64,000 nucleotides of DNA. It comes from Flavipsychrobacter sp. (GTDB taxonomy: Bacteria; Bacteroidota; Bacteroidia; Chitinophagales; Chitinophagaceae). The notes below the pieces were generated by a model, which saw only the letters and a list, made by a program, of their open reading frames with translations, was not told the origin of the DNA and made no database searches. The number at the start of each line of letters is the position of its first letter. The first letter of the stretch is position 1. This document shows positions 1 to 64,000 of this stretch, piece after piece. Where the stretch lies: assembly GCA_016786615.1 (NCBI GenBank), contig JAEUVX010000002.1:248001-312000 (forward strand), read 5' to 3'. The position numbers and the translations under genes were made by a program.

Positions 1-2
1 TG

Positions 3-1910
3 ATGGCCAATGATATAGCAATTTTTCGTAAGGTGGTGTATCCGCCAAGAGGTGCTATACTTGACAGGCGGGGAAAGCCCATGCTTTATAACGAACGTGT
101 ATATGATTTACTTGTAACACCAGCAACCGTAAGCAAATCTTTAGATACGGCTTCGTTGTGCGATGTGCTTGGTATTGACAAAGAGGCTTTTGTGAAAATG
201 CTTACGCGCACACGTGTCAAAAGCGGCCCGATGCGCAAAGGTGTATTTATAGAAGAAATGAGTGCGCAACAAACAGCACGTTTTCAGGAAAACATGTATA
301 ATTTTTCCGGTTTTGAGATGGCTGAACGCTTCAGGCGTACTTACCCTCGTGCAAGTGCCGCACTCATGCTCGGGTATATAGGTGAGGTATCGCCGGAAAT
401 GCTGAAGAAAGAGCAATATGCATCTTATCAGCAAGGTGACTATACTGGCATGAACGGATTGGAGCGCAGCTATGAAGATGTGCTGCGCGGACAACGTGGT
501 GTACACTTTCTGGAGCGCGACAACTTCAACCGTCCGAGAGAGCCCTATAAAGGAGGTGAACTTGATACACCTGAGATTGCAGGTAAGAATCTTGAATTGT
601 ACCTGGATGCAGATTTGCAGGAATACGGCGAAAAGCTGATGCAAAACAAACTAGGCAGTGTAGTAGCTATAGACCCGAAGACAGGTGGTATTCTTGCCAT
701 GATAAGCGCACCAAACTATGACCCCAATTTATTGCGCGGTACCGAACGGACAAAAAACTATGGTAAGCTATATAAAGATGCAACCAAACCATTACTAAAC
801 CGTGCAACACAAGCATATTACCAGCCAGGCTCAACCATGAAACCCATGACAGCCCTCATGGCACTGGACGTTGGTGTAATCACCCCTTCATTCGGTTATC
901 CTTGCGGAGGTGGTTATTACGCATGCGGCAAACGTATTGGTTGTACACACACTGGTGGCGGGCACGCAGCTAACCTGCGCTTAGCACTGGCCAACTCGTG
1001 CAACGCGTATTTTGTACACATATTCAGGTTGATAGCTGATGCGAAAAAATTCGGCGGAGTAAAAAAAGGAGTACAGGTATGGCATAAGTACTGCAACGAC
1101 TTTGGCTTCGGGCACCCTACTGGTGTTGACATTCCTTTTGAAATGAGTGGTAAGGCTCCTGACACCAACACTTATAATAAAATGTACAACGGTTCGTGGA
1201 ATTCGTGTACTATGTTATTTGTAGGTATGGGTCAAGGCGAAATAGCGCTAACCCCCATACAACTTGCGAATGCAATGTGCATCATAGCCAACAAAGGTTA
1301 TTATTATACTCCCCATTTTGTGAAGTCTATTGGTAATAATCCAAAAGACCCGCTACTGCAGCCATATATGAAAAAGCATGTGGTAACACATATACCGGAT
1401 ACATTCTTTGATGTGGTTGCAAAAGGTATGCAGGATGTGGTGGAACGCGGCACCGGTACTGTTGCCAAGATGGAAGGCATTGAGATATGTGCAAAAACCG
1501 GTACTGTAGAAAATAAAGCTGTAGTTCACGGACAGGCTATGAAGATGAAAGACCACTCTGTATTTGTGGCATTTGCACCAAGGGTAAACCCTAGGATAGC
1601 TATTGCTGTAGTAGTAGAAAATGCCGGTTTTGGTGCTACATGGGCAGGCCCTGTTGCAAGCCTTATGATTGAAAAATACCTGCTGGACAGCGTGTCATCG
1701 AAACGCAAACACCTGGAACAAAAACTATATAACGCCAATCTGGTAAACAGATATACTTATGCTATTGACTCTGCACAAAGATTGAGAGATGCAATAAGAA
1801 GAGAAAAGAAAGAGGAAGTGAAACGCATGGCTGACAGCACAGCATACGCACAGGATTCTATCAGGGCAATGAGGTTCTTCAATAAATATTATATAAAGAA
1901 AAACAAATAA
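3..1910 (+). CDS. mrdA: Penicillin-binding protein 2 (partial, 5' end outside window)
   Basis: Class B penicillin-binding protein, the D,D-transpeptidase that cross-links peptidoglycan during cell elongation together with RodA. Visible motifs, counted from the first Met in the window: SxxK as S277-T-M-K280 after PG, SxN as S332-C-N334, and K498-T-G500. The N-terminal PBP dimerisation region begins at PPRGAILDRRG near residue 14, where full-length family members still have a cytoplasmic tail and membrane anchor before it. About 40-50 residues are therefore missing to the left, and the ATG at 3 is internal rather than the true start. rodA follows after 17 bases, the usual mrdA-rodA pair. The lysine- and arginine-rich tail after about residue 560 has no domain I recognise. 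Confidence 0.95.
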   Translation: MANDIAIFRKVVYPPRGAILDRRGKPMLYNERVYDLLVTPATVSKSLDTASLCDVLGIDKEAFVKMLTRTRVKSGPMRKGVFIEEMSAQQTARFQENMYNFSGFEMAERFRRTYPRASAALMLGYIGEVSPEMLKKEQYASYQQGDYTGMNGLERSYEDVLRGQRGVHFLERDNFNRPREPYKGGELDTPEIAGKNLELYLDADLQEYGEKLMQNKLGSVVAIDPKTGGILAMISAPNYDPNLLRGTERTKNYGKLYKDATKPLLNRATQAYYQPGSTMKPMTALMALDVGVITPSFGYPCGGGYYACGKRIGCTHTGGGHAANLRLALANSCNAYFVHIFRLIADAKKFGGVKKGVQVWHKYCNDFGFGHPTGVDIPFEMSGKAPDTNTYNKMYNGSWNSCTMLFVGMGQGEIALTPIQLANAMCIIANKGYYYTPHFVKSIGNNPKDPLLQPYMKKHVVTHIPDTFFDVVAKGMQDVVERGTGTVAKMEGIEICAKTGTVENKAVVHGQAMKMKDHSVFVAFAPRVNPRIAIAVVVENAGFGATWAGPVASLMIEKYLLDSVSSKRKHLEQKLYNANLVNRYTYAIDSAQRLRDAIRREKKEEVKRMADSTAYAQDSIRAMRFFNKYYIKKNK

Positions 1911-1927
1911 TACCGCAGTAAACGATC

Positions 1928-3250
1928 ATGAGCGCACAGGGCAAATCATTATTCAGCAGACTGGACACTACTACACTGGTATTGTACCTATCGCTTGTTT
2001 TCATAGGATTGATGGCGGTGTTTTCGGTTGAGTATCGCAGCACAGACCCAAGTATATTCATGATGAACAAGAGCCATATGAAGCAAGTAGTATGGCTGGG
2101 TATTTCGTTATTTGTAGGGTTACTCATAGTCTTTACAGATAGTAAGTTTTTCTCATCATTCGCCTATTTATCTTATGCAGTCGGCATACTGCTACTTATA
2201 GTTACGATTTTTGCAGGTAGTGATGTCAAGGGTTCTCACTCATGGTTAGGCCCTCCCGGTCTGCGATTTCAACCCGGTGAGGTTTGTAAAATCTTTGCAT
2301 CACTTGCTCTCTCAAAATTCCTTTCATCACCCGACACCAATTTCCAAACCTTGCGGCACAGGTTAATAGGTGCTGCATTGGCATTAATACCTGCAATACT
2401 CATTGTACTACAAAAAGAAACAGGGCTTGCACTTGTTTACTTCTGCTTTTTTCTGGTAATGTACAGAGAAGGCCTTCCGAATATTATACTGATAATCGGT
2501 TTTTCATTAGTAGCTCTTACATTAGCCACACTACTTATAGACAGGTTATTGCTTTTCATCATCATCACATCTCTTGCTGCAATAGGTGGATACCTGATAC
2601 GCAGAGAATTGAAACGGAATGTATCTGCACGAATATTACTGGTAGGTGTTTGGCTGGTGTGTATGCTGTTCTCACAGGTGATGGTTCCTGTATTATTCAA
2701 GTATGTATTGCAAAAACACCAGATAGAACGTATCTACTCTACCCTGGGGCAGGATGTACCTGAAAGTTACCTGAAGCCGGGGCAAAAGAAAGATGAAAAG
2801 AAAGGCAATGTATCTGATTATAATGTTAAGCAATCAAAGATTGCTATAGGCTCGGGTGGCTTCTTCGGCAAAGGTTTTTTGAACGGTACATCTACCAAAA
2901 ACGAATTTGTACCTGAACAGCATACCGATTTTATTTTCTGCTCTATCGGCGAACAGTTCGGCTTTTTTGGAAGTGCCATACTTATTGCATTATACCTGTC
3001 CCTGATGCTAAGGATACTTTATCTGGCAGAACGGCAACGTTCTTCTTTCAGCCGAATATATGGTTATTGCGTAGCATCTATTTTGTTCTTCCACTTTGCC
3101 ATTAATATATCTATGACAATAGGTATAGCCCCTGTAATTGGCATTACGCTGCCCTTCCTCAGCTATGGAGGCTCGTCATTGTTATCCTTCAGTATTCTCA
3201 TGTTCATATTACTGCGTTTAGATTCGGACAGGCAAGTGATGATTCGCTAA
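1928..3250 (+). CDS. rodA: Rod shape-determining SEDS protein RodA
   Basis: Peptidoglycan glycosyltransferase of the SEDS family (FtsW/RodA/SpoVE), an integral inner-membrane protein that polymerises lipid II for the elongasome. At 440 residues it is longer than the roughly 370 of E. coli RodA. It shows many hydrophobic segments, a large soluble loop at about residues 265-310 and the family C-terminal signature ITLPFLSYGGSSLL near residues 408-421. The motif PEQHTDFIFCSIGEQFG near residue 329 is the typical SEDS extracytoplasmic loop. It sits 17 bases after mrdA and is presumably co-transcribed with it. Confidence 0.95.
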   Translation: MSAQGKSLFSRLDTTTLVLYLSLVFIGLMAVFSVEYRSTDPSIFMMNKSHMKQVVWLGISLFVGLLIVFTDSKFFSSFAYLSYAVGILLLIVTIFAGSDVKGSHSWLGPPGLRFQPGEVCKIFASLALSKFLSSPDTNFQTLRHRLIGAALALIPAILIVLQKETGLALVYFCFFLVMYREGLPNIILIIGFSLVALTLATLLIDRLLLFIIITSLAAIGGYLIRRELKRNVSARILLVGVWLVCMLFSQVMVPVLFKYVLQKHQIERIYSTLGQDVPESYLKPGQKKDEKKGNVSDYNVKQSKIAIGSGGFFGKGFLNGTSTKNEFVPEQHTDFIFCSIGEQFGFFGSAILIALYLSLMLRILYLAERQRSSFSRIYGYCVASILFFHFAINISMTIGIAPVIGITLPFLSYGGSSLLSFSILMFILLRLDSDRQVMIR

Positions 3251-3264
3251 AAAAATATGTAACG

Positions 3265-3272
3265 TACATTTG
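3265..3272 (+). promoter_or_regulatory. Promoter -7 element TACATTTG
   Basis: Matches the Bacteroidota -7 consensus TAnnTTTG. It ends 7 bases before the ATG at 3280, so the transcript would begin at or very near the start codon. I see no TTG at the usual -33 distance. Confidence 0.5.
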
Positions 3273-3279
3273 CAGCGCA

Positions 3280-4029
3280 ATGGCAAAGATTTATCCGTTA
3301 TCAGAAGGTGTGTTTACAATCGGACATGATAAGCAGTTCGTTCCTTTCAATCTGCATGAAGATGAGTTGAATGCACGCCCTGTTGGTTCGCTATTAGTAG
3401 AAATACAACCTTTTTTAGTTGTGACAGATAAGGATGTAATGATACTTGATACGGGGTTGGGGTTTAAAAACGCAAACGGAGAATTGCAGATACACGATAA
3501 CCTGCGCAATATTGGTTATGACCCTGAACAGGTTACAAAAGTATTGTTATCGCACCTGCACAAAGACCATGCAGGATGCCTTGTGTATCAAGACAACAAT
3601 GGCGTTACTAAAACAACATTCCCGAATGCACAATACTACATATATCGCCCTGAAGCAGACTTTGCTTTGAGTACAGGCTACCCTTCTTATCACCCGGATG
3701 AAATAGAACCATTATTAACTACTTCCCAGGTACATTGGCTGGATGGTGAGAGCGGCAGTATTGACGATGGCTTTATTACATACACACATACAGGTGGCCA
3801 TTGTCCTCAACACATTGTGTACCTCATACATGACGGCGATGAGAAAATATTCTTCGGTGGCGATGAAGCACCACAGCTAAAACAAATGAAGATTAAGTAT
3901 GTAGCTAAGTATGATTATGACGGCAAAAAAGCGATGCAGTTACGCGAGCAGTTTGCAGAACAGGGCAAACAGGAAGGCTGGTATTTTTTGTTCTATCATG
4001 ATGTGCAGAGTGCTATAGCAAAATTATGA
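3280..4029 (+). CDS. Metallo-beta-lactamase-fold hydrolase
   Basis: A 249-residue MBL-superfamily protein with the metal-binding motif H92-L-H94-K-D96-H97 at the end of strand SHLHKDHAG, a downstream His in HTGGHCPQH, and an Asp in FFGGDEAP. These supply a dinuclear metal site. No signal peptide is visible, so it is probably cytoplasmic. The family covers lactonases, glyoxalase II-like thioesterases and many uncharacterised hydrolases; the DTGLG strand and spacing resemble quorum-quenching-lactonase-like members, but the substrate cannot be assigned. It has its own promoter element just upstream and its stop codon directly abuts the stop of the convergent gene on the other strand. Confidence 0.85.
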   Translation: MAKIYPLSEGVFTIGHDKQFVPFNLHEDELNARPVGSLLVEIQPFLVVTDKDVMILDTGLGFKNANGELQIHDNLRNIGYDPEQVTKVLLSHLHKDHAGCLVYQDNNGVTKTTFPNAQYYIYRPEADFALSTGYPSYHPDEIEPLLTTSQVHWLDGESGSIDDGFITYTHTGGHCPQHIVYLIHDGDEKIFFGGDEAPQLKQMKIKYVAKYDYDGKKAMQLREQFAEQGKQEGWYFLFYHDVQSAIAKL

Positions 4030-4473
4030 TTACCGCAGTCTGCGTTCGCCATTTTCACGCCTATCTTTAAGTTGCTGCAACAACATTTTTTTAAACTCAC
4101 GTTCGGCATCTACAAGAGCTGCTAGCTGATTTGGAGTTATCACTTTCAAAAACTGGTCTTTGTATTTTTTACGAAGCTCCAGCATCTTTTCCTGCATTTC
4201 AATATCCTCATCAATACTCCTTATCGACTCTTCATGAGTTTGTGCGGCATGTCCTTCACTTCTTCTGTATTTGCGCCATAATGCAAAACGCTCTTCTTCA
4301 AATTGATTATAAACAGGCCAGAATTTTTCTGACTGTTCAGCGCTTAGTTGTAATTTATCGGTGATGTAAGCCACTTTTATTGCACGTACACGCTCCATAC
4401 GCTTGCCCGGCTGCGCATGTGCTACAGTGACAATCATCAATAACATCAATATAATATACCCTACCCGTCTCAT
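4030..4473 (-). CDS. Spy/CpxP-like periplasmic protein in ECF sigma operon
   Basis: A 147-residue secreted protein: signal peptide MRRVGYIILMLLMIVTVAHA, then a highly charged helical region. The segment KLQLSAEQSEKFWPVYNQ resembles the LTxxQ motif of Spy/CpxP family periplasmic chaperone/sensor proteins, and a second such segment (KVITPNQLAALVDAE) lies near the C-terminus. I start it at 4473 because a signal peptide begins there and AAGGAA precedes the ATG; an upstream in-frame start would overlap the preceding gene. It is third in a minus-strand operon after an ECF sigma factor and a putative anti-sigma factor, so it probably belongs to an envelope-stress circuit. Function is inferred. Confidence 0.75.
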   Translation of the reverse strand: MRRVGYIILMLLMIVTVAHAQPGKRMERVRAIKVAYITDKLQLSAEQSEKFWPVYNQFEEERFALWRKYRRSEGHAAQTHEESIRSIDEDIEMQEKMLELRKKYKDQFLKVITPNQLAALVDAEREFKKMLLQQLKDRRENGERRLR

Positions 4474-4487
4474 TTCCTTATACAATA

Positions 4488-5168
4488 TTATAAATTCAAA
4501 GTTGTTTCCTCCCAACCGGTTTCGTTAAGATAGTTTTCTATTTCTTCTTCGCTTAATTTTTCTGTCAGCGTTTCCAAATCTTTTGGCTCTAACGAGCTTG
4601 CTATTGTTTCCAATTCATAATCATCAATATGCATCTGTACATATTCGCTGATACTATCACCCGGTATCATTGCCAACTGTGCCTGCGTATCTATAGGCTT
4701 GCCGGTATTCAAATAGCTATAAGCACCAATACCTATTCCCAATAGAACAATAGCAGCGGCAGCCCATCTCACCGTTTTCCAAACAGAAAAAGCAATAACC
4801 TTTGTTTCATTTTTGCCGGCGTTTTCCTTTTTTATGCTCATTAGCACTGCATCCGGGAATAAGGCAAAATAATCTTCCGGCACAGTATGAGGCATCGCTT
4901 TAGTAAATGGCAATGAAGGCTCATTCACTTTTGCCAAAACCTCGCCGGTGAGGGAATCGAAATAGCCATCAGGCACTTCAAATGGCATTGTTTTAGGCAA
5001 TTGCAACAATGGCTCATCTGCTGCATCTGCCTGTACAAAATGCATTATACCACCTGCAAATGCATCAAAATAACCGGTAGGCACCTCGTACGGCAAAGTA
5101 CGCGGCATATCTGCCAGCTTGCTTCCCAGCCCCCTCAACTCTTGTATGATGTCATTTGCACTATTCAT
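4488..5168 (-). CDS. Membrane protein with VPxGYF repeats, putative anti-sigma factor
   Basis: A 226-residue protein with three related motifs in the N-terminal half: PYEVPTGYFDAF (near residue 24), PFEVPDGYFDSL (near 62) and PHTVPEDYFALF (near 92). One transmembrane helix follows at about residues 132-153 and then an acidic extracytoplasmic tail. This layout recurs in Bacteroidota immediately downstream of ECF sigma factors, with the VPxGYF part facing the cytoplasm. The gene lies 31 bases after the sigma factor stop. Regulation of that sigma factor is inferred from position and topology; there is no ZAS-type His/Cys zinc motif. Confidence 0.7.
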   Translation of the reverse strand: MNSANDIIQELRGLGSKLADMPRTLPYEVPTGYFDAFAGGIMHFVQADAADEPLLQLPKTMPFEVPDGYFDSLTGEVLAKVNEPSLPFTKAMPHTVPEDYFALFPDAVLMSIKKENAGKNETKVIAFSVWKTVRWAAAAIVLLGIGIGAYSYLNTGKPIDTQAQLAMIPGDSISEYVQMHIDDYELETIASSLEPKDLETLTEKLSEEEIENYLNETGWEETTLNL

Positions 5169-5199
5169 CTTTTATTAGACTAATTAATATCTTATTCGT

Positions 5200-5760
5200 T
5201 TAATCTTGTGTTAAATATGCTTCCACTTTCTTTACGGCATGATGATAAGATGCTTTTAACGCCCCTACTGATGTATCCAGTACTTCTGCCATCTCTTCAT
5301 AGGGCATTTCATCATAATACCGCAGGTTGAACACAACCCGTTGTTTTTCAGGCAGTAACTGTATTGCCTGCTGTAGCTTCCATTCTATTTTTCGGGCGTC
5401 GTATCCTTTTTGTGCCACTAGTTTATTTTCTAATGCAGACTCATGATCTGACAGTGACGCTGAGGCTCTTCTTTTCTGTTGGTCTATCCAGGTAAGCGTT
5501 TCATTCGTAGCTATCCTGTAGAGCCAGGTATATAAATTTGCCTCAGCACGAAACTCTCCGAGATTTTTCCAAACCTTAATAAATACATTTTGCAATATAT
5601 CATTTGTATCCTCGTGGTCGGCTACCATGCGGCGTATATGCCAATAGATACGTTCCTGGTATTTGCGTACCAGTTGTGTAAAAGCCGCTTCCTGCGTCTT
5701 TTCTTCTTTGAAAGCAGCCAGTAACTGCCTGTCATCTGTATATATTGCCGTTGGGGGCAT
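5200..5760 (-). CDS. ECF-type RNA polymerase sigma factor
   Basis: A 186-residue sigma-70 family protein of the extracytoplasmic function class. Region 2 (about residues 22-95) includes the -10 recognition helix around DTNDILQNVFIKVWKNL and the RIATNETLTWID segment; region 4 (about residues 125-182) has the helix-turn-helix DEMPYEEMAEVLDTSVGALK followed by HHAVKKVEAYL. It is the first gene of a three-gene minus-strand operon with a putative anti-sigma membrane protein and a Spy-like periplasmic protein. Its target genes cannot be read from this window. Confidence 0.93.
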   Translation of the reverse strand: MPPTAIYTDDRQLLAAFKEEKTQEAAFTQLVRKYQERIYWHIRRMVADHEDTNDILQNVFIKVWKNLGEFRAEANLYTWLYRIATNETLTWIDQQKRRASASLSDHESALENKLVAQKGYDARKIEWKLQQAIQLLPEKQRVVFNLRYYDEMPYEEMAEVLDTSVGALKASYHHAVKKVEAYLTQD

Positions 5761-5841
5761 TAAGTATGAAGGTGCTTTAAAGAATAGACTACTTTAAGAT
5801 AGGAAAGTTTAAGCAATGCCTGAAAAATCTGTTTCGTGTAG

Positions 5842-5849
5842 TAGCTTTG
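5842..5849 (+). promoter_or_regulatory. Promoter -7 element TAGCTTTG for fmt
   Basis: TAnnTTTG match ending 5 bases before the ATG at 5855. It lies inside the extended reading frame that starts at 5816, which supports 5855 as the true start and suggests a leaderless or near-leaderless transcript. Confidence 0.5.
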
Positions 5850-5854
5850 CGCCC

Positions 5855-6784
5855 ATGCCAGCTTTTCAGGATTTAAAGATTGTATTTTTCGGAACACCCG
5901 ATTTTGCCGTTGCTTCTTTACAAGCATTGGTAGAAGCCGGAGCTAATATAGTAGCTGTAGTAACTGCACCCGACAAACCTGCCGGACGTGGTATGCAGTT
6001 GCATGCATCGGCAGTAAAACAATATGCCTCGTCTCAAAACCTGCCGGTATTACAGCCCGAAAAACTGAAAGCTCCTGAATTTATTGATGAACTGAAAAAA
6101 CTGAATGCTCACCTGCATATAGTTGTTGCCTTCCGTATGCTGCCGGAAGTAGTATGGAATATGCCACCAATGGGTACAGTCAATGTACATGCTTCTTTAT
6201 TACCGCAATACCGTGGTGCGGCGCCAATAAATTGGGCCATCATCAATGGTGAAACAGAAACAGGGGTTACCACCTTCAAACTACAGCATGAAATTGACAC
6301 CGGTAATATTTTGATGCAAACTAAAGTACCGATACCCCCCACAGACAATATCGGTAGCCTGTACCATAAGCTGATGCTGGAAGGTGGGAAACTATTAGTT
6401 GCAACAGTAATAGGCCTGGCAGAAAATACGATAAAAGAATTGCCACAAGCTGATGTAGCTACTACCATAAAGCATGCCCCTAAAATTTTTAAGGAGCATA
6501 CACTTATCGATTGGAGCAAGGGAGTTGTAAATATTCATAACCTGATACGGGGCATGTCGCCTGTACCGGCTGCGTACACGACACTGCAAGGCAAAGTGCT
6601 GAAAATCTACGAGTCGCATTATGAACAGACGCCACATGACAAAGAATCAGGGAGCTATGATACAGATGGCAAAACCTACCTGCGCTTTGCTGCCACGGAT
6701 GGTTGGTTGTATGTAGATGAATTGCAAATTGAAGGCAAGAAACGAATGCCAGTAACGGATTTCCTAAGAGGTTTTCGCGCTTAG
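5855..6784 (+). CDS. fmt: Methionyl-tRNA formyltransferase
   Basis: Transfers a formyl group from 10-formyl-tetrahydrofolate to initiator Met-tRNA. 309 residues from the chosen start, the normal length. Visible: the N-terminal strand KIVFFGTPDFAV, the formyltransferase signature ending in HASLLPQYRGAAPINWAI (about residues 112-129), the Asn/His/Asp active-site set of the hydrolase/transferase core, and the C-terminal OB-like domain. An upstream ATG at 5816 would add 13 residues unlike the family and would overlap the promoter element. It converges with aroQ, the two reading frames overlapping by 21 bases at their 3' ends. Confidence 0.96.
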   Translation: MPAFQDLKIVFFGTPDFAVASLQALVEAGANIVAVVTAPDKPAGRGMQLHASAVKQYASSQNLPVLQPEKLKAPEFIDELKKLNAHLHIVVAFRMLPEVVWNMPPMGTVNVHASLLPQYRGAAPINWAIINGETETGVTTFKLQHEIDTGNILMQTKVPIPPTDNIGSLYHKLMLEGGKLLVATVIGLAENTIKELPQADVATTIKHAPKIFKEHTLIDWSKGVVNIHNLIRGMSPVPAAYTTLQGKVLKIYESHYEQTPHDKESGSYDTDGKTYLRFAATDGWLYVDELQIEGKKRMPVTDFLRGFRA

Positions 6785-7204
6785 GGTATCAACGAAATAT
6801 TTAGTTGCCAAAGCATAGCCATTCAGCCCCAAGCCTGTGATGCAACCAACGCATTTTGCAGCAGTATAAGATGTTTTCCGATACTCTTCCCTTGCGTAAA
6901 TATTCGATATGTGTACTTCTATAACCGGTATATTGATAGCTGCAATAGCATCGGGAATTGCGATACTGGTATGCGTGTATGCCCCTCCGTTCAATACAAT
7001 CCCATCGACCTTGCCCCTGCAACTATGTAAAAAGTTAATCAGCTCTCCTTCTACATTGCTTTGATAATATGTAAATACAACCTCCGGAAACTGTTGCTCC
7101 ATTGTTTTAAAATAAGCTTCTAAAGACTGTCCCCCGTATATATCGGTTTCTCTTGTACCAACAAGGTTCAGGTTGGGGCCATTGACAATAGCAACTTGTA
7201 ACAT
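6764..7204 (-). CDS. aroQ: 3-dehydroquinate dehydratase, type II
   Basis: Catalyses the third step of the shikimate pathway (3-dehydroquinate to 3-dehydroshikimate). 146 residues with the family start MLQVAIVNGPNLNLVGTRE, the catalytic Tyr in DIYGGQSLE, Asn/His in LNGGAYTHTSIAI and the H-I-S motif in VEVHISNIYAREEYR. I start at 7204; an earlier in-frame start at 7258 would add a non-family extension and overlap the divergent MarR gene. TATCTTGC, a variant -7 box, lies upstream on the minus strand. The 3' end overlaps fmt. Confidence 0.95.
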   Translation of the reverse strand: MLQVAIVNGPNLNLVGTRETDIYGGQSLEAYFKTMEQQFPEVVFTYYQSNVEGELINFLHSCRGKVDGIVLNGGAYTHTSIAIPDAIAAINIPVIEVHISNIYAREEYRKTSYTAAKCVGCITGLGLNGYALATKYFVDTLSAKTS

Positions 7205-7247
7205 CTTTTTGTATTTTACAGCAAGATAAGAAAAAGGCAAGCCGTTT

Positions 7248-7706
7248 ATGCCAACCATTGAGGAACTTATTAAGACAAAACCGATAAAGGACCCGCACGA
7301 GCGGGCGCTGCTGAATATTATTTACACAGGCAGCTGGATTATTAATCGTGTCAATGCGACATTGAAACCTTATGGTATTTCAGAACCGCAATATAATGTA
7401 CTGCGGATACTACGAGGGCAGCATGGCGAAGCCATGAACCTATTTGAAATACAAAGCAGGATGGTACAACGCATGTCAAACGTATCCCGACTAATAGATA
7501 AACTATTAGATAAAGGACTTGTGGAACGTACCGAATGTAAGGAGAACAGACGCATGGTAGATATCAGCATCACCCCGAAAGGGCTACAACTGCTTACCGA
7601 TTTGGAAACACCACTGAACGAAAACCTGCAAAAGATAACTTCTTGCCTGAAAAAAGAAGAAGCGGCACAACTGGCTCTATGGCTGGATGCGATGCATAAT
7701 GAATAA
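7248..7706 (+). CDS. MarR family transcriptional regulator
   Basis: A 152-residue winged-helix DNA-binding protein. The fold is read from the N-terminal dimerisation helix (residues 10-40), YGISEPQYNVLRIL, the recognition helix region QRMSNVSRLIDKLLDKGLVER and the wing ENRRMVDISITPKG. Members usually respond to small phenolic ligands or oxidants and repress a nearby gene. The divergent neighbour aroQ starts only 43 bases away, so the intergenic region could hold a shared operator, but I see no convincing palindrome. xerD follows 22 bases downstream. Confidence 0.9.
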   Translation: MPTIEELIKTKPIKDPHERALLNIIYTGSWIINRVNATLKPYGISEPQYNVLRILRGQHGEAMNLFEIQSRMVQRMSNVSRLIDKLLDKGLVERTECKENRRMVDISITPKGLQLLTDLETPLNENLQKITSCLKKEEAAQLALWLDAMHNE

Positions 7707-7728
7707 ATTGCCTTCAATTTACTAGCCC

Positions 7729-8631
7729 GTGTGGGAAGCATACCTCAAAGGTTTTAAAGCGTACTTGCAATTAGAACGCTCTATGTCTGACAACACCGTA
7801 GAGGCATATCTGCATGATGCAGCTATGCTAAGCGATTTCATGCAAACTACAGAACACAATGCGGCTTTAGAGGATATTACTCTAACACATCTGCAATCAT
7901 TTCTTGCATACATCAACGAGTTGGAACTAAGTGCTGGTACACAAGCGCGGGTTATCAGCGGTATCAAATCATTCTACCGATATCTGCTGCTGGAAGAAGT
8001 AATCAAAAATGATCCGACAGAACTATTGGAAGCTCCGAAACTAAAACGGGCTTTGCCGGAGTTTCTAAGCGTAGATGAAGTGGAATTGCTATTAGGAGCA
8101 ATAGACCACAGTACACCTGAAGGGCAACGAAACCGTGCCATGCTGGAAACTATGTATAGTTGCGGGCTACGGGTAAGCGAAGTAATAAACCTGCAATTGA
8201 GCAATCTGTACCTGGACGTAGGTTTCATCAGGGTTATAGGTAAAGGGAATAAGGAAAGACTTGTACCGATAGGCGAAACAGCAGCCAAACAGGTGAAACT
8301 GTATAAAGACCATGTACGCAGCTTTGTAAATATCAAACCCGGTAATGAGGATATCGTTTTCCTGAACCGACGGGGCAGTGCATTATCTCGTGTAATGGTA
8401 TTCCTGATTTTAAAAGACCTTACAATTAAAAGCGGCATCAAAAAAAACATACACCCGCATACCCTACGCCACTCTTTTGCCACACACCTGGTAGAAGCGG
8501 GGGCAGACTTGAGAGCCGTACAGGAAATGATGGGCCATAAGAGCATTACAACCACTGAAATATATACCCACCTCGACAGGACCTACCTGCGGCAGACATT
8601 AGAAAAATATCATCCCCGATTTGGTAAATAG
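7729..8631 (+). CDS. xerD: Site-specific tyrosine recombinase XerD
   Basis: Resolves chromosome dimers at dif with XerC. 300 residues with an N-terminal SAM-like core-binding domain (to about residue 85) and the catalytic domain with R148 (CGLRVSE), a Lys in GKGNKERLVP, H244-T-L-R247-H, H270 (GHKS) and nucleophile Y279. Start codon is GTG at 7729. The length and unbroken core are those of housekeeping Xer proteins rather than of a mobile integrase, and no element boundaries are visible around it. Confidence 0.93.
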   Translation: MWEAYLKGFKAYLQLERSMSDNTVEAYLHDAAMLSDFMQTTEHNAALEDITLTHLQSFLAYINELELSAGTQARVISGIKSFYRYLLLEEVIKNDPTELLEAPKLKRALPEFLSVDEVELLLGAIDHSTPEGQRNRAMLETMYSCGLRVSEVINLQLSNLYLDVGFIRVIGKGNKERLVPIGETAAKQVKLYKDHVRSFVNIKPGNEDIVFLNRRGSALSRVMVFLILKDLTIKSGIKKNIHPHTLRHSFATHLVEAGADLRAVQEMMGHKSITTTEIYTHLDRTYLRQTLEKYHPRFGK

Positions 8632-8696
8632 TTTAGTATTTTTAGCCCTAAGAATAAGACAATCATAGTTTTAGGCTTCCTTAATCCGGTATCGTA

Positions 8697-9932
8697 ATGA
8701 CGCAACACTTAGGCTCATTTTTAATACAGCTAATTATTATCATTATCACATCCAGAGTATTCGGGTACTTCTTTAAAAAGATAGGACAGCCTACTGTGAT
8801 GGGTGAAATACTTGCAGGGATTTTCTTAGGCCCATCTATTCTTGGCACCATTTTTCCTGAATACCTGCAAGCAATATTTCCACCAGGCTCATTAGACACT
8901 ATGCGGATACTAAGCCAGATAGGTCTGATACTATTCATGTTTGTAGTAGGTATGGAACTAGACCTTGACATCCTTAAAACCAAGGCACGTACCGCTGTCA
9001 CAATCAGCAACGCAAGTATTATTATTCCGTTTTCTTTGGGTGTAATGCTCGCTTATTTTTTACATGATTATTATGCACCGAAGGATGTACCATTTTATGC
9101 ATTTGCATTATTCATGGGTATTGCCATGAGCATAACGGCATTCCCTGTATTAGCACGTATCATCAGAGAGCGCTCTCTACGAGATAAACGTATAGAAGCC
9201 ATAGCTATGACCAGCGCAGCAATCAATGACGTTACAGGTTGGGTAGCACTGGCATTTGTCATTGCAATTATCAAAGCACATTCATTTTCCAACTCTGTAT
9301 ATACCCTGTTAGCTACTGTAGGTTATATGATAGCTATGGTATTTATTGTAAGACCATTAATGAATAAGCTTGCAAAAGCTAAAGAAAACAATTTCGTAAA
9401 ACAATCTACTGTAGCCATCATATTTATCGTAATGCTACTCAGCTCTTTGTGTACAGAGTTGATTGGTGTGCACGCACTATTCGGAGCTTTCATGGCAGGT
9501 GTTATTATGCCGCAAGAGTGGCATTTCAGGCAAATTATTACAGATAAGGTTGAGGATGTTGCCCTAATACTCTTACTTCCTTTATTCTTTGTAATCACCG
9601 GACTGAGAACACATATAAACACAGTAAATACACCCATCCTATGGGCTGTAACATTGCTTATTATTGCTATTGCAGTTCTGGGGAAACTTGGTGGCAGTGC
9701 AGTGGCCGCTAAAATGACAGGAGAAAACAACTACAATAGCCTCTCAATAGGAGTACTGATGAATACCCGTGGGTTGATGGAGCTTGTAATCCTGAACATA
9801 GGTTATGATCTCAACATCTTGTCTGAAGAGATATTTACTATGATGGTAATTATGGCCCTTGTAACTACGTTTATGACCAGCCCGTTACTTTCACTACTCG
9901 ATAAATATTACCATCAGAAAGCTGCGTCTTAA
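8697..9932 (+). CDS. Cation:proton antiporter (CPA2/Kef type)
   Basis: An integral membrane exchanger of 411 residues with about 12 hydrophobic segments. Typical CPA2 features are GQPTVMGEILAGIFLGPSIL in the first part, the acidic transport motif AAINDVTGW near residue 180, and NTRGLMELVILNIG near residue 355. It ends soon after the membrane domain and lacks the C-terminal TrkA-N/RCK nucleotide-binding domain of KefB/KefC. The ion (Na+ or K+) cannot be decided. The 3' end overlaps the convergent GT2 gene by 4 bases. Confidence 0.92.
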   Translation: MTQHLGSFLIQLIIIIITSRVFGYFFKKIGQPTVMGEILAGIFLGPSILGTIFPEYLQAIFPPGSLDTMRILSQIGLILFMFVVGMELDLDILKTKARTAVTISNASIIIPFSLGVMLAYFLHDYYAPKDVPFYAFALFMGIAMSITAFPVLARIIRERSLRDKRIEAIAMTSAAINDVTGWVALAFVIAIIKAHSFSNSVYTLLATVGYMIAMVFIVRPLMNKLAKAKENNFVKQSTVAIIFIVMLLSSLCTELIGVHALFGAFMAGVIMPQEWHFRQIITDKVEDVALILLLPLFFVITGLRTHINTVNTPILWAVTLLIIAIAVLGKLGGSAVAAKMTGENNYNSLSIGVLMNTRGLMELVILNIGYDLNILSEEIFTMMVIMALVTTFMTSPLLSLLDKYYHQKAAS

Positions 9933-10666
9933 TCCTTCTTATGATAATCTCCTCTGGAAAAGAATTTTTCTATTAGACAGTACAGAAACACAAAAAAGTA
10001 TCGGCTACCCATTTCCTTAATCTTAAGATTGGATTTACCGTACTTTCTGTTCGTCCAGCTATTGGGTAATACAGAAAAAGAATACCCTCTGATTACAGCT
10101 TTTAATGATAGCTCCAGCGTAAGATTGAAATGCGGAGACAATATTGGCGCAAGCCCTTTTATTGTTTCTTTTTTGTATAGTTTGAAAGCATTCGTAAAGT
10201 CGTTGTAAGGTATTCTGAACACAATACGAACTGAGTTATTAACCAACCTGTTCAACACTAGCTTATGTCTTGGGTAATCTATGATTTTACCCCCTTTCAT
10301 AAATCGGCTCCCGAATATACAATCGCTATCAGTGTCAACCATTTTCCTATAAAATACCACCAGGTCATCCGGAGAATCTGACATATCTGCCATCATTATT
10401 GCAACACAATCACCTTTAAACCTATCAAGTCCGTAGCGAATGGCATACCCAAAACCATTAGGCCCAGTATTAGTATAAAATACAAGAGAAGGTATGTCTT
10501 CAGACAATTTTTCCAGTAATGTTAATGTACTGTCTTTTGAATTGTCGTTAATGACAACAATTTCATGGTCAATACCCGCTTTACTCAGCGCTTCATATAT
10601 CTGAGGTAAAGACTCAGGTAATGATTGCTCTTCGTTATATGCAGGTATGACTACTGATAACTTCAT
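9929..10666 (-). CDS. Glycosyltransferase family 2 (polyprenyl-phosphate sugar transferase-like)
   Basis: A 245-residue GT-A fold enzyme starting MKLSVVIPAYNEEQSLPES, with NDNSKDSTL and the metal-binding region MMADMSDSPDD (in place of a simple DxD), which resembles dolichyl/undecaprenyl-phosphate mannose synthases. It lacks the C-terminal membrane helices of the larger relatives. Start chosen at 10666, 7 bases after the stop of the upstream epimerase. It is the last gene of a minus-strand run of two epimerases and this transferase, so the epimerase product may feed its donor. The sugar is not determinable. Confidence 0.88.
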   Translation of the reverse strand: MKLSVVIPAYNEEQSLPESLPQIYEALSKAGIDHEIVVINDNSKDSTLTLLEKLSEDIPSLVFYTNTGPNGFGYAIRYGLDRFKGDCVAIMMADMSDSPDDLVVFYRKMVDTDSDCIFGSRFMKGGKIIDYPRHKLVLNRLVNNSVRIVFRIPYNDFTNAFKLYKKETIKGLAPILSPHFNLTLELSLKAVIRGYSFSVLPNSWTNRKYGKSNLKIKEMGSRYFFVFLYCLIEKFFSRGDYHKKD

Positions 10667-10673
10667 ATGATGC

Positions 10674-11738
10674 TTAAGCACGTGTAAGGAATGCCTGATG
10701 TATTTGCGTTAGTATATCTTCAATATTATAATTCAGTCTCCAGGCAGGATAATGAGCCTCAAACTTCGAAGTATCACTAATCCACCAGATGTGGTCACCA
10801 ACACGATTGGTTTCAGAGTATTGATAGTTCATCGGCTTACCTGTTATCTTTTCACAAAGCTGTATAGCCTCTGCCATAGAGCAGTTTGAAAAACGGCCTC
10901 CGCCCGCATTATATACCTCACCTTGCTTGGGTGCCTGATGGAAATGCCAGAACATATTTACTAAGTCCCATGAATGGATATTATCACGAACCTGCTTACC
11001 TTTATAACCAAAGACAGTGTATTTATCTCCGGTAATAGCACATTTCATCAGGTAAGAAAGGAAACCGTGCAACTGTGTACCACTATGTTTTGGCCCGGTA
11101 AGGCAACCACCACGAAAGACACCTACGTTCATGTTAAAGTATTTACCGTATTCCTGAGCTACGATATCCGCAGCCACTTTTGACGCACCAAACAATGAGT
11201 GTTTAGTATTATCAATGCTCATGTTTTCGTCAATCCCTTTTGCAAAATACGGATGCATTTCTGCAATTTCCCAACGAAGTTCCTGCTCTACCAATGGCAG
11301 ATAATTCGGCGTATCTCCATATACTTTATTGGTAGAAGTAAAAATAAATGTTGCATCAGGGCAATGCTTACGAGTTGCCTCCAGCATATTGATGGTCCCA
11401 TTCGCATTTACAGTAAAATCAGTTATAGGCTCCCTTGCCGCCCAATCATGACTTGGCTGCGCTGCAGTATGCACTATCAGTTTAATGTCTTTACCATATA
11501 AGCCAAAGATTTTATCTATTGCATCAATATCGCGTATATCAGCTGCATGATGTTCAAAATTGCTGATACTGTTTACAAGACGGTTTGTATTCCACTCAGT
11601 AGATGCGTCTGCGCCAAAAAAACGCATACGCATGTTGTTATCTATACCAACTACTTTGTCAAACTTCTCTGCAAAAAACTCAACAGATTCGCTACCTATT
11701 AATCCTGCAGAACCGGTTACTACACAAATATTTGCCAT
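10674..11738 (-). CDS. NAD-dependent sugar epimerase (CDP-tyvelose/paratose epimerase-like)
   Basis: Extended short-chain dehydrogenase/reductase of 354 residues. The Rossmann motif [10 protein letters not shown] is at residues 7-16, and the segment [15 protein letters not shown] is characteristic of CDP-paratose/tyvelose 2-epimerase relatives. In the usual YxxxK catalytic motif the Tyr is Phe: F183-G-A-S-K187. I verified the TTT codon. Some relatives in this branch also appear to carry SLFGASK, so the change may be lineage-specific rather than inactivating. It overlaps or abuts the GT2 gene and follows a second epimerase across a 102-base gap. Confidence 0.85.
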
Positions 11739-11840
11739 TATATATTTCCTTACGGTGTATACACACCTTCTAACAAAGAGTATATACTAATAGTGTTAAT
11801 CAAATAAAATTATAAAATAGTAAGATTCTATTAATCGAAA

Positions 11841-12902
11841 CTAAAATAAAACAGGCTTTAGTTCTGCTTCATTATCTTTTATCCAGTCATAAATATCTAT
11901 GAAAATATCCTTTACTGTTTTCTCCGGTTTCCAGCCAGTTTCCTGCTCTATTTTTGTATTGTCAGATATATATATTCTCAAGTCTGCAGGACGATTCTCT
12001 TTTACACTTGAAACAGCCAACGTATTACCGGTAATTTCAGAGCATATATTAGTCATCTCCAATAACGATGCAGAACCCGACAATCCCCCACCTGCATTAT
12101 ACACTTTGTCTTCAAACCTGTCAATATTGTGTATCTGAATATCCACCAGCCTTATCAAGTCATTAATGTGCAACATGTCTCTCACTTGCTTTCCCATGCC
12201 ACCATACCCTATATAGCTAAGCTCCTTTTTCCAGCAATGTCTTGCCATCCACAGCGTTACAACACCCTGATCCGTCTTACCCATCTGACGAGGGCCGGCA
12301 ATCACACCAAAACGCGTAACTGCCGCTTTCAGACCGTAAAACTCGCTATATTCTTTTATCAGATATTCCGCTGCCAGTTTGGTAGTGCCATAGAAGGACC
12401 GAGCAGCATCCAAAGACAAAACCTCTGATATACCTTTTGAACTAATACCCGCTACGCTTTGATTATCTGTGAATGAAAATCTTGTATCTTCTTCTATATA
12501 GTTGGCATTTTCTATCAGACTTATCGGATATACCCTGCTGGTTGACAGAAATATCAGCATAGCATTGTACTTGATACAGGCATTAAAACAATTAATAGAA
12601 CCTACCAGATTATTGTTGATAACATAGTTTGGTGAACCGTTTAACCCGCTCATTACAGAAGGTTCTGCTGACGCTTCTATCATACAGTCAAAAGCCCCCA
12701 ATTGCTCCAGGTCTTCGACATTACGGATATCCCCGTGAACAAATTCTATACCCAGCTTTTTAAAGTCAATCAGGTTCAACTCAGAGCCTCTGCGTTTCAG
12801 ATTATCAAATACTACAAAAGAGTATGCAGGATATTTTTGTTTTAAGTTTATAGCAAGGTTTGAACCCACAAAACCTGCACCGCCTGTAATAAGAATTCTC
12901 AT
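11841..12902 (-). CDS. NAD-dependent sugar epimerase/dehydratase (CDP-paratose 2-epimerase-like)
   Basis: Extended SDR enzyme of 353 residues with ITGGAGFVGSNLA at the N-terminus, FDNLKRRGSELNL and VHGDIRNVEDLE as in CDP-paratose 2-epimerases, and an intact catalytic motif Y-G-T-T-K in SFYGTTKLAAEYL. Unlike its neighbour it therefore keeps the Tyr. The pair plus a GT2 transferase suggests synthesis and use of a modified sugar nucleotide, possibly for a surface glycan. A TAGTTTTG -7 element lies 26 bases upstream. The exact substrate is unknown. Confidence 0.85.
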   Translation of the reverse strand: MRILITGGAGFVGSNLAINLKQKYPAYSFVVFDNLKRRGSELNLIDFKKLGIEFVHGDIRNVEDLEQLGAFDCMIEASAEPSVMSGLNGSPNYVINNNLVGSINCFNACIKYNAMLIFLSTSRVYPISLIENANYIEEDTRFSFTDNQSVAGISSKGISEVLSLDAARSFYGTTKLAAEYLIKEYSEFYGLKAAVTRFGVIAGPRQMGKTDQGVVTLWMARHCWKKELSYIGYGGMGKQVRDMLHINDLIRLVDIQIHNIDRFEDKVYNAGGGLSGSASLLEMTNICSEITGNTLAVSSVKENRPADLRIYISDNTKIEQETGWKPEKTVKDIFIDIYDWIKDNEAELKPVLF

Positions 12903-12928
12903 AAATAAGCAACCCGTAATATGTGTAA

Positions 12929-12936
12929 CAAAACTA
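12929..12936 (-). promoter_or_regulatory. Promoter -7 element TAGTTTTG for epimerase/GT2 cluster
   Basis: TAnnTTTG match on the minus strand, 26 bases before the ATG of the first epimerase. No clear -33 TTG. Confidence 0.4.
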
Positions 12937-12961
12937 ATCGTTTTAAGCTAAATACCTTGCG

Positions 12962-15481
12962 TTACCATTCATCACCTTTGTCTCTGTTACTAATACCTAT
13001 TGCTGCTGTAGGGTCTATACCTATGCGGAAGCCATATGCTTGCTGATTCAGACTATTCCAGGAATAAACAAAATCTACCCTCAGAAATCGCAAAGCTTTA
13101 TACCCCAGATTATCTATCCCGGTAAAAGCTTCTACGTAATAATTGTTTGTATTTGCGTAAAATGTATTTGTACCTGTTACCAGATACCAACGTGCCTGTC
13201 GAAGTAAGGGTATTTTATTAGTTAACAAGCCTTTCATATAATATTCTACATGCAGCTCACCATATATTTTCTCTGTATTGCTGTACTTATAGTATGTAGC
13301 CAACTGAAAGCTATTCAGATAAGGAGCCGCTAATAACAACTGGTTGTCAGCAAGGTGCATCATATCGGGCAGTCCTACATATTTATCATTCAGGAAACCG
13401 CCTGCGGCAATTTTATATGATATGCTACCCATCAACTTCAGGTTCATGTCATCTTCTATGCTAACACGCCATTTATCAAAATCTGCAATGCTATTCGCGA
13501 TACCGGCAATACCTTTCTGGTATTGCAAACGAAACAAAGGCATACTGCTTCTGTTTGCAACTTTATAATCAGGATACTGTGTGTACGTATAACCCGGGCG
13601 ATAAGCAATACCAAGACTGACAATTGCTGCATCATGTGCAACCCAGGTCAGTCCTTTCAGCGGAGCCGGCGTATTATCTGTAAAACCCGATTCTTTAGCC
13701 CATGTAAAACCTGTTGTATTTTCTACAGGTACACGTTGCTGATAATCTGCTTTAAACGAATAACTGAATCCATTACCCAAACTCTGGCTATATAATACAG
13801 CCCCGCTCCAACGTTCATATAGCTTCATATGATTTTCACCAAGCACCAATGTTGTATATGTATTATACAACGGGGTAACACTACTCTGTGCATTAAACTG
13901 GTAAATATATTTTCCTCCTTCTACGCCAATGCTCCAATGCCTGCCAATCCATTTACGGTCTCGTTTGGTGTACGAGAACCTGCCCATTGCATTAAAATGT
14001 GTATTACTGAAGCCATACCTTGCTGCCAGCTTACCATTCAGGTAATTAGATGTATCTATATTATGTGTCCACCATATTTTGGGTGATACATTTATTCCTT
14101 CTACAGTGTTATAGTTTATTAATCCATCTAACAATGAGTTGGTTGAAAAACGATGTTTATACCCCTTGGTAGAAAAATTATATCCGCCCATTACTAATGA
14201 CATTGCATCAAACTTATTGCGTTTCTTACGCATACTATCCAGGTACTTGGGGTCTTCGTATTTCAACCTCATACTATCCTTGTCTGTATAGTCTTTGCGT
14301 TCTGCATCATTTAGCGGCACGGGCCTGTTCTGTGTCCAGTAGCTTGTATCCTTCTTATTAGCATCAGCAACATAACTGCTGTTTATCTTATCATCAAACA
14401 GGCTATCAGGAATATTACCATTTACATCCTGTTTATTATATATCGTTACGAAATAACCGGAGATGTCAAAACCGAATATTTTGATGACAGGATATAATAC
14501 CTGGTTCTTAATAACCCATGTATCTTTTTTCAATGGCAAGTGCAATTGCTCTATCCTGATGGTATCAAGTAATTCAAGATTCGCTTTTTGTGTAGCAAAC
14601 AAGTCGAGGCTGTATATTGCCCAGTCTTCCTCCACTATATAAATATAACCTTCAAATAAAGGTTCATACTGGCGTTTAGGGCTTACTTTTATCTTATCAA
14701 TAACATAGCCATTCTCCCTGAATTCGCCTTCATATTTATACCTGTAATACAACAATGCATTTTCACTGATTGGCGATATAAACCCACGTGGATTTACGCC
14801 CTGAAAAACATTTACATTATTCTCGTAAAAAGTAACTACCGGCGGCATTTTAGATAAACCCAAACCATTAGGATTGCCACTTTCGCGTACTGCTTTTATA
14901 ATAGTACGCTCCTTACTGCCTTTAGAGTAATATGTAGCTTCTTCTTCGCATAAATAGAGTATTCCCTTCCCTGTACTATCTACGCCTAAATCTTCCTTTT
15001 CTATTTTTTGCCCCAGCAGTCGCTTAGGTGTTTTGCGTGTTCCCAACAAACCTTTCAGGTAAATATCTGACTGAAAAGACTTTACTTGATCCAGATGAAA
15101 TTTGCGTCGTTTGATTGCCTTTCTGATGATGGCATAAGCAGGGTCTTCACCATTTGCTTTCACTACCACCTCTTTCATATTAAGCGATTGCTCTTTCAGC
15201 TTATAGTCATGTATTATTGTTTCATTGCCTGTAATGGTAACATTGAATGCTGAAGGCTCAAAACCCATATACTGCGCCGTTACTTTATATGTACCGGGTT
15301 GCAGATTAAGCAAATATTCCCCTTCCGCATTAGCAGCAGTACCCGTAGTAGTACCTTGTATAAACACTGTAGCAAATGGTAGCGGCTCTCCTTTATTATC
15401 CTTCACCACCCCTTTCAGTATTCCAGCAAAAGACAATATCGGTATCACTAAAAATATAATCAGGTAAATGGTCTTCTTCAT
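12962..15481 (-). CDS. DUF5686 outer-membrane protein with carboxypeptidase-like regulatory domain
   Basis: An 839-residue exported protein. Signal peptide MKKTIYLIIFLVIPILSFAG, then a CarboxypepD_reg-like beta-sandwich (about residues 22-105: LKGVVKDNKGEPLPFATVFI, TTGTAANAEGEYLL, GTYKVTAQYMGFEP), then a long region rich in aromatic, strand-forming residues typical of DUF5686 family proteins, which look like outer-membrane beta-barrels. This resembles TonB-dependent receptor architecture without an obvious plug. The function of the family is not established. Transcribed alone on the minus strand, with 100 bases between it and the upstream kinase gene. Confidence 0.85.
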   Translation of the reverse strand: MKKTIYLIIFLVIPILSFAGILKGVVKDNKGEPLPFATVFIQGTTTGTAANAEGEYLLNLQPGTYKVTAQYMGFEPSAFNVTITGNETIIHDYKLKEQSLNMKEVVVKANGEDPAYAIIRKAIKRRKFHLDQVKSFQSDIYLKGLLGTRKTPKRLLGQKIEKEDLGVDSTGKGILYLCEEEATYYSKGSKERTIIKAVRESGNPNGLGLSKMPPVVTFYENNVNVFQGVNPRGFISPISENALLYYRYKYEGEFRENGYVIDKIKVSPKRQYEPLFEGYIYIVEEDWAIYSLDLFATQKANLELLDTIRIEQLHLPLKKDTWVIKNQVLYPVIKIFGFDISGYFVTIYNKQDVNGNIPDSLFDDKINSSYVADANKKDTSYWTQNRPVPLNDAERKDYTDKDSMRLKYEDPKYLDSMRKKRNKFDAMSLVMGGYNFSTKGYKHRFSTNSLLDGLINYNTVEGINVSPKIWWTHNIDTSNYLNGKLAARYGFSNTHFNAMGRFSYTKRDRKWIGRHWSIGVEGGKYIYQFNAQSSVTPLYNTYTTLVLGENHMKLYERWSGAVLYSQSLGNGFSYSFKADYQQRVPVENTTGFTWAKESGFTDNTPAPLKGLTWVAHDAAIVSLGIAYRPGYTYTQYPDYKVANRSSMPLFRLQYQKGIAGIANSIADFDKWRVSIEDDMNLKLMGSISYKIAAGGFLNDKYVGLPDMMHLADNQLLLAAPYLNSFQLATYYKYSNTEKIYGELHVEYYMKGLLTNKIPLLRQARWYLVTGTNTFYANTNNYYVEAFTGIDNLGYKALRFLRVDFVYSWNSLNQQAYGFRIGIDPTAAIGISNRDKGDEW

Positions 15482-15580
15482 ACAGTAGATAGTTTTGAGT
15501 TTAACAGGTTATTGGCAAAGCAATACCTTTATTATTTCTATATCGAAATAACAACAAAAAAGTTACAACTATATTTCAGG

Positions 15581-16216
15581 TTAGAACAGGCCGTTTATTT
15601 GCGCATCAATCCGTCGCACTACTTCTGCAAAGTCTTCATCATTCTCTGCAAAATTATTTTTATCTACATCTATCACCAGTAAGGGGCCATCGTTATACTG
15701 GTCAATCCATTTATTATAGAACTCATTCAGGCGCTTCAGATAGTCCAGCCTGATATTTTCTTCGTAATCCCTACCTCGCTTTTGTATCTGGTCTACGATA
15801 GTAGGTATAGACGCTTTAAGGTATATCAGCAAATCCGGCGGATTCACGAGCTTACGCAGTGTAGAAAATAATGAAGCATAGTTTTCAAAATCGCGCTTGG
15901 TCATTAACCCCATCTCATACAGGTTGGGCGCAAAGATGTATGCATCTTCATATATCGTACGGTCCTGTATTACACTTTTCTTACCATTACGTATCTCCAG
16001 CAACTGCTGCAAACGTGTGTTCAGGAAGTACACCTGCAGGTTGAATGACCAGCGGTGCATGTCTTCATAAAAATCTACCAGGTATGGGTTATGGTCTATA
16101 TCTTCAAAATGCGGCTCCCATTTAAAATGTTTTGCCAGCTTGGTAGTAAGTGTTGTCTTACCCGAACCAATATTGCCAGCTACCGCTATGTGTTTTATTG
16201 TATTTTTCTGAGCCAT
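15581..16216 (-). CDS. Deoxynucleoside kinase
   Basis: Phosphorylates deoxynucleosides (deoxyadenosine/deoxyguanosine class) for nucleotide salvage, in the cytoplasm. 211 residues with P-loop G14-N-I-G-S-G-K20-T-T, the EDIDHNPYLVDFY segment, the QDRTIYEDAYIF motif (DR-S/T signature) and the lid RGRDYEENI. These are diagnostic of the dNK family. The nucleoside preference cannot be fixed from the sequence. It lies downstream of trpS but is separated from it by a strong terminator hairpin. Confidence 0.93.
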   Translation of the reverse strand: MAQKNTIKHIAVAGNIGSGKTTLTTKLAKHFKWEPHFEDIDHNPYLVDFYEDMHRWSFNLQVYFLNTRLQQLLEIRNGKKSVIQDRTIYEDAYIFAPNLYEMGLMTKRDFENYASLFSTLRKLVNPPDLLIYLKASIPTIVDQIQKRGRDYEENIRLDYLKRLNEFYNKWIDQYNDGPLLVIDVDKNNFAENDEDFAEVVRRIDAQINGLF

Positions 16217-16274
16217 AATCTCCGCCTGCCTGCGAATTGTGTTACAATATAATAACCTAAAACTAAAAAAATAA

Positions 16275-16293
16275 CCCTCTCTTAGGGAGAGGG
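16275..16293 (-). terminator. Terminator of trpS
   Basis: CCCTCTC-TTAGG-GAGAGGG hairpin flanked by A-rich and T-rich runs; on the minus strand it directly follows the trpS stop and is followed by TTATTTTTTT. Confidence 0.85.
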
Positions 16294-16301
16294 CTTATTT
16301 T

Positions 16302-17300
16302 TTAATAATAATGTATCCCTATCCTTTTTCTTGCCTCGGCAATTGTTGCAGATGCGCTTATCCTTGCTTTTTCTGCACCTTCTCTCAATATTTTCTGAAT
16401 CCTGGCCTCATCTTGCTGCAATTCAGCTGCTTTTTCACGTATCGGAGCTATAAACTTCACCATATCCTCAGCCAACTGCTTTTTCATATCACCATAACGG
16501 ATGTTGCACTCGTTGTATGCCTTTTTGAAGATATCTACTGTTTCCGATGCCGATACCAGGCTCATCAACTGGAATATGTTCTGGATATAGTCAGGCATTT
16601 CGCTGTTTGGCTCTGTAGGGCCGCTGTCCGTTTTTGCCTTCATTACTTTTTTGCGGATAACATCGTCGTCGTCAGCAAGGTACAGCGTACTATTTACATT
16701 CTCACTCTTGCTCATTTTACCCGTTCCATCCAGGCTCGGCACTTTAATCAGCGAGTCTCCGTAGTTAAAAGGATACGGCTCCGGGAATAATTCACCATAA
16801 CGGTTATTATACCTGTTAGCAAAATTGCGAGCCATTTCTACGTGCTGTTCCTGATCTTTACCCACAGGCACTTTTACAGCACGGTGTATCAATATATCAG
16901 CCGTCATCAACACCGGATATGTAAGCAACCCCGCATTTACGTTATCGGGCTGTGTACGTACTTTATCTTTGAAGGTAGGTACCTTTTCCAACTCACCCTT
17001 GTATGCCAGCATATTCAGCATCAGGTATAGTTCCGGTATTTCGGGCAAATCGCTCTGTGCGTATAGTGCAACTTTTTCGGGGTCCAGACCGCAAGCCACG
17101 TTTTCAGCTACTACGCGATACACATTGCCGCGCAGGTCTTTCGGGTCTGGGTGTGTGGTCAGCGAGTGGTAATCTGCCACGAAGAAAAAGCAATTGAACT
17201 CATCCTGCATACGCACATAATTGCGCATGGCGCCAAAATAATTGCCAAGGTGCAAAAAGCCCGTAGAACGGATACCACTAACTACAATCTCTTTACTCAT
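16302..17300 (-). CDS. trpS: Tryptophanyl-tRNA synthetase
   Basis: Class I aminoacyl-tRNA synthetase charging tRNA-Trp. 332 residues with the HIGH-equivalent motif in STGFLHLGNYFGAM, the KMSKS loop in DGTGKMSKSENV and the catalytic core between them. I start at 17300 (MSKEIVVSGIRSTG); a non-ATG start four codons upstream is less likely. TATCTTGC, a -7-like box, lies upstream on the minus strand as it does before aroQ. It is flanked on both sides by terminators and appears monocistronic. Confidence 0.95.
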   Translation of the reverse strand: MSKEIVVSGIRSTGFLHLGNYFGAMRNYVRMQDEFNCFFFVADYHSLTTHPDPKDLRGNVYRVVAENVACGLDPEKVALYAQSDLPEIPELYLMLNMLAYKGELEKVPTFKDKVRTQPDNVNAGLLTYPVLMTADILIHRAVKVPVGKDQEQHVEMARNFANRYNNRYGELFPEPYPFNYGDSLIKVPSLDGTGKMSKSENVNSTLYLADDDDVIRKKVMKAKTDSGPTEPNSEMPDYIQNIFQLMSLVSASETVDIFKKAYNECNIRYGDMKKQLAEDMVKFIAPIREKAAELQQDEARIQKILREGAEKARISASATIAEARKRIGIHYY

Positions 17301-17325
17301 AACGGACTGCAAGATACAAAAAGAA

Positions 17326-17349
17326 AAATCCTCCTGATGGGGAGGATTT
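17326..17349 (-). terminator. Terminator after small lipoprotein gene
   Basis: AAATCCTCC-TGATGG-GGAGGATTT hairpin, followed on the minus strand by a T-rich stretch, 36 bases after the stop at 17385. Confidence 0.8.
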
Positions 17350-17384
17350 CAAAATCATGTTTTATGCATTGAGGTTATCACGCC

Positions 17385-17633
17385 TTACTTATTATTGTTC
17401 TTTCGACTATTGACACCGCTATCTGCAGGGCGGTCTATATGCTGCACTTCCGGTTCCTGTTTGCCCACCAGCGTATCACCGTCATTAATTACCTGTACAG
17501 AAATACCCGAACTGTTGCTACTGTCTGCAGTATTTGCATCTCCTTTTTTCACATCAACATTACAGCTACCGAAAACTAATACTGTAGTCACACAGGCACT
17601 AGTCAGCGAAGTTTTAATTGAATCTATGTTCAT
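17385..17633 (-). CDS. Small putative lipoprotein
   Basis: An 82-residue product with a hydrophobic stretch (TSACVTTVLVFGSC) ending in a lipobox-like VFGSC near residue 24, followed by a polar, Asp/Ser/Asn-rich mature region with no domain I recognise. It is isolated between two minus-strand terminator hairpins, which supports a real transcription unit. The N-terminus has only one Lys before the hydrophobic core, so export as a lipoprotein is probable but not certain. Confidence 0.6.
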   Translation of the reverse strand: MNIDSIKTSLTSACVTTVLVFGSCNVDVKKGDANTADSSNSSGISVQVINDGDTLVGKQEPEVQHIDRPADSGVNSRKNNNK

Positions 17634-17672
17634 AACGACTTATTGTTTCATATGAAGATACAAAAAGAAAAA

Positions 17673-17691
17673 TCCTCCCGGTGTGGGAGGA
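17673..17691 (-). terminator. Terminator of BlaI/M56 operon
   Basis: TCCTCCC-GGTGT-GGGAGGA hairpin, followed on the minus strand by TTTTTCTTTTTG, 36 bases past the M56 gene stop at 17727. Its stem is nearly the same as the one at 17326. Confidence 0.8.
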
Positions 17692-17726
17692 CGTAATATT
17701 GTACGGATGTTTAAAATTTCATCTTG

Positions 17727-19196
17727 CTATTGTTGCTCTTCTATTTCAGCTTTCAACAACGCCTTCTTTTCCTTCAAGAACCTAACTGTGGCATCTCTGT
17801 GCTGTATAGTGGCTAATATTGAAAAATCTCCTGAAACAGCCGCTTTGCCAAGCGTTTTGTCAAAATCTCCGGTCATTTCTGCTTCTCGCTGTTCTAACAA
17901 GTCGTAAACACGTTGCAACACATTTACCGTTTCAGGGTTTATATTATTATCCGCAACCTCTATTGGCTGTAATGACGACAACTTCCATGAATAACCATTA
18001 TCAGTCTTTTCAGAAGCGTGGTTGGTAATAACAAACTGTTCTTCGCCACCAAGTTCAAAAACAACCGGCATGATAAACTCTACAGCTACTTTCTTACCAT
18101 CTTTTTCAGCCGGCTTCCACCATGGCATTTTTCTTAAAACATCTATCGTCGCCAGCGACAATAATGTATCAGGTGATTTAATAATATCCCTATACACAAC
18201 CTTACCCTCTTCATTCACAATAAACTTTACCATTACTTTACCCTCAATACCCTTATCCATAGCCTCTTTAGGATATACAAGATTTTCTGTCATAAACTTT
18301 ACATAATCCCCATTAAACTCAGCCATCTTATCTACTTCCTGCGCTTTCATTACCTCCCATTTCTTTGCTTTACAACTTTGTAATGCAACAACATTAAACA
18401 CAACAGCACCTGTAGCAAGAATTGCCGCAGCACCAAATACAATAGCCATAGGGCTTTTTCTTTTTTTCAACATAGCGATTCTTCTTTTTAAAGGGTGAAT
18501 ATTAAAGGAATGTGTCAGCGGCAGTGTACAAGTATCAAATACATTACTCAGCAGCAGCTCGCTGTACTGCTGCCTATCCATACCCACAGCAGCATCTGCC
18601 TGAAACTCATGTATCTGCTTCAATTCTTTATTGATGGCATGCAAAAACAGATTGGGCCAAAAGAGGCATTGCAGTATCTGCATCAGCACCACATCGGTGC
18701 TATGCTTCATATACACGTGTGCAGCCTCGTGCTGTATAATGGTTTCATTAATAGTTTCATCGGGCAGGAAGATGTATCTGCCCCAGCTACCAGGTCCGTA
18801 GCTTGTATTCAGCAGTATCGTATATCTTTCTTCCTGCACACGTGTACTGCGCTTTATCACCTGATGCAGGCGTATACGTTTATATATAAACAAGGCAAAC
18901 AGTACAATGGCTACAGAAGCATATGCAATTAACCCCCAGTTGACCGTCTGCGTCATCACTTGTTTTTCATAGCCACCTGTTGCTACTATTTCGGGCAGGC
19001 GCATGTTTATGGCACGGTTCTGTTCAAAATAATTGGTCAGTGCAGATAGCTTTAGGAAAGGCATTACTATAGGTAACAATACAGCGCCCAGCAGATATGC
19101 CCTGTTGAATGCATGTATAGGTTTGTTGCGTAGCAACAATGCATATACCAGATAAAGTATGCCTGTATATGCTACTACTTGAATGAGGTACATCAT
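17727..19196 (-). CDS. M56 (BlaR1-like) membrane metallopeptidase with TonB C-terminal domain
   Basis: A 489-residue membrane protein. N-terminal hydrophobic helices (about residues 1-25, 32-50 and 88-108) are followed by the zinc motif HEAAH at about residues 155-159, with a downstream Glu in HEFQADAAVG: the M56/BlaR1 peptidase domain. A further helix near residues 250-268 leads to a TonB-type C-terminal domain (VKFIVNEEGKVVYRDIIK, MPWWKPAEKDGKKVAVEF). There is no beta-lactam sensor domain. It starts 5 bases after the BlaI-type repressor, as in BlaR/BlaI pairs where the peptidase triggers loss of the repressor. The signal it senses is unknown. Confidence 0.9.
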   Translation of the reverse strand: MMYLIQVVAYTGILYLVYALLLRNKPIHAFNRAYLLGAVLLPIVMPFLKLSALTNYFEQNRAINMRLPEIVATGGYEKQVMTQTVNWGLIAYASVAIVLFALFIYKRIRLHQVIKRSTRVQEERYTILLNTSYGPGSWGRYIFLPDETINETIIQHEAAHVYMKHSTDVVLMQILQCLFWPNLFLHAINKELKQIHEFQADAAVGMDRQQYSELLLSNVFDTCTLPLTHSFNIHPLKRRIAMLKKRKSPMAIVFGAAAILATGAVVFNVVALQSCKAKKWEVMKAQEVDKMAEFNGDYVKFMTENLVYPKEAMDKGIEGKVMVKFIVNEEGKVVYRDIIKSPDTLLSLATIDVLRKMPWWKPAEKDGKKVAVEFIMPVVFELGGEEQFVITNHASEKTDNGYSWKLSSLQPIEVADNNINPETVNVLQRVYDLLEQREAEMTGDFDKTLGKAAVSGDFSILATIQHRDATVRFLKEKKALLKAEIEEQQ

Positions 19197-19201
19197 AGCG
19201 T

Positions 19202-19582
19202 TTATTTTTTATCGGGTGATTCTTTCAGTTCTTTAAGAATAGATTCCAGGTCTTGAACGGTAATATCTTTTTCCTGTGCAAAGAATGATAACATGCCTGC
19301 AAACGAACCATTGAAGTATTTGCTCACAAACTGGTTCATGGTCTTTTTGCTGTATTCGTCTTTCAGTACCAGCGGATGGTAGCGGTTCGATTTACCGAAA
19401 GATTCATAACCTACAAAACCTTTATCGCATAGTATTTTGATAATGGTGCTGACAGTATTGTAATGCGGTTTCGGTTCAGGCAGCAAATCCACTATGTCTT
19501 TTACGAATGCATGCTCCAGTTGCCACAATGCCTGCATTATTTCTTCTTCTGCTTTCGTCAGTGCTTTAATTGGTGTTTTCAT
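19202..19582 (-). CDS. BlaI/MecI-family transcriptional repressor
   Basis: A 126-residue winged-helix repressor: helices from KALTKAEEEIMQALWQLE, the recognition region PHYNTVSTIIKILCDKGFVGYE, the FGKSNRYHPLV wing, and a C-terminal dimerisation helix. Family members bind dyad operators and are released when the partner M56 protein acts. I place the start at the ATG 19582; an in-frame TTG at 19591 overlaps the first operator. Three identical-format operators lie immediately upstream, so autoregulation of this repressor-M56 operon is very likely. Confidence 0.92.
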   Translation of the reverse strand: MKTPIKALTKAEEEIMQALWQLEHAFVKDIVDLLPEPKPHYNTVSTIIKILCDKGFVGYESFGKSNRYHPLVLKDEYSKKTMNQFVSKYFNGSFAGMLSFFAQEKDITVQDLESILKELKESPDKK

Positions 19583-19590
19583 ATACTTCA

Positions 19591-19644
19591 ACTAATCTTT
19601 TAGTAAATTTACTAATTAATTAGTTTAACAACTAATTTTTTAGT
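19591..19644 (-). promoter_or_regulatory. Triple operator ACTAA-N4-TTAGT upstream of blaI-type gene
   Basis: Three inverted repeats of form ACTAA-N4-TTAGT at 19591-19604, 19611-19624 and 19631-19644, spaced exactly 20 bases apart. Spacers are TCTT, TTAA and TTTT. A half site TTAGT lies at 19665-19669. They are between a possible promoter (TAATTTTA at 19645-19652, with TTG at 19674-19676, minus strand) and the repressor ATG. Confidence 0.8.
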
Positions 19645-19690
19645 TAAAATTATTTTTATCTACATTAGTATGACAAATTCAATTATTATT

Positions 19691-19718
19691 TTTAGATTTG
19701 TCTAAAATTTATTTTAGA
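19691..19718 (+). promoter_or_regulatory. Putative metal-regulator operator upstream of ZIP transporter
   Basis: Perfect dyad TTTAGA-TTTG-TCTAAA at 19691-19706 with a third half site TTTAGA at 19713-19718, just before the transporter start. The form resembles DtxR/MntR-type boxes. The regulator is not in the window. Confidence 0.45.
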
Positions 19719-19729
19719 TACTATTTATT

Positions 19730-20554
19730 TTGGAGTCGATTACACAGTTTTTCATAGAAATAGGCCCTGTATATAGCGCATTGATTGCTACAATTTTTAC
19801 ATGGCTGGTAACAGCAGCAGGCGCATCTTTAGTTTTCTTTTTTAAGAGTATGCATCGGGGTGTGCTGGATACGATGCTCGGCTTTACAGGTGGTGTAATG
19901 GTAGCGGCCAGCTTCTGGAGCTTGCTGGCACCATCTATCGAAATGTCCGAACGGTTATTCCCTACGATGAAGTGGATGCCTGCAGCTGTAGGCTTCCTCG
20001 CCGGTGCTATGTTCATCTTCGTCCTCGATAGGTTTACACCACACCTGCACATCAACTTCGGTGTGGAGGAAAGCGAAGGTGTTAAAACAAAACTGCACCG
20101 TACTACCCTGCTGATACTTGCCATTACATTACATAATATTCCTGAAGGGCTTGCTGTTGGTGTGATATTCGGAGCGGCAGCTGAAGGCATGCCGGATGCA
20201 ACGATAGCAGGTGCCATAGCATTGGCAATCGGTATCGGTATTCAAAATTTCCCGGAAGGTATTGCTGTTGCCATGCCACTGCGCAGGCACGGTGTCAGCC
20301 GTTTCAAAAGTTTTTGGTTCGGGCAGTTATCTGCAATAGTAGAACCCGTAGCCGGTGTGCTTGGTGCATTGGCAGTCATATACATCCAGCCTGTGCTGCC
20401 ATTCGCACTGGCATTTGCAGCGGGTGCTATGATATTTGTTGTGGTAGAAGAAGTAATACCCGAAACACAACGAGATAAATACACAGACCTTGCAGTACTT
20501 GGTTTTATAGGGGGCTTCGTCGTGATGATGATACTGGATGTGGCATTGGGGTAA
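19730..20554 (+). CDS. ZIP family metal transporter
   Basis: Imports divalent metals such as zinc, iron or manganese across the inner membrane. 274 residues and about eight hydrophobic segments, with the family metal motifs HNIPEGLAVG in helix IV and QNFPEGIAVAMP in helix V. A variable His-containing loop (HLHINFGVEESEG) sits between helices III and IV. The start is TTG at 19730: the protein aligns by eye with family members from this codon, and the next Met is about 40 residues in. It is divergent from the BlaI/M56 operon, and a dyad operator of its own lies upstream. Confidence 0.9.
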   Translation: MESITQFFIEIGPVYSALIATIFTWLVTAAGASLVFFFKSMHRGVLDTMLGFTGGVMVAASFWSLLAPSIEMSERLFPTMKWMPAAVGFLAGAMFIFVLDRFTPHLHINFGVEESEGVKTKLHRTTLLILAITLHNIPEGLAVGVIFGAAAEGMPDATIAGAIALAIGIGIQNFPEGIAVAMPLRRHGVSRFKSFWFGQLSAIVEPVAGVLGALAVIYIQPVLPFALAFAAGAMIFVVVEEVIPETQRDKYTDLAVLGFIGGFVVMMILDVALG

Positions 20555-20617
20555 GCATTACAACACATAGAATACTGATTCATTTTCCCGACCTTTAAAG
20601 CACTAAAAACATTATTT

Positions 20618-20989
20618 ATGTTCATGAAGTGGATTATCATCATCATGGCTGTACTAAACTTCGGCTATATGGCTTTTGACGGAGGGCGAGCCTTAGCTAC
20701 GGGCGATTATATCCGCCCTAAGTCGGGACAGTATGCCGGTCAACTTGGCCCATGGAGCAAAGCCATGCAAGCTGTGGGCATCAACCCTGAAGGCACGGGC
20801 ATGAAAATCATATTCGTTGTATGGGGCCTTGCTGGTTTATATATTACTTATGCGTTCTACCAGGGTAAGCAATGGGGCTGGAAGGGTATGCTCATCTTCA
20901 ATATAGCATCGCTATGGTATGCCATGATGGGTACCATGAGCAGCGTGATACAAATAGCTTTGCTTGTAATATCAAAAATGCTGCGATAA
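20618..20989 (+). CDS. Small integral membrane protein, unknown function
   Basis: A 123-residue protein with three to four hydrophobic segments (about residues 3-20, 62-82, 88-106 and 107-120) joined by a loop GRALATGDYIRPKSGQYAGQ. I recognise no catalytic motif. It lies between the ZIP transporter (63 bases upstream) and glyA, on the same strand; glyA has its own promoter element, so this gene may be read with the transporter. Confidence 0.7.
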   Translation: MFMKWIIIIMAVLNFGYMAFDGGRALATGDYIRPKSGQYAGQLGPWSKAMQAVGINPEGTGMKIIFVVWGLAGLYITYAFYQGKQWGWKGMLIFNIASLWYAMMGTMSSVIQIALLVISKMLR

Positions 20990-21004
20990 GCATCAGCAGA
21001 TAAT

Positions 21005-21012
21005 TATCTTTG
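21005..21012 (+). promoter_or_regulatory. Promoter -7 element TATCTTTG for glyA
   Basis: TAnnTTTG match 21 bases before the glyA ATG at 21034. It shows that the alternative TTG start at 21010 cannot be used. Confidence 0.5.
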
Positions 21013-21033
21013 CAACCCAAACAAGAATTGATA

Positions 21034-22311
21034 ATGCAACGCGATACAACCATATTCGGACTGATAAATGAAGAACTGGAACGCCAACGCCGCGGTCTGG
21101 AACTGATAGCTTCTGAAAACTTCACCAGCGCCCAGGTAATGCAGGCAATGGGTAGTGTTATGACTAATAAGTATGCCGAAGGTTATCCCGGTCGTCGCTA
21201 CTATGGTGGCTGCGAAGTGGTGGATAAAAGTGAGCAACTGGCAATAGACCGTGTAAAAGAAATATTCGATGTAGAATATGTAAACGTACAGCCACACAGT
21301 GGTGCACAGGCAAATGCAGCAGTAATGCTTGCATGTCTGCAGCCGGGCGATACTATACTCGGGCTCGACTTGAGCATGGGCGGCCACCTGACGCACGGTT
21401 CTCCGGTAAACTTCTCGGGCAAGCTTTACAATGCTGTACACTACGGCGTACGCAAAGAAGATGGCTTGATAGATTATGACCATCTTGAAAAACAAGCTGT
21501 AGAACACAAACCTAAAATGATTATCTGCGGTGCATCTGCATACAGCCGCGATTGGGATTATGAACGCATCCGTGCTGTTGCCGATAAAGTTGGCGCATTG
21601 GTACTGGCAGATATATCTCACCCTGCGGGGCTGATAGCTAAGAAGCACCTTAAATCTCCTTTCGATCATTGCCATATTGTTACCACTACCACGCATAAGA
21701 CATTGCGCGGGCCACGTGGTGGCCTAATCATGGTGAAAAATGATTTCGAAAACACATGGGGCGTAAAAGGTCCGAAAGGCGAAACAAGGTTGCTGAGCCA
21801 ATTACTTGACCTTGCAGTATTCCCGGGTACACAAGGCGGACCATTGGAACACGTTATTGCTGCCAAAGCAGTTGCATTCTACGAAATACTGCAACCCGAA
21901 TTTGGTGTATATACCCAACAGGTTGTAAATAATGCACAGGCTGCTGCTGCCGCATTACTTGATAAAGGCTACAACATAGTATCAGGCGGTACAGACAACC
22001 ACCTGCTGCTGATAGACCTTCGCAATAAAAACATAAGCGGTAAGAAAGCTGAAAATACATTGGTACACGCTGATATTACTATTAATAAAAATATGGTGCC
22101 CTTTGATGATAAATCACCTTTTATCACCTCAGGTATTCGTATAGGTGTACCCGCTGTTACTACCCGCGGACTGAAAGAAGCACATATGCCGCAAATAATC
22201 AATTGGCTGGACCGTGTATTAATGGCACCAGATGACGAAAACATAATCAAAACAGTACGTGGCGAAGTGAACGAGTTTATGCAGCAATTCCCGCTGTATC
22301 CTGAATGGTAA
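21034..22311 (+). CDS. glyA: Serine hydroxymethyltransferase
   Basis: PLP enzyme interconverting serine and glycine with tetrahydrofolate, the main source of one-carbon units. 425 residues, the normal length. Visible: [13 protein letters not shown] at the N-terminus, [38 protein letters not shown], and the PLP lysine in [15 protein letters not shown] start at ATG 21034. An extended frame from a TTG at 21010 would begin inside the promoter element. A strong hairpin terminates the gene, which appears to be monocistronic. Confidence 0.97.
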
Positions 22312-22330
22312 TGCCTTATATATAGTATTT

Positions 22331-22373
22331 AAAAGCCGCCATTGTTTAGAATAACCTTAACATGGCGGCTTTT
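22331..22373 (+). terminator. Terminator of glyA
   Basis: Perfect 12-bp stem AAAAGCCGCCAT / ATGGCGGCTTTT with a 19-base loop, followed by CTTATTTTTG. Confidence 0.85.
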
Positions 22374-22431
22374 CTTATTTTTGTAGCTTCATGCTGATGC
22401 CTTAGGGCATACTTGCACTAATAATACATAC

Positions 22432-24669
22432 ATGAATCGTAACTATCCGTTTTTATTACTACTGCTCTTTACCTGCTCATTATCTGTTGATGCACAAACA
22501 ACACGAACAAAAAAGAAGGAAGAAAAGAAAAAAGAAAAAAGCATCTATGAAATAGATACACTGCTGCAACCAATACCACGCAACAGGCAACTATGGCACG
22601 ATAAAATAGACAAAGAACAGAACCGCGCAGATGCCTCTGATGGTGTGATGCGCAATCGCGAATTATACTACACAGACGATTCTGTTATCAACCTGAGCCT
22701 GAACACAGCTATGTTTACGGTTATAGACCAGATGCAGAAAATGGTTGAAAACCTACCTGCAAAAACGAGGGATGCTGTTGCTGATAATCAGGAAAAAATC
22801 CGATGTCTGAAGGCAATCAACGAAATGCTCTACACTTTTAATGCAGACACGAAAGCCGACCCTGTATTTTACCGCAAGGAAATATACAATATGCGCGACC
22901 TGATAATAGCACGCAATGAAGGTAAGAGCATGGATTTCGTAAAAAAGAACATCAACTTCCAGACACTGAACAATGTAAAATACCTGTTTGAACCGGGCTC
23001 TGAAGAACGCGTATTCATCTTCACAGAAATGGGCAAACAAGAACCACAAAGCATGATAAAAAGGCTGAGTGAATTTGCTAATGAAAGCTATGCAGATGAT
23101 GTCATTGCAGCTGCTGCACGTGTAGTACCTAATGAATTATTCAACTATGCCTCATCTACCAACTATGTACTGAGCAATGCCGTTAAACGCAGTAAAGACC
23201 CTTTGGTACAAACGATTGTACGTATATCGCAGGAATCAAAATCGCCATTGAAAGCGATGCCCTTCCTGAATGATGTGTACACCAAAAAGAAAACAATTGC
23301 GGAAATAGACCAGATAACTGCCAACCACGATTTATTCTACGAAAACCTCGTAAGACTGAAGCTGGAAGGTGTAACATTAGGTGGAGATACTTATACCGAC
23401 GAGTTGAAATACCGCGGATTGAAGTATGTACGGGAAATGAACGACCTGCACGAAGAAAAGGACCCGGTTCGTTTCAGGTGTATCGAAAAATTTCCGCCTG
23501 AGGTATTATACTTCATCATGGTATATGGCCAGGATGAAATCTATACAAGCAGCTTCCTCGGCACGTATAAGCGTATGCTGGAACGCATGAAGCCAATGAC
23601 AGGCGACCAACTGCTTGAAAAAGTGCATCGCGATAAGTTCCGTACGTTCATCCGTATGTGTGCAGGATATAATACACTTACTTCTTTCCTAGGCACAATG
23701 GATGCGGAGAATAAGAACAACCTGATGCGCAGCTTCATAGCCGGACTGGAACAAGGTAAAGATGACGACCTGGAAGACGCAGTAGATGTTGCAGATGCTT
23801 TTGGAAGTATTGAAGACTCATCTCTTGCAGTCTTTCTCGAGAAGCAGGTAAAAGACAATTATGAAGCATCTTATAAATACCGCAGCAAGAAAGGCGTAAT
23901 TGTATATGGCTTGCTGGCAACATTGTTTGAAGGGCTGAAAGGCATGGATAGTACCACAGCTGCATTACAGTCAGATAAACTCAACCTGCCGCCAATCAGC
24001 ATGGTGCTCAATAAAAACCTCACTACTGATTCCGGTATAGTTTATGAGCAGGTATTCTTTTATGGCGATGAAGATGGTAAAACTTCTTATACCAGCTTCC
24101 TTAGTAATTTTCCAAAAGACAAATGGAAAATTGTAACCAATAAATACTGGGCAGAGCTTACATCGTTGCAGGGCAAACCAATAGTAGTATATGCCAACCT
24201 GCCAATACCTGAACCGGGAGACGAAGAAGCACAGAAAGCATTGCGCAACTATCTGGATAGCCTGAACATACACCCTGCTGTAGTAGTGCACCGCGGGCAT
24301 AGCTACCACTTACCACTTACAATAGACCAACTGCAGCGCGAAACAAAAATTGTAATGCTTGGCTCTTGCGGCGGATACCATAATCTGGGAAAAGTATTAG
24401 ACCATTCGCCTGATGCACATATCATATCTTCAAAACAAGTAGGCTCTATGAGTGTCAACGAGCCGATTATCAAAACCATTAACGACCAGCTACTTGCAGG
24501 CGCCGATGTTGATTGGATTTCATCTTGGCGAGGGTTGAATGGTTATTTTTCTCTGAAAGGCAGGGAGAAACCAAAAGAAATGTTTGATGATTATATACCG
24601 CCGCACAAAAACCTCGGTGCAATTTTCATCAAAGCATACCGTAAAATGCTCAGCAGTTTCGACGAATAA
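22432..24669 (+). CDS. Large exported protein with possible His/Cys (caspase-fold-like) C-terminal domain
   Basis: A 745-residue protein with signal peptide MNRNYPFLLLLLFTCSLSVDA and then a Lys/Glu-rich linker. The body to about residue 560 is mostly helical and unrecognised. The last 150 residues contain two hydrophobic strands ending in candidate catalytic residues: AVVVHRGHSYH (H620, H623) and KIVMLGSCGGYHNL (C646). A beta-His-Gly...beta-Ser-Cys-Gly arrangement resembles caspase-fold cysteine peptidases (clan CD: separase, gingipain, CHAT). Peptidase activity is inferred from these motifs only. PPK2 follows after 28 bases. Confidence 0.65.
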   Translation: MNRNYPFLLLLLFTCSLSVDAQTTRTKKKEEKKKEKSIYEIDTLLQPIPRNRQLWHDKIDKEQNRADASDGVMRNRELYYTDDSVINLSLNTAMFTVIDQMQKMVENLPAKTRDAVADNQEKIRCLKAINEMLYTFNADTKADPVFYRKEIYNMRDLIIARNEGKSMDFVKKNINFQTLNNVKYLFEPGSEERVFIFTEMGKQEPQSMIKRLSEFANESYADDVIAAAARVVPNELFNYASSTNYVLSNAVKRSKDPLVQTIVRISQESKSPLKAMPFLNDVYTKKKTIAEIDQITANHDLFYENLVRLKLEGVTLGGDTYTDELKYRGLKYVREMNDLHEEKDPVRFRCIEKFPPEVLYFIMVYGQDEIYTSSFLGTYKRMLERMKPMTGDQLLEKVHRDKFRTFIRMCAGYNTLTSFLGTMDAENKNNLMRSFIAGLEQGKDDDLEDAVDVADAFGSIEDSSLAVFLEKQVKDNYEASYKYRSKKGVIVYGLLATLFEGLKGMDSTTAALQSDKLNLPPISMVLNKNLTTDSGIVYEQVFFYGDEDGKTSYTSFLSNFPKDKWKIVTNKYWAELTSLQGKPIVVYANLPIPEPGDEEAQKALRNYLDSLNIHPAVVVHRGHSYHLPLTIDQLQRETKIVMLGSCGGYHNLGKVLDHSPDAHIISSKQVGSMSVNEPIIKTINDQLLAGADVDWISSWRGLNGYFSLKGREKPKEMFDDYIPPHKNLGAIFIKAYRKMLSSFDE

Positions 24670-24697
24670 ACTTTTTTATACGCTTCAATTCATCAGT

Positions 24698-25444
24698 ATG
24701 GCAAAAATCAAACTAAATAAAACAGCAACCAAAGCTCCGAAAAACTGGGACAAGGATGCCACTAAAAAGAAATTGGCTGTCATACAAAGTGAGCTGGATG
24801 AATTGCAGAACCTGCTGTATGCAGAAGGCAAACACAGCATACTGGTAGTATTGCAAGGGATGGATGCCAGTGGTAAAGATGGTTTGATACGCGATGTATT
24901 TGGCTGTATGAATCCGCAGGGTGTGCAGGTTACATCTTTCAAAGTGCCTACGCCCGAAGAATTATCACATGATTTCCTGTGGCGGATACACGAACACGCA
25001 CCTGCAAAAGGAATGATACAAGTATTCAACCGTTCTCATTATGAAGATGTATTGGTAACACGTGTACACAGGCTGATTGATGACAAGACAGCACTGAAAC
25101 GCATGGCTGCAATCAACGACTTCGAAAAACTGCTTACAGAACATAACAATACACACATCATCAAACTATACATGCATGTGTCGCGAGAAGAGCAACTGAC
25201 AAGGCTTAAAGAACGCATGAGCATACCACAGAAAATGTGGAAGTATAATGCGAAAGACATAGAGGAATCACAACTCTGGGATACCTACATGAGCTACTAC
25301 GAAGATGTATTTAATAAGTGTAATACTCCTGAATGGAACATCATACCTGCCGACCAGAACTGGTACAAGTCTTACCTCGTAGCCAAGCTGCTGCGCGATG
25401 CAATGGTTAGTTTAAAGATGAAATATCCGGGAATGAAAAAATAG
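24698..25444 (+). CDS. Polyphosphate kinase 2 family protein
   Basis: Transfers phosphate between polyphosphate and nucleoside mono- or diphosphates. 248 residues, single-domain. Visible: Walker A region VVLQGMDASGKDGLIRDVFG, the PPK2 segment HDFLWRIHEHAP, NRSHYEDVLVTRVH (Walker B/lid region) and NWYKSYLVAKLL near the C-terminus. I start at 24698 (MAKIKLNKTA); a longer in-frame extension back to 24584 overlaps the preceding gene. The subclass, and hence AMP or ADP specificity, cannot be decided by eye. Confidence 0.92.
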   Translation: MAKIKLNKTATKAPKNWDKDATKKKLAVIQSELDELQNLLYAEGKHSILVVLQGMDASGKDGLIRDVFGCMNPQGVQVTSFKVPTPEELSHDFLWRIHEHAPAKGMIQVFNRSHYEDVLVTRVHRLIDDKTALKRMAAINDFEKLLTEHNNTHIIKLYMHVSREEQLTRLKERMSIPQKMWKYNAKDIEESQLWDTYMSYYEDVFNKCNTPEWNIIPADQNWYKSYLVAKLLRDAMVSLKMKYPGMKK

Positions 25445-25526
25445 CATATTGTCCACACATCATAGATACATAGCTACAATCTTGCTACTATATATTATAT
25501 AAGGAGCGCGGTATGATGACAGGAGT

Positions 25527-25973
25527 TTAAAACCAACCTCGACGACGAATGGAAATGTAGTAGTACACTCCAAAACGATCACCTTGTCCAAGTCTTATTT
25601 CGCATCGACCAACCCGCCACCTGTAGTAATATTCTATTTCACTTGGTGTTTTATATTTTGGAGCAATTCCCAAATATGATTCAAGATGTTGTTTTATTCT
25701 TACTACTTCTTCTTCAAGTATGTAAGTATAGATACTATAAAGCTCATACCCACTGAATAGTGTAGTCCAAAAATTAGCTATAAGCCTTAGCTTTAACCCA
25801 CCTAAAATCTGGGCATCCTCCCATACAGCATCTACCCTTTGCTCTGAGCACATTGTCACCATCGGTTTGCCATAATTACGAATAGCGTCAATTGTAACAT
25901 TCCAGGGAACTATAACATTATGGTTCTCTAGTGGCAGGCCTATAACTAATTGCTCTTGTATAGTTTTTAACAT
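25527..25973 (-). CDS. Hypothetical protein
   Basis: A 148-residue product from the start at 25973; an earlier start at 26054 would overlap the upstream hydrolase by 29 bases. It is rich in aromatic residues (Trp and Tyr), without a signal peptide or membrane helix. I recognise no family. The central part (WEDAQILGGLKLRLIANFW) and the basic C-terminus look like a compact alpha/beta protein. It is downstream of an alpha/beta hydrolase on the same strand, 52 bases away, and may be co-transcribed with it. Confidence 0.6.
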   Translation of the reverse strand: MLKTIQEQLVIGLPLENHNVIVPWNVTIDAIRNYGKPMVTMCSEQRVDAVWEDAQILGGLKLRLIANFWTTLFSGYELYSIYTYILEEEVVRIKQHLESYLGIAPKYKTPSEIEYYYRWRVGRCEIRLGQGDRFGVYYYISIRRRGWF

Positions 25974-26025
25974 GAATGTCGTATTAACATAAGATATTCT
26001 CAAAACATCCCACACCTCAAATACA

Positions 26026-26886
26026 TTATCCCACAAACTTTCTGATAGCCACATTCACAAGATGCGGCTTTTCTAATTGCAGAAAGTGGCCGCATTGCGG
26101 TATCATTTCCAGTTTTGCATCTTTTAGTTTGCGTACCCCATCTTCGGCTATGTGTTGTGTAGTTACAGGGTGTATCCATCTATTGGGTATCAGCGCATCA
26201 CGCTCGCCATACATTACCAGTGCGGGTTGTTCTATCAATTGGAGCTTGTCAAACACAGGTTCATCCAGCATTGCATTAACACATGCATCTACCATATGTC
26301 TGTAATTGCGTATAGAGTGCGAGCGCATGATGTGTATCAATTCCTCTACCATTTCATCTGCATACGCCGGATATTTAAAGAAACTGGTACGTACACTTTG
26401 CTTAAGGCTGTTCTCTTCTGTGCTGAACATATCGAGCATGGAAATAGCCGATTTATACATACCACTTTCCATCGCATTAAAGGTTTCGAAACCTGCGGGC
26501 GCACACAATACAAGCTTTATAGCAGCATCGTGAACATGCTGCAATAAATGCATCACTACCTGTCCGCCCATTGAATGACCGACAAGTACTACATTTTTCA
26601 ATCCAAGTTTTTGTATAAAATCATATACACATCCTGCAAAGAAATGTATGCTGTAATCGTGCTTACCCCTGTCAGAATATCCGTTACCGGGCAGGTCTAT
26701 TGCCACACACCTGTAGTGTTCTTTCAAGCCTTCTATCTGGTGTTGCCAGCTACGCCCATATGTTGCGAGGCCGTGTACAAATACCAATGTATATGCTCCT
26801 TTCCCTTCGTCTATATATGCCATCTTACTACCGTTGGAAAGCACTGTATGGTGTATGGCAAACTTATGATGTGCTGTGTGTATCAA
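26026..26886 (-). CDS. Alpha/beta-fold hydrolase
   Basis: A 286-residue hydrolase with the oxyanion strand LVFVHGLATYGRSW, the nucleophile elbow G-H-S105-M-G-G, a likely acid in YGERDALIP and the catalytic His in PQCGHFLQLEKP: a complete Ser-Asp-His triad. No signal peptide is visible. The start is a TTG at 26886; the next Met (26823) would cut into the N-terminal strand. The substrate is unknown. It lies downstream of the PHA synthase-like gene but beyond a terminator. Confidence 0.88.
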   Translation of the reverse strand: MIHTAHHKFAIHHTVLSNGSKMAYIDEGKGAYTLVFVHGLATYGRSWQHQIEGLKEHYRCVAIDLPGNGYSDRGKHDYSIHFFAGCVYDFIQKLGLKNVVLVGHSMGGQVVMHLLQHVHDAAIKLVLCAPAGFETFNAMESGMYKSAISMLDMFSTEENSLKQSVRTSFFKYPAYADEMVEELIHIMRSHSIRNYRHMVDACVNAMLDEPVFDKLQLIEQPALVMYGERDALIPNRWIHPVTTQHIAEDGVRKLKDAKLEMIPQCGHFLQLEKPHLVNVAIRKFVG

Positions 26887-26919
26887 TTCCGTTCTTTATT
26901 ATTCTCATTCAATATAAAA

Positions 26920-26948
26920 CAAAAGGTGCGCATCATGCACACCTTTTG
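26920..26948 (-). terminator. Terminator of phaC-like gene
   Basis: CAAAAGGTG...CACCTTTTG hairpin between the phaC-like stop at 27011 and the hydrolase gene, followed by TTTTAT on the minus strand. Confidence 0.75.
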
Positions 26949-27010
26949 TCTATAAGCTTATTATAAACTGACTGATTAACCATTCAACAGGTCAATCAAT
27001 CAACTAAAAA

Positions 27011-28063
27011 CTAACCTTTTTCAATAACCCATTTTGCAACAGCAGGTGCCAACTCTTTCTGGCTCTTACCGCCTACGAATACACCTATGTGTCCACCAGG
27101 GAAAGGATAGTTTGTTTTATCCTTACTTCCTATAGCATCCATTATCGGTAGTGTACTTTCGTTAGGGATGATATTATCATCTGTTGCATAAACATTCAGG
27201 AATGGTACCGTCATGTTTTTCAGATTGATAGTACGTCCACCCAGTTCCATTTCACCTTTTATAAGTTTATTATCACGGAACAGGTCTTTGATGTATTTAC
27301 GATACATCTCGCCCGGAATAGCAGGTAAGTCGCCTTTCCATTTTTCCATGCGCAGGAAGTTTTCCATCTTGCCTTTATCACCCAGGCTATCCATAACACC
27401 CAGGTACTTACTGATGTTCATACTTGGCTTCAGCATACCGAATGCTCCATCTACCATTTCTCCCGGTATAGTACCAACTGTATCTACCATTGCATCTACA
27501 TCTATATGCTTTGTCCAGCGATACAGCATACAAGTGTTTGTGCTGAACTCATATGGAGCAACGTATGTAGTCAATGATTTCAGTTTTTGAGGATACAATG
27601 ATGCATATATCATGCTGAATGTACCACCCTGGCAAATGCCCATCTTGTGGATTTTGTCAACCTTATTGCTCTTGCGTACAAAGTCAACCGCATCGTTCAT
27701 ATAACCGTCGATGTAGTCTTCCATTGTTTCATAACGGTCAGCCTTTGTAGGATAACCCCAGTCCATAATATATATATCCAGGCCTTCTTCCAGCAGTTTT
27801 TTCATCAGGCTGCGGTCAGGCTGCAAATCAAGCACATCGTGCCTGTTGAGCATAGCGAATGACACCAGCACCGGTGTAGTGCATTTTGCAGGTGTTTCGC
27901 GTATGTAATGATACATTTTTACATGGCCGCTGCTCCATACCAATTCCTTTGGTGTTGTAGCTACCTGTATGTCTTCCATTCCTTGAAGTGTCTCGTAGCC
28001 TTTAGCCAGTTTGTGCGATGTAGAAGTCAATTCTTCCACCATTCCTGCAGGGTTCCAATTCAT
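27011..28063 (-). CDS. phaC: Class III poly(hydroxyalkanoate) synthase-like protein (PhaC)
   Basis: An alpha/beta-hydrolase-fold polymerase of 350 residues. The lipase-like box is G-I-C144-Q-G-G, with Cys as nucleophile as in PHA synthases, an acid at D295 or D296 (YATDDNIIP) and H325 (PGGHIGVF). Length and spacing match the PhaC subunit of class III enzymes (Allochromatium type), which need PhaE for activity. No phaE, phaA, phaB or phasin gene is next to it, so polymer synthesis is not proven; it may pair with a distant partner or act as an acyltransferase. Confidence 0.85.
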   Translation of the reverse strand: MNWNPAGMVEELTSTSHKLAKGYETLQGMEDIQVATTPKELVWSSGHVKMYHYIRETPAKCTTPVLVSFAMLNRHDVLDLQPDRSLMKKLLEEGLDIYIMDWGYPTKADRYETMEDYIDGYMNDAVDFVRKSNKVDKIHKMGICQGGTFSMIYASLYPQKLKSLTTYVAPYEFSTNTCMLYRWTKHIDVDAMVDTVGTIPGEMVDGAFGMLKPSMNISKYLGVMDSLGDKGKMENFLRMEKWKGDLPAIPGEMYRKYIKDLFRDNKLIKGEMELGGRTINLKNMTVPFLNVYATDDNIIPNESTLPIMDAIGSKDKTNYPFPGGHIGVFVGGKSQKELAPAVAKWVIEKG

Positions 28064-28206
28064 ACTCTTAAAAATTTTGCGCGAAGTTATTAAATATTTT
28101 ACAAATGGGTGCTATTATACACCCTTTAACCCTATTAAAATAAGTGTTTATAGCATAATAACAAACAAAGCGCTAATAATTCTACAATCAACTTCTCCTG
28201 AATGGT

Positions 28207-28238
28207 AAATCCCCGTTTCAATTAAGAAACAGGGATTT
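28207..28238 (-). terminator. Terminator after lipoprotein gene 28263-28847
   Basis: AAATCCCCGTTTC-AATTAA-GAAACAGGGATTT hairpin with one mismatch, 24 bases past the minus-strand stop. Confidence 0.8.
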
Positions 28239-28262
28239 GGTCAAACAAAACAAGCTATTTTA

Positions 28263-28847
28263 TTAATATCCTATTGTACCGTTTATATTGCTGAGTGTTG
28301 CAACACCTGGATTACTTAATGGTACCGTCATTGTACCGCTAAAATTACCTGTAGCATTCACAAACCTGCCAGTACCTCCGGTAAACTCTGCTTCCAGTGT
28401 GCCGGTTGCTAATCCGTTAGCTGTAAAGTACAGGTCGTAAGCAGGTATATTACAATATATCTCATCGCCGTTTGCGGCAATAAATGATGCACATTGTGCT
28501 ACTATCCTGTTACCTACATAATTACCATTTACTATTATCGGAGCAACGCAGGTTTTGTTCTTAGCACGTAGCAGACCCATGTGTGTAACTGTACCCTGCC
28601 CTTCAAAATCACCGATGGTACCCATCGGGCCACAGTTGCAAGGTAAATTCAGTGATGTGTTTATTTGATAAGACAAACTGCCTTTAAATGGCCTTGCTGT
28701 GCTTTTGGAGGCAGCACCATCAGGCAATTCAGTATTATCGGAGACAGTTTTATTCGTATCAGGACTCACGATGTTATTGTTAGCAGACTTGGTACAGCCG
28801 GCAACAACCGATGCTATCAATGCGATGGTTAACAACTTGTTTTTCAT
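28263..28847 (-). CDS. Putative lipoprotein, unknown function
   Basis: A 194-residue protein with a lipoprotein signal MKNKLLTIALIASVVAGC (Cys at 18, lipobox VAGC). The mature part has a polar linker and then a beta-rich domain with GDFEGQGTVTHMG, FTANGLATGTLEAEF and GGTGRFVNATGNFSGT, repeats of Gly/Thr strands that suggest a small beta-barrel or sandwich. No enzyme motif is visible. Monocistronic, with its own terminator. Confidence 0.75.
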   Translation of the reverse strand: MKNKLLTIALIASVVAGCTKSANNNIVSPDTNKTVSDNTELPDGAASKSTARPFKGSLSYQINTSLNLPCNCGPMGTIGDFEGQGTVTHMGLLRAKNKTCVAPIIVNGNYVGNRIVAQCASFIAANGDEIYCNIPAYDLYFTANGLATGTLEAEFTGGTGRFVNATGNFSGTMTVPLSNPGVATLSNINGTIGY

Positions 28848-28988
28848 AATCGGATATTTGAGAAGTGAAAGAAATCTGAATTATTACGAAGTTGACCGCA
28901 ATAACATCTCAATAACAATTATTACCCCGCCATTAACAAGATATTTACAAGCGGTTAACCGCGCATTAACAAAGCGTATACGCGCATG

Positions 28989-29019
28989 AAAAAAGCCTGC
29001 TTGTACAGCAGGCTTTTTT
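28989..29019 (-). terminator. Terminator of rplS
   Basis: AAAAAAGCCTGC-TTGTACA-GCAGGCTTTTTT, a perfect 12-bp stem that can work in both directions; it lies 22 bases after the rplS stop. Confidence 0.9.
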
Positions 29020-29041
29020 AAAAATATCAGATACAGGCGGC

Positions 29042-29407
29042 TTATTTTGCCACTGCGATGTATTTCTTTTCTTTGATACGTGCAGATTTACCCTGACGTT
29101 CGCGTTGGTAGAACAGTTTCGCACGACGTACACGACCTGTTTTGTGTACTTCGATAGAATCGATGTTTGGAGAGTACAGCGGGAACAGACGCTCAACACC
29201 TACACCGTCAGACATTTTACGAACAGTGAATGATTGTGTGAAACCACGACCCTGACGCTTTATAACGTCACCTTTAAATGCCTGGATACGCTCCTTAGCA
29301 CCTTCAATGATTTTATAGTTAACGGTTACGTTATCACCGGCTTTGAACTTCGGAAATTCTTTCTTCCCTGTCATCTGCTCATGTACAAATGCTACTACGG
29401 TATCCAT
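29042..29407 (-). CDS. rplS: 50S ribosomal protein L19
   Basis: Ribosomal large-subunit protein at the 30S-50S interface. 121 residues from ATG 29407, with the family features [52 protein letters not shown] and the [20 protein letters not shown] tail. It is last in a rimM-trmD-rplS group and has its own promoter and terminator. An upstream in-frame start at 29431 falls within the promoter and is rejected. Confidence 0.97.
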
Positions 29408-29428
29408 GTTAGTATTATTTTGGGACTG

Positions 29429-29458
29429 CAAAAGTAATGGTAAAATCCATGTTTACAA
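29429..29458 (-). promoter_or_regulatory. Promoter of rplS (TTG-N19-TACTTTTG)
   Basis: On the minus strand a -33 TTG (29458-29456) lies exactly 19 bases before the -7 element TACTTTTG (29436-29429), the best full match to the Bacteroidota consensus in this window. 21 bases separate it from the ATG. Confidence 0.7.
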
Positions 29459-29483
29459 AATATTTTGAGAATTATTCTGCATT

Positions 29484-30161
29484 TTAATCATTCATCAGGT
29501 CAGGGCGGCGCTCTTCTGTGCGTTTCAGGCTTTGTTCCAACCTCCACGCATCTACCTTTTTAGGGTCGCCACTCAGCAGTACTTCCGGCACTTTCCACCC
29601 TCTGAAGTCGGCAGGACGGGTATAAACAGGCGGTGCAAGCAGACCATCCTGGTAAGAATCGAACAAAGCCGATGTTTCATCGTTCAATACACCCGGTATC
29701 AACCTGCCAACGGCATCTACTACTACAGCAGCAGCCAACTCTCCACCACTCAGCACATAATCCCCGATTGATATTTCCATGGTCACAAAATGTTCGCGTA
29801 TGCGTTCATCTATCCCCTTATAATGTCCGCAGATAATCATCAGGTTCCCCTTCAAAGACAGCATATTGGCCGTTTTTTGGTCAAATTGTTTGCCATCAGG
29901 AGTCATATATATTATTTCATCGTACGTTCTTTCTGCCTGTAGCTTTTCTATTAATATTGCTAACGGTTCGGGCATCATTACCATACCTGCACCACCACCA
30001 AACTGGTAATCATCCACTTGCGCCTGCTTATAAGGTGTATAATCGCGAAGGTTATGCACATGTACATCCAGCAAACCTTTCGCCTGTGCCCGCTTCATTA
30101 TAGAGTGGCTAAAAGGGCTGTTAAGCAAATCAGGAACTACTGTAATAATATCTATACGCAT
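29484..30161 (-). CDS. trmD: tRNA (guanine-37-N1)-methyltransferase
   Basis: SPOUT-fold methyltransferase that modifies G37 next to the anticodon using S-adenosylmethionine. 225 residues with [13 protein letters not shown], the [11 protein letters not shown] motif, [15 protein letters not shown], the trefoil-knot segment [16 protein letters not shown] and the C-terminal [12 protein letters not shown]. All are diagnostic of TrmD. It begins 8 bases after the rimM stop. Confidence 0.97.
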
Positions 30162-30169
30162 ACCCTATC

Positions 30170-30682
30170 TCAACTATTTAAATAAACGTCAATTAAACCT
30201 TCCGGCAAATCTACCCGTACATACTTATTTCGCACATTCACCTCCACCAATATATCATCTACCAATGGTATCAGCACTTCTTTACCTTCTATAGTAAGCT
30301 TTGCCAACCATTGATGCCCTGTTTGCAATACATCTTCAATAGCACCCAACCCACCCTTTTCTTTATCTACAAGATTAAATCCTATCCACAACAAAGGGGA
30401 ATCTGTTTTTACATCCTTCAACACGTCTTCTTTCACATACACATGCTTGCCTACCAGCTTTTTAGCAGCCTCTACAGTTATTATATCTTCTACCGTTATG
30501 TTGTACTCTTCATTGTTTGCAGCCTTGGCAGTTACAACAAAATATGGTATCTGGCTGTCTTTTCTTATTTCTACAAACAATACGGCGCCGGGCTTCAGCC
30601 AATTGCTTTCGCCTGCCACATGGGTCATTATCATTCCGCCCTGCAGTCCGTGTGTAGCTACTATCTTACCAATACGTATCAT
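30170..30682 (-). CDS. rimM: Ribosome maturation factor RimM
   Basis: Assists maturation of the 30S head domain by binding S19. 170 residues, with IRIGKIVATHGLQGGMIM at the N-terminus, the RimM N-domain and a C-terminal PRC-barrel (LGAIEDVLQTGHQWLAKL, EVLIPLVDDILVEV). Start ATG at 30682, directly after a TACCTTTG promoter element. It is followed by trmD and rplS, but rpsP, which often leads this group, is not here. Confidence 0.94.
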   Translation of the reverse strand: MIRIGKIVATHGLQGGMIMTHVAGESNWLKPGAVLFVEIRKDSQIPYFVVTAKAANNEEYNITVEDIITVEAAKKLVGKHVYVKEDVLKDVKTDSPLLWIGFNLVDKEKGGLGAIEDVLQTGHQWLAKLTIEGKEVLIPLVDDILVEVNVRNKYVRVDLPEGLIDVYLNS

Positions 30683-30688
30683 GGGCTG

Positions 30689-30696
30689 CAAAGGTA
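30689..30696 (-). promoter_or_regulatory. Promoter -7 element TACCTTTG for rimM
   Basis: TAnnTTTG match ending 6 bases before the rimM ATG, implying a leaderless or near-leaderless message. No TTG at -33. Confidence 0.5.
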
Positions 30697-30715
30697 ATCG
30701 AAAGCGTTTAAATGC

Positions 30716-31213
30716 TTAAAAATAGCCCAGATAGAACCTGGAACAGGTAGTATATTCAATATTCAGCTCATCTCCTTCACCTATCTGGTGGTAGTCATCC
30801 GTACTTACCTCTATACTCAGTTTTACCGGCGAATCCAGATACAGATAATAAGAGTTATTATGTGGCATATATTGCTTGCGTGTGATGTGTACCCTCTCAA
30901 TAGTTTTTGTCCCTTTTTTAATATCAAGACGAATTCGCCGAAGGGTATAATAGTATGCAACATATACGATACTACCCGAGAAGATTGCTAAAAACAACAC
31001 TCCTCCGAAATAGTATTTGTACGAAAAAGGGTCTTCCACGCCATTAATCGCTCTGAACCATGCTATCAGAAAGGGGCATGCAAAACAGAACACCAGCAGT
31101 ATGCGTATTATTTTATAGAACTGAGCACTTTCTTTTCCCAGCTTGTTTTGCAAAAACACAAGTTCATCCTCTTCAAGAGGTTCGTCGTACTTGTATAGTT
31201 GCGTTTGTGCCAT
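30716..31213 (-). CDS. Hypothetical membrane protein
   Basis: A 165-residue protein with two hydrophobic segments, about residues 37-55 (ILLVFCFACPFLIAWF) and 70-90 (VLFLAIFSGSIVYVAYYY), then a C-terminal soluble domain rich in strands (SVEVSTDDYHQIGEGDELNIEY). The N-terminus is acidic and cytoplasmic in character. I recognise no family. It starts 2 bases after the stop of the M32 carboxypeptidase gene, so the two are almost certainly co-transcribed. Confidence 0.75.
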   Translation of the reverse strand: MAQTQLYKYDEPLEEDELVFLQNKLGKESAQFYKIIRILLVFCFACPFLIAWFRAINGVEDPFSYKYYFGGVLFLAIFSGSIVYVAYYYTLRRIRLDIKKGTKTIERVHITRKQYMPHNNSYYLYLDSPVKLSIEVSTDDYHQIGEGDELNIEYTTCSRFYLGYF

Positions 31214-31215
31214 AG

Positions 31216-32730
31216 CTACTCAAAGCCGTAAATGCCGGCGTATTTCTGTTGTGCATATTGCATGAATACACTGAAATCCAACCCTTTACCTGTTATCTGT
31301 TTGCATAATTCCTCAGAGGTATAGCGCCTGCCATATTGATGTACTTTTCCCCGCAACCACGTTGTCAATCCGGTCAGTTGACCGTTTTCAATATCATTGC
31401 TTAATGCAATTATTTCCGTTACTGCCTGATTATAGAACTGTGCTGCATAAAAACTACCCAACGAATAGGTCGGGAAATACCCGAAACTGCCATGCGCCCA
31501 ATGCACATCCTGCAAAACACCTGTTTTGTCATCCTTTGCCGATACCCCAAGATACTTATGATACATCGCATTCCATGTTTCGGGCAAGTCTTCCGAGTAC
31601 AATTCACCACTAATCAACCCCTTCTCTATTTCATAACGTATCAGCACGTGAAAATGGTATGTTACCTCGTCTGCCTCTGTACGTATCAGCGATGGTTCTA
31701 CCTTGTTCATACCCTTGTAAAAAGCATCAACCGATACATCCTGCAACTGTTGAGGAAAATATTGTTGCAGTTTGCTGTAAAAATATTTCCAGAAATGTGT
31801 ACCCCGGCCTATATTGTTTTCCCAAAGCCTTGATTGTGATTCATGAATCCCCAAAGACGCGGCTGCCCCTAAAGGCAAACCATACTGCGCAATTGGTAAG
31901 CCTTGCTCATACAATGCATGGCCCCCTTCGTGTATGCTGCTCCACAGCAACGATGAGAAGTTATTTTCATCAACACGGGTTGTAACGCGCACATCAGAGG
32001 GTGCGAAAGATGTTGTAAACGGATGCTCTGACATATCCTGCCTTCCTGCTTCAAAATCATAACCCATTGCCTTGAGCACTTCTATAGAAAAATCCCACTG
32101 CTGTTGCTTGGGATAATTCCTCAAAAAAAATCCATCATCTACCTGCTGCGCTTGTTTTATCTTATGCAGCAATGCCGGCAGTTGCTCTTTCACATCGCCA
32201 AATACTGCATCCATCAGGGCAACTGTAGCACCTTTTTCATACTCATCCATCAATGCATCATACGGATGTTTTTCATAACCATACATATCCGCCTGTTGCT
32301 TTTTCAGCACTATCATCTTATCCAGTTCAGGCGCGTATATGCTGTATTTATTTTCTCTGCGCGATTGTATCCACGCATTATAGCTGGCACTTGTCTGCTG
32401 AGTTATTGCCTCGACAAATGCCGGGGTAAGCTTTTTGTTTTTACTATAATCCTCAAAGCTTAATGCTGCATTTCTTTTCTGCTCATCAGTAAGGTCGCCC
32501 CTGCCTGCCAGTTCTTGCAACAGGTTTCCATATTGTTCAGAGGTCAGCATTTCATGCGCCAGCGATGCCAGTGTAGCCAACTGCCTGCCGCGTATCTCAA
32601 AAGCTTTTGCAGGCATATACACTTCCTGGTCCCAACCCAATACTGCCGATGCATTATTGAGGTCTGCAGCTTTCTGTGTAGTTTCCTTATAAGCAGCGTA
32701 CAAGTCTGTACTGCTCTTTCTTATTTCCAT
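31216..32730 (-). CDS. M32 family carboxypeptidase (Taq type)
   Basis: Zinc metallocarboxypeptidase that removes C-terminal residues from peptides. 504 residues, the usual length, with the zinc motif HEGGHALYEQG (HExxH), a downstream HESQSRLWEN that supplies the third ligand, and VTYHFHVLIRYEIEKGL further on, all typical of peptidase family M32. Start ATG at 32730; the longer frame from 32817 overlaps the preceding relA-type gene and carries no family similarity. It lies 23 bases after that gene. Confidence 0.93.
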   Translation of the reverse strand: MEIRKSSTDLYAAYKETTQKAADLNNASAVLGWDQEVYMPAKAFEIRGRQLATLASLAHEMLTSEQYGNLLQELAGRGDLTDEQKRNAALSFEDYSKNKKLTPAFVEAITQQTSASYNAWIQSRRENKYSIYAPELDKMIVLKKQQADMYGYEKHPYDALMDEYEKGATVALMDAVFGDVKEQLPALLHKIKQAQQVDDGFFLRNYPKQQQWDFSIEVLKAMGYDFEAGRQDMSEHPFTTSFAPSDVRVTTRVDENNFSSLLWSSIHEGGHALYEQGLPIAQYGLPLGAAASLGIHESQSRLWENNIGRGTHFWKYFYSKLQQYFPQQLQDVSVDAFYKGMNKVEPSLIRTEADEVTYHFHVLIRYEIEKGLISGELYSEDLPETWNAMYHKYLGVSAKDDKTGVLQDVHWAHGSFGYFPTYSLGSFYAAQFYNQAVTEIIALSNDIENGQLTGLTTWLRGKVHQYGRRYTSEELCKQITGKGLDFSVFMQYAQQKYAGIYGFE

Positions 32731-32753
32731 GTTATGAAACTGTCTTTGCTGTT

Positions 32754-35006
32754 TTATTCCTGTGCCTCCAGACGCTCTACAGAGCTGATACCTTCTAATG
32801 CAGCCAATTGCTGACAAAGCGCATCCAACTCTTCTCTATCATGTACATATACCATGATGGTACCATCAAAAATACCATCGTGAGAATCGATACTTATAGA
32901 ACGCATGTTCATCTTCAACTCTGCTGATATTACGTTTGTTATTTTCTGTATTACACCCACATCGTCCAGGCCAATTATGCGTACACCACTCAGGAAAGAT
33001 ATTTCCTTATTCTTCGCCCACTTGGTTTTCACTACACGGTGGCCATAGTGCGCCAGCAACTGTGCTGCATTCGGACAATCTGTACGATGTATTTTCAGCC
33101 CTTCGCCCGATGTTATAAACCCGAACACGTCATCACCCGGTATTGGCTGACAACACTGGGCAAGCTTGTACAATATTTTATCAGAGCTTTCTCCGAATAT
33201 GATAAGCTCAGCTCCCTTTGCCGGTTTTTGTTTCAGCAGCTCGTCAGACGAGATGAGAAGTTTCGGATCTATCTTTACCTCTTTCGCAGGATGTACCAGC
33301 TTATCGCCCAGTATTGTAAACTCTTTCAGGTCTTTTACATCTATGCTTCCCACTGCTACAGCATAAAACAAATCAAGCGAAGACTGTTTTTTGAAATGCA
33401 CCATCATCTCGTTCACGTTATATGCACTTAGCGTCAGCTTCATATGTTCAAGCTTGCGCTGCAGCATTTCCTTACCATCTTCGGCAATCTTACGTTTCTC
33501 CTCTTTCAGGTAATACTTGATACGCGACTTTGCCTTGGCGGTAGTAACAAAACTCAGCCAATCTTCTGACGGCTTTTGTTTAGATGATGTAATAATTTCT
33601 ACCTGGTCACCACTTTTTATCTCGTGGCTAAGTGGTACTAATCGGTAGTTTACTTTCGCACCGATACAACGAGCCCCCAATTCAGAGTGTATATCAAAAG
33701 CAAAATCCAATGCAGTAGCTCCTTTCGGCAATACTCGCATCTCGCCTTTCGGTGTATATATGTATATCTCTTCGGTAAAAAGGTCGAGTTTAAAATCCTG
33801 CAGGAAGTCGAGCGTATCTGTATCAGGATTGTTCAGTATATCGCGCAGGTGTTGCAGCCAGCTGTCCAGTTTGCTCTCCTGAGCACTTGGTGCGCCTTCT
33901 TTATACTTCCAGTGTGCTGCAAGTCCTTTTTCGGCAATCTCATTCATTCTGGCAGAGCGCACCTGCACTTCTACCCACCGCCCACCTGGCCCCATTACAG
34001 TTGTGTGCAATGCTTCATAGCCATTGCCTTTAGGCACACTTATCCAATCGCGCAGCCTTTCCGGGCTTGGCTTATAGAAGTTGGTAACTACAGAATACAC
34101 CTTCCAGCAGTCTTCTTTTTCTTTTTCAATCGGAGAATTTAAAATGATGCGTATCGCAAACAAATCGTACACTTCCTCAAATGCTACATGCTTGGTACGC
34201 ATCTTATTCCATATAGAATGGATAGCTTTGGGGCGTCCGTATATTTCAAACTCAAGCCCCAATTCCTGCAAATCTTCTTTTATCGGGCGTATAAATTCAT
34301 TAATATACTTGCTACGCTCTCGCTTGGTTTCTTTCAAGCCCTGCGCAATTTCCCAATACACTTCCGGTTGTGTGTATTTCAGTGCAAGGTCTTCCAGTTC
34401 CGATTTTATCTCGTACAAACCCAAACGGTGTGCCAGCGGCGAATAGATATAAGTCGTTTCAGATGAAATCTTAAGTTGCTTTTCACGGCTCATACTTTCG
34501 AGCGTGCGCATATTGTGCAACCTGTCTCCCAGTTTTATCAATATCACCCGTGGGTCATCTGCCAGAGTCAGCAATATTTTACGGAAGTTCTCGGCCTGTA
34601 TAGTAGTATCTGCTTTCAGGTCTACTACATTCGATATTTTGGTGAGCCCGTCTATTATTTTGGCATACCTGCTGCCAAACTCTGCTTCAATATCTTCCAG
34701 TGTTATTTCTGTATCTTCTACAACATCGTGCAGCAATGCGCAGATGGAAGATGTTACACCCAGCCCTATTTCTTCCACTACTATCCTTGCCACGGCTAAA
34801 GGATGTAATATGTATGGCTCACCTGATTTTCGGCGCATATCTTTATGCGCATCCACTGAAATTTCAAATGCCCGGCGGATTAATTTCTTATCCCCCTTCT
34901 TAATACGGTGTTTTAATGCACGCAAAAGTGCCCTATACTCACGGAGTATTAGTTTTTTTTCGTCTTCTTCGTTAAGATTATATGCTTCTCTGACTATCGT
35001 ATCCAT
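32754..35006 (-). CDS. Bifunctional (p)ppGpp synthetase/hydrolase (RelA/SpoT, Rsh)
   Basis: Makes and degrades the stringent-response alarmone. 750 residues in the standard order: HD hydrolase (HPLAVARIV and ALLHDVVEDTEITLEDIE, about residues 65-115), synthetase (YGRPKAIHSIWNKM and GNGYEALHTTVMGPGG, about 255-345), TGS domain (IYIYTPKGEMRVLPKGATAL, about 415-475), a Cys/His-containing region (AQCCQPIPGDDVFGFI), and a C-terminal ACT domain. The HD residues are intact, so hydrolase activity is expected. Downstream genes on the same strand are M32 peptidase, a membrane protein and then rimM. Confidence 0.95.
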   Translation of the reverse strand: MDTIVREAYNLNEEDEKKLILREYRALLRALKHRIKKGDKKLIRRAFEISVDAHKDMRRKSGEPYILHPLAVARIVVEEIGLGVTSSICALLHDVVEDTEITLEDIEAEFGSRYAKIIDGLTKISNVVDLKADTTIQAENFRKILLTLADDPRVILIKLGDRLHNMRTLESMSREKQLKISSETTYIYSPLAHRLGLYEIKSELEDLALKYTQPEVYWEIAQGLKETKRERSKYINEFIRPIKEDLQELGLEFEIYGRPKAIHSIWNKMRTKHVAFEEVYDLFAIRIILNSPIEKEKEDCWKVYSVVTNFYKPSPERLRDWISVPKGNGYEALHTTVMGPGGRWVEVQVRSARMNEIAEKGLAAHWKYKEGAPSAQESKLDSWLQHLRDILNNPDTDTLDFLQDFKLDLFTEEIYIYTPKGEMRVLPKGATALDFAFDIHSELGARCIGAKVNYRLVPLSHEIKSGDQVEIITSSKQKPSEDWLSFVTTAKAKSRIKYYLKEEKRKIAEDGKEMLQRKLEHMKLTLSAYNVNEMMVHFKKQSSLDLFYAVAVGSIDVKDLKEFTILGDKLVHPAKEVKIDPKLLISSDELLKQKPAKGAELIIFGESSDKILYKLAQCCQPIPGDDVFGFITSGEGLKIHRTDCPNAAQLLAHYGHRVVKTKWAKNKEISFLSGVRIIGLDDVGVIQKITNVISAELKMNMRSISIDSHDGIFDGTIMVYVHDREELDALCQQLAALEGISSVERLEAQE

Positions 35007-35092
35007 AAGCTACACTGTACTATGTAATTTACGAAGAAAGTCAAAAAAAGGGAAAAGAAACGTGTATCTGTTTACAAATACACGCTTAATAA

Positions 35093-38000
35093 TTATTTAT
35101 AATTAGCATTATAGAATTGCATGTAAGCCTTCATATCCTTATCAGCCATCAATTTAGGGTAGTTGGCTGCTGATACAAATACAAGTTGGTACTCCGTATT
35201 TTTATACTCTCTGAATATCTGGCCTGTTCCACGCAAGGCATTCACATATATCTTAGCTGCAGCCAGATTTTTGAATGACCTTACAGCAACAATACCTACA
35301 TCAGACTTTATCTGCTGCATATCCGTACTTAAACTCAGGCTACTGAATTTGAATGTATTGAAGTCATTAATCGCTGCCTTTACCCCTGCCGCACGCGACT
35401 CCATAGCACCATATACAAACAATACATAGTGTTCTGCATCCTGCCTATACACATAACTTGCCGGCACTGTAGCGGGCGGCACATCGCCTGCCATTGCACC
35501 GGGCAATGGCGGTGGTGGTGTAGTTGGCAAGGCCAGGCTGCCTGCAGGTGGTGTTACTTGTCCTGCCGCTTGTCCGCTTGGTGGCGTTGCCGGTACGGAA
35601 CCTGTAACCGGTGCTGCCGGCTTTTTCTCTTCTATATATTTTAATATAGCATCTGCCCATGGCCTCAAAGAATCGCTTGGGTAGCTGCTTATGAATCCAC
35701 GGATTAATGTATCAGCCTCACCATATTTATTCATACCCGCAAGGGCTATACCTTCTATTATCGTAAAACGTTTGCTGTATCTGGGGTTCGTGTATAGCTT
35801 TTTAGATTGCAATACTCTATCCAATGCCCATGCATACTGACGATCCAGTATCATGGCATATGTTTTCTCATAATACGCCGTAACATCTTCCTGCTCTGCA
35901 CTTGGTGTTCCTGTACTTTCACTTGGCTTCACCAATGCAGCCCATTTAGAATCAGGGTATTTTTGCAGTAGTTCGTCAGCGTATGTTGTAGCTTCCTGCA
36001 CTTTCCCCATCCTCATATATGCAAGGTATCTCAGGTACACAGATTCTGCTTTAAACTCATGGTTCGGGAAACGCTTATCTAATGTATCTAATACTTTTAT
36101 TGCCGGTGGATAATCTTCAAGGTCTTTTATATATGCATTTGCAGCATTCATATACGCTTGCCGTATTGCGCCCTTAGCCTCTTCTATGCTTTCCGCAGTT
36201 CTGGGTATAAATACCATTAATGCCTCTTCTGTTGGTATCCCGTTTTCATCCAGCTCTACATTACTTTCTTCATTTCCTGCATTAGCCGATGCTTGCGCGT
36301 TATTATTTCCGAATCCTGCGGCAGCACTTCTACGCCAATTATCGGCAAGTGTCCTGTTGCCCCATTTGCGCTTAAATTCATTGACACCCTGCTGCATTAA
36401 TGCCCCGTTTGCAAAATACCAGTTTGCATACGGGTTGCCGGAATTGGTATTAGTAGTACCTGTACCACCACCTGTGGTAGTTATCTGCTCTGATTTGAAT
36501 ATGCTATCTGCCCTGCGTTCCTGCAGCATTCGTATATAGCGTCTTACCTCCGCCCGTATTTCTTTTTCAGGCAGCATTGCCAATGCTATAAGGCTGTCCA
36601 GATGTTTTATTTGTGCCAGTGGTGTAGTAATGCTGCCCAACGCTGCACTTCTTTTTACCGCAGTCAGCATCATTGTGTCGTTTGGCAATACACCTGCAAA
36701 AACAGTGGCACTGTCATATGCCATTTTCGCATCTTCATACCTGCCTATCTTATAATACACATTTCCCAATGTGGCAAATGACAAACCTTTTTGTTTAGGT
36801 GTAGATTTCGGAGAGCGGATACCATCATTAAGATAAGCAATAGCTTCATCATACTTACCGCTATTCGCAGACAGCCGGCCCATAACAAAATACACTTGCT
36901 CGTAGTATGGAACATATTTGCCGTCTTTCAAAACCTTTTTCAGCGATGTTACCGCTTCATCCTGATTGCCACCTGCATACATCAGGCTGTATGCCATATT
37001 TTTCCTGGCATAGAAATCCATATCAATTTTAGGATTCAGGTCAACTACTTTTTGAAAACTTGCTGCAGAGGCTACATACTCTCCCCTGCTCTGTTGTATC
37101 TGCCCCGCAATGTATGCGCTTCTCATTCTTACCCAGTCAGGCAGGTTATTATCAGCGGCTACTATTGTCAGTTGCTCTGCAGCAGCTTTGTAATCGTTTT
37201 GGCTTAGATTGATAAACGCTTTTTCAAGTGCAAGCCTCCCCTGCATATCTTCAGGGAAATTAGGGTCTGTTTCCAACAGGTCCAGTACAGACTCAGCATT
37301 ACCTTCCTGTTTCATCTGAGTGTAGGTGCGGGACAACCACAGCAATGACTCATTATGTACAGAACGATGTTTTAAAAATGCCAGAAATCCGTCCTTATCT
37401 TCCTGAGCAATAGATAGTTGTTTACCAGTTTTTTTGTTGTAAACACTATTACTTTGGTTAGGTTTTTTCTTCTTATCCCTGAGGCTCAACACATACCTGA
37501 AAGATGCCGATGCTTCTTTATAGTTCCCTTTATAAAAATAAGCCTGCCCGAGCAACAGGTATAAATCATCTCCCCACTTTGTACGCGGGTCGTGTATCTG
37601 AATACCCATAGATGATTTATAAATAATACTGTCCATATCCGAAGACAGCATTGCCGAGTCTTTATCCGGGTTGAATGGGAAAAGAGCTAACAGGGAATCA
37701 TAGTTATCCTTCTTGGCACGCAGCATATTAGCTATCGCCTCATCCATTTTTTTATCCGCATTAAAGTAGTAGTTGTAATGAGTAAATGTATTCTGAACAA
37801 TACGCCTTGGCACAGACCACCTGCGCTTCAGCATTTTTTCGTTCGTGTATGCCTTTTGTTTCTTCTTGATTTTCAGTTCAAAAGCAAGCTGTTGTTTTTG
37901 TTCCTTGTCCTTCTGTTTATCTTTCTGAATCTTTTCTTTCTTCTCCTTTACTTTAGCAAGGCTGTCTGTCCTTACTTTCTTTATGGCAGTAAGGCTGTCA

Positions 38001-38776
38001 GCTTTCTTTTTTCTGATTGCTGTCAGGTTATCCGTCTTAGCCTTTCTCTGTGCAGCCAGACTGTCTGTAACTTTCTTTCTTTTTGCAGTAAGGCTATCGC
38101 TGAAGGATTTACGTTTTGCCGTAATGCTATCCATCCGCATCTTCTTCACAACCGCTACACTATCGCTGAATCGTTTACTTTCTCTGTATTTCCTTTTGGC
38201 TGCAAGGCTATCGCTGCGTTTTTTCTGAATAGCTTTTGTGCTGTCTGTCACAATTTTTCTGGCTGCGATAGCACTATCCGTTATTTTTTTTCTGGCATTT
38301 TTTGCAGAATCCAGCTTTGCCATCCTTACTGCCTGCAATGATTTTGCCTTGGCTATCCGTGCCTTTTCTACACTATCCTTATACTTCCTGCTTTCCTTAT
38401 ATTTCCTGATGGCTGCAAGGCTATCAGTTTTGCGCTTTCGTATTTTAAAGATGCTGTCAGTCGTTTTTTTGCGAACTAACTGCAAGCTATCCATCCTTCT
38501 TTTTTGCGCTGTCTGGCGCTCCAAAGTTTGTTTTTCACGTGCTTTTGCGGCACTATCCCTGCTTGTCTGTTGTGCTTTCTGTTTGGCTGCTTGTTGCTGT
38601 TTCAGTTGCTTTGCAGCTTCGGCCTTAGCTTTTTCCTGCTCTTTTTTCTTCGCTGCTTCCATTTTCTGAGCAGCAGCTACAGAGTCCTTATTAGCTTTTT
38701 GGGCATAAAGGGGCAAGCTGCAGAAGCATCCGCAACAAAACATTAAAATAAAAAATAATACTCTTCCGGGGTTCAA
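35093..38776 (-). CDS. PorW/SprE-like TPR protein (type IX secretion/gliding)
   Basis: A 1227-residue exported protein. The hydrophobic N-terminus (VLFFILMFCCGCF...SLPLYAQ) is a signal peptide; a Cys after CCG could be lipidated. Residues about 60-300 are an extremely Lys/Arg/Ala/Ser-rich repeat with DS every 11 residues. After that come RRIVQNTFTHYNYYFNADKK and WGDDLYLLLGQAYFYKGNYKEA, then several TPR units and a C-terminal domain ending MAYMQFYN-like (KAYMQFYNANYK); these resemble PorW/SprE, a lipoprotein needed for type IX secretion. The start is a TTG at 38776. Assignment is by remembered family pattern. Confidence 0.7.
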   Translation of the reverse strand: MNPGRVLFFILMFCCGCFCSLPLYAQKANKDSVAAAQKMEAAKKKEQEKAKAEAAKQLKQQQAAKQKAQQTSRDSAAKAREKQTLERQTAQKRRMDSLQLVRKKTTDSIFKIRKRKTDSLAAIRKYKESRKYKDSVEKARIAKAKSLQAVRMAKLDSAKNARKKITDSAIAARKIVTDSTKAIQKKRSDSLAAKRKYRESKRFSDSVAVVKKMRMDSITAKRKSFSDSLTAKRKKVTDSLAAQRKAKTDNLTAIRKKKADSLTAIKKVRTDSLAKVKEKKEKIQKDKQKDKEQKQQLAFELKIKKKQKAYTNEKMLKRRWSVPRRIVQNTFTHYNYYFNADKKMDEAIANMLRAKKDNYDSLLALFPFNPDKDSAMLSSDMDSIIYKSSMGIQIHDPRTKWGDDLYLLLGQAYFYKGNYKEASASFRYVLSLRDKKKKPNQSNSVYNKKTGKQLSIAQEDKDGFLAFLKHRSVHNESLLWLSRTYTQMKQEGNAESVLDLLETDPNFPEDMQGRLALEKAFINLSQNDYKAAAEQLTIVAADNNLPDWVRMRSAYIAGQIQQSRGEYVASAASFQKVVDLNPKIDMDFYARKNMAYSLMYAGGNQDEAVTSLKKVLKDGKYVPYYEQVYFVMGRLSANSGKYDEAIAYLNDGIRSPKSTPKQKGLSFATLGNVYYKIGRYEDAKMAYDSATVFAGVLPNDTMMLTAVKRSAALGSITTPLAQIKHLDSLIALAMLPEKEIRAEVRRYIRMLQERRADSIFKSEQITTTGGGTGTTNTNSGNPYANWYFANGALMQQGVNEFKRKWGNRTLADNWRRSAAAGFGNNNAQASANAGNEESNVELDENGIPTEEALMVFIPRTAESIEEAKGAIRQAYMNAANAYIKDLEDYPPAIKVLDTLDKRFPNHEFKAESVYLRYLAYMRMGKVQEATTYADELLQKYPDSKWAALVKPSESTGTPSAEQEDVTAYYEKTYAMILDRQYAWALDRVLQSKKLYTNPRYSKRFTIIEGIALAGMNKYGEADTLIRGFISSYPSDSLRPWADAILKYIEEKKPAAPVTGSVPATPPSGQAAGQVTPPAGSLALPTTPPPPLPGAMAGDVPPATVPASYVYRQDAEHYVLFVYGAMESRAAGVKAAINDFNTFKFSSLSLSTDMQQIKSDVGIVAVRSFKNLAAAKIYVNALRGTGQIFREYKNTEYQLVFVSAANYPKLMADKDMKAYMQFYNANYK
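37880..38560 (-). repeat. Coding hendecad repeat, about 14 units of 33 bp
   Basis: Inside the PorW/SprE-like gene, units of roughly 11 residues with consensus TDSLxAxRKKx recur (TDSIFKIRKRK, SDSLTAKRKKV, TDSLAAQRKAK, TDNLTAIRKKK, ADSLTAIKKVR, TDSLAKVKEKK). Some units carry extra residues. The alternating charge suggests a long single helix or coiled coil. Confidence 0.8.
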
Positions 38777-39292
38777 TATGACAGTCTGTGGTTTTACTAC
38801 TATAATTATAACTGAAAAATGCCTAAAATATTATACCTGCAAAACAATTTGCAGGTATATATTAAGACACCTTACATATAGCTCAAAAATAGGAAAATCC
38901 CTGTAAACTCTTGCGGTCAATTATCCATACTCAAATAACGATAATATACATTTCAATACAATATACTTTATTTGTAATTTTGCTATACATAATAGCACTT
39001 AATATACCAGTAATGAAAACGTATAAACATTTACTTCCTATCAGAACCCATTTACCATAATTCCGGGTTCTGCAACAAATCGCACACTCAATAATAAACG
39101 GCAACAAAAAGCAACAAATCAACTTACATAAATTGATTATCAACAACTTACGAAACAATATAATACACAACTATCTTCATTGGCAACACATAAAACACAT
39201 TAAAACCAACCCCATATCAAATTAACAAAGAAGCTACACCAAAAAATTGTCTTCATCATTCCTAAGTCTTAATTTACACTCCCTTTCGTTGT
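38777..39292. other. 516-base AT-rich non-coding region
   Basis: No supportable gene. It holds a near-perfect hairpin TATACCTGCAAA-ACAA-TTTGCAGGTATA (38832-38859), a second inverted repeat CAGAACCC...GGGTTCTG (39042-39072), and a direct repeat GCAACAAATC at 39072-39081 and 39111-39120 with GCAACAAA between them at 39101. It separates a divergent pair, so it must carry promoters for both; I cannot place them with confidence. A 79-codon minus-strand frame (38931-39170) looks spurious. Confidence 0.6.
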
Positions 39293-39760
39293 ATGAGCAG
39301 GCCAGCCAAAAGAAGAGATATTTTCAAAAGAATCAATACACACTACCGGTTAGTGTTTATTGATGATATGTCTTTGCAGGAAGTTGCCTCCTTCAAACTA
39401 ACGATGCGAAAACTCTACATCTTATTCAGCACTATTTTTGTTTTCGTGATTGTAATAACTGTAGGAATATTATTGCTGACACCACTGAAATATTATATAC
39501 CCGGTTATGCAGGCGGTAGCGACAGACGCGAAATAATACAACTAAAACGCACTGTAGATTCACTATCAGATTTAACTGTTGCACAGGAAAGGTTTCATAA
39601 AAACCTGCGCGATGTAATAGCCGGCGATACAAAAGTGAAGCGTGATACAACAAAACTAGATATGAAACGGGTAAACCAAGAAAAAATGAACAACCTTGTA
39701 CCGATGAATGAGGAAATAAAAAAAGATGCTTTGCAGCCGGTAAAAAACAAAAGGCAATGA
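39293..39760 (+). CDS. M23-type membrane stalk without peptidase domain
   Basis: A 155-residue single-pass membrane protein. The N-terminal RLVFIDDMSLQEVASFKLTMR, the transmembrane helix (about residues 44-66), and TPLKYYIPGYAGGSDRREI followed by a coiled-coil-like stretch are the pattern that begins many Bacteroidota M23 (LytM) endopeptidases. The gene then stops, without any HxxxD/HxH zinc motif. The stop overlaps the ATG of the next gene by 4 bases, so this is an intact short gene rather than an assembly break. It may be a scaffold or anchor for another peptidase. Confidence 0.7.
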   Translation: MSRPAKRRDIFKRINTHYRLVFIDDMSLQEVASFKLTMRKLYILFSTIFVFVIVITVGILLLTPLKYYIPGYAGGSDRREIIQLKRTVDSLSDLTVAQERFHKNLRDVIAGDTKVKRDTTKLDMKRVNQEKMNNLVPMNEEIKKDALQPVKNKRQ

Positions 39761-39969
39761 AAAACGAAAAGCCAACCAACAACCTGATGCGCTATGCGGG
39801 CTTAGGTACGCAGTGGATGGTAATGCTGGGACTTGCAGTATGGGGCGGTTGGTGGCTGGATGGCAAAACAGAATGGAAGTTTCCTGTATTTATTGTATCA
39901 CTGCCGCTGATAGCATTATGCGTATCGCTGTGGCAGCTGATTAAAGAATTTAATAAACCAACAAAATGA
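39757..39969 (+). CDS. AtpZ/AtpI family F0F1-ATPase accessory protein
   Basis: A 70-residue protein with two hydrophobic helices: the first GTQWMVMLGLAVWGGWWLDGK carries the GxxxxxxxxxGxxLD pattern of the AtpZ/AtpI family, the second is FPVFIVSLPLIALCVSLWQL. Such genes usually open the ATP synthase operon upstream of atpB. Here the next genes are another small membrane protein and a SprT-like protein, and no ATP synthase structural gene follows. It overlaps its neighbours on both sides by 4 bases. Confidence 0.8.
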   Translation: MKNEKPTNNLMRYAGLGTQWMVMLGLAVWGGWWLDGKTEWKFPVFIVSLPLIALCVSLWQLIKEFNKPTK

Positions 39970-40340
39970 GTAAAACATTTATAGGGGCTATCATTATTGC
40001 ATTTGCAGTACTATCCGGCATTTTCTTTTATATGAAAACTGCCATGCCTGCGTTCGACTTTAATGTAATGATGAGTGGCAATGTACTGATGGCTGTATTA
40101 TCTCTTGCCAGTTATTACATGGTAACAAAACAAATAAAAAGCCGTCCTGAAGCGTTTGTGAGAGGCGTGTACTCCGGCACCTTTCTGAAGCTGATGGTAT
40201 GCATGGCTGCTATACTGATATATGTAATGGCAAACAAACCCAACATTCATAAACCCACACTGTTTGTATTGTTCGGCATATATGCAGTGTATTCAGTAAT
40301 TGAAACAACTATACTATCTAAAATGGCAAGAGTGAAGTGA
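39966..40340 (+). CDS. Small membrane protein, ATP synthase I-like
   Basis: A 124-residue protein with four hydrophobic segments (about 3-22, 35-53, 70-88 and 98-117). Size, topology and position behind the AtpZ/AtpI gene fit the ATP synthase I-like proteins that sit between atpZ and atpB in Bacteroidota. No atpB follows. It starts with a 4-base overlap and is followed after 1 base by the SprT-like gene. The functional link to ATP synthase is inferred from context. Confidence 0.65.
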   Translation: MSKTFIGAIIIAFAVLSGIFFYMKTAMPAFDFNVMMSGNVLMAVLSLASYYMVTKQIKSRPEAFVRGVYSGTFLKLMVCMAAILIYVMANKPNIHKPTLFVLFGIYAVYSVIETTILSKMARVK

Positions 40341-40341
40341 T

Positions 40342-40986
40342 ATGAAAAAGCAGGAAACATCTATTTATCATCTTAAACATTTTTTACCGGAGAATACATT
40401 TGACTTAGTGGCCCCCTATTTTATGAGCCACACGATTCACCTGACTCTCACACGCGAACGGAAATCGGTATTAGGAGATTATCGCAACCCTACTAAACAT
40501 GACCCTTATCACCGGGTAACTGTCAACATCAATCTCAATCAATACAGCTTCCTGATAACGTTGCTGCACGAGCTGGCACACATGCTCACTTACAACCATT
40601 TTAAGAATGATGTTTCGCCGCATGGCAAAGAATGGAAAACACAATTCCGACATGTACTGATACCATTTATAGGAAAGCAGATATTTCCCAACGATGTAGA
40701 AAAAGCATTGATAGCGTACCTGCGCAACCCCGCTGCAAGCACTTGTACTGACCCTGCTTTATACAAGGCACTCTACAGGTATGACGAACGCAAACAAGGC
40801 TATTGTCTTGTTGATGACCTTGAAGAAGGGCATTGGTTTGAAATGGAAGATGGCAGCTTGTTTGAAGTAGTAGAACACCTGCGGACACGTAGCCGCTGCC
40901 GCGACCTGATAACACGTAAGATGTATTACTTTCAGGGCATCATAGAAGTAAAGCACGTAAGGCGGGACAGGCGTAAGATTGCCTGA
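40342..40986 (+). CDS. SprT-like zinc metalloprotein
   Basis: A 214-residue protein with HELAHMLTYNHFKNDVSPHG, an HExxH zinc motif plus a third His, followed by GKEWKTQFRHVL as in SprT-like/Spartan domains. The C-terminal part has two Cys (CTDPALYKALYRYDERKQGYC) and LRTRSRCRDLITRKMYYF; it may hold a small zinc-ribbon-like fold. Spartan relatives cut DNA-protein crosslinks, but bacterial SprT function is poorly defined. It is the last gene of the four-gene run from 39293. Confidence 0.8.
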   Translation: MKKQETSIYHLKHFLPENTFDLVAPYFMSHTIHLTLTRERKSVLGDYRNPTKHDPYHRVTVNINLNQYSFLITLLHELAHMLTYNHFKNDVSPHGKEWKTQFRHVLIPFIGKQIFPNDVEKALIAYLRNPAASTCTDPALYKALYRYDERKQGYCLVDDLEEGHWFEMEDGSLFEVVEHLRTRSRCRDLITRKMYYFQGIIEVKHVRRDRRKIA

Positions 40987-41054
40987 AATATATTCACCCG
41001 ATTTTTCACCCCGCGGAAATCATAGATATTATATAAAACACTATTGTTTTATAC

Positions 41055-41062
41055 TACATTTG
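41055..41062 (+). promoter_or_regulatory. Promoter -7 element TACATTTG for M13 peptidase
   Basis: TAnnTTTG match 24 bases before the ATG at 41087. Confidence 0.5.
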
Positions 41063-41086
41063 ACATCCTAAATAAAAACAAATACA

Positions 41087-43135
41087 ATGATAAAACTGAA
41101 GCACTCACTTCTTGCAGGCGTTGCATTGCTGGCAATGGCATCATGCCAACAGAGTGGCAATGGCGAATCTGCATCTGCACGAAAATTGCTCGACCCCGCT
41201 AATATGGATACTACCATCCGCCCGGGCGACGACTTCTTTATGTACGCAAACGGTACTTGGTTGAAAAACAACCCTATACCGGGAGACCAGACACGTTGGG
41301 GCAGCTTTAACGAGTTGCAGGAAAACAACTATAAAGCATTGCACGAACTGCTGGATGCTGCTGCTAATAATAAAAGTGCAGCCAAAGGCAGTGCCGACCA
41401 GAAAGTGGGAGATATGTACCGCAGCGGTATGGACAGCGCAGCTATCGACAAAGCAGGCATCACTCCACTGAATGGTGTATTAGCTCGCATAGATGCCATT
41501 ACAGATGCAAACGGCATACTGAATGAAATAACTACAGGACAAACACAAGGCAATGGCCAGTTGTTTGCATTCTATGTAGCGCCTGATGATAAGAACGTAA
41601 CAAAGCAGATACCACAGTTTATGCAAGGCGGACTGGGTATGCCCGACCGCGACTTCTACTTCAACAAGGATGAGCGTTCAGCAAAAATCCGTGAAGCATA
41701 CAAACAATATCAGGTGCAACTGCTGATGCTGATGGGCATGGACAGTGCAACTGCTAAGAAAGACGCAGCTGAAATCTACGGACTGGAAGAGAAACTGGCA
41801 GGTGCATCTATGACGCGTGTTGAAATGCGCGACCCATACAAACTGTACAACAAATTCAATGTTGAAGGTTTGAACAAGCTGACACCGGGTATGGATTGGA
41901 AAACTGTTTTCAGCAATCTGAAAATTGGCAACCAGGATTCTTGCATCGTTGCTACACCTACGTTCTTTACAGAGGTTAGCAAACAATTGAAAGCTACACC
42001 TGTAGATGTATGGAAGAAATACCTGAAGTTCCACACCGTGAACGACATGGCACCATACCTGAGCAGCAACTTCGACAAAGCACGTTTCGATTTCTATGGA
42101 AAAGTGGTTCGTGGTCAAAAAGATCAGAAGCCTCGTTGGCAGCGTGTATTGAATGTTGTTGACGGTTCTGTTGGCGAATTGCTTGGACAGATGTATGTTG
42201 ACAAACACTTCAAACCGGAAGCTAAAAAGCGTATGCTGGAATTGCTGGACAACCTGCAATCTACTTATGCAGAACGCATCAAACGTCTGGACTGGATGAG
42301 CGATGTAACGAAGCAAAAAGCACTGGGCAAACTGGGTACATTCATCCGCAAAATTGGCTACCCTGACAAATGGCGCGATTATAGCAAACTGGAAGTTTCG
42401 GGCAACGACTATGTAAAAAACATAATGGCTGCATCTGCTTTCGAGTATGACTATATGATAAACAAACTAGGCAAACCTGTTGATAAAACAGAATGGGGTA
42501 TGACACCTCCTACGGTGAATGCGTACTACAACCCTGCATTCAACGAAATCGTTTTCCCTGCGGGCATTCTGCAGTATCCATTCTTTGAAATGAATGCAGA
42601 TGATGCGGTAAACTATGGTGGCATTGGCGCTGTAATAGGCCACGAAATCACGCACGGCTTTGATGACCAGGGTCGTCAGTACGATGCTGATGGCAACCTG
42701 AACGACTGGTGGACACCTGAAGACGCTGCTAAATTCAATGAAAAAACAGCAATGGTTATCAAACAATATAATGGCTTTACCGTATTGGATACAGTTCACA
42801 TCAATGGTGAGCTGACACTGGGCGAAAACCTGGCAGACCTTGGTGGCCTTGCAATTGCTTACGAAGCATTCAAGAAAACAAAACAAGGACAGGGTAATGA
42901 GAAGATTGACGGCTTTACACCTGATCAACGCTTCTTCCTGAGCTGGGCACAGGTATGGCGTGCAAACACCACACCTGAGGAAGCTTTCAACCGTATTAAA
43001 ACAGACCCGCACTCTCCGAACCTGTGGCGTTGTAACGGTCCGCTGAGCAACATGCCTGAATTCTACCAAGCATTTGACGTGAAAGAAGGCGACAAAATGT
43101 GGCGTCCTGAAGCAGAACGTGCAAGGGTATGGTAA
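41087..43135 (+). CDS. pepO: M13 family metallopeptidase (neprilysin/PepO-like lipoprotein)
   Basis: A 682-residue zinc endopeptidase. Lipoprotein signal MIKLKHSLLAGVALLAMASC (Cys at 20), peptidase M13 N-domain from RPGDDFFMYANGTWL, and C-domain with H519-E-I-T-H523 in GHEITHGFDDQGRQYD, the third ligand in GENLADLGGL, and the substrate-binding NAYYNPAFNEIVFPAGILQ. The C-terminus MWRPEAERARVW fits the family (usually CxVW; the Cys is absent). Probably anchored in the outer membrane facing the periplasm or surface. Monocistronic with its own promoter and terminator. Confidence 0.95.
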   Translation: MIKLKHSLLAGVALLAMASCQQSGNGESASARKLLDPANMDTTIRPGDDFFMYANGTWLKNNPIPGDQTRWGSFNELQENNYKALHELLDAAANNKSAAKGSADQKVGDMYRSGMDSAAIDKAGITPLNGVLARIDAITDANGILNEITTGQTQGNGQLFAFYVAPDDKNVTKQIPQFMQGGLGMPDRDFYFNKDERSAKIREAYKQYQVQLLMLMGMDSATAKKDAAEIYGLEEKLAGASMTRVEMRDPYKLYNKFNVEGLNKLTPGMDWKTVFSNLKIGNQDSCIVATPTFFTEVSKQLKATPVDVWKKYLKFHTVNDMAPYLSSNFDKARFDFYGKVVRGQKDQKPRWQRVLNVVDGSVGELLGQMYVDKHFKPEAKKRMLELLDNLQSTYAERIKRLDWMSDVTKQKALGKLGTFIRKIGYPDKWRDYSKLEVSGNDYVKNIMAASAFEYDYMINKLGKPVDKTEWGMTPPTVNAYYNPAFNEIVFPAGILQYPFFEMNADDAVNYGGIGAVIGHEITHGFDDQGRQYDADGNLNDWWTPEDAAKFNEKTAMVIKQYNGFTVLDTVHINGELTLGENLADLGGLAIAYEAFKKTKQGQGNEKIDGFTPDQRFFLSWAQVWRANTTPEEAFNRIKTDPHSPNLWRCNGPLSNMPEFYQAFDVKEGDKMWRPEAERARVW

Positions 43136-43160
43136 TTAGTTGATTCGTCAATAAGTTTTA

Positions 43161-43200
43161 TAATGACAAAAGCAGGCTGTATAGCCTGCTTTTGTCATTA
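43161..43200 (+). terminator. Terminator of M13 peptidase gene
   Basis: Perfect 18-bp inverted repeat around GTAT, from TAATGACAAAAGCAGGCT to AGCCTGCTTTTGTCATTA, 26 bases past the stop. Confidence 0.9.
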
Positions 43201-43317
43201 TGTAGTAAATAGACTCACTGACACTCATACCAATGTCATTTAAAAAATCATTTTGATACAGCCTTATGGAATTCGTTAAAACTTTGCATCAGAGAAGAGA
43301 ACTTAAAACTTACTGTT

Positions 43318-45285
43318 ATGAAAAAGCAATTAATTTTCTGGATGCTGTGTATGCTGGTAAGCATACAAGCAATGGCGCAATCAGGCGGAATTGCAGGCAA
43401 GGTAATAGACAATAACAAAGAGCCATTGATTGGTGTTTTTGTTGAGGTATCTCAAGGGAATGTTATTAAAGGTAGAGTAACGACAAACGCAGAAGGCAAT
43501 TACATTGTAAAACCCTTATCGCCGGGCAGGTATGATGTGACAATGAAAATGCCGACATACAAAACACACAAAGTAACAGGAGTAATAGTAAGCCCAAATA
43601 GAAACACTATGCTAAATACGACACTGCAACTTGATAAGAAAGAACTGAAGGAAGTATCAGTTATCGCTTATAAAGTGCCGTTAATAGATGCTGATGAAAG
43701 AAAAGTTATCACAGCAGAAGAAATTGAAAAAATGCCAACAAGGAATACGAATTCTGTTATCAACAGCAAAGCATTATCCGCACCTCAAGGCACAGTAGCA
43801 GCTACACCTATATACATGAACCCCAGCAAAGAAAGCTATAAAAAAGAAAAGGATAACGACTTCATGAATGTACGTGCTAATCCTCTCTCTACAATGAGTG
43901 TGGATGTTGACAGAGCATCGTACAGCAATATACGCAGGTTTATAAACGAAGGACAAACACCACCTGCTGATGCAGTACGTATTGAAGAGATGATTAACTA
44001 CTTTGACTACAACTACCCGCAACCCGAGGGTGATAAACCATTGGCAATAGTTACGGAACTAACAGACTGCCCATGGAAGCCACAACACAAACTGCTGCAC
44101 ATTGGGATGCAGGCACGCACAATAGCTACCGACAACCTGCCGCCGAGTAATCTTGTTTTTTTGATTGATGTATCCGGTTCTATGGGTAGCCATAATAAGC
44201 TGCCACTTGTAAAAGCATCATTAAAAATGCTGACAGAGAAACTACGCCCGCAAGACAAGATATCTATCGTAGTATATGCAGGTAGTGCAGGCTTGGTTTT
44301 ACCTGCTACTTCAGGCAATCAAAAAAGGGTAATAACAGCAGCCTTAGACAGGCTAAGTGCAGGTGGTTCTACTGCAGGTGGTGAAGGCATTAAACTTGCT
44401 TACAGTGTAGCAATGGAAAACTATATACGAGGTGGCAATAACCGTGTGATACTTGCTACAGATGGCGACTTCAATGTAGGTGTAAGCGGTGATAATGAAC
44501 TGGAAGAGCTTGTAACAAAAGAAAGAGAAAAAGGCATTTATCTTACTTGTCTTGGTTATGGCATGGGTAATTATAAAGACAGTAAAATGGAAGTAATGGC
44601 AGATAAGGGCAATGGCAACTATGCATATATAGATAGTGAACAAGAAGCTGAAAAAACATTGGTAAGAGAGTTTGGCGGCACCATCTTCACACTTGCAAAA
44701 GATGTAAAAGCGCAGATAGAATTTAACCCGGCTTATGTACAGTCTTACAGGTTGGTAGGTTATGAAAACCGCTTATTGAATGAAGAAGATTTTACGGACG
44801 ATAAAAAAGATGCAGGAGACATGGGTTCAGGACATAGTGTTACTATCATCTACGAAATAATACCTGCAGGTGTACAAAGTAATGATGTAAGGAAAGTAAC
44901 ACCGTTGAAATATCAACAACGGGGAGCATACCCATCAGTACTTGACTACAATAAAGGAGAAGAGTTTGCAACCATAAAATTCAGGTACAAAAAACCAAAT
45001 GGCAATACCAGCAAAGAAATAACACACATTATAAACAATAGCACTGCCAGACTGCAACAGGCAAGTGAAAATGTGCGATTTGCCTCATCTGTGGCAATGT
45101 TTGGCATGTTGCTTAAGAATTCACCTTATAAAGGAAGCAGCAATTACAATAAGGTGCTTGCTTTGGCAAACAACAGTATGAGGTACGACCAAGAAGGCTA
45201 TCGTGCAGAATTTGTGGGGCTTGTAAAAAAAGTGAGCAAAACAGACAATGTAGTTGCAGGAGGATGGTTTGAAGAAGAGGATTAG
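43318..45285 (+). CDS. VWA-domain protein with carboxypeptidase-like N-domain and DUF3520
   Basis: A 655-residue exported protein. Signal peptide MKKQLIFWMLCMLVSIQAMA, then a CarboxypepD_reg-like domain (GGIAGKVIDNNKEPLIGVFV to about residue 100), a linker, the von_Willebrand segment (FMNVRANPLSTMSVDVDRAS, VRIEEMINYFDYNYPQP), a VWA domain with MIDAS D284-V-S286-G-S288 (LIDVSGSMGS) and ATDGDFNVG, and the DUF3520 C-terminus. It resembles E. coli YfbK with an added N-domain. Likely role: metal-dependent protein interaction at the envelope. Confidence 0.92.
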   Translation: MKKQLIFWMLCMLVSIQAMAQSGGIAGKVIDNNKEPLIGVFVEVSQGNVIKGRVTTNAEGNYIVKPLSPGRYDVTMKMPTYKTHKVTGVIVSPNRNTMLNTTLQLDKKELKEVSVIAYKVPLIDADERKVITAEEIEKMPTRNTNSVINSKALSAPQGTVAATPIYMNPSKESYKKEKDNDFMNVRANPLSTMSVDVDRASYSNIRRFINEGQTPPADAVRIEEMINYFDYNYPQPEGDKPLAIVTELTDCPWKPQHKLLHIGMQARTIATDNLPPSNLVFLIDVSGSMGSHNKLPLVKASLKMLTEKLRPQDKISIVVYAGSAGLVLPATSGNQKRVITAALDRLSAGGSTAGGEGIKLAYSVAMENYIRGGNNRVILATDGDFNVGVSGDNELEELVTKEREKGIYLTCLGYGMGNYKDSKMEVMADKGNGNYAYIDSEQEAEKTLVREFGGTIFTLAKDVKAQIEFNPAYVQSYRLVGYENRLLNEEDFTDDKKDAGDMGSGHSVTIIYEIIPAGVQSNDVRKVTPLKYQQRGAYPSVLDYNKGEEFATIKFRYKKPNGNTSKEITHIINNSTARLQQASENVRFASSVAMFGMLLKNSPYKGSSNYNKVLALANNSMRYDQEGYRAEFVGLVKKVSKTDNVVAGGWFEEED

Positions 45286-45300
45286 GTTATAACTTATAGC

Positions 45301-45334
45301 AGAAAAAGCGCAGGGAACATCCTGCGCTTTTTCT
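45301..45334. terminator. Bidirectional terminator between VWA and marC genes
   Basis: Perfect 14-bp stem AGAAAAAGCGCAGG / CCTGCGCTTTTTCT with a 6-base loop, between convergent stops at 45285 and 45333. Confidence 0.9.
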
Positions 45335-45914
45335 AAACCCCAACATTCGCCCTGAACATCTTAACGGCGATAGCAATCAGTATTACCCCGAAGAATTTAC
45401 GCACGACCAATATACCCGAATGGCCGAGTAATCGTTCAAGCAAGCTGAGTGATTTGAGTGTGATGAATACAAATATCAGGTTGATAAATATGGCTATAAG
45501 GATATTGGTTGCCTGGTAACTTGACTTTAGGGACATAATGGTAGTAAGTGTTCCCGAACCTGCAATCAACGGAAAGGCTATCGGCACTACATTGCCTGAT
45601 TTATTATCTTTTTCGGAGCGGAATATCTCAAGGCCGAGTACCATTTCCAACCCCAATACAAATATTACAATACTACCTGCAATAGCAAATGAATGGATAT
45701 CCAGGCCCATAAAATTGAGTACCTGCTCGCCCACAAAGAAGAACAGCAACATCAATGCGCCTGATACTGCCGTTGCCTGCACTGCGCTGATATCGCCCAT
45801 CTTCTTCTTCAGACCCAGCAGCACAGGTATGGAACCCAGCATATCTATTACCGCAAACAATGCGAAAGACACAGTAAATATTTCAGAAATATTAAATGAA
45901 TTTGCCATACTCAT
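45333..45914 (-). CDS. MarC family integral membrane protein
   Basis: A 193-residue protein with six hydrophobic helices. Family pattern: FAVIDMLGSIPVLLGLKK in the first half and IAFPLIAGSGTLTTIMSL in the middle, with IAVKMFRANVG at the C-terminus. MarC/SNARE-associated proteins were once linked to multiple antibiotic resistance, but the function is unsettled. Start set at 45914, just past a TACCTTTG element; an in-frame ATG two codons later (45908) is also possible. Confidence 0.88.
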   Translation of the reverse strand: MSMANSFNISEIFTVSFALFAVIDMLGSIPVLLGLKKKMGDISAVQATAVSGALMLLFFFVGEQVLNFMGLDIHSFAIAGSIVIFVLGLEMVLGLEIFRSEKDNKSGNVVPIAFPLIAGSGTLTTIMSLKSSYQATNILIAIFINLIFVFITLKSLSLLERLLGHSGILVVRKFFGVILIAIAVKMFRANVGV

Positions 45915-45918
45915 GGTG

Positions 45919-45926
45919 CAAAGGTA
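45919..45926 (-). promoter_or_regulatory. Promoter -7 element TACCTTTG for marC-type gene
   Basis: TAnnTTTG match ending 4 bases before the ATG at 45914, again implying a message with almost no leader. Confidence 0.5.
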
Positions 45927-45992
45927 CAATAGTTAAAAAGGATACCATAAGTTGGGCGCAGAATGCTAATTTTACGCCTTCAAATCGGGCAA

Positions 45993-47243
45993 ATGTCAAT
46001 AACTAATTACAACCATACGGCGGCAGAGAGATTTATGCGTTATGTGCAGGTAGATACACAAAGCGACCCTGCATCTCCATCGCAGCCATCAACCGAAAAA
46101 CAAAAAGACCTGAGCAGGATACTTGTAGAAGAACTGAAAGCGATTGGAATTGTCGATGCCGAACTTGACGAGCACGGTTATGTATATGCTACCATACCTG
46201 CTACCAGCAGCAAAAATGTACCTGTGCTGTGCTATTGCAGCCACGTAGATACTGCACCCGATTGCAGCGGTGCTGGTGTAAAACCGATACTGCATAAAAA
46301 CTACAACGGCAGCGATATAGTACTGCCCGATGATACCAATGTTATTATAAGCACTAAAGACCATCCATACCTGACACAAAGGATTGGTGATGACATCATC
46401 ACTGCAAGTGGCACTACCCTGCTGGGTGCGGACGACAAAGCAGGTGTTGCCATTATTATGGACCTTGCTGCTTACCTGATTCAACATCCTGAAATACAAC
46501 ACGGTACTATACGCATACTGTTTACCCCCGATGAAGAAATAGGACGTGGTGTAAATAAAGTAGACATGAAGAAGCTCGGTGCGCAGTTTGGCTACACACT
46601 GGATGGTGGCGAACGCGGGCATCTGGAAGGAGAAACTTTCAGTGCTGATGGTGTAACGGTTACCTTCCACGGAATCAGCGCACACCCTGGCTACGCAAAA
46701 GATAAAATGGTGAGTGCCGTCAAAGCGGCATCTGCATTTGTAGATAAACTACCCCGCAACGAATGGTGCCCGGAAACTACCGAAGGCAAGCAAGGCTTTG
46801 TACACCCTGTGCATATGGAAGGTGTGCTGGAAAAAGCAAGTGTATCATTCATCATCCGCGATTTTGATACAGCTATGCTTGCAAAGCATGAAGAACGTTT
46901 GAAAGGATTGGTGCTGGAAACAACAGACGAATTCCCGGGTATTACTTTTGACTTTGTGGTAAAAGAACAATACCGCAATATGAAAGAAATACTTGACCAG
47001 CATCCGCAGGTGATGGACTATGCAGAAGAAGCATATAAGCGTGCGGGCATGGATGCCATTCGCATGAGTGTGCGCGGCGGCACTGACGGTTCACGTCTTT
47101 CATTCATGGGCTTGCCTTGTCCAAACCTCTTTACAGGCGAGATGGGCATACACAGCAAACAAGAATATGTAAGCGTGCAGGATATGGAGAAGGCAGTAGA
47201 AACGCTGGTGCAGCTTGCACAAGTTTGGGAACAAAACAGTTAA
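45993..47243 (+). CDS. pepT: Peptidase T (tripeptide aminopeptidase)
   Basis: M20-family zinc aminopeptidase that removes N-terminal residues from tripeptides in the cytoplasm. 416 residues with FMRYVQVDTQSDP at the N-terminus, metal ligands in CYCSHVDTAPD, LLGADDKAGVAIIMD and TPDEEIGRGV, and RGGTDGSRLSFMGLPCPNLFTG near the C-terminus, which is characteristic of PepT. Start at 45993; a frame opening 10 codons earlier lacks family similarity. It heads a same-strand run with DUF1573, UbiA and dapB genes. Confidence 0.95.
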   Translation: MSITNYNHTAAERFMRYVQVDTQSDPASPSQPSTEKQKDLSRILVEELKAIGIVDAELDEHGYVYATIPATSSKNVPVLCYCSHVDTAPDCSGAGVKPILHKNYNGSDIVLPDDTNVIISTKDHPYLTQRIGDDIITASGTTLLGADDKAGVAIIMDLAAYLIQHPEIQHGTIRILFTPDEEIGRGVNKVDMKKLGAQFGYTLDGGERGHLEGETFSADGVTVTFHGISAHPGYAKDKMVSAVKAASAFVDKLPRNEWCPETTEGKQGFVHPVHMEGVLEKASVSFIIRDFDTAMLAKHEERLKGLVLETTDEFPGITFDFVVKEQYRNMKEILDQHPQVMDYAEEAYKRAGMDAIRMSVRGGTDGSRLSFMGLPCPNLFTGEMGIHSKQEYVSVQDMEKAVETLVQLAQVWEQNS

Positions 47244-47265
47244 TCACTTTCAATAAGAACAAACG

Positions 47266-47775
47266 ATGAATGCTCAATTAAAAACAGTTTTGCTGACAGT
47301 ACTTACACTCTCTGTATTTACTATCGCTTTGGTAGAGCTTAGCGGCGTTAGCAGCACAGCATTATACAACAAATACAAAATAGGCAACGGTGGTGCTCAC
47401 AGCCACGACCCTGAGCTGAGCGAAGTGCAACGCAAGGAGAACGAAGCAAAGGCTATGCCTAAAACAAAAATTGAATTTGCAGAAATGCGTCACAACTTTG
47501 GCACCATCAAAGAGGGTGAAAAAGTGAAGCACGCTTTCAAATTCAAAAACACGGGAGACCAACCGCTGCTGGTATATAATGTAGTTGCAGGCTGTGGTTG
47601 CACTACTCCATCATGGTCTAAAGACCTTGTGATGCCGGGACAGGAAGGTGAAATTCAAGTAGAGTTTAACAGCGAAAACCGTCCTGGCCATCAGGCAAAA
47701 AATGTACTGGTATACTCTAACGGACAAGAAGAGTCTATCTCTATTGGTTTTGATGTAGACGTAGAAAAGAAATAA
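47266..47775 (+). CDS. DUF1573 domain protein
   Basis: A 169-residue exported or membrane-anchored protein. One N-terminal hydrophobic segment (about residues 5-25) is followed by a polar linker and a DUF1573 immunoglobulin-like domain: HNFGTIKEGEKVKHAFKFKN, TGDQPLLVYNVVAGCGCTTP and GEIQVEFNSENRPGHQ. The GCGCT motif is typical. The domain is common in Bacteroidota and its role is not established. It is 22 bases after pepT, and its stop overlaps the next gene start by 1 base. Confidence 0.88.
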   Translation: MNAQLKTVLLTVLTLSVFTIALVELSGVSSTALYNKYKIGNGGAHSHDPELSEVQRKENEAKAMPKTKIEFAEMRHNFGTIKEGEKVKHAFKFKNTGDQPLLVYNVVAGCGCTTPSWSKDLVMPGQEGEIQVEFNSENRPGHQAKNVLVYSNGQEESISIGFDVDVEKK

Positions 47776-48659
47776 TGACGACAGCAAACGTAACATTCGG
47801 GCAACAGGTAAAGAATTACTTATCGCTGATAAAATTCAGCCATACAGTATTTGCATTGCCATTTGCCATGATAGGCTTCTGCATGGCTGTGGTAAAAGAC
47901 GGCTATAGCTTTTCTTGGGACTTGTTTGTAAAAGTGCTGCTGTGTATGGTATTTGCACGCACATCAGCCATGGCATTCAACCGTTATCTGGATCGCAGGT
48001 TTGATGCTATGAATCCACGCACAGCAAAACGCGAGATACCTGCGGGCATTATCAAGCCGCAAAATGCACTGGCGTTTACTATTGTAAACAGTGCAATGTT
48101 TATCGCAACTACTTATTTCATCAACGAGCTGTGTTTTTATCTATCGTTTGTATCTCTGTTCATCATACTGTTTTACAGTTATACCAAACGCTTCACGGCG
48201 CTCTGTCATATAGTGCTGGGCATCGGACTATCAATATCGCCATTGGGTGCATACTTAGCTGTTACAGGTACTTTCAAACTTGTACCTATCCTGTTTTCGT
48301 TAACTGTACTTACTTGGGTATCGGGCTTTGATATTATCTATGCCCTGCAAGATGAAGACTTTGACAAAAGCCAACAACTGCACTCTATACCTGCGGCACT
48401 AGGCACTGCAAGAGCGCTGATGGTATCGAACATATTGCATGTATTCTCTGCCGCGTTTGTTATATACGCAGGTATAGCAGGCGAATTTCACTTTACGTAT
48501 TGGATAGGTGCAGTGGTATTTATAGGACTACTTACTTACCAACACATCCTTGTAAAACCAAACGACCTGAGCAAAGTGGGCATTGCATTTGCCAATACAA
48601 ACGGCATAGCCAGCATCATCTTTGCCATCTTTACTATTATTTCTTTCTTTTTAGCATAA
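47775..48659 (+). CDS. UbiA-family prenyltransferase (menaquinone-type, MqnP-like)
   Basis: An integral membrane enzyme that attaches a polyprenyl chain to an aromatic acceptor. 294 residues, about nine hydrophobic segments, with the two Asp-rich motifs NRYLDRRFDAMNPRTAKRE (near residues 75-93) and YALQDEDFDKSQQLHSIP (near 190-207). The precise form of these motifs is that of the UbiA-like/MqnP proteins of the futalosine menaquinone route rather than MenA, but that choice is by memory of motif style. Lies between DUF1573 and dapB. Confidence 0.85.
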   Translation: MTTANVTFGQQVKNYLSLIKFSHTVFALPFAMIGFCMAVVKDGYSFSWDLFVKVLLCMVFARTSAMAFNRYLDRRFDAMNPRTAKREIPAGIIKPQNALAFTIVNSAMFIATTYFINELCFYLSFVSLFIILFYSYTKRFTALCHIVLGIGLSISPLGAYLAVTGTFKLVPILFSLTVLTWVSGFDIIYALQDEDFDKSQQLHSIPAALGTARALMVSNILHVFSAAFVIYAGIAGEFHFTYWIGAVVFIGLLTYQHILVKPNDLSKVGIAFANTNGIASIIFAIFTIISFFLA

Positions 48660-48666
48660 GCATTGT

Positions 48667-49398
48667 ATGAATATAGCCTTGATAGGATATGGCAAAATGG
48701 GTAAAGCCATTGAAGAGATAGCCACAGAACGCGGACATAATGTAGTGTTGCGCATCAGCACTGCCAACCGCAGCGAGATGACTGACGAGAATCTGGCGAA
48801 GGCAGATGTGGCAATCGAGTTTACCAACCCCGAAGCAGCAAAAGACAATGTGGTTAGTTGCCTGCAGGCAGGCACATCTGTGGTGTGTGGCTCTACAGGC
48901 TGGAATGAGGGGCTGAGCCATGCAAAGATGATAGCTATAGAAAAAGGCAAAGCTTTTCTGCAGGCTTCGAACTTCAGCATAGGGGTAAATATCTTCTTTG
49001 AAATAAACAAAGCACTGGCATCGCTGATGAACGAGCAGCCGAGCTACGATGTGGTGATGGAAGAGATACACCACCTGCAAAAGAAAGACTCGCCAAGCGG
49101 CACAGCCATTACACTTGCAGAGCAAATCATAGACAACCTGCAACGCAAAAAGCACTGGTCTGAAAAAGACAAGGGCAATCCGGAAGTTTTACACATCAAT
49201 GCCCTGCGCGAGGAAGGTGTACCGGGCACTCATAGCATCAAGTACACTTCAGACATTGACGATATAGAAATCACCCACACTGCACACAATCGCAAAGGTT
49301 TTGCATTGGGTGCAGTACTGGCTGCCGAATACATAAACGGCAAGCAGGGCATTTTTGAAATGAGAGATGTATTGGGATTGAAGAAAGTGGAGATGTAA
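48667..49398 (+). CDS. dapB: 4-hydroxy-tetrahydrodipicolinate reductase
   Basis: NAD(P)H-dependent reductase of the lysine/diaminopimelate pathway, supplying meso-DAP for peptidoglycan. 243 residues with the Rossmann motif LIGYGKMGKAIEE, STGWNEGL, SNFSIGVNIFFEINK, EEIHHLQKKDSPSGTAITLAE with the catalytic His/Lys, and the C-terminal ITHTAHNRKGFALGAVLAAE. It is the last gene of the pepT-DUF1573-ubiA-dapB run, 7 bases after the prenyltransferase, and is followed by a terminator. Confidence 0.96.
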   Translation: MNIALIGYGKMGKAIEEIATERGHNVVLRISTANRSEMTDENLAKADVAIEFTNPEAAKDNVVSCLQAGTSVVCGSTGWNEGLSHAKMIAIEKGKAFLQASNFSIGVNIFFEINKALASLMNEQPSYDVVMEEIHHLQKKDSPSGTAITLAEQIIDNLQRKKHWSEKDKGNPEVLHINALREEGVPGTHSIKYTSDIDDIEITHTAHNRKGFALGAVLAAEYINGKQGIFEMRDVLGLKKVEM

Positions 49399-49411
49399 AA
49401 ACATACTAATC

Positions 49412-49434
49412 AAGCCCTGTATATTACAGGGCTT
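49412..49434 (+). terminator. Terminator of dapB transcription unit
   Basis: AAGCCCTGTA-TAT-TACAGGGCTT stem followed by TTATTTTATA. Confidence 0.85.
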
Positions 49435-49484
49435 TTATTTTATACAATACTTTTATACAACCATCGTTAAAGTATGAAAGATGT

Positions 49485-50288
49485 ATGCAAAAGGCAATTA
49501 GTTACATAATATTAGTATTCTTCTACAACACAGCTTATAGCCAAGATATATCTGGCACATGGTATGGCAGCTATAATAAGAGCAGATTTGACAAAGGGTT
49601 ACACGAACTAGTGTTTTACATTGAGCAATATGATGATACACTAATCAGAGGCATAAGAACTCAATTCTACGACAAGAATAGGTTTGAAAGCTATACAATT
49701 TCAGGCATTTATAATCATGCCGACTCAACCATCAGCATTAAAGAAGAAAAACAATTATCACAAAATGCAGATGGGTTCGGGGATAGTGGCAATTATAAAA
49801 TGAAACTTCGAGTAACACCCGAAGAACAATATTTGGAAGGTAAATGGAATAACGCATCGAGAGGCTTATTTACATCTTTCACCAGTAAGGTTTACCTAAC
49901 AAAGAAAGATACTACCTCACCTTCATCATCGATTACCAATACTACTACAAAAATTATCCATACAATAGAATTAGACAGTACAGAATATGGTGAGTTGAAA
50001 ATTGAAATAACAGATAATGCAAAAGTTGATGGCGATGTTGTGTCTATTTATCAAAACGACGTTGTAATTAACGAAAAAATCACTCTATCTAAAACACCTA
50101 AAACATACATTATTAACTTAGGAATTCAACAACATCCAACAACCATAAAAATGGTCGCAGAGAATCAAGGTTCAATACCACCATGTACTGCAACTATGAA
50201 AATTACAACTAAACATAAATCTTATCAGTTAAGTATGGAAAGCAATACATTATACAATAGTGCTGTAGTGATAACAATCAGAAAATAA
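49485..50288 (+). CDS. Exported hypothetical protein
   Basis: A 267-residue secreted protein with signal peptide MQKAISYIILVFFYNTAYS. The first half has DISGTWYGSYNKSRFDKG and ILYHADSTISIKEE-type strands, looking like a beta-rich lipocalin-like or sugar-binding fold. The second half (DGDVVSIYQNDVVINEKITL, TTIKMVAENQGSIPPCTATM) matches a C-terminal module that I have seen in many Bacteroidota secreted proteins. No enzymatic motif is visible. It is monocistronic with a strong terminator. Confidence 0.75.
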   Translation: MQKAISYIILVFFYNTAYSQDISGTWYGSYNKSRFDKGLHELVFYIEQYDDTLIRGIRTQFYDKNRFESYTISGIYNHADSTISIKEEKQLSQNADGFGDSGNYKMKLRVTPEEQYLEGKWNNASRGLFTSFTSKVYLTKKDTTSPSSSITNTTTKIIHTIELDSTEYGELKIEITDNAKVDGDVVSIYQNDVVINEKITLSKTPKTYIINLGIQQHPTTIKMVAENQGSIPPCTATMKITTKHKSYQLSMESNTLYNSAVVITIRK

Positions 50289-50290
50289 TA

Positions 50291-50333
50291 GATAAAATAA
50301 AAGCCCAGCAACTCGCGGGGCTTTTATTTTATC
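50291..50333 (+). terminator. Terminator after 49485-50288
   Basis: GATAAAATAAAAGCCC...GGGCTTTTATTTTATC, a 16-bp stem immediately past the stop; it can work in both directions. Confidence 0.9.
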
Positions 50334-50391
50334 ATTCTACGTTTACCATTCTAAGAAAGAATCTTACATTTAGTGTCGCATCGCTATCTCC

Positions 50392-51498
50392 ATGTATATC
50401 AAAAAAATATCCGTGCTTAGTATTCGTCTCTTAGCCTTATCACTTTTCATATCTGCCACATGCTACAGCCAGCAAACACTAAGATTTGCAGACTCTGTAA
50501 AGCAGGCTTTTCATATTCCTGAAATATGCTACGCTGTTGTTACTACAGACAGTATACTGGAAATAGCTGCGACAGGGCGACACTCCATCAATCTCGCAGA
50601 CACTGCAACGCTTGACGACCGTTTTCATATTGGCTCTAATACCAAAGCCATGACGGCTTTTATGATAGCTAAATATGTAGAACGTGGCAAGCTGAAATGG
50701 AACACAAAGCTGTTTGATGTATTCCGCGAATGGAGAAAGGCATCCAAACCCATGTACAAAAACATTACACTGCAAGACCTGCTTTCGCACCGCGCAGGCA
50801 TACAACCGTTTCAGGGTTTTGACGACCCCGTAATACCTGCCTTTAAAGGCAATAAGGTTGAAAAAAGAAAAGCATTCGGTAAATGGGTGTTGACACTACC
50901 ACCTACACTACCCGACAGTACCAGTCCGTTTGTATACTCTAACGCGGGATATACACTGGCTGCTTTGATGCTGGAAAAAGTTGCCGGCAAAACATGGGAA
51001 CAGGTAGCAGATGAAATCTTCAACAAAGACCTGCATCTGAACATCGCTTTTTCATGGCCGGAAAACCAGACACGCAAAGACACATGGGGGCATATGTTTG
51101 AAAATGGAAAGTATATACCCCTGCCATCCAATACAGATTTCAGCCTTGACTATACAGAACCTTCAAGCAATATCAACATCCGCATGAAAGACTTTATTAG
51201 GTATATACAAATGAATATGGCGGGGCTCAACGGCCAAGACAATTACCTGAAGGCAACTACCTATTCTTTCATCCATACAGGATTTGCGGGGTATTCATTA
51301 GGCTGGTATAATATTTACGAAGGCGCCGAAAGCCTGTCTACACATGCTGGCACGGCTACTACCTACTATACCATTACACATATAGACCGCAAAAGGTACA
51401 TCGCCTACATCATCTTTACCAATGCATTTGATGACACCAATGTTCCGCAAGGTGTACGATTATTGATGCGGGAGTTAAAGAAGAATTATGGGAAGTAA
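50392..51498 (+). CDS. Serine hydrolase, beta-lactamase/class C fold
   Basis: A 368-residue exported enzyme with an N-terminal signal sequence ending near SATCYSQ (residue about 28). The active-site SxxK is S82-N-T-K85 (HIGSNTKAMTAF), the YxN motif is Y182-S-N184 (FVYSNAGYTLAAL), and a third motif H-A-G lies in SLSTHAGTATTYY. These define the serine beta-lactamase-like/D-peptidase (S12) family. Substrates range from D-amino-acid peptides to esters; true beta-lactamase activity cannot be claimed. Confidence 0.88.
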   Translation: MYIKKISVLSIRLLALSLFISATCYSQQTLRFADSVKQAFHIPEICYAVVTTDSILEIAATGRHSINLADTATLDDRFHIGSNTKAMTAFMIAKYVERGKLKWNTKLFDVFREWRKASKPMYKNITLQDLLSHRAGIQPFQGFDDPVIPAFKGNKVEKRKAFGKWVLTLPPTLPDSTSPFVYSNAGYTLAALMLEKVAGKTWEQVADEIFNKDLHLNIAFSWPENQTRKDTWGHMFENGKYIPLPSNTDFSLDYTEPSSNINIRMKDFIRYIQMNMAGLNGQDNYLKATTYSFIHTGFAGYSLGWYNIYEGAESLSTHAGTATTYYTITHIDRKRYIAYIIFTNAFDDTNVPQGVRLLMRELKKNYGK

Positions 51499-51500
51499 CG

Positions 51501-51539
51501 ATAAACAAAAGCCCCGCAAATCGAGGGGCTTTTGTTTAT
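51501..51539. terminator. Bidirectional terminator
   Basis: Perfect 15-bp stem ATAAACAAAAGCCCC / GGGGCTTTTGTTTAT around a 9-base loop, between convergent genes ending at 51498 and 51574. Confidence 0.9.
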
Positions 51540-51573
51540 TTCAAGTAAGTATCGAAGTAATGGGATATAGCAA

Positions 51574-52068
51574 TTAGCCGGGATTGCCCAAAACTCTTTT
51601 TGCATTATACGCAATCAGATAATCCGTTGAATCAACATATTGCCTGATAACAGCATCAACTTCTTCTTTTCTAAATTCAGAAAGATACCCAAAAGCCGTT
51701 ATGACATCGTATTTATAGTATGGAGATTTTTTGTCCAAACTATTAAATGTTGCCAATGCCATTTTAATCATTTCTTCATCCCCATTAATACTATAAATAG
51801 ATGTTGATAGTGGTAGTTTTAAGCGAATATCTACTTCAGGAAGAATCTCATAAAGTAATGGCAGAGATTTTACAGACCTCAGGTACGCTAATGTTTCGTA
51901 TATCAAAGCATCTGTTCTACTATACCTGAGTCTTTCAATCAACAACACTTCAACTTCACCCCTCTGTTCACTATTCAGCTCATCTACAATATGTTTATTA
52001 CAGAATCCCTCCCTGTGTTGACGATCACAAGGAGGGATTAACCTGTCAATCAAAATATCTAAATCCAT
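51574..52068 (-). CDS. Hypothetical HEAT-like helical protein
   Basis: A 164-residue, mostly helical protein without signal peptide. Repeating helix pairs such as TDALIYETLAYLRSVKSLP, DEEMIKMALATFNSLDKK and KYDVITAFGYLSEFRKEEVDAV suggest HEAT/Armadillo-like repeats. Two Cys and a His near the N-terminus (PPCDRQHREGFCNKH) could bind a metal. It starts 2 bases after the stop of the S9 peptidase gene and is probably co-transcribed with it. I recognise no named family. Confidence 0.65.
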   Translation of the reverse strand: MDLDILIDRLIPPCDRQHREGFCNKHIVDELNSEQRGEVEVLLIERLRYSRTDALIYETLAYLRSVKSLPLLYEILPEVDIRLKLPLSTSIYSINGDEEMIKMALATFNSLDKKSPYYKYDVITAFGYLSEFRKEEVDAVIRQYVDSTDYLIAYNAKRVLGNPG

Positions 52069-52070
52069 TT

Positions 52071-54212
52071 CTATTTCAGATAAGTATCGAAGTAGTCGCT
52101 GATTTTTTGCATCAGATGTACACGGTCTTTGCCGCGTACATTGTGCTCGTAGCCGGGGTACACAAAATAGTCTACCTGTACGTTTTCATCTACTGCTTTC
52201 TTGATGAAGTTGATAGAATGTTGCCATACTACAGTAGCATCATCAGTACCGTGTATCAGCAGCAGCTTGCCTTGCAGGTTCTTTACTTTGGTCAGCAGGT
52301 TGGCATCTTCATAGCCCTGCGGGTTTTGCTCAGGGGTATTCATGTAGCGTTCGGTGTACATAATCTCGTACATCTTCCAGTCCATAACAGGGCCGCCTGC
52401 TACACCCACTTTAAACACACCCGGGTGGCGCAGCATCAGCGATGTAGTCATGAAACCACCAAAGCTCCAGCCATGCACGCCCATACGTTCCGCATCTACA
52501 AACGGTAGCGATTTCAGGTAGGCAACACCTTTCAACTGGTCTTCCATTTCTACCGTACCCAGTTTGCCCCAAGTTGCACTTTCAAATTTGTAACCACGGT
52601 TGCTGCTGCCACGTCCGTCCATGCAGAAAACTACATAGCCACGCTGTGCCATGTATTCATACCACAGGTTGTTGCTTTCAGGGAAGCTGTTGCGCACCAG
52701 TTGCACATGCGGACCGTTGTACAGATAAACAACCACAGGATATTTCTTACGTGCGTTGAAGTTGGTAGGCAGTATCAGTTTGCCATACAGCGGTGTACCA
52801 TCATCTGCACGCAGTGTTATATTGCGTATTTCAGGGCGGTCGTAATCTGCCAATGTATTAGGCGCATCCATCAGCGTCTGGCTGAAGCCGTTGTTAGTAC
52901 CAAGCACCGTTGTGCGCTTTGGCACACCCGCAGCAGAGAATACATCGTACACGTATTCGCCATTTTCGTTTGGCAGTGTAGTGTGTACACCTTCGTTATA
53001 GTCTATACGACGCAGGCTGCCATTGTTCCAGTTTACGGTATAGCTATGTTTTTCAAGCGCAGATTCTTTTGATGCAGATATGATGATTTGCTGGCGCTCT
53101 TTGTTCATGCCCAGTATCTCGTTCACTATCCATTTGCCTTTTGTCAGTTGTTGCAGCAGCTTGCCCTCTGTATTGTAGAGGTACAGGTGCATATAACCAT
53201 CGCGCTGGCTCCACCAGATGAATTTATCATTGCTCTCGGGCAGGAAGGTAAGCGGGTGCAGTGGCTCTGCATATTTATCGCTTGTTTCTTCAAACAGTGT
53301 TTTTACAAACGCACCTGTTTCTGCATTATACTGATTCAACCAGATATGGTCCTGATCGCGGTTTAGTACTGCGATGAATACATATTGCTCATCAGGGCTC
53401 CAGCTGATGTTGGTGAGGTACTGGTCTTTAGGGCCTGTAGTCTGTATAGTCACCGTCTTGCCTGTGCTGAGGCTGTAAATGCGCAACTGCACTTGGTGAG
53501 ATGTACCACCCGCCATCGGGTATTTTACATTCTCATTTACTGCAGGCGTCTTCAACCAGTTCACAACAGGATAGTCTGCCACCATTGTCTGGTCCATGTG
53601 GTAGTATGCCAGCTTATTGCCATTCGGCGAGAAGAAGATACCACCCTCTATACCAAACTCATTGCGATGCACGGTAGAACCACCATTAATGATGTCTTTA
53701 TTCTTATCATCTGTAAGCTGTACAGTCTGCTTATCTTTTTTGATGATGTACAGGTTGTTCTCGATAGTATAAGCAACGTTCAGGCTCTTGTCTATAACTG
53801 TATTAGCAGCTTTTTCGGGCAGGCTTGTCCAGTTTTCCCACATGAAGCCGCCTGCTGTCTTCGTGCCTTTCTTCAGGTCGTTGCCCGTTTGGTAGTACAC
53901 ATAGCCTTTATCAATCCATTTGATGGAAGGTATTCCTTTCAGTTTGCCGCCTGTGGCTTCGTTCAGTTCTTTCAGGCGTAGTACAGTATCTACTTTACCA
54001 TCGGGGAAGTGCGTACTGAACCATGCATCGTTTGCCACCTGATACATTTTATTAGTACCCGGTTCCCAGCTCACTTGTTTCAACCCCTTAGGAGCCAATG
54101 CACCTGAGATGCCATTTGTAGCCTCTGCTATGGTGTATTGTTTTTTCTGTGCCTGTGCAGACAGCGCTACCAGTGTAGCACTTGCAAAAGCAAACTGTTT
54201 TATATAATTCAT
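52071..54212 (-). CDS. S9 family prolyl oligopeptidase (dipeptidyl peptidase IV-like)
   Basis: A 713-residue exported serine peptidase. Signal peptide MNYIKQFAFASATLVALSAQA, an eight-bladed beta-propeller domain like DPPIV N-region (EFGIEGGIFFSPNGNKLAYY, LTNISWSPDEQYVFIAVLNR), and a C-terminal alpha/beta hydrolase with nucleophile S583 in G-W-S-F-G-G, Asp in HGTDDATVVWQHS and His in YPGYEHNVRGKDR. Cleaves after Pro or Ala at the second position in DPPIV relatives. Probably periplasmic. Followed closely by a HEAT-like gene. Confidence 0.94.
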   Translation of the reverse strand: MNYIKQFAFASATLVALSAQAQKKQYTIAEATNGISGALAPKGLKQVSWEPGTNKMYQVANDAWFSTHFPDGKVDTVLRLKELNEATGGKLKGIPSIKWIDKGYVYYQTGNDLKKGTKTAGGFMWENWTSLPEKAANTVIDKSLNVAYTIENNLYIIKKDKQTVQLTDDKNKDIINGGSTVHRNEFGIEGGIFFSPNGNKLAYYHMDQTMVADYPVVNWLKTPAVNENVKYPMAGGTSHQVQLRIYSLSTGKTVTIQTTGPKDQYLTNISWSPDEQYVFIAVLNRDQDHIWLNQYNAETGAFVKTLFEETSDKYAEPLHPLTFLPESNDKFIWWSQRDGYMHLYLYNTEGKLLQQLTKGKWIVNEILGMNKERQQIIISASKESALEKHSYTVNWNNGSLRRIDYNEGVHTTLPNENGEYVYDVFSAAGVPKRTTVLGTNNGFSQTLMDAPNTLADYDRPEIRNITLRADDGTPLYGKLILPTNFNARKKYPVVVYLYNGPHVQLVRNSFPESNNLWYEYMAQRGYVVFCMDGRGSSNRGYKFESATWGKLGTVEMEDQLKGVAYLKSLPFVDAERMGVHGWSFGGFMTTSLMLRHPGVFKVGVAGGPVMDWKMYEIMYTERYMNTPEQNPQGYEDANLLTKVKNLQGKLLLIHGTDDATVVWQHSINFIKKAVDENVQVDYFVYPGYEHNVRGKDRVHLMQKISDYFDTYLK

Positions 54213-54324
54213 ATTACTGATTTGATAAATCGAGGGCTGAAATTATTGAATATCAGTCAAAAACCTATCCCCCTTTTTGTCCTGAGGTGGAAAACATATT
54301 TATGCTTAAGTTCGTTAATAGATT

Positions 54325-55392
54325 ATGCAAAGACTTATCGCCATATTGCTGGCACTGCTACCACTGGTATCCAATGCACAAAAACACCGCGGCAACAACC
54401 CTGTAGGGCATTTTAATGACGAAGCCTACTGGCAAAAGTGTGCAGCTGTAAAACACCTGCCGGCCAGCCGTATAACAGATGCAGATACAGCAATAGTAGT
54501 GGTAAGCAATCGCAAACCTAATACCGACCCGCTGCGCTATATGTGTGAGGAAAGGGACGGCAATGCATTATATTACTATTTCGTATTTAGCAGAAATGGC
54601 AAATGGAATGTGCTGCAGGTAGAAAGCCTGGAGAAAGCTATTGGCTATATGCCCGATAAAAGCAGGGACTGGGTGATGTATGTAGAGGGTATGGGCAAAC
54701 TATTTACCAGCGATTTGTACCGTGGCATGAGTATGGCAGGACAATACGGTGTCAACGTGATTATGTTCGACTATCCGAGCATTACCACAACCAAAGGCGG
54801 GCTTGGCAACTACTTCTTTTCTATGAAGAATGCACGCACTGCTTACAAAGATTTTATTCCGGCATTTGAACATGTGAAGCAACTATACAAAAGCGGTACG
54901 CTTGGCAACGGCAAAATAAGTATGTTCTACCACAGCATGGGCAACCATGTATGGAGACAAGCAGTGAGGAACGATATGCTTGACAAGCTGAATGGTGATG
55001 TATGGGTGAGTAATTTTATCATGAATGCACCTTGTGTACCACGCAGAGGGCATAAGCGTTTGGTAAACCAAATACACTTTGCAAAGGGCATCTACATTAA
55101 TTATAACAAGCAAGATTTTACGCTTGGTGGCGCTTATCTGGTAAGCAAAAAAATACAGCTGGGGCAAAAACCGGTGCGCAATATCAGCAACCATGCAGTG
55201 TATGTAAACTTCAATATGCTATGCGGTAACGACCATAGCAATTTCCTGTCATTAGAAGGACGCACACCTGCAAAGCCGCAATCTTTGCGCTATTACAATA
55301 CCCTATTACATGGCAATACGCCAAACCTGCAAGACAGTACACAGTTTGGCGTATCGACGTTTAAAAATATTGGATTTGAATTGATACCTTAG
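54325..55392 (+). CDS. Exported alpha/beta-hydrolase-like protein (DUF900-like)
   Basis: A 355-residue protein with signal peptide MQRLIAILLALLPLVSNA. The middle part has VIMFDYPS, a helix, and then ISMFYHSMGNHVWRQAV: a nucleophile-elbow-like HSMGN as in the DUF900 alpha/beta hydrolases, followed by NFIMNAPCVPRRGHKRLVNQ and GNDHSNFLSLEG, which may provide acid and His. A complete triad is not certain. The stop codon overlaps the stop of the convergent kdsB gene by 4 bases. Confidence 0.7.
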   Translation: MQRLIAILLALLPLVSNAQKHRGNNPVGHFNDEAYWQKCAAVKHLPASRITDADTAIVVVSNRKPNTDPLRYMCEERDGNALYYYFVFSRNGKWNVLQVESLEKAIGYMPDKSRDWVMYVEGMGKLFTSDLYRGMSMAGQYGVNVIMFDYPSITTTKGGLGNYFFSMKNARTAYKDFIPAFEHVKQLYKSGTLGNGKISMFYHSMGNHVWRQAVRNDMLDKLNGDVWVSNFIMNAPCVPRRGHKRLVNQIHFAKGIYINYNKQDFTLGGAYLVSKKIQLGQKPVRNISNHAVYVNFNMLCGNDHSNFLSLEGRTPAKPQSLRYYNTLLHGNTPNLQDSTQFGVSTFKNIGFELIP

Positions 55393-56132
55393 GCAATATT
55401 CATCAACCTCAACACCTTCTCTACATCTTCGGGTGTATCAACACAATGGCTGTCGAAGTTGGTGATGGCGCATTTTATTTTGAAGCCTGCTTCCAGCCAG
55501 CGCAGTTGCTCTAAAGACTCTGCTTTTTCGAGCGACGAAACAGAGAGTTTACACACCTGGTCCAGCACATCTGTACGGTAAGCATACATACCTACGTGGC
55601 GATAGTAGTTGTGATGCTTGTGCCATTCTTCCTGTGGCACACCTTTTACATATGGTATCACCATACGGCTGAAGTACATACCTTCCTGATGATCGTTCAG
55701 CACTACTTTCACCTCGCCCATATCAAACAGCACTTCGTGACTATCAACGGGAATGATGAGTGTAGCCAGTTCCGCTGTGCCTTCTTTCAGCACACTTGCC
55801 AGTGTATCTATCTGCGATGGGTCTATGAACGGTTCATCGCCCTGAATATTTATTACATACTTGTAATTACCACCTATCTGCTGCAATGCATCCCAGCAGC
55901 GGTCTGTACCGCTCGGGTGTTCTTCTTTCGTCATCACTACCTCGCCACCAAAAGACACTACATGGTCTGCAATACGCGCATCATCTGTTGCCACCACTAC
56001 TTTATCAAGCGAACCGCATTTTGATGCCTGCTCGTACACACGCTGTATCATTGTCTTGCCTTTGATGTCTATCAATGGCTTGCCGGGAAAACGGGTAGAC
56101 GCGTAGCGCGCAGGTATTATACCAACTATCAT
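55389..56132 (-). CDS. kdsB: CMP-Kdo synthetase (3-deoxy-manno-octulosonate cytidylyltransferase)
   Basis: Activates Kdo, or here probably 8-amino-Kdo, with CTP for transfer to lipid A. 247 residues with IGIIPARYASTRFPGKPL-type N-terminus (IIPARYASTRFPGKPLIDI), VVVATDDARIADHV, the TKEEHPSGTDRCWDAL loop, VINIQGDEPFIDPSQID, and HVGMYAYRTDVL. All are KdsB signatures. It is the last gene of the Kdo cluster, 9 bases after kdsC. In Shewanella the matching enzyme prefers the amino sugar, so the presence of kdnA and kdnB suggests the same here. Confidence 0.95.
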   Translation of the reverse strand: MIVGIIPARYASTRFPGKPLIDIKGKTMIQRVYEQASKCGSLDKVVVATDDARIADHVVSFGGEVVMTKEEHPSGTDRCWDALQQIGGNYKYVINIQGDEPFIDPSQIDTLASVLKEGTAELATLIIPVDSHEVLFDMGEVKVVLNDHQEGMYFSRMVIPYVKGVPQEEWHKHHNYYRHVGMYAYRTDVLDQVCKLSVSSLEKAESLEQLRWLEAGFKIKCAITNFDSHCVDTPEDVEKVLRLMNIA

Positions 56133-56141
56133 AACTAACTA

Positions 56142-56837
56142 TTACTCTTCTATTATTTGTGAATCTTTATTGATGTAAAACGATGGCACTGTCTGATTGC
56201 GCAATGTGATGTACGTTTTGTATGTATCTGTATAGCGCATACGGTTGCTGATGGTTTCTGTGTACAGTCCGCTAAGGCCTGTTAGCAATTCTACCGCTTC
56301 GCGCACTGCACCTTCGCCACCTACATTGGCAGCCAGGTAATCTACCAATCCGTTCTGTACAGCAAACTCTGTCAGCAGCGGATTGCAAGGACGCGGTATC
56401 ATAATACGCAGGCCACAGATTTCTGCAGCACCAAAGTCCAGCACATCATCAAACACAAAAGCTACTTCTTCGGGCTGGATGCCATGCTTTTCGCAAAGGT
56501 GTTGCAATGCTTCTGTCTTCAATTTGATTTTGCTGTAAGCACCATGAAAACATTCACGCTTTGCCAATGTCCATGCAGCACTGTTACGCTCGCCCGATAT
56601 GATGGCTACAACAGGCACATCGTTATGACGCAGGTAGTGATTGAAGCGGAGCATATTAGTACCCATCGCATCTACCTCGCTGAACGAGCTGGTGCCATTC
56701 TCGTCCTTCACACCATTATTAAATACACCATCCCAATCAAATATGTATGCTTTGATGCGAGATAGCTTCTCCTGCACCTGTTGCGGTGTAGCTATAAAGT
56801 TGCCTTTAAAATGGCTGATGACGGTGTTGATATCCAT
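56142..56837 (-). CDS. kdsC: KdsC-like HAD phosphatase (Kdo-8-phosphate phosphatase)
   Basis: HAD-superfamily enzyme expected to remove phosphate from Kdo-8-phosphate. 231 residues with motif I FDWDGVFNNG, motif II VVAIISGERN, a Lys in AYSKIKLKTEAL, and motif IV in VAFVFDDVLDFGAAEICGL; GGEGAVREAVELL matches the KdsC C-terminus. It is longer than the usual ~170-190 residues because of about 45 extra residues at the C-terminus after that motif. Located between the transaldolase-CBS gene and kdsB, with its own promoter. Role inferred from context and family. Confidence 0.85.
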   Translation of the reverse strand: MDINTVISHFKGNFIATPQQVQEKLSRIKAYIFDWDGVFNNGVKDENGTSSFSEVDAMGTNMLRFNHYLRHNDVPVVAIISGERNSAAWTLAKRECFHGAYSKIKLKTEALQHLCEKHGIQPEEVAFVFDDVLDFGAAEICGLRIMIPRPCNPLLTEFAVQNGLVDYLAANVGGEGAVREAVELLTGLSGLYTETISNRMRYTDTYKTYITLRNQTVPSFYINKDSQIIEE

Positions 56838-56845
56838 AACTGTAT

Positions 56846-56853
56846 CAAAAGTA
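56846..56853 (-). promoter_or_regulatory. Promoter -7 element TACTTTTG for kdsC-kdsB
   Basis: TAnnTTTG match 8 bases before the kdsC ATG, immediately downstream of the T-tract of the preceding terminator. Confidence 0.5.
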
Positions 56854-56861
56854 AAAAAGAA

Positions 56862-56892
56862 AAATCCTAAACCGATGAACAGTTTAGGATTT
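56862..56892 (-). terminator. Terminator of transaldolase-CBS gene
   Basis: AAATCCTAAAC-N9-GTTTAGGATTT, 11-bp perfect stem, followed on the minus strand by TTTTCTTTTTTAC; it lies 23 bases after the stop at 56916. Confidence 0.85.
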
Positions 56893-56915
56893 CGAACTTA
56901 GTATTGCGGATTTGA

Positions 56916-57929
56916 TTAAAGTCCTTTCAGGTCTTGTATATCCAGCATACCTACAGGCATACCATTTTCGGTAACCAGTATAGTATCTACGTTTGTTTTC
57001 TTGAAGATGCCGGCTGCATCGTTCAGCAGTGCGTTTGCATCTACGCTGATAGGCGTACCGTATTGCATATCGCCCATTTTCTTGCTGAGGATTTGCTCAC
57101 CGTCGTTTTGCAACAGGCGACGGATATCACCATCTGTAAACACACCTTTAACGCTACCATCTGCATTTGTAACCGTTACAGCACCAAAGCCGTAGCCAGT
57201 CATCTTAACCAATGCGCTTTGCAGTGTATCGTCTGCTGATACCAGCGGGTTGATGCCGTTTGCAGCTTCCTTCACGCGTACTGTCATCAGGCGTGTATCT
57301 ACCAGGAACTGTTCTGTACCTACAGTCGTAAAGTTATTTTCAGTCAGGCTCTTCAACACTTTCAGTGGCACTGTAATAGTGTGTACACCTATATTGATAG
57401 CGTTGCGCACGTGCTCGTTGTGGCGCACAGAGCTGAACATGATTTTTGTATCATAACCGTAATGGTCTACAGCGTCAACACATTGTTCTACCAGTGTCAG
57501 CGCATCGTGGCCTTGATCTTGCAGTCGGCCCACCAGCGGACAAACATAAGTAGCACCCGCGTGCATAGCCATATAAGCCTGTTGCAGTGTGTACACAAGG
57601 TGTACGTTTACCAGTAAGCCTTCTTTACGCAGCAGATTACAAGCGCGTACGCCTTCCAACGATACCGGTATTTTAAATACTGTTCTTTTCGGGTCCAGAC
57701 CCAGGTCTAGTTGACGGTGTGCTTCTTTCAGCACATCTTCAGCTGTGTCTCCCAATGCCTCTATCTGCAATACAGGCACCATTTTGCTCAGCTTAACGAT
57801 AGTACCATCTATGTCAGTGATACCTTCGCGTTGCATGAATGTAGGCGTCGTGGTAAGACCATTCAGGAAGCCCAGTTTAAAACCTTCTTCAATCTCTTTA
57901 AGATTGGCAGAATCTAAGTATAATTCCAT
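56916..57929 (-). CDS. Transaldolase/fructose-6-phosphate aldolase-like domain fused to CBS pair
   Basis: A 337-residue fusion. Residues 1-215 are a MipB/FSA-type class I aldolase barrel: MELYLDSANL with D6, Schiff-base K86 in TVFKIPVS, CPLVGRLQDQGHD, and SSVRHNEHVRNAINIG with ITVPLKVLKSL. Residues 28-30 read T-P-T in place of the almost invariant TTNP[ST]: Asn28 is Thr. Residues about 220-337 are two CBS motifs (GFGAVTVTNADGSVKGVFTDGDIRRLL and DTILVTENGMPVGMLDIQDL, each seen in part). CBS pairs sense adenine nucleotides. Lies between kdsA and kdsC. I infer a link to arabinose-5-phosphate supply. Confidence 0.85.
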   Translation of the reverse strand: MELYLDSANLKEIEEGFKLGFLNGLTTTPTFMQREGITDIDGTIVKLSKMVPVLQIEALGDTAEDVLKEAHRQLDLGLDPKRTVFKIPVSLEGVRACNLLRKEGLLVNVHLVYTLQQAYMAMHAGATYVCPLVGRLQDQGHDALTLVEQCVDAVDHYGYDTKIMFSSVRHNEHVRNAINIGVHTITVPLKVLKSLTENNFTTVGTEQFLVDTRLMTVRVKEAANGINPLVSADDTLQSALVKMTGYGFGAVTVTNADGSVKGVFTDGDIRRLLQNDGEQILSKKMGDMQYGTPISVDANALLNDAAGIFKKTNVDTILVTENGMPVGMLDIQDLKGL

Positions 57930-57965
57930 GTTAGTTAATTCTAATATCTAAGTGCAATTGCTGCA

Positions 57966-57973
57966 CAAAAGTA
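57966..57973 (-). promoter_or_regulatory. Promoter -7 element TACTTTTG for transaldolase-CBS gene
   Basis: TAnnTTTG match 36 bases before the ATG; a short inverted repeat GTGCA-N5-TGCAC (57952-57966) follows in the leader. Confidence 0.45.
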
Positions 57974-58015
57974 ATCTCTTAATTCTAATATTCAGCTACC
58001 CTTTTCTGCCCTGCC

Positions 58016-58849
58016 TTATTTGCGGTATTTCACCTCAAGGTTGTGCAGTTCTATCAATGGTTTCAGGTATTCTTCCAGATCATATACACAAAGCTGGCTG
58101 GCAGCATCGCAGAGCGCTTTCTCAGGCTCAGGATGCGTTTCTACAAATATACCGTCAACGCCAGCAGCTACACCCGCCCTGCCCAGTACAGGCAGGAATT
58201 CGCGCGCACCGCCTTTCGCATCCGCACTCGGGATACCGTATTTACGGATAGAGTGTGTGATATCGAATACCACAGGATAGCCCAGTTGTGCCATGTGGTA
58301 GAATGCACGAGGGTCAACAACGAGGTCGTTATAACCCATTGTATAACCACGCTCTGTCAGGATGATTTTATCATTACCCGCATCTACGCATTTGCCTACT
58401 GGGTGCTTCATATTTTCAGGTGCCAGAAACTGACCATGTTTGATATTGATAACAGCGCCTGTTGCTGCAGCAGCTTTCAACAAGCCAGATTGCATACACA
58501 GGTAGGCAGGTATCTGCAACACATCGCAAACCTCAGCAGCAGGTGCTGCCTGGTCCGGATAGTGAATATCCGTCAGTACAGGGAAACCGAATTGTTCTTT
58601 AATCTTCGCCAGTATCTTCACACCTTTTTCCAGACCCGGGCCATCGTAATACTTCAGGCTGCTGCGGTTGTCTTTGGTAAAAGATGATTTGTAGATGATA
58701 GGAATATTCAACCTCTCACCCACTTCTTTCAGCGTCTCCGCTGTTTTCATCATGATGCTTTCGTCTTCTATCACACAAGGACCTGAAATCAGGAACAGTT
58801 CATCTGCACCACATTGAATATTTCCTACGGCAATTTTCTTTGCGCTCAT
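58016..58849 (-). CDS. kdsA: 3-deoxy-8-phosphooctulonate synthase
   Basis: Condenses arabinose 5-phosphate with phosphoenolpyruvate to Kdo-8-phosphate. 277 residues, with FLISGPCVIEDESIMMKTAE, YKSSFTKDNRSSLKYYDGPG, GFPVLTDIHYPDQ, VDVLQIPAYLCMQSGLLKAA-type active-site segment (VCDVLQIPAYLCMQ), TERGYTMGYNDLVVDPRAFY and FVETHPEPEKALCDA. All are KdsA signatures. No arabinose-5-phosphate isomerase (SIS domain) is encoded nearby. It follows kdnB with a 4-base gap. Confidence 0.97.
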   Translation of the reverse strand: MSAKKIAVGNIQCGADELFLISGPCVIEDESIMMKTAETLKEVGERLNIPIIYKSSFTKDNRSSLKYYDGPGLEKGVKILAKIKEQFGFPVLTDIHYPDQAAPAAEVCDVLQIPAYLCMQSGLLKAAAATGAVINIKHGQFLAPENMKHPVGKCVDAGNDKIILTERGYTMGYNDLVVDPRAFYHMAQLGYPVVFDITHSIRKYGIPSADAKGGAREFLPVLGRAGVAAGVDGIFVETHPEPEKALCDAASQLCVYDLEEYLKPLIELHNLEVKYRK

Positions 58850-58853
58850 AATA

Positions 58854-59933
58854 TTACATGCGCTGATACAGCGCTTTTATTGTATCAATTGTTATTTTTT
58901 CTTTCCAGTCTGTACCAACGGCGTGGTTCCACATATGTGGCAGGTTGTATGCTACCTGTGCCATAGCAGTAATGGTTTCATCGCTCCAGTTTTTGCTAAG
59001 GCCTTGTGGTAATGTCACCTTATGTTTCTGCAACATGGTTTTGAATTCTGCTACCCCTTCAGGATAGTAATCTTCCAGATGCTGGAAGGCTACACAGTTT
59101 GCATAGCAGTGTTTTTCATCCAGTATCTTAGAAAGGCCGTAAGACAACGCGTGGCAAACACCTACTTCTGAATATGTAAGGCTCAACCCACCCATCAGCG
59201 ACGCTACCATCAGCTTATCGTCATTCTCTGCAGTTTGTCCTGCATTATCGCCCAGATAAATATCGCGGCACAGTTTCAATGATTGCTCTGCATATGCATG
59301 ACTGAAAGCATTGTTCAGCATACCATTTTCAGATTCTATACAGTGGATGTACGTATCCATACCTGTGTAGAACCATTTATCGGTAGGCACGCTTGCTATT
59401 AGTTCAGGGTCAAGAATCACCTGATTGAAAACAGTCCAATCGCACTTTAAGCCCAATTTCTTTTCAGGGCCTGTCAGTACTGCGGTCATAGACACTTCTG
59501 CACCTGTACCCGAAATGGTAGGTACACCTAAGTGGTAGATGCCCGGTTTCTTAATCAGGTTCAAACCTTGATAAAGTGTAGAAGAGCCTTCGTTGGTAAA
59601 CATCAAAGACAGTGCTTTTGCAATATCCATGATGCTGCCACCACCTATACCTACCACACCCGATGGCAGACCTTTGCTAGCCAGTATCTCATCGCGCAGT
59701 TTATCTATCTGCTCGGTAGTAGGCTCGTGCGGATCTACATCTATAAACTCTATGATGTCACCCACTTTTGTAGGGATGCGTTTTGCCAGTTCACTATCGT
59801 TGAAATAGTTATCGACTAGAAAAACGATGTATTGATTGTTCTCGTTGCGTACAGGTGCAAGGATGCTGTCCATTGTATCGAATGCGCCACGACCGTAAAC
59901 AACCTTCTCAATGTTTTTAAAATTCTTATGCAT
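58854..59933 (-). CDS. kdnB: 3-deoxy-alpha-D-manno-octulosonate 8-oxidase
   Basis: Fe-dependent alcohol dehydrogenase-family enzyme that oxidises C8 of Kdo to the aldehyde before amination. 359 residues with VVGIGGGSIMDIAKALS, GVPTISGTGAEVSMTAVL, metal ligands in FYTGMDTYIHCIES and GVCHALSYGLSKI, and the C-terminal WKEKITIDTIKALYQRM. The order and spacing match Shewanella KdnB as I remember it. It overlaps kdnA by 8 bases, as expected for partners in 8-amino-Kdo formation. Confidence 0.92.
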   Translation of the reverse strand: MHKNFKNIEKVVYGRGAFDTMDSILAPVRNENNQYIVFLVDNYFNDSELAKRIPTKVGDIIEFIDVDPHEPTTEQIDKLRDEILASKGLPSGVVGIGGGSIMDIAKALSLMFTNEGSSTLYQGLNLIKKPGIYHLGVPTISGTGAEVSMTAVLTGPEKKLGLKCDWTVFNQVILDPELIASVPTDKWFYTGMDTYIHCIESENGMLNNAFSHAYAEQSLKLCRDIYLGDNAGQTAENDDKLMVASLMGGLSLTYSEVGVCHALSYGLSKILDEKHCYANCVAFQHLEDYYPEGVAEFKTMLQKHKVTLPQGLSKNWSDETITAMAQVAYNLPHMWNHAVGTDWKEKITIDTIKALYQRM

Positions 59934-61134
59934 GTGCTGTTGCTAATGCTTTTTTAACGCAATCAGAGATTTTTGCTGCCAGTTGTTTTACCTCATCTTC
60001 CGTCCATGTGCAACGGATGCCGAATGAAATAAGACGACCAACTACTTCCTGCGATTTTGGCAAATCGAGGTTTGCATAATCCTGTGGTGCACCCAGTATC
60101 TGAATTGGCAGTTTGGAAGCTGTACGCATTTCTTTGATATGATCCCACTGATTGATGAAGTGGTACATATTAGTATACCAATAGTTGAAGCCAGTAACAC
60201 CTGCTTCGTTAAACTCAGCCACCGTACGTTTAGCAGCCTCGGTATCAGGCAACAGTATATTCAGGAATGTTGCAGAGTCTCCGGTTGGGTCTGCGAGTGT
60301 TGCAAAAGATATGCCTTCTGTCTGGCTGAGGATATCAACCAACATCTTTTTAAGCCTGTTATTAGCTTCGCGTATGTGTGGTACTTTGCGTGTTTGCGCA
60401 ACACCTACTGCCGCATGCAGCTCACTGATGCGGTAGTTGAAACCCAGTATCGGGTGTTGCTCCATACCACGGTTGCTGCCTATATGGTCGTGTCCGTGGT
60501 CGCAGTAAGAATCTGCATTTTTATATACCTGCTCATCGTTTGTAACAAGTACACCACCTTCACCGGCTGTTGCTATTTTAAAGAAGTCGAATGAATAAGA
60601 ACCTGCCTTACCAAACAAACCTGTAGCTGTGCCTTTGTATGATGCCGCGAATGCCTGGCCCGCATCTTCTACCAGTATCAGGTTGTTTTCATTAACCACC
60701 TGCATGATGCTGTCCATTTCGGCCATACCACCACACATATGCACCAGACATACCGCTTTGGTTTTTGGAGTAATGGCTTTGCGGATACCCTCTGCACTAA
60801 GGCACAGTGTTTCATCTATTTCTGCAAATACAGGCAATGCACCTATAAAGAGTACTGCCTCTACCGTTGCTATATATGTAAATGGTGGAACTATTACTTC
60901 GTCGCCCGCCCCGATACCTGCTGCTGCCAATGCTGCTGCCACCGCAGTAGACCCGCTGCTGACAGCATGTGCATATTTTGCACCTGTTATCTTTTTTACT
61001 TCCGCTTCAAAGTCTTTTGCTTTCCAGATGCCGTTGCGTTGCGCATCATGATTATATCGGAAAAGAATACCTGTTTCTAATACGTCGGCTATTTCTTTTT
61101 TTTCTTCCGCACCAAATAATTCTGTACCTGGCAT
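59926..61134 (-). CDS. kdnA: 8-amino-3,8-dideoxy-manno-octulosonate aminotransferase
   Basis: PLP-dependent DegT/DnrJ/EryC1-type aminotransferase that puts an amino group on C8 of oxidised Kdo. 402 residues. Visible: MPGTELFGAEEKKEIADVL at the N-terminus, SSGSTAVAAALAAAGIGAGD, VPPFTYIATVEAV, EDAGQAFAASYKGTATG, the PLP lysine in SFDFFKIATAGEGG and CDHGHDHIGSNRG. The start MPGxELFG and the DHGHDHIG motif agree with Shewanella KdnA. Not a generic GDP-perosamine transaminase because kdnB and Kdo genes are adjacent. Confidence 0.93.
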   Translation of the reverse strand: MPGTELFGAEEKKEIADVLETGILFRYNHDAQRNGIWKAKDFEAEVKKITGAKYAHAVSSGSTAVAAALAAAGIGAGDEVIVPPFTYIATVEAVLFIGALPVFAEIDETLCLSAEGIRKAITPKTKAVCLVHMCGGMAEMDSIMQVVNENNLILVEDAGQAFAASYKGTATGLFGKAGSYSFDFFKIATAGEGGVLVTNDEQVYKNADSYCDHGHDHIGSNRGMEQHPILGFNYRISELHAAVGVAQTRKVPHIREANNRLKKMLVDILSQTEGISFATLADPTGDSATFLNILLPDTEAAKRTVAEFNEAGVTGFNYWYTNMYHFINQWDHIKEMRTASKLPIQILGAPQDYANLDLPKSQEVVGRLISFGIRCTWTEDEVKQLAAKISDCVKKALATAHA

Positions 61135-61153
61135 TATATTAAAATTTAGAGTG

Positions 61154-61161
61154 CAAAACTA
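61154..61161 (-). promoter_or_regulatory. Promoter -7 element TAGTTTTG for kdnA
   Basis: TAnnTTTG match 19 bases before the kdnA ATG, in the 62-base gap after waaA. It would let kdnA-kdnB-kdsA be read separately from waaA. Confidence 0.4.
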
Positions 61162-61196
61162 CGCAAATAAAGCGAGAGCGGGAAGGCAGTAGGGTG

Positions 61197-62447
61197 CTAT
61201 TTAAGCCACTTGGGGCCAACCGCATCCAGTATGCGCAGGGTGGCACCTGTTTGGGCTGCAATGTAGTCCCGTATTGCTTTTCGCATAGAATGACGACGTT
61301 TATCATCGTCCATCAGCTTGCCCAACAAACTGTTAAAATGTTCTTTTTCGCTGATAGGGAATGCATACATGCGGGAAACCAGCGCCTTCGCCTCTACAAA
61401 CTTGTCGTAAACAGGGCCAAAAAACACAGGCAAACCAAACACTGCAGGCTCCAGCACATTGTGTATGCCACCTTTCTGGAAGCCGCCTCCAACATAGGCT
61501 ATTTCACCATAGCTATATAGGCTGGAAAGCATGCCTATATTATCAATAATCAGCACTTGATAACCAGCCGGCTCTTCAGACAAGTCAGAATACAAAACCG
61601 CATGGCCGGCAAACATATCCAGCAAGCTTTTTATATGTGGCTCATCAATTTCGTGCGGGGCAATGATAAGCTTCCAGTCCTCCGGCAGTTGTGGTAAGAT
61701 GTGCCTTAGTACGTCTTCATCCTCGTGCCAGGTGCTACCCGCTATTATCAGATTATCTTTTTCTTTAAACTTGTCTATCAACGGAAACTGCCTTACACCT
61801 GCCGCTATGGTACGCACCCTGTCATATCGGGTATCGCCTGCCACTATTACGTTTTCAGTAATTCCTGCTGTTTCCAGCAGTCGCTTAGATTCATCATCCT
61901 GTACGAACAGATAATCAAAACAGCGGAGCATCTTTCTGAACAGCCCACCATGTGGCTTGAAGAAAGACTGTCCTTTGCGGAATGCTGCAGACACCAATAT
62001 TGTTGGCACTTCTGCCTTTTTCAGTTGGGTAAGATAGTAGTACCAAAACTCGTACTTCACAAAGACTGCCATCGCAGGATTCACCATCTCTATAAACCTA
62101 CGTGCATTACGGTGGCTATCCATTGGCAGATAGTACACATAGTCTGCGCCGGCATAATTCTTTCTTATCTCGTAGCCTGATGGCGAAAAGAATGTAAGCA
62201 CAATCTTGTAAGCCGGGTATTGCTCTTTGATAGCTTCTATTAATGGCCTGCCCTGCTCAAACTCGCCCAGCGATGAGCAGTGCGCCCATATGCGCTTTTC
62301 ATCTTTACCTTGTAAATCGGCAGCAATCTTATCCAACAATCCTCTCCGACCTCGCAGCCACAGCTTTGGCTTTTCGTCAAACAAAGAAGCCACACGCACA
62401 CCAATACGGTATAGCAGGAGAAAGATATTGTAAAGCAGCAATTGCAT
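61197..62447 (-). CDS. waaA: Kdo transferase
   Basis: Inner-membrane glycosyltransferase (GT30) that adds Kdo or 8-amino-Kdo to lipid A precursor. 416 residues with one N-terminal hydrophobic helix, GRRGLLDKIAADLQGKDEKR, WAHCSSLGEFEQGRPLIEAI (conserved Glu), VLTFFSPSGYEIRKN, YYLPMDSHRNARRFIEMVNP, VKYEFWYYYL, RKGQSFFKPHGG and AYVGGGFQKGGIHNVLEPAVFG. These define WaaA/KdtA. It is 8 bases after sdaA and precedes kdnA. Confidence 0.95.
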   Translation of the reverse strand: MQLLLYNIFLLLYRIGVRVASLFDEKPKLWLRGRRGLLDKIAADLQGKDEKRIWAHCSSLGEFEQGRPLIEAIKEQYPAYKIVLTFFSPSGYEIRKNYAGADYVYYLPMDSHRNARRFIEMVNPAMAVFVKYEFWYYYLTQLKKAEVPTILVSAAFRKGQSFFKPHGGLFRKMLRCFDYLFVQDDESKRLLETAGITENVIVAGDTRYDRVRTIAAGVRQFPLIDKFKEKDNLIIAGSTWHEDEDVLRHILPQLPEDWKLIIAPHEIDEPHIKSLLDMFAGHAVLYSDLSEEPAGYQVLIIDNIGMLSSLYSYGEIAYVGGGFQKGGIHNVLEPAVFGLPVFFGPVYDKFVEAKALVSRMYAFPISEKEHFNSLLGKLMDDDKRRHSMRKAIRDYIAAQTGATLRILDAVGPKWLK

Positions 62448-62455
62448 TTATTGTC

Positions 62456-63880
62456 TTAGCATTCCGGCAAGCTGATAGGCACTTTTGTAGCAAGGCCGCC
62501 TTCTGCTGTCTCTTTATATTTATGATTCATATCCAGTGCCGTCTCCCACATGGTTTGCACTACGTGGTCCAGCGATACTTTGGCATTATCAGGGTTGCTT
62601 TGCAGTGCCAGTTGCGATGCAGTGATAGCTTTGATAGCCCCCATCGTATTGCGCTCTATGCATGGCACCTGCACAAGGCCACCTACAGGGTCGCACGTTA
62701 ACCCTAAGTGGTGTTCCATCGCAATCTCTGCAGCCATCAGGCACTGGCGCACATTACCACCCAGACTTTCTGTAAGTGCTGCCGCTGCCATTGCAGAAGA
62801 TACACCTATCTCTGCCTGGCAACCACCCATGGCAGCCGATAGCGTTGCTCCCTTTTTAAAGATGCTACCTATCTCTGATGCAGTCATCAGGAACTGGATT
62901 ATTTTTTCATCATCAAAACCATCGCAGAAGGTGATGAAATAATGCAGTACCGCAGGCACAACACCAGCCGCACCGTTTGTTGGCGCCGTCACCACACGGC
63001 TGAAGGAAGCATTCTCTTCATTTACCGCCAACGCAAAACAGCTAACCCAATCCAGAATATACTGGAAGTTGTGCCCACCCTCGCGGATGGCAGCTAGCCA
63101 TTCTGTATGATTGTTGTATGTTTTTCCTTTCAATAATCTTTTATTGAGATTGGCAGCGCGGCGCATTACATGCAGTCCACCCGGCAATTCGCCACCTATG
63201 TGGCTACCGCGATATATACAGTCGCGCATCACTTCCCATATCCTCAACACACCCCTTTTTGTTTCTGCCTCGCTACGCCATGCGTGCTCATTTTCCATTA
63301 CCACCTCGTGTATGTGCAGGCCTGTTTTGCGGCACCAGTGCAATAAGTCATCAGCTTTGTCTATCGGGAAGGGTAAATCAACTTCATTTGCACCGCTCCC
63401 TTCCTCTGCTTCCTTCACCACAAAGCCACCACCAATAGAATAGAATGTTTCAGCTATCTCCTCGCCATTATTAAACGAACAAAGGAATGTGACAGCATTG
63501 GGGTGAAAAGGCAGGCTTTCGTCCATCAGGAATACCACATCTTCCGCAGGGTCAAAATCTATAACCCTTGAAAGACCGAGGTTTATTTTCTTTTCTGTAG
63601 CTATCTGATTGAGGCGTAGCGTGATTTCGTTTACATCGAACGTTACAGGATCTTCACCATTCAAACCCAGGATTACGGCAACATCTGTACCGTGACCTTT
63701 GCCGGTTTTAGCCAGCGAGCCATAGAGCAATACTTTTACAGACTTCACATTGTCTATCCCTTTTTGCTGGATGGTGTCTACAAAACGCAAAGCTGCGCGC
63801 CATGGTCCAAGTGTGTGCGAACTGCTGGGCCCTACTCCTATCTTAAATATGTCGAATACCGAAATACACTCTTTTTTCAC
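62456..63880 (-). CDS. sdaA: L-serine ammonia-lyase (iron-sulfur)
   Basis: Deaminates L-serine to pyruvate with a [4Fe-4S] cluster. 474 residues in the single-chain form, beta domain first ([23 protein letters not shown]) then alpha domain with [38 protein letters not shown] (cluster Cys residues) and the C-terminal [18 protein letters not shown]. All typical of bacterial serine dehydratases. It is the most upstream gene of the minus-strand run leading into waaA, with an 8-base gap; a functional link to the Kdo pathway is not evident beyond co-transcription. Confidence 0.95.
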
Positions 63881-63903
63881 CGTCAGATTTTAGTTAAATA
63901 AAA

Positions 63904-63925
63904 AGGGGGAATAAAAATTCCCCCT
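63904..63925 (-). terminator. Terminator for a gene beyond the right edge
   Basis: AGGGGGAAT-AAAA-ATTCCCCCT hairpin followed on the minus strand by TTTTTATTT. It is upstream of sdaA, so it must end a minus-strand gene that lies further right. Confidence 0.8.
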
Positions 63926-63973
63926 AAAGATACTATGAAGCTTACAAAAAATCCGTCCGGTGTTACACATTAA

Positions 63974-64000
63974 TTATGGTAACAATACGTGATCTATCAC
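63974..64000 (-). CDS. C-terminal end of a gene cut by the right edge
   Basis: The last 27 bases read on the minus strand as VIDHVLLP then TAA, ending 48 bases before the terminator at 63904-63925. Only eight codons are visible, so the product cannot be named; the position before a terminator is the main support. Confidence 0.35.
   Translation of the reverse strand: MIDHVLLP

Follow-up and report, generated by a model that had tools for sequence, protein, structure and literature searches.

TalCBS, a transaldolase-CBS fusion of Kdo gene clusters, as a probable replacement of KdsD in many Bacteroidota

Two groups of enzymes and one pathway are the closest described relatives of the protein reported here, which we call TalCBS. 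FsaA, TalC/MipB and the transaldolases of Thermotoga maritima (1vpx) and Thermoplasma acidophilum (3s0c) share with TalCBS the barrel, the Schiff-base Lys86, D6 and the phosphate site formed by R135, S167 and R169. Compared with FsaA and the small transaldolases, however, TalCBS has four exchanged residues (Asn28 to Thr, Thr110 to His, Ser/Ala130 to Cys, and Phe/Tyr132 to Leu) and adds a pair of CBS domains, linkage to kdsA and a distribution that points to the replacement of KdsD. The D-arabinose 5-phosphate isomerases KdsD/GutQ/KpsF have the same type of C-terminal CBS pair, including the motif G-x-x-TDGD-x-RR, and by distribution the same place in the pathway, but their catalytic domain is an SIS domain, whereas that of TalCBS is a transaldolase barrel, and the N-terminal domains of the two are unrelated in sequence. 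The third system is the Kdo8N pathway (KdnA/KdnB), from which the gene cluster analyzed here contains a kdnB homologue and a DegT aminotransferase. No transaldolase-CBS protein and no replacement of KdsD by a transaldolase was found described in the titles and abstract starts of the open-access literature.

Here, we analyzed TalCBS starting from a stretch of 64,000 nucleotides of Flavipsychrobacter sp. DNA (the window) and followed its relatives through the class Bacteroidia. Many Bacteroidota lack KdsD, which usually makes arabinose 5-phosphate (A5P), the sugar from which synthesis of their outer-membrane Kdo starts. Sequence comparison shows the fold of TalCBS, an active-site pattern that does not vary, gene linkage to kdsA and kdsC, and a distribution in which TalCBS and KdsD exclude each other. 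It makes it likely (a probability of roughly 0.8) that TalCBS supplies A5P to KdsA in Bacteroidia without KdsD and is a non-homologous replacement of that SIS-type enzyme.

The TalCBS gene and its Kdo cluster

The TalCBS gene (positions 56916-57929, minus strand) starts with ATG and encodes a predicted A5P-forming enzyme of 337 amino acids. A Pfam search assigned residues 3-201 to TAL_FSA (7.7e-34) and matched CBS domains in two stretches (5.5e-14) within the region of residues ~215-337, in agreement with a preliminary description of the window, made from its sequence, that had read the product as an FSA-type barrel fused to a CBS pair. The family profile PF00923 is matched with 117.8 bits against a cut-off of 27. 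In a predicted model of TalCBS (pLDDT 87.6, pTM 0.58, with uncertain packing of the domains), the T. maritima and T. acidophilum transaldolases match over ~215 residues.

Profile searches matched no SIS catalytic domain in the protein, and the KdsD/KpsF model TIGR00393 aligns with residues 213-327 only. Of the NCBIfam models with a match to the CBS pair, KpsF scores highest, and among solved structures A5P isomerases are the top three of the eight sequences that match the CBS pair at E ≤ 1e-6 (4o9k with 1.7e-16, followed by 3k2v and 3fna). The preliminary description had pointed out that the CBS pair occupies the same relative place as in KdsD, where it comes after a SIS domain. The best match, 4o9k, is the CBS pair of an A5P isomerase and is reportedly a CMP-Kdo complex. 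The CBS pair of TalCBS is of the KdsD type and is probably a feedback sensor that responds to an end product, for example CMP-Kdo.

All genes of the surrounding Kdo cluster lie on the minus strand, in which order they begin with L-serine dehydratase (62456-63880). This is followed by the Kdo transferase gene waaA/kdtA (61197-62447; PF04413, 2.4e-45), a DegT-type aminotransferase gene that by its context probably encodes KdnA (59926-61134; PF01041, 3.8e-75), and kdnB for the Kdo 8-oxidase of the Kdo8N branch (58854-59933; 1.1e-125 to PDB 5k8c, 3-deoxy-alpha-D-manno-octulosonate 8-oxidase). TalCBS itself, noted before as part of a Kdo gene cluster, is situated between kdsA and a KdsC-like gene. 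The former (58016-58849; TIGR01362, 327.6 bits with a cut-off of 314) encodes a Kdo-8-phosphate synthase, an A5P user that belongs to a TalCBS-linked clade, and the latter (56142-56837) a HAD phosphatase of 231 amino acids that matches the solved KdsC 4um5 with 2.1e-9. The last gene is kdsB for CMP-Kdo synthetase (55389-56132; TIGR00466, 220.5 bits with a cut-off of 155.2). KdsC models match the HAD phosphatase weakly (50 of 208 bits, below the curated cut-offs), and it is probably another divergent member of the module. TALE-repeat matches that rank beside KdsC for the same gene were disregarded as strings of tiny repeat matches.

Active-site pattern of the family

Codons 26-29 of the TalCBS gene read ACC ACG ACG CCT (TTTP), as previously reported, which places a Thr at position 28 where an Asn is usual. 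An alignment with FsaA and TalB of E. coli K-12 puts D6 in register with D6 and D17 (FsaA and TalB, respectively), T28 with N28 and N35, the acid-base residue E57 with Q59 and E96, and the Schiff-base K86 with K85 and K132, so that the two catalytic residues read earlier as intact, D6 and K86, are indeed in place. In the same register, H110 corresponds to T109 and T156, C130 to A129 and S176, L132 to Y131 and F178, S167 to S166 and S226, and R169 to K168 and R228. Besides Thr28, H110, C130, L132 and Q137 of the window protein also depart from plain transaldolases.

Conservation was assessed in 116 distinct proteins of the main family, obtained from 80 loci of named genomes (the 80 best of 201 stretches coding for a relative, 79-100% identical) and from the 51 core genomes of the survey described below, of which 43 contributed. 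Eleven positions (D6, T28, E57, K86, N108, H110, C130, L132, R135, S167 and R169) are invariant in 116/116 of these proteins, down to 56% identity, which rules out that Thr28 is a singleton. Plain transaldolases of the class Bacteroidia, compared over 20 of 21 rows (the L209 row was excluded as unusable), keep N28, T110, S130 and F132 throughout, and H110 and C130 occur in none of the 20 as against all 116 TalCBS proteins. The two kinds of protein also split in a tree with 100/100 support. Decay of a transaldolase was rejected for the main family because its substitutions are fixed and occur in a coordinated set, and these invariant changes favor the altered donor chemistry that had been suggested in place of simple decay.

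By these comparisons TalCBS is assigned to the transaldolase superfamily by its fold and set apart from ordinary transaldolases by its active site. The retained fold, Schiff-base lysine and phosphate site would also be expected of an ordinary transaldolase or fructose-6-phosphate (F6P) aldolase that sits in a Kdo cluster by chance, but we consider this highly improbable, as Asn28, Thr110, Ser130 and Phe132 are all substituted and the score against the F6P aldolase equivalog TIGR00875 (163.4 bits) stays under the curated cut-off of 245.95. Moreover, a separate normal transaldolase is encoded elsewhere in the genome of the window, and a chance neighbor would leave the mutual exclusion with KdsD unexplained. 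The ordinary transaldolase gene of this genome follows a gene for a PGI/PMI-type SIS protein (L084:192-2148; the latter named by eye).

Distribution, linkage and exchange with KdsD

Among 296 surveyed genomes of the class Bacteroidia, 56 have a TalCBS match, which extends over both domains in 55 and covers positions 106-334 only in one (G246). These matches score at least 270 bits, compared with 161 bits for the best plain transaldolase, and are spread over 16 families plus the side branch f4. KdsD was detected in 184 genomes (TIGR00393, E ≤ 1e-30, a count that includes SIS-only matches; 164 over the curated cut-off) and KdsA in 229 (TIGR01362, E ≤ 1e-40; 220 over the cut-off). The KdsA-positive genomes divide into 176 with KdsD only, 49 with TalCBS only, two with both and two with neither, an exclusion for which Fisher's test gives p = 5.8e-45, a value that overstates the evidence because the genomes are kin by descent. 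Every one of the 51 core TalCBS genomes is KdsA-positive, versus 2 of the 59 genomes without either supplier. Outside the KdsA-positive set, five genomes have KdsD, five have TalCBS and 57 have none of the three; the five with TalCBS all belong to f4, and one of them also has an SIS-only match.

Genomes with TalCBS and genomes with KdsD occur side by side in seven families (f1, f6, f12, f16, f34, f37 and f66, judged by eye), although in f34 the TalCBS genome, G292, itself has both suppliers; the second genome with both is G225 (3% contamination). The two genomes with neither look like cases of assembly loss: G013 has a partial KdsA match that is 69% identical to the window KdsA and shares the genus g24 with a TalCBS genome (G054), and G234, assembled in 250 contigs, belongs to a genus (g118) that it has in common with KdsD-positive genomes. 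In the 91% complete assembly of the window's genome, no SIS domain of KdsD was found; its four SIS matches were named by eye as GlmS (two in one frame of 629 residues), a PGI/PMI-type protein and GmhA. In a draw from the whole phylum, TalCBS was present at E ≤ 1e-70 in 4 of 247 genomes, all four within the class Bacteroidia. Contigs with TalCBS also occur in MAGs that bear the names Azovibrio and Saccharibacteria (L012 and L070), probably through binning errors.

The proposed link with Kdo genes recurs across genomes. Of 106 TalCBS loci, 78 have a kdsA gene no more than 5 kb away (59/80 named and 19/26 survey loci), in every case on the strand of TalCBS, and 82 have a kdsC gene placed likewise (62/80 and 20/26, respectively); the 28 loci where no kdsA was seen within 5 kb include some on short contigs. 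At L144 the gap between kdsA and TalCBS contains two ORFs, and at L022 a small gene pair in this place (positions 7309-7976) resembles a PIN toxin-antitoxin when read by eye. A tie to the Kdo8N pathway was ruled out, as kdnB (E ≤ 1e-60) is found in 37 of the 51 core TalCBS genomes and absent from 14, and ten genomes with kdnB are without TalCBS.

The TalCBS-linked KdsAs form one clade with a long stem and 100/100 support (36 rows, 33 of them distinct) in a tree that leaves out ten partial or remote KdsA rows. The changes A61D, R120M, K139H and Q205R (E. coli numbering) are fixed in 36/36 rows of this clade and occur in 0/27 of the others. From its sequences, the KdsA of the TalCBS module is regarded as a remodelled Kdo-8-phosphate synthase. 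Given these fixed changes, a modified substrate for the linked KdsA is possible, and TalCBS might then provide an aldose phosphate other than A5P to a KdsA whose specificity has changed, leading to a modified Kdo. The long stem and the location of the changes at or near the substrate site agree with such a proposal; we nevertheless regard it as unlikely, because 36/36 linked rows retain the KdsA motif K-x-N-R and because the genomic combinations of suppliers and KdsA types speak against it. G250, a genome in one contig, has KdsD, no TalCBS and, as its sole KdsA (E ≤ 1e-40), a member of the linked clade with the same fixed changes, adjoining kdnB. Conversely, in the TalCBS genomes G143 and G109 a classical KdsA accompanies the linked one, yet no KdsD was found in them down to E 0.001, where the search returned CBS matches and, in G143, one SIS fragment of 50 residues. 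Both suppliers are accompanied by both KdsA types in G292 and by a KdsA of the linked clade in G225. TalCBS and KdsD appear to be exchangeable as suppliers, and the same product, A5P, is therefore indicated. Judged by its distribution, TalCBS would work like KdsD while standing outside the KdsD family, from which it is set apart by having no SIS domain.

The five genomes of f4 (L136-L140) encode a TalCBS relative of 37-43% identity. Its CBS pair is well preserved, but K86 is lost in all five (Arg in four, Ser in one) and most of the other site residues are gone. KdsA gave no match at 1e-40 in these genomes (best ~1e-36), kdsA and kdsC are absent from the vicinity of the gene at 5/5 loci, and of eight cluster queries none but TalCBS itself was found nearby. 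In the tree f4 falls within TalCBS, but its rows are long branches and their exact placement is unsure. From its sequence, the f4 protein is regarded as decayed or repurposed, and the branch can be read as a natural negative control in which KdsA is missing and the catalytic site is gone. That the CBS pair is well kept even where Lys86 is lost could be taken to mean that TalCBS has no catalytic role and instead regulates KdsA or the Kdo operon, the barrel serving as a scaffold. We give this hardly any credence, since the catalytic Lys, Asp and Glu and the phosphate residues are invariant in the main family, and a regulator would leave 49 KdsA-positive genomes without a known source of A5P.

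Proposed chemistry of A5P formation

A5P is configured like the C2-C6 part of F6P and is without the C1 hydroxymethyl group. Lys86 would form its imine at C1, the aldehyde carbon of A5P, and R135, S167 and R169 would hold the 5-phosphate. Because A5P equals F6P without C1, the distance from this imine to the C5 phosphate would be the same as that from the C2 imine of F6P to its C6 phosphate, and the transaldolase pocket may thus fit A5P once Asn28 and Ser130, the neighbors of the C1 hydroxyl, are replaced. The role of Asn28 at the C1 hydroxyl is one that we presume. The CBS pair would report the CMP-Kdo level, as has reportedly been proposed for KdsD. The position of C130 is that of A129 in FSA, where, according to PMC3962088, a Ser introduced as a binding partner for the C1 hydroxyl of DHA gave a 17-fold higher kcat/Km for this substrate.

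That TalCBS is either a natural A5P aldolase or a Lys-imine pentose-phosphate 2-epimerase of the transaldolase family seems to us somewhat better than an even bet. Glycolaldehyde from folate synthesis would fall far below the demand of Kdo synthesis. The supply of glycolaldehyde is the weak point of an aldolase route, as no dedicated source is seen beside the TalCBS gene; no glycolaldehyde-making gene was recognized in the gap between kdsA and TalCBS at the two loci inspected (L144 and L022). An aldol addition of glycolaldehyde to glyceraldehyde 3-phosphate (G3P) is still the likeliest single chemistry, if one that we hold only tentatively, and it is the best single guess because of two precedents: FsaA makes A5P from glycolaldehyde and G3P in vitro (PMC9947464), and when three aldolases were compared in the same condensation, TalB F178Y showed the highest activity (PMC8208507).

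The same role in A5P supply could be filled by other chemistry, namely by a 2-epimerase that acts on ribose 5-phosphate (R5P) through a C1 imine with Lys86 or by an isomerase of ribulose 5-phosphate (Ru5P), with His110 and Cys130 moving protons. We assign this alternative less than even odds, about the same weight as the aldol addition. R5P and Ru5P are common metabolites and a co-substrate would be unnecessary; H110 and C130, both new and invariant, would suit a two-base 2-epimerase acting on an R5P imine, or an isomerase, and the spacing from C1 imine to C5 phosphate would suit R5P as well as A5P. PLP synthase is an example of a barrel in which pentose phosphates react through a Lys imine. 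Against this, the aldol machinery of D6, E57 and K86 is entirely kept, and we know of no epimerase or isomerase in the transaldolase family. A Schiff-base route from Ru5P to A5P also appears chemically awkward by reasoning and is given a low weight.

Regardless of whether aldol addition or epimerization applies, TalCBS is probably, from the sequence evidence, an unrecognized replacement of KdsD in many Bacteroidota. If so, it would close a gap in Kdo synthesis, at its first committed sugar, for 49 of the 229 KdsA-positive Bacteroidia genomes sampled, in which the textbook enzyme KdsD was not detected. It would also offer a clean example of non-homologous replacement, as the two enzymes have a type of regulatory domain in common and differ in catalytic fold. 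As an A5P aldolase, it would let the Kdo backbone be built by two aldol-type steps (to A5P, then with PEP) independently of ribulose 5-phosphate. TalCBS may in that case also be the kind of enzyme sought by pathway engineers, given that an A5P aldolase with very high affinity for glycolaldehyde is named as one pathway improvement in PMC9947464. With either chemistry, an essential step of LPS synthesis would have a second, unrelated enzyme, whose control domain is of the type found in the enzyme that it replaced.
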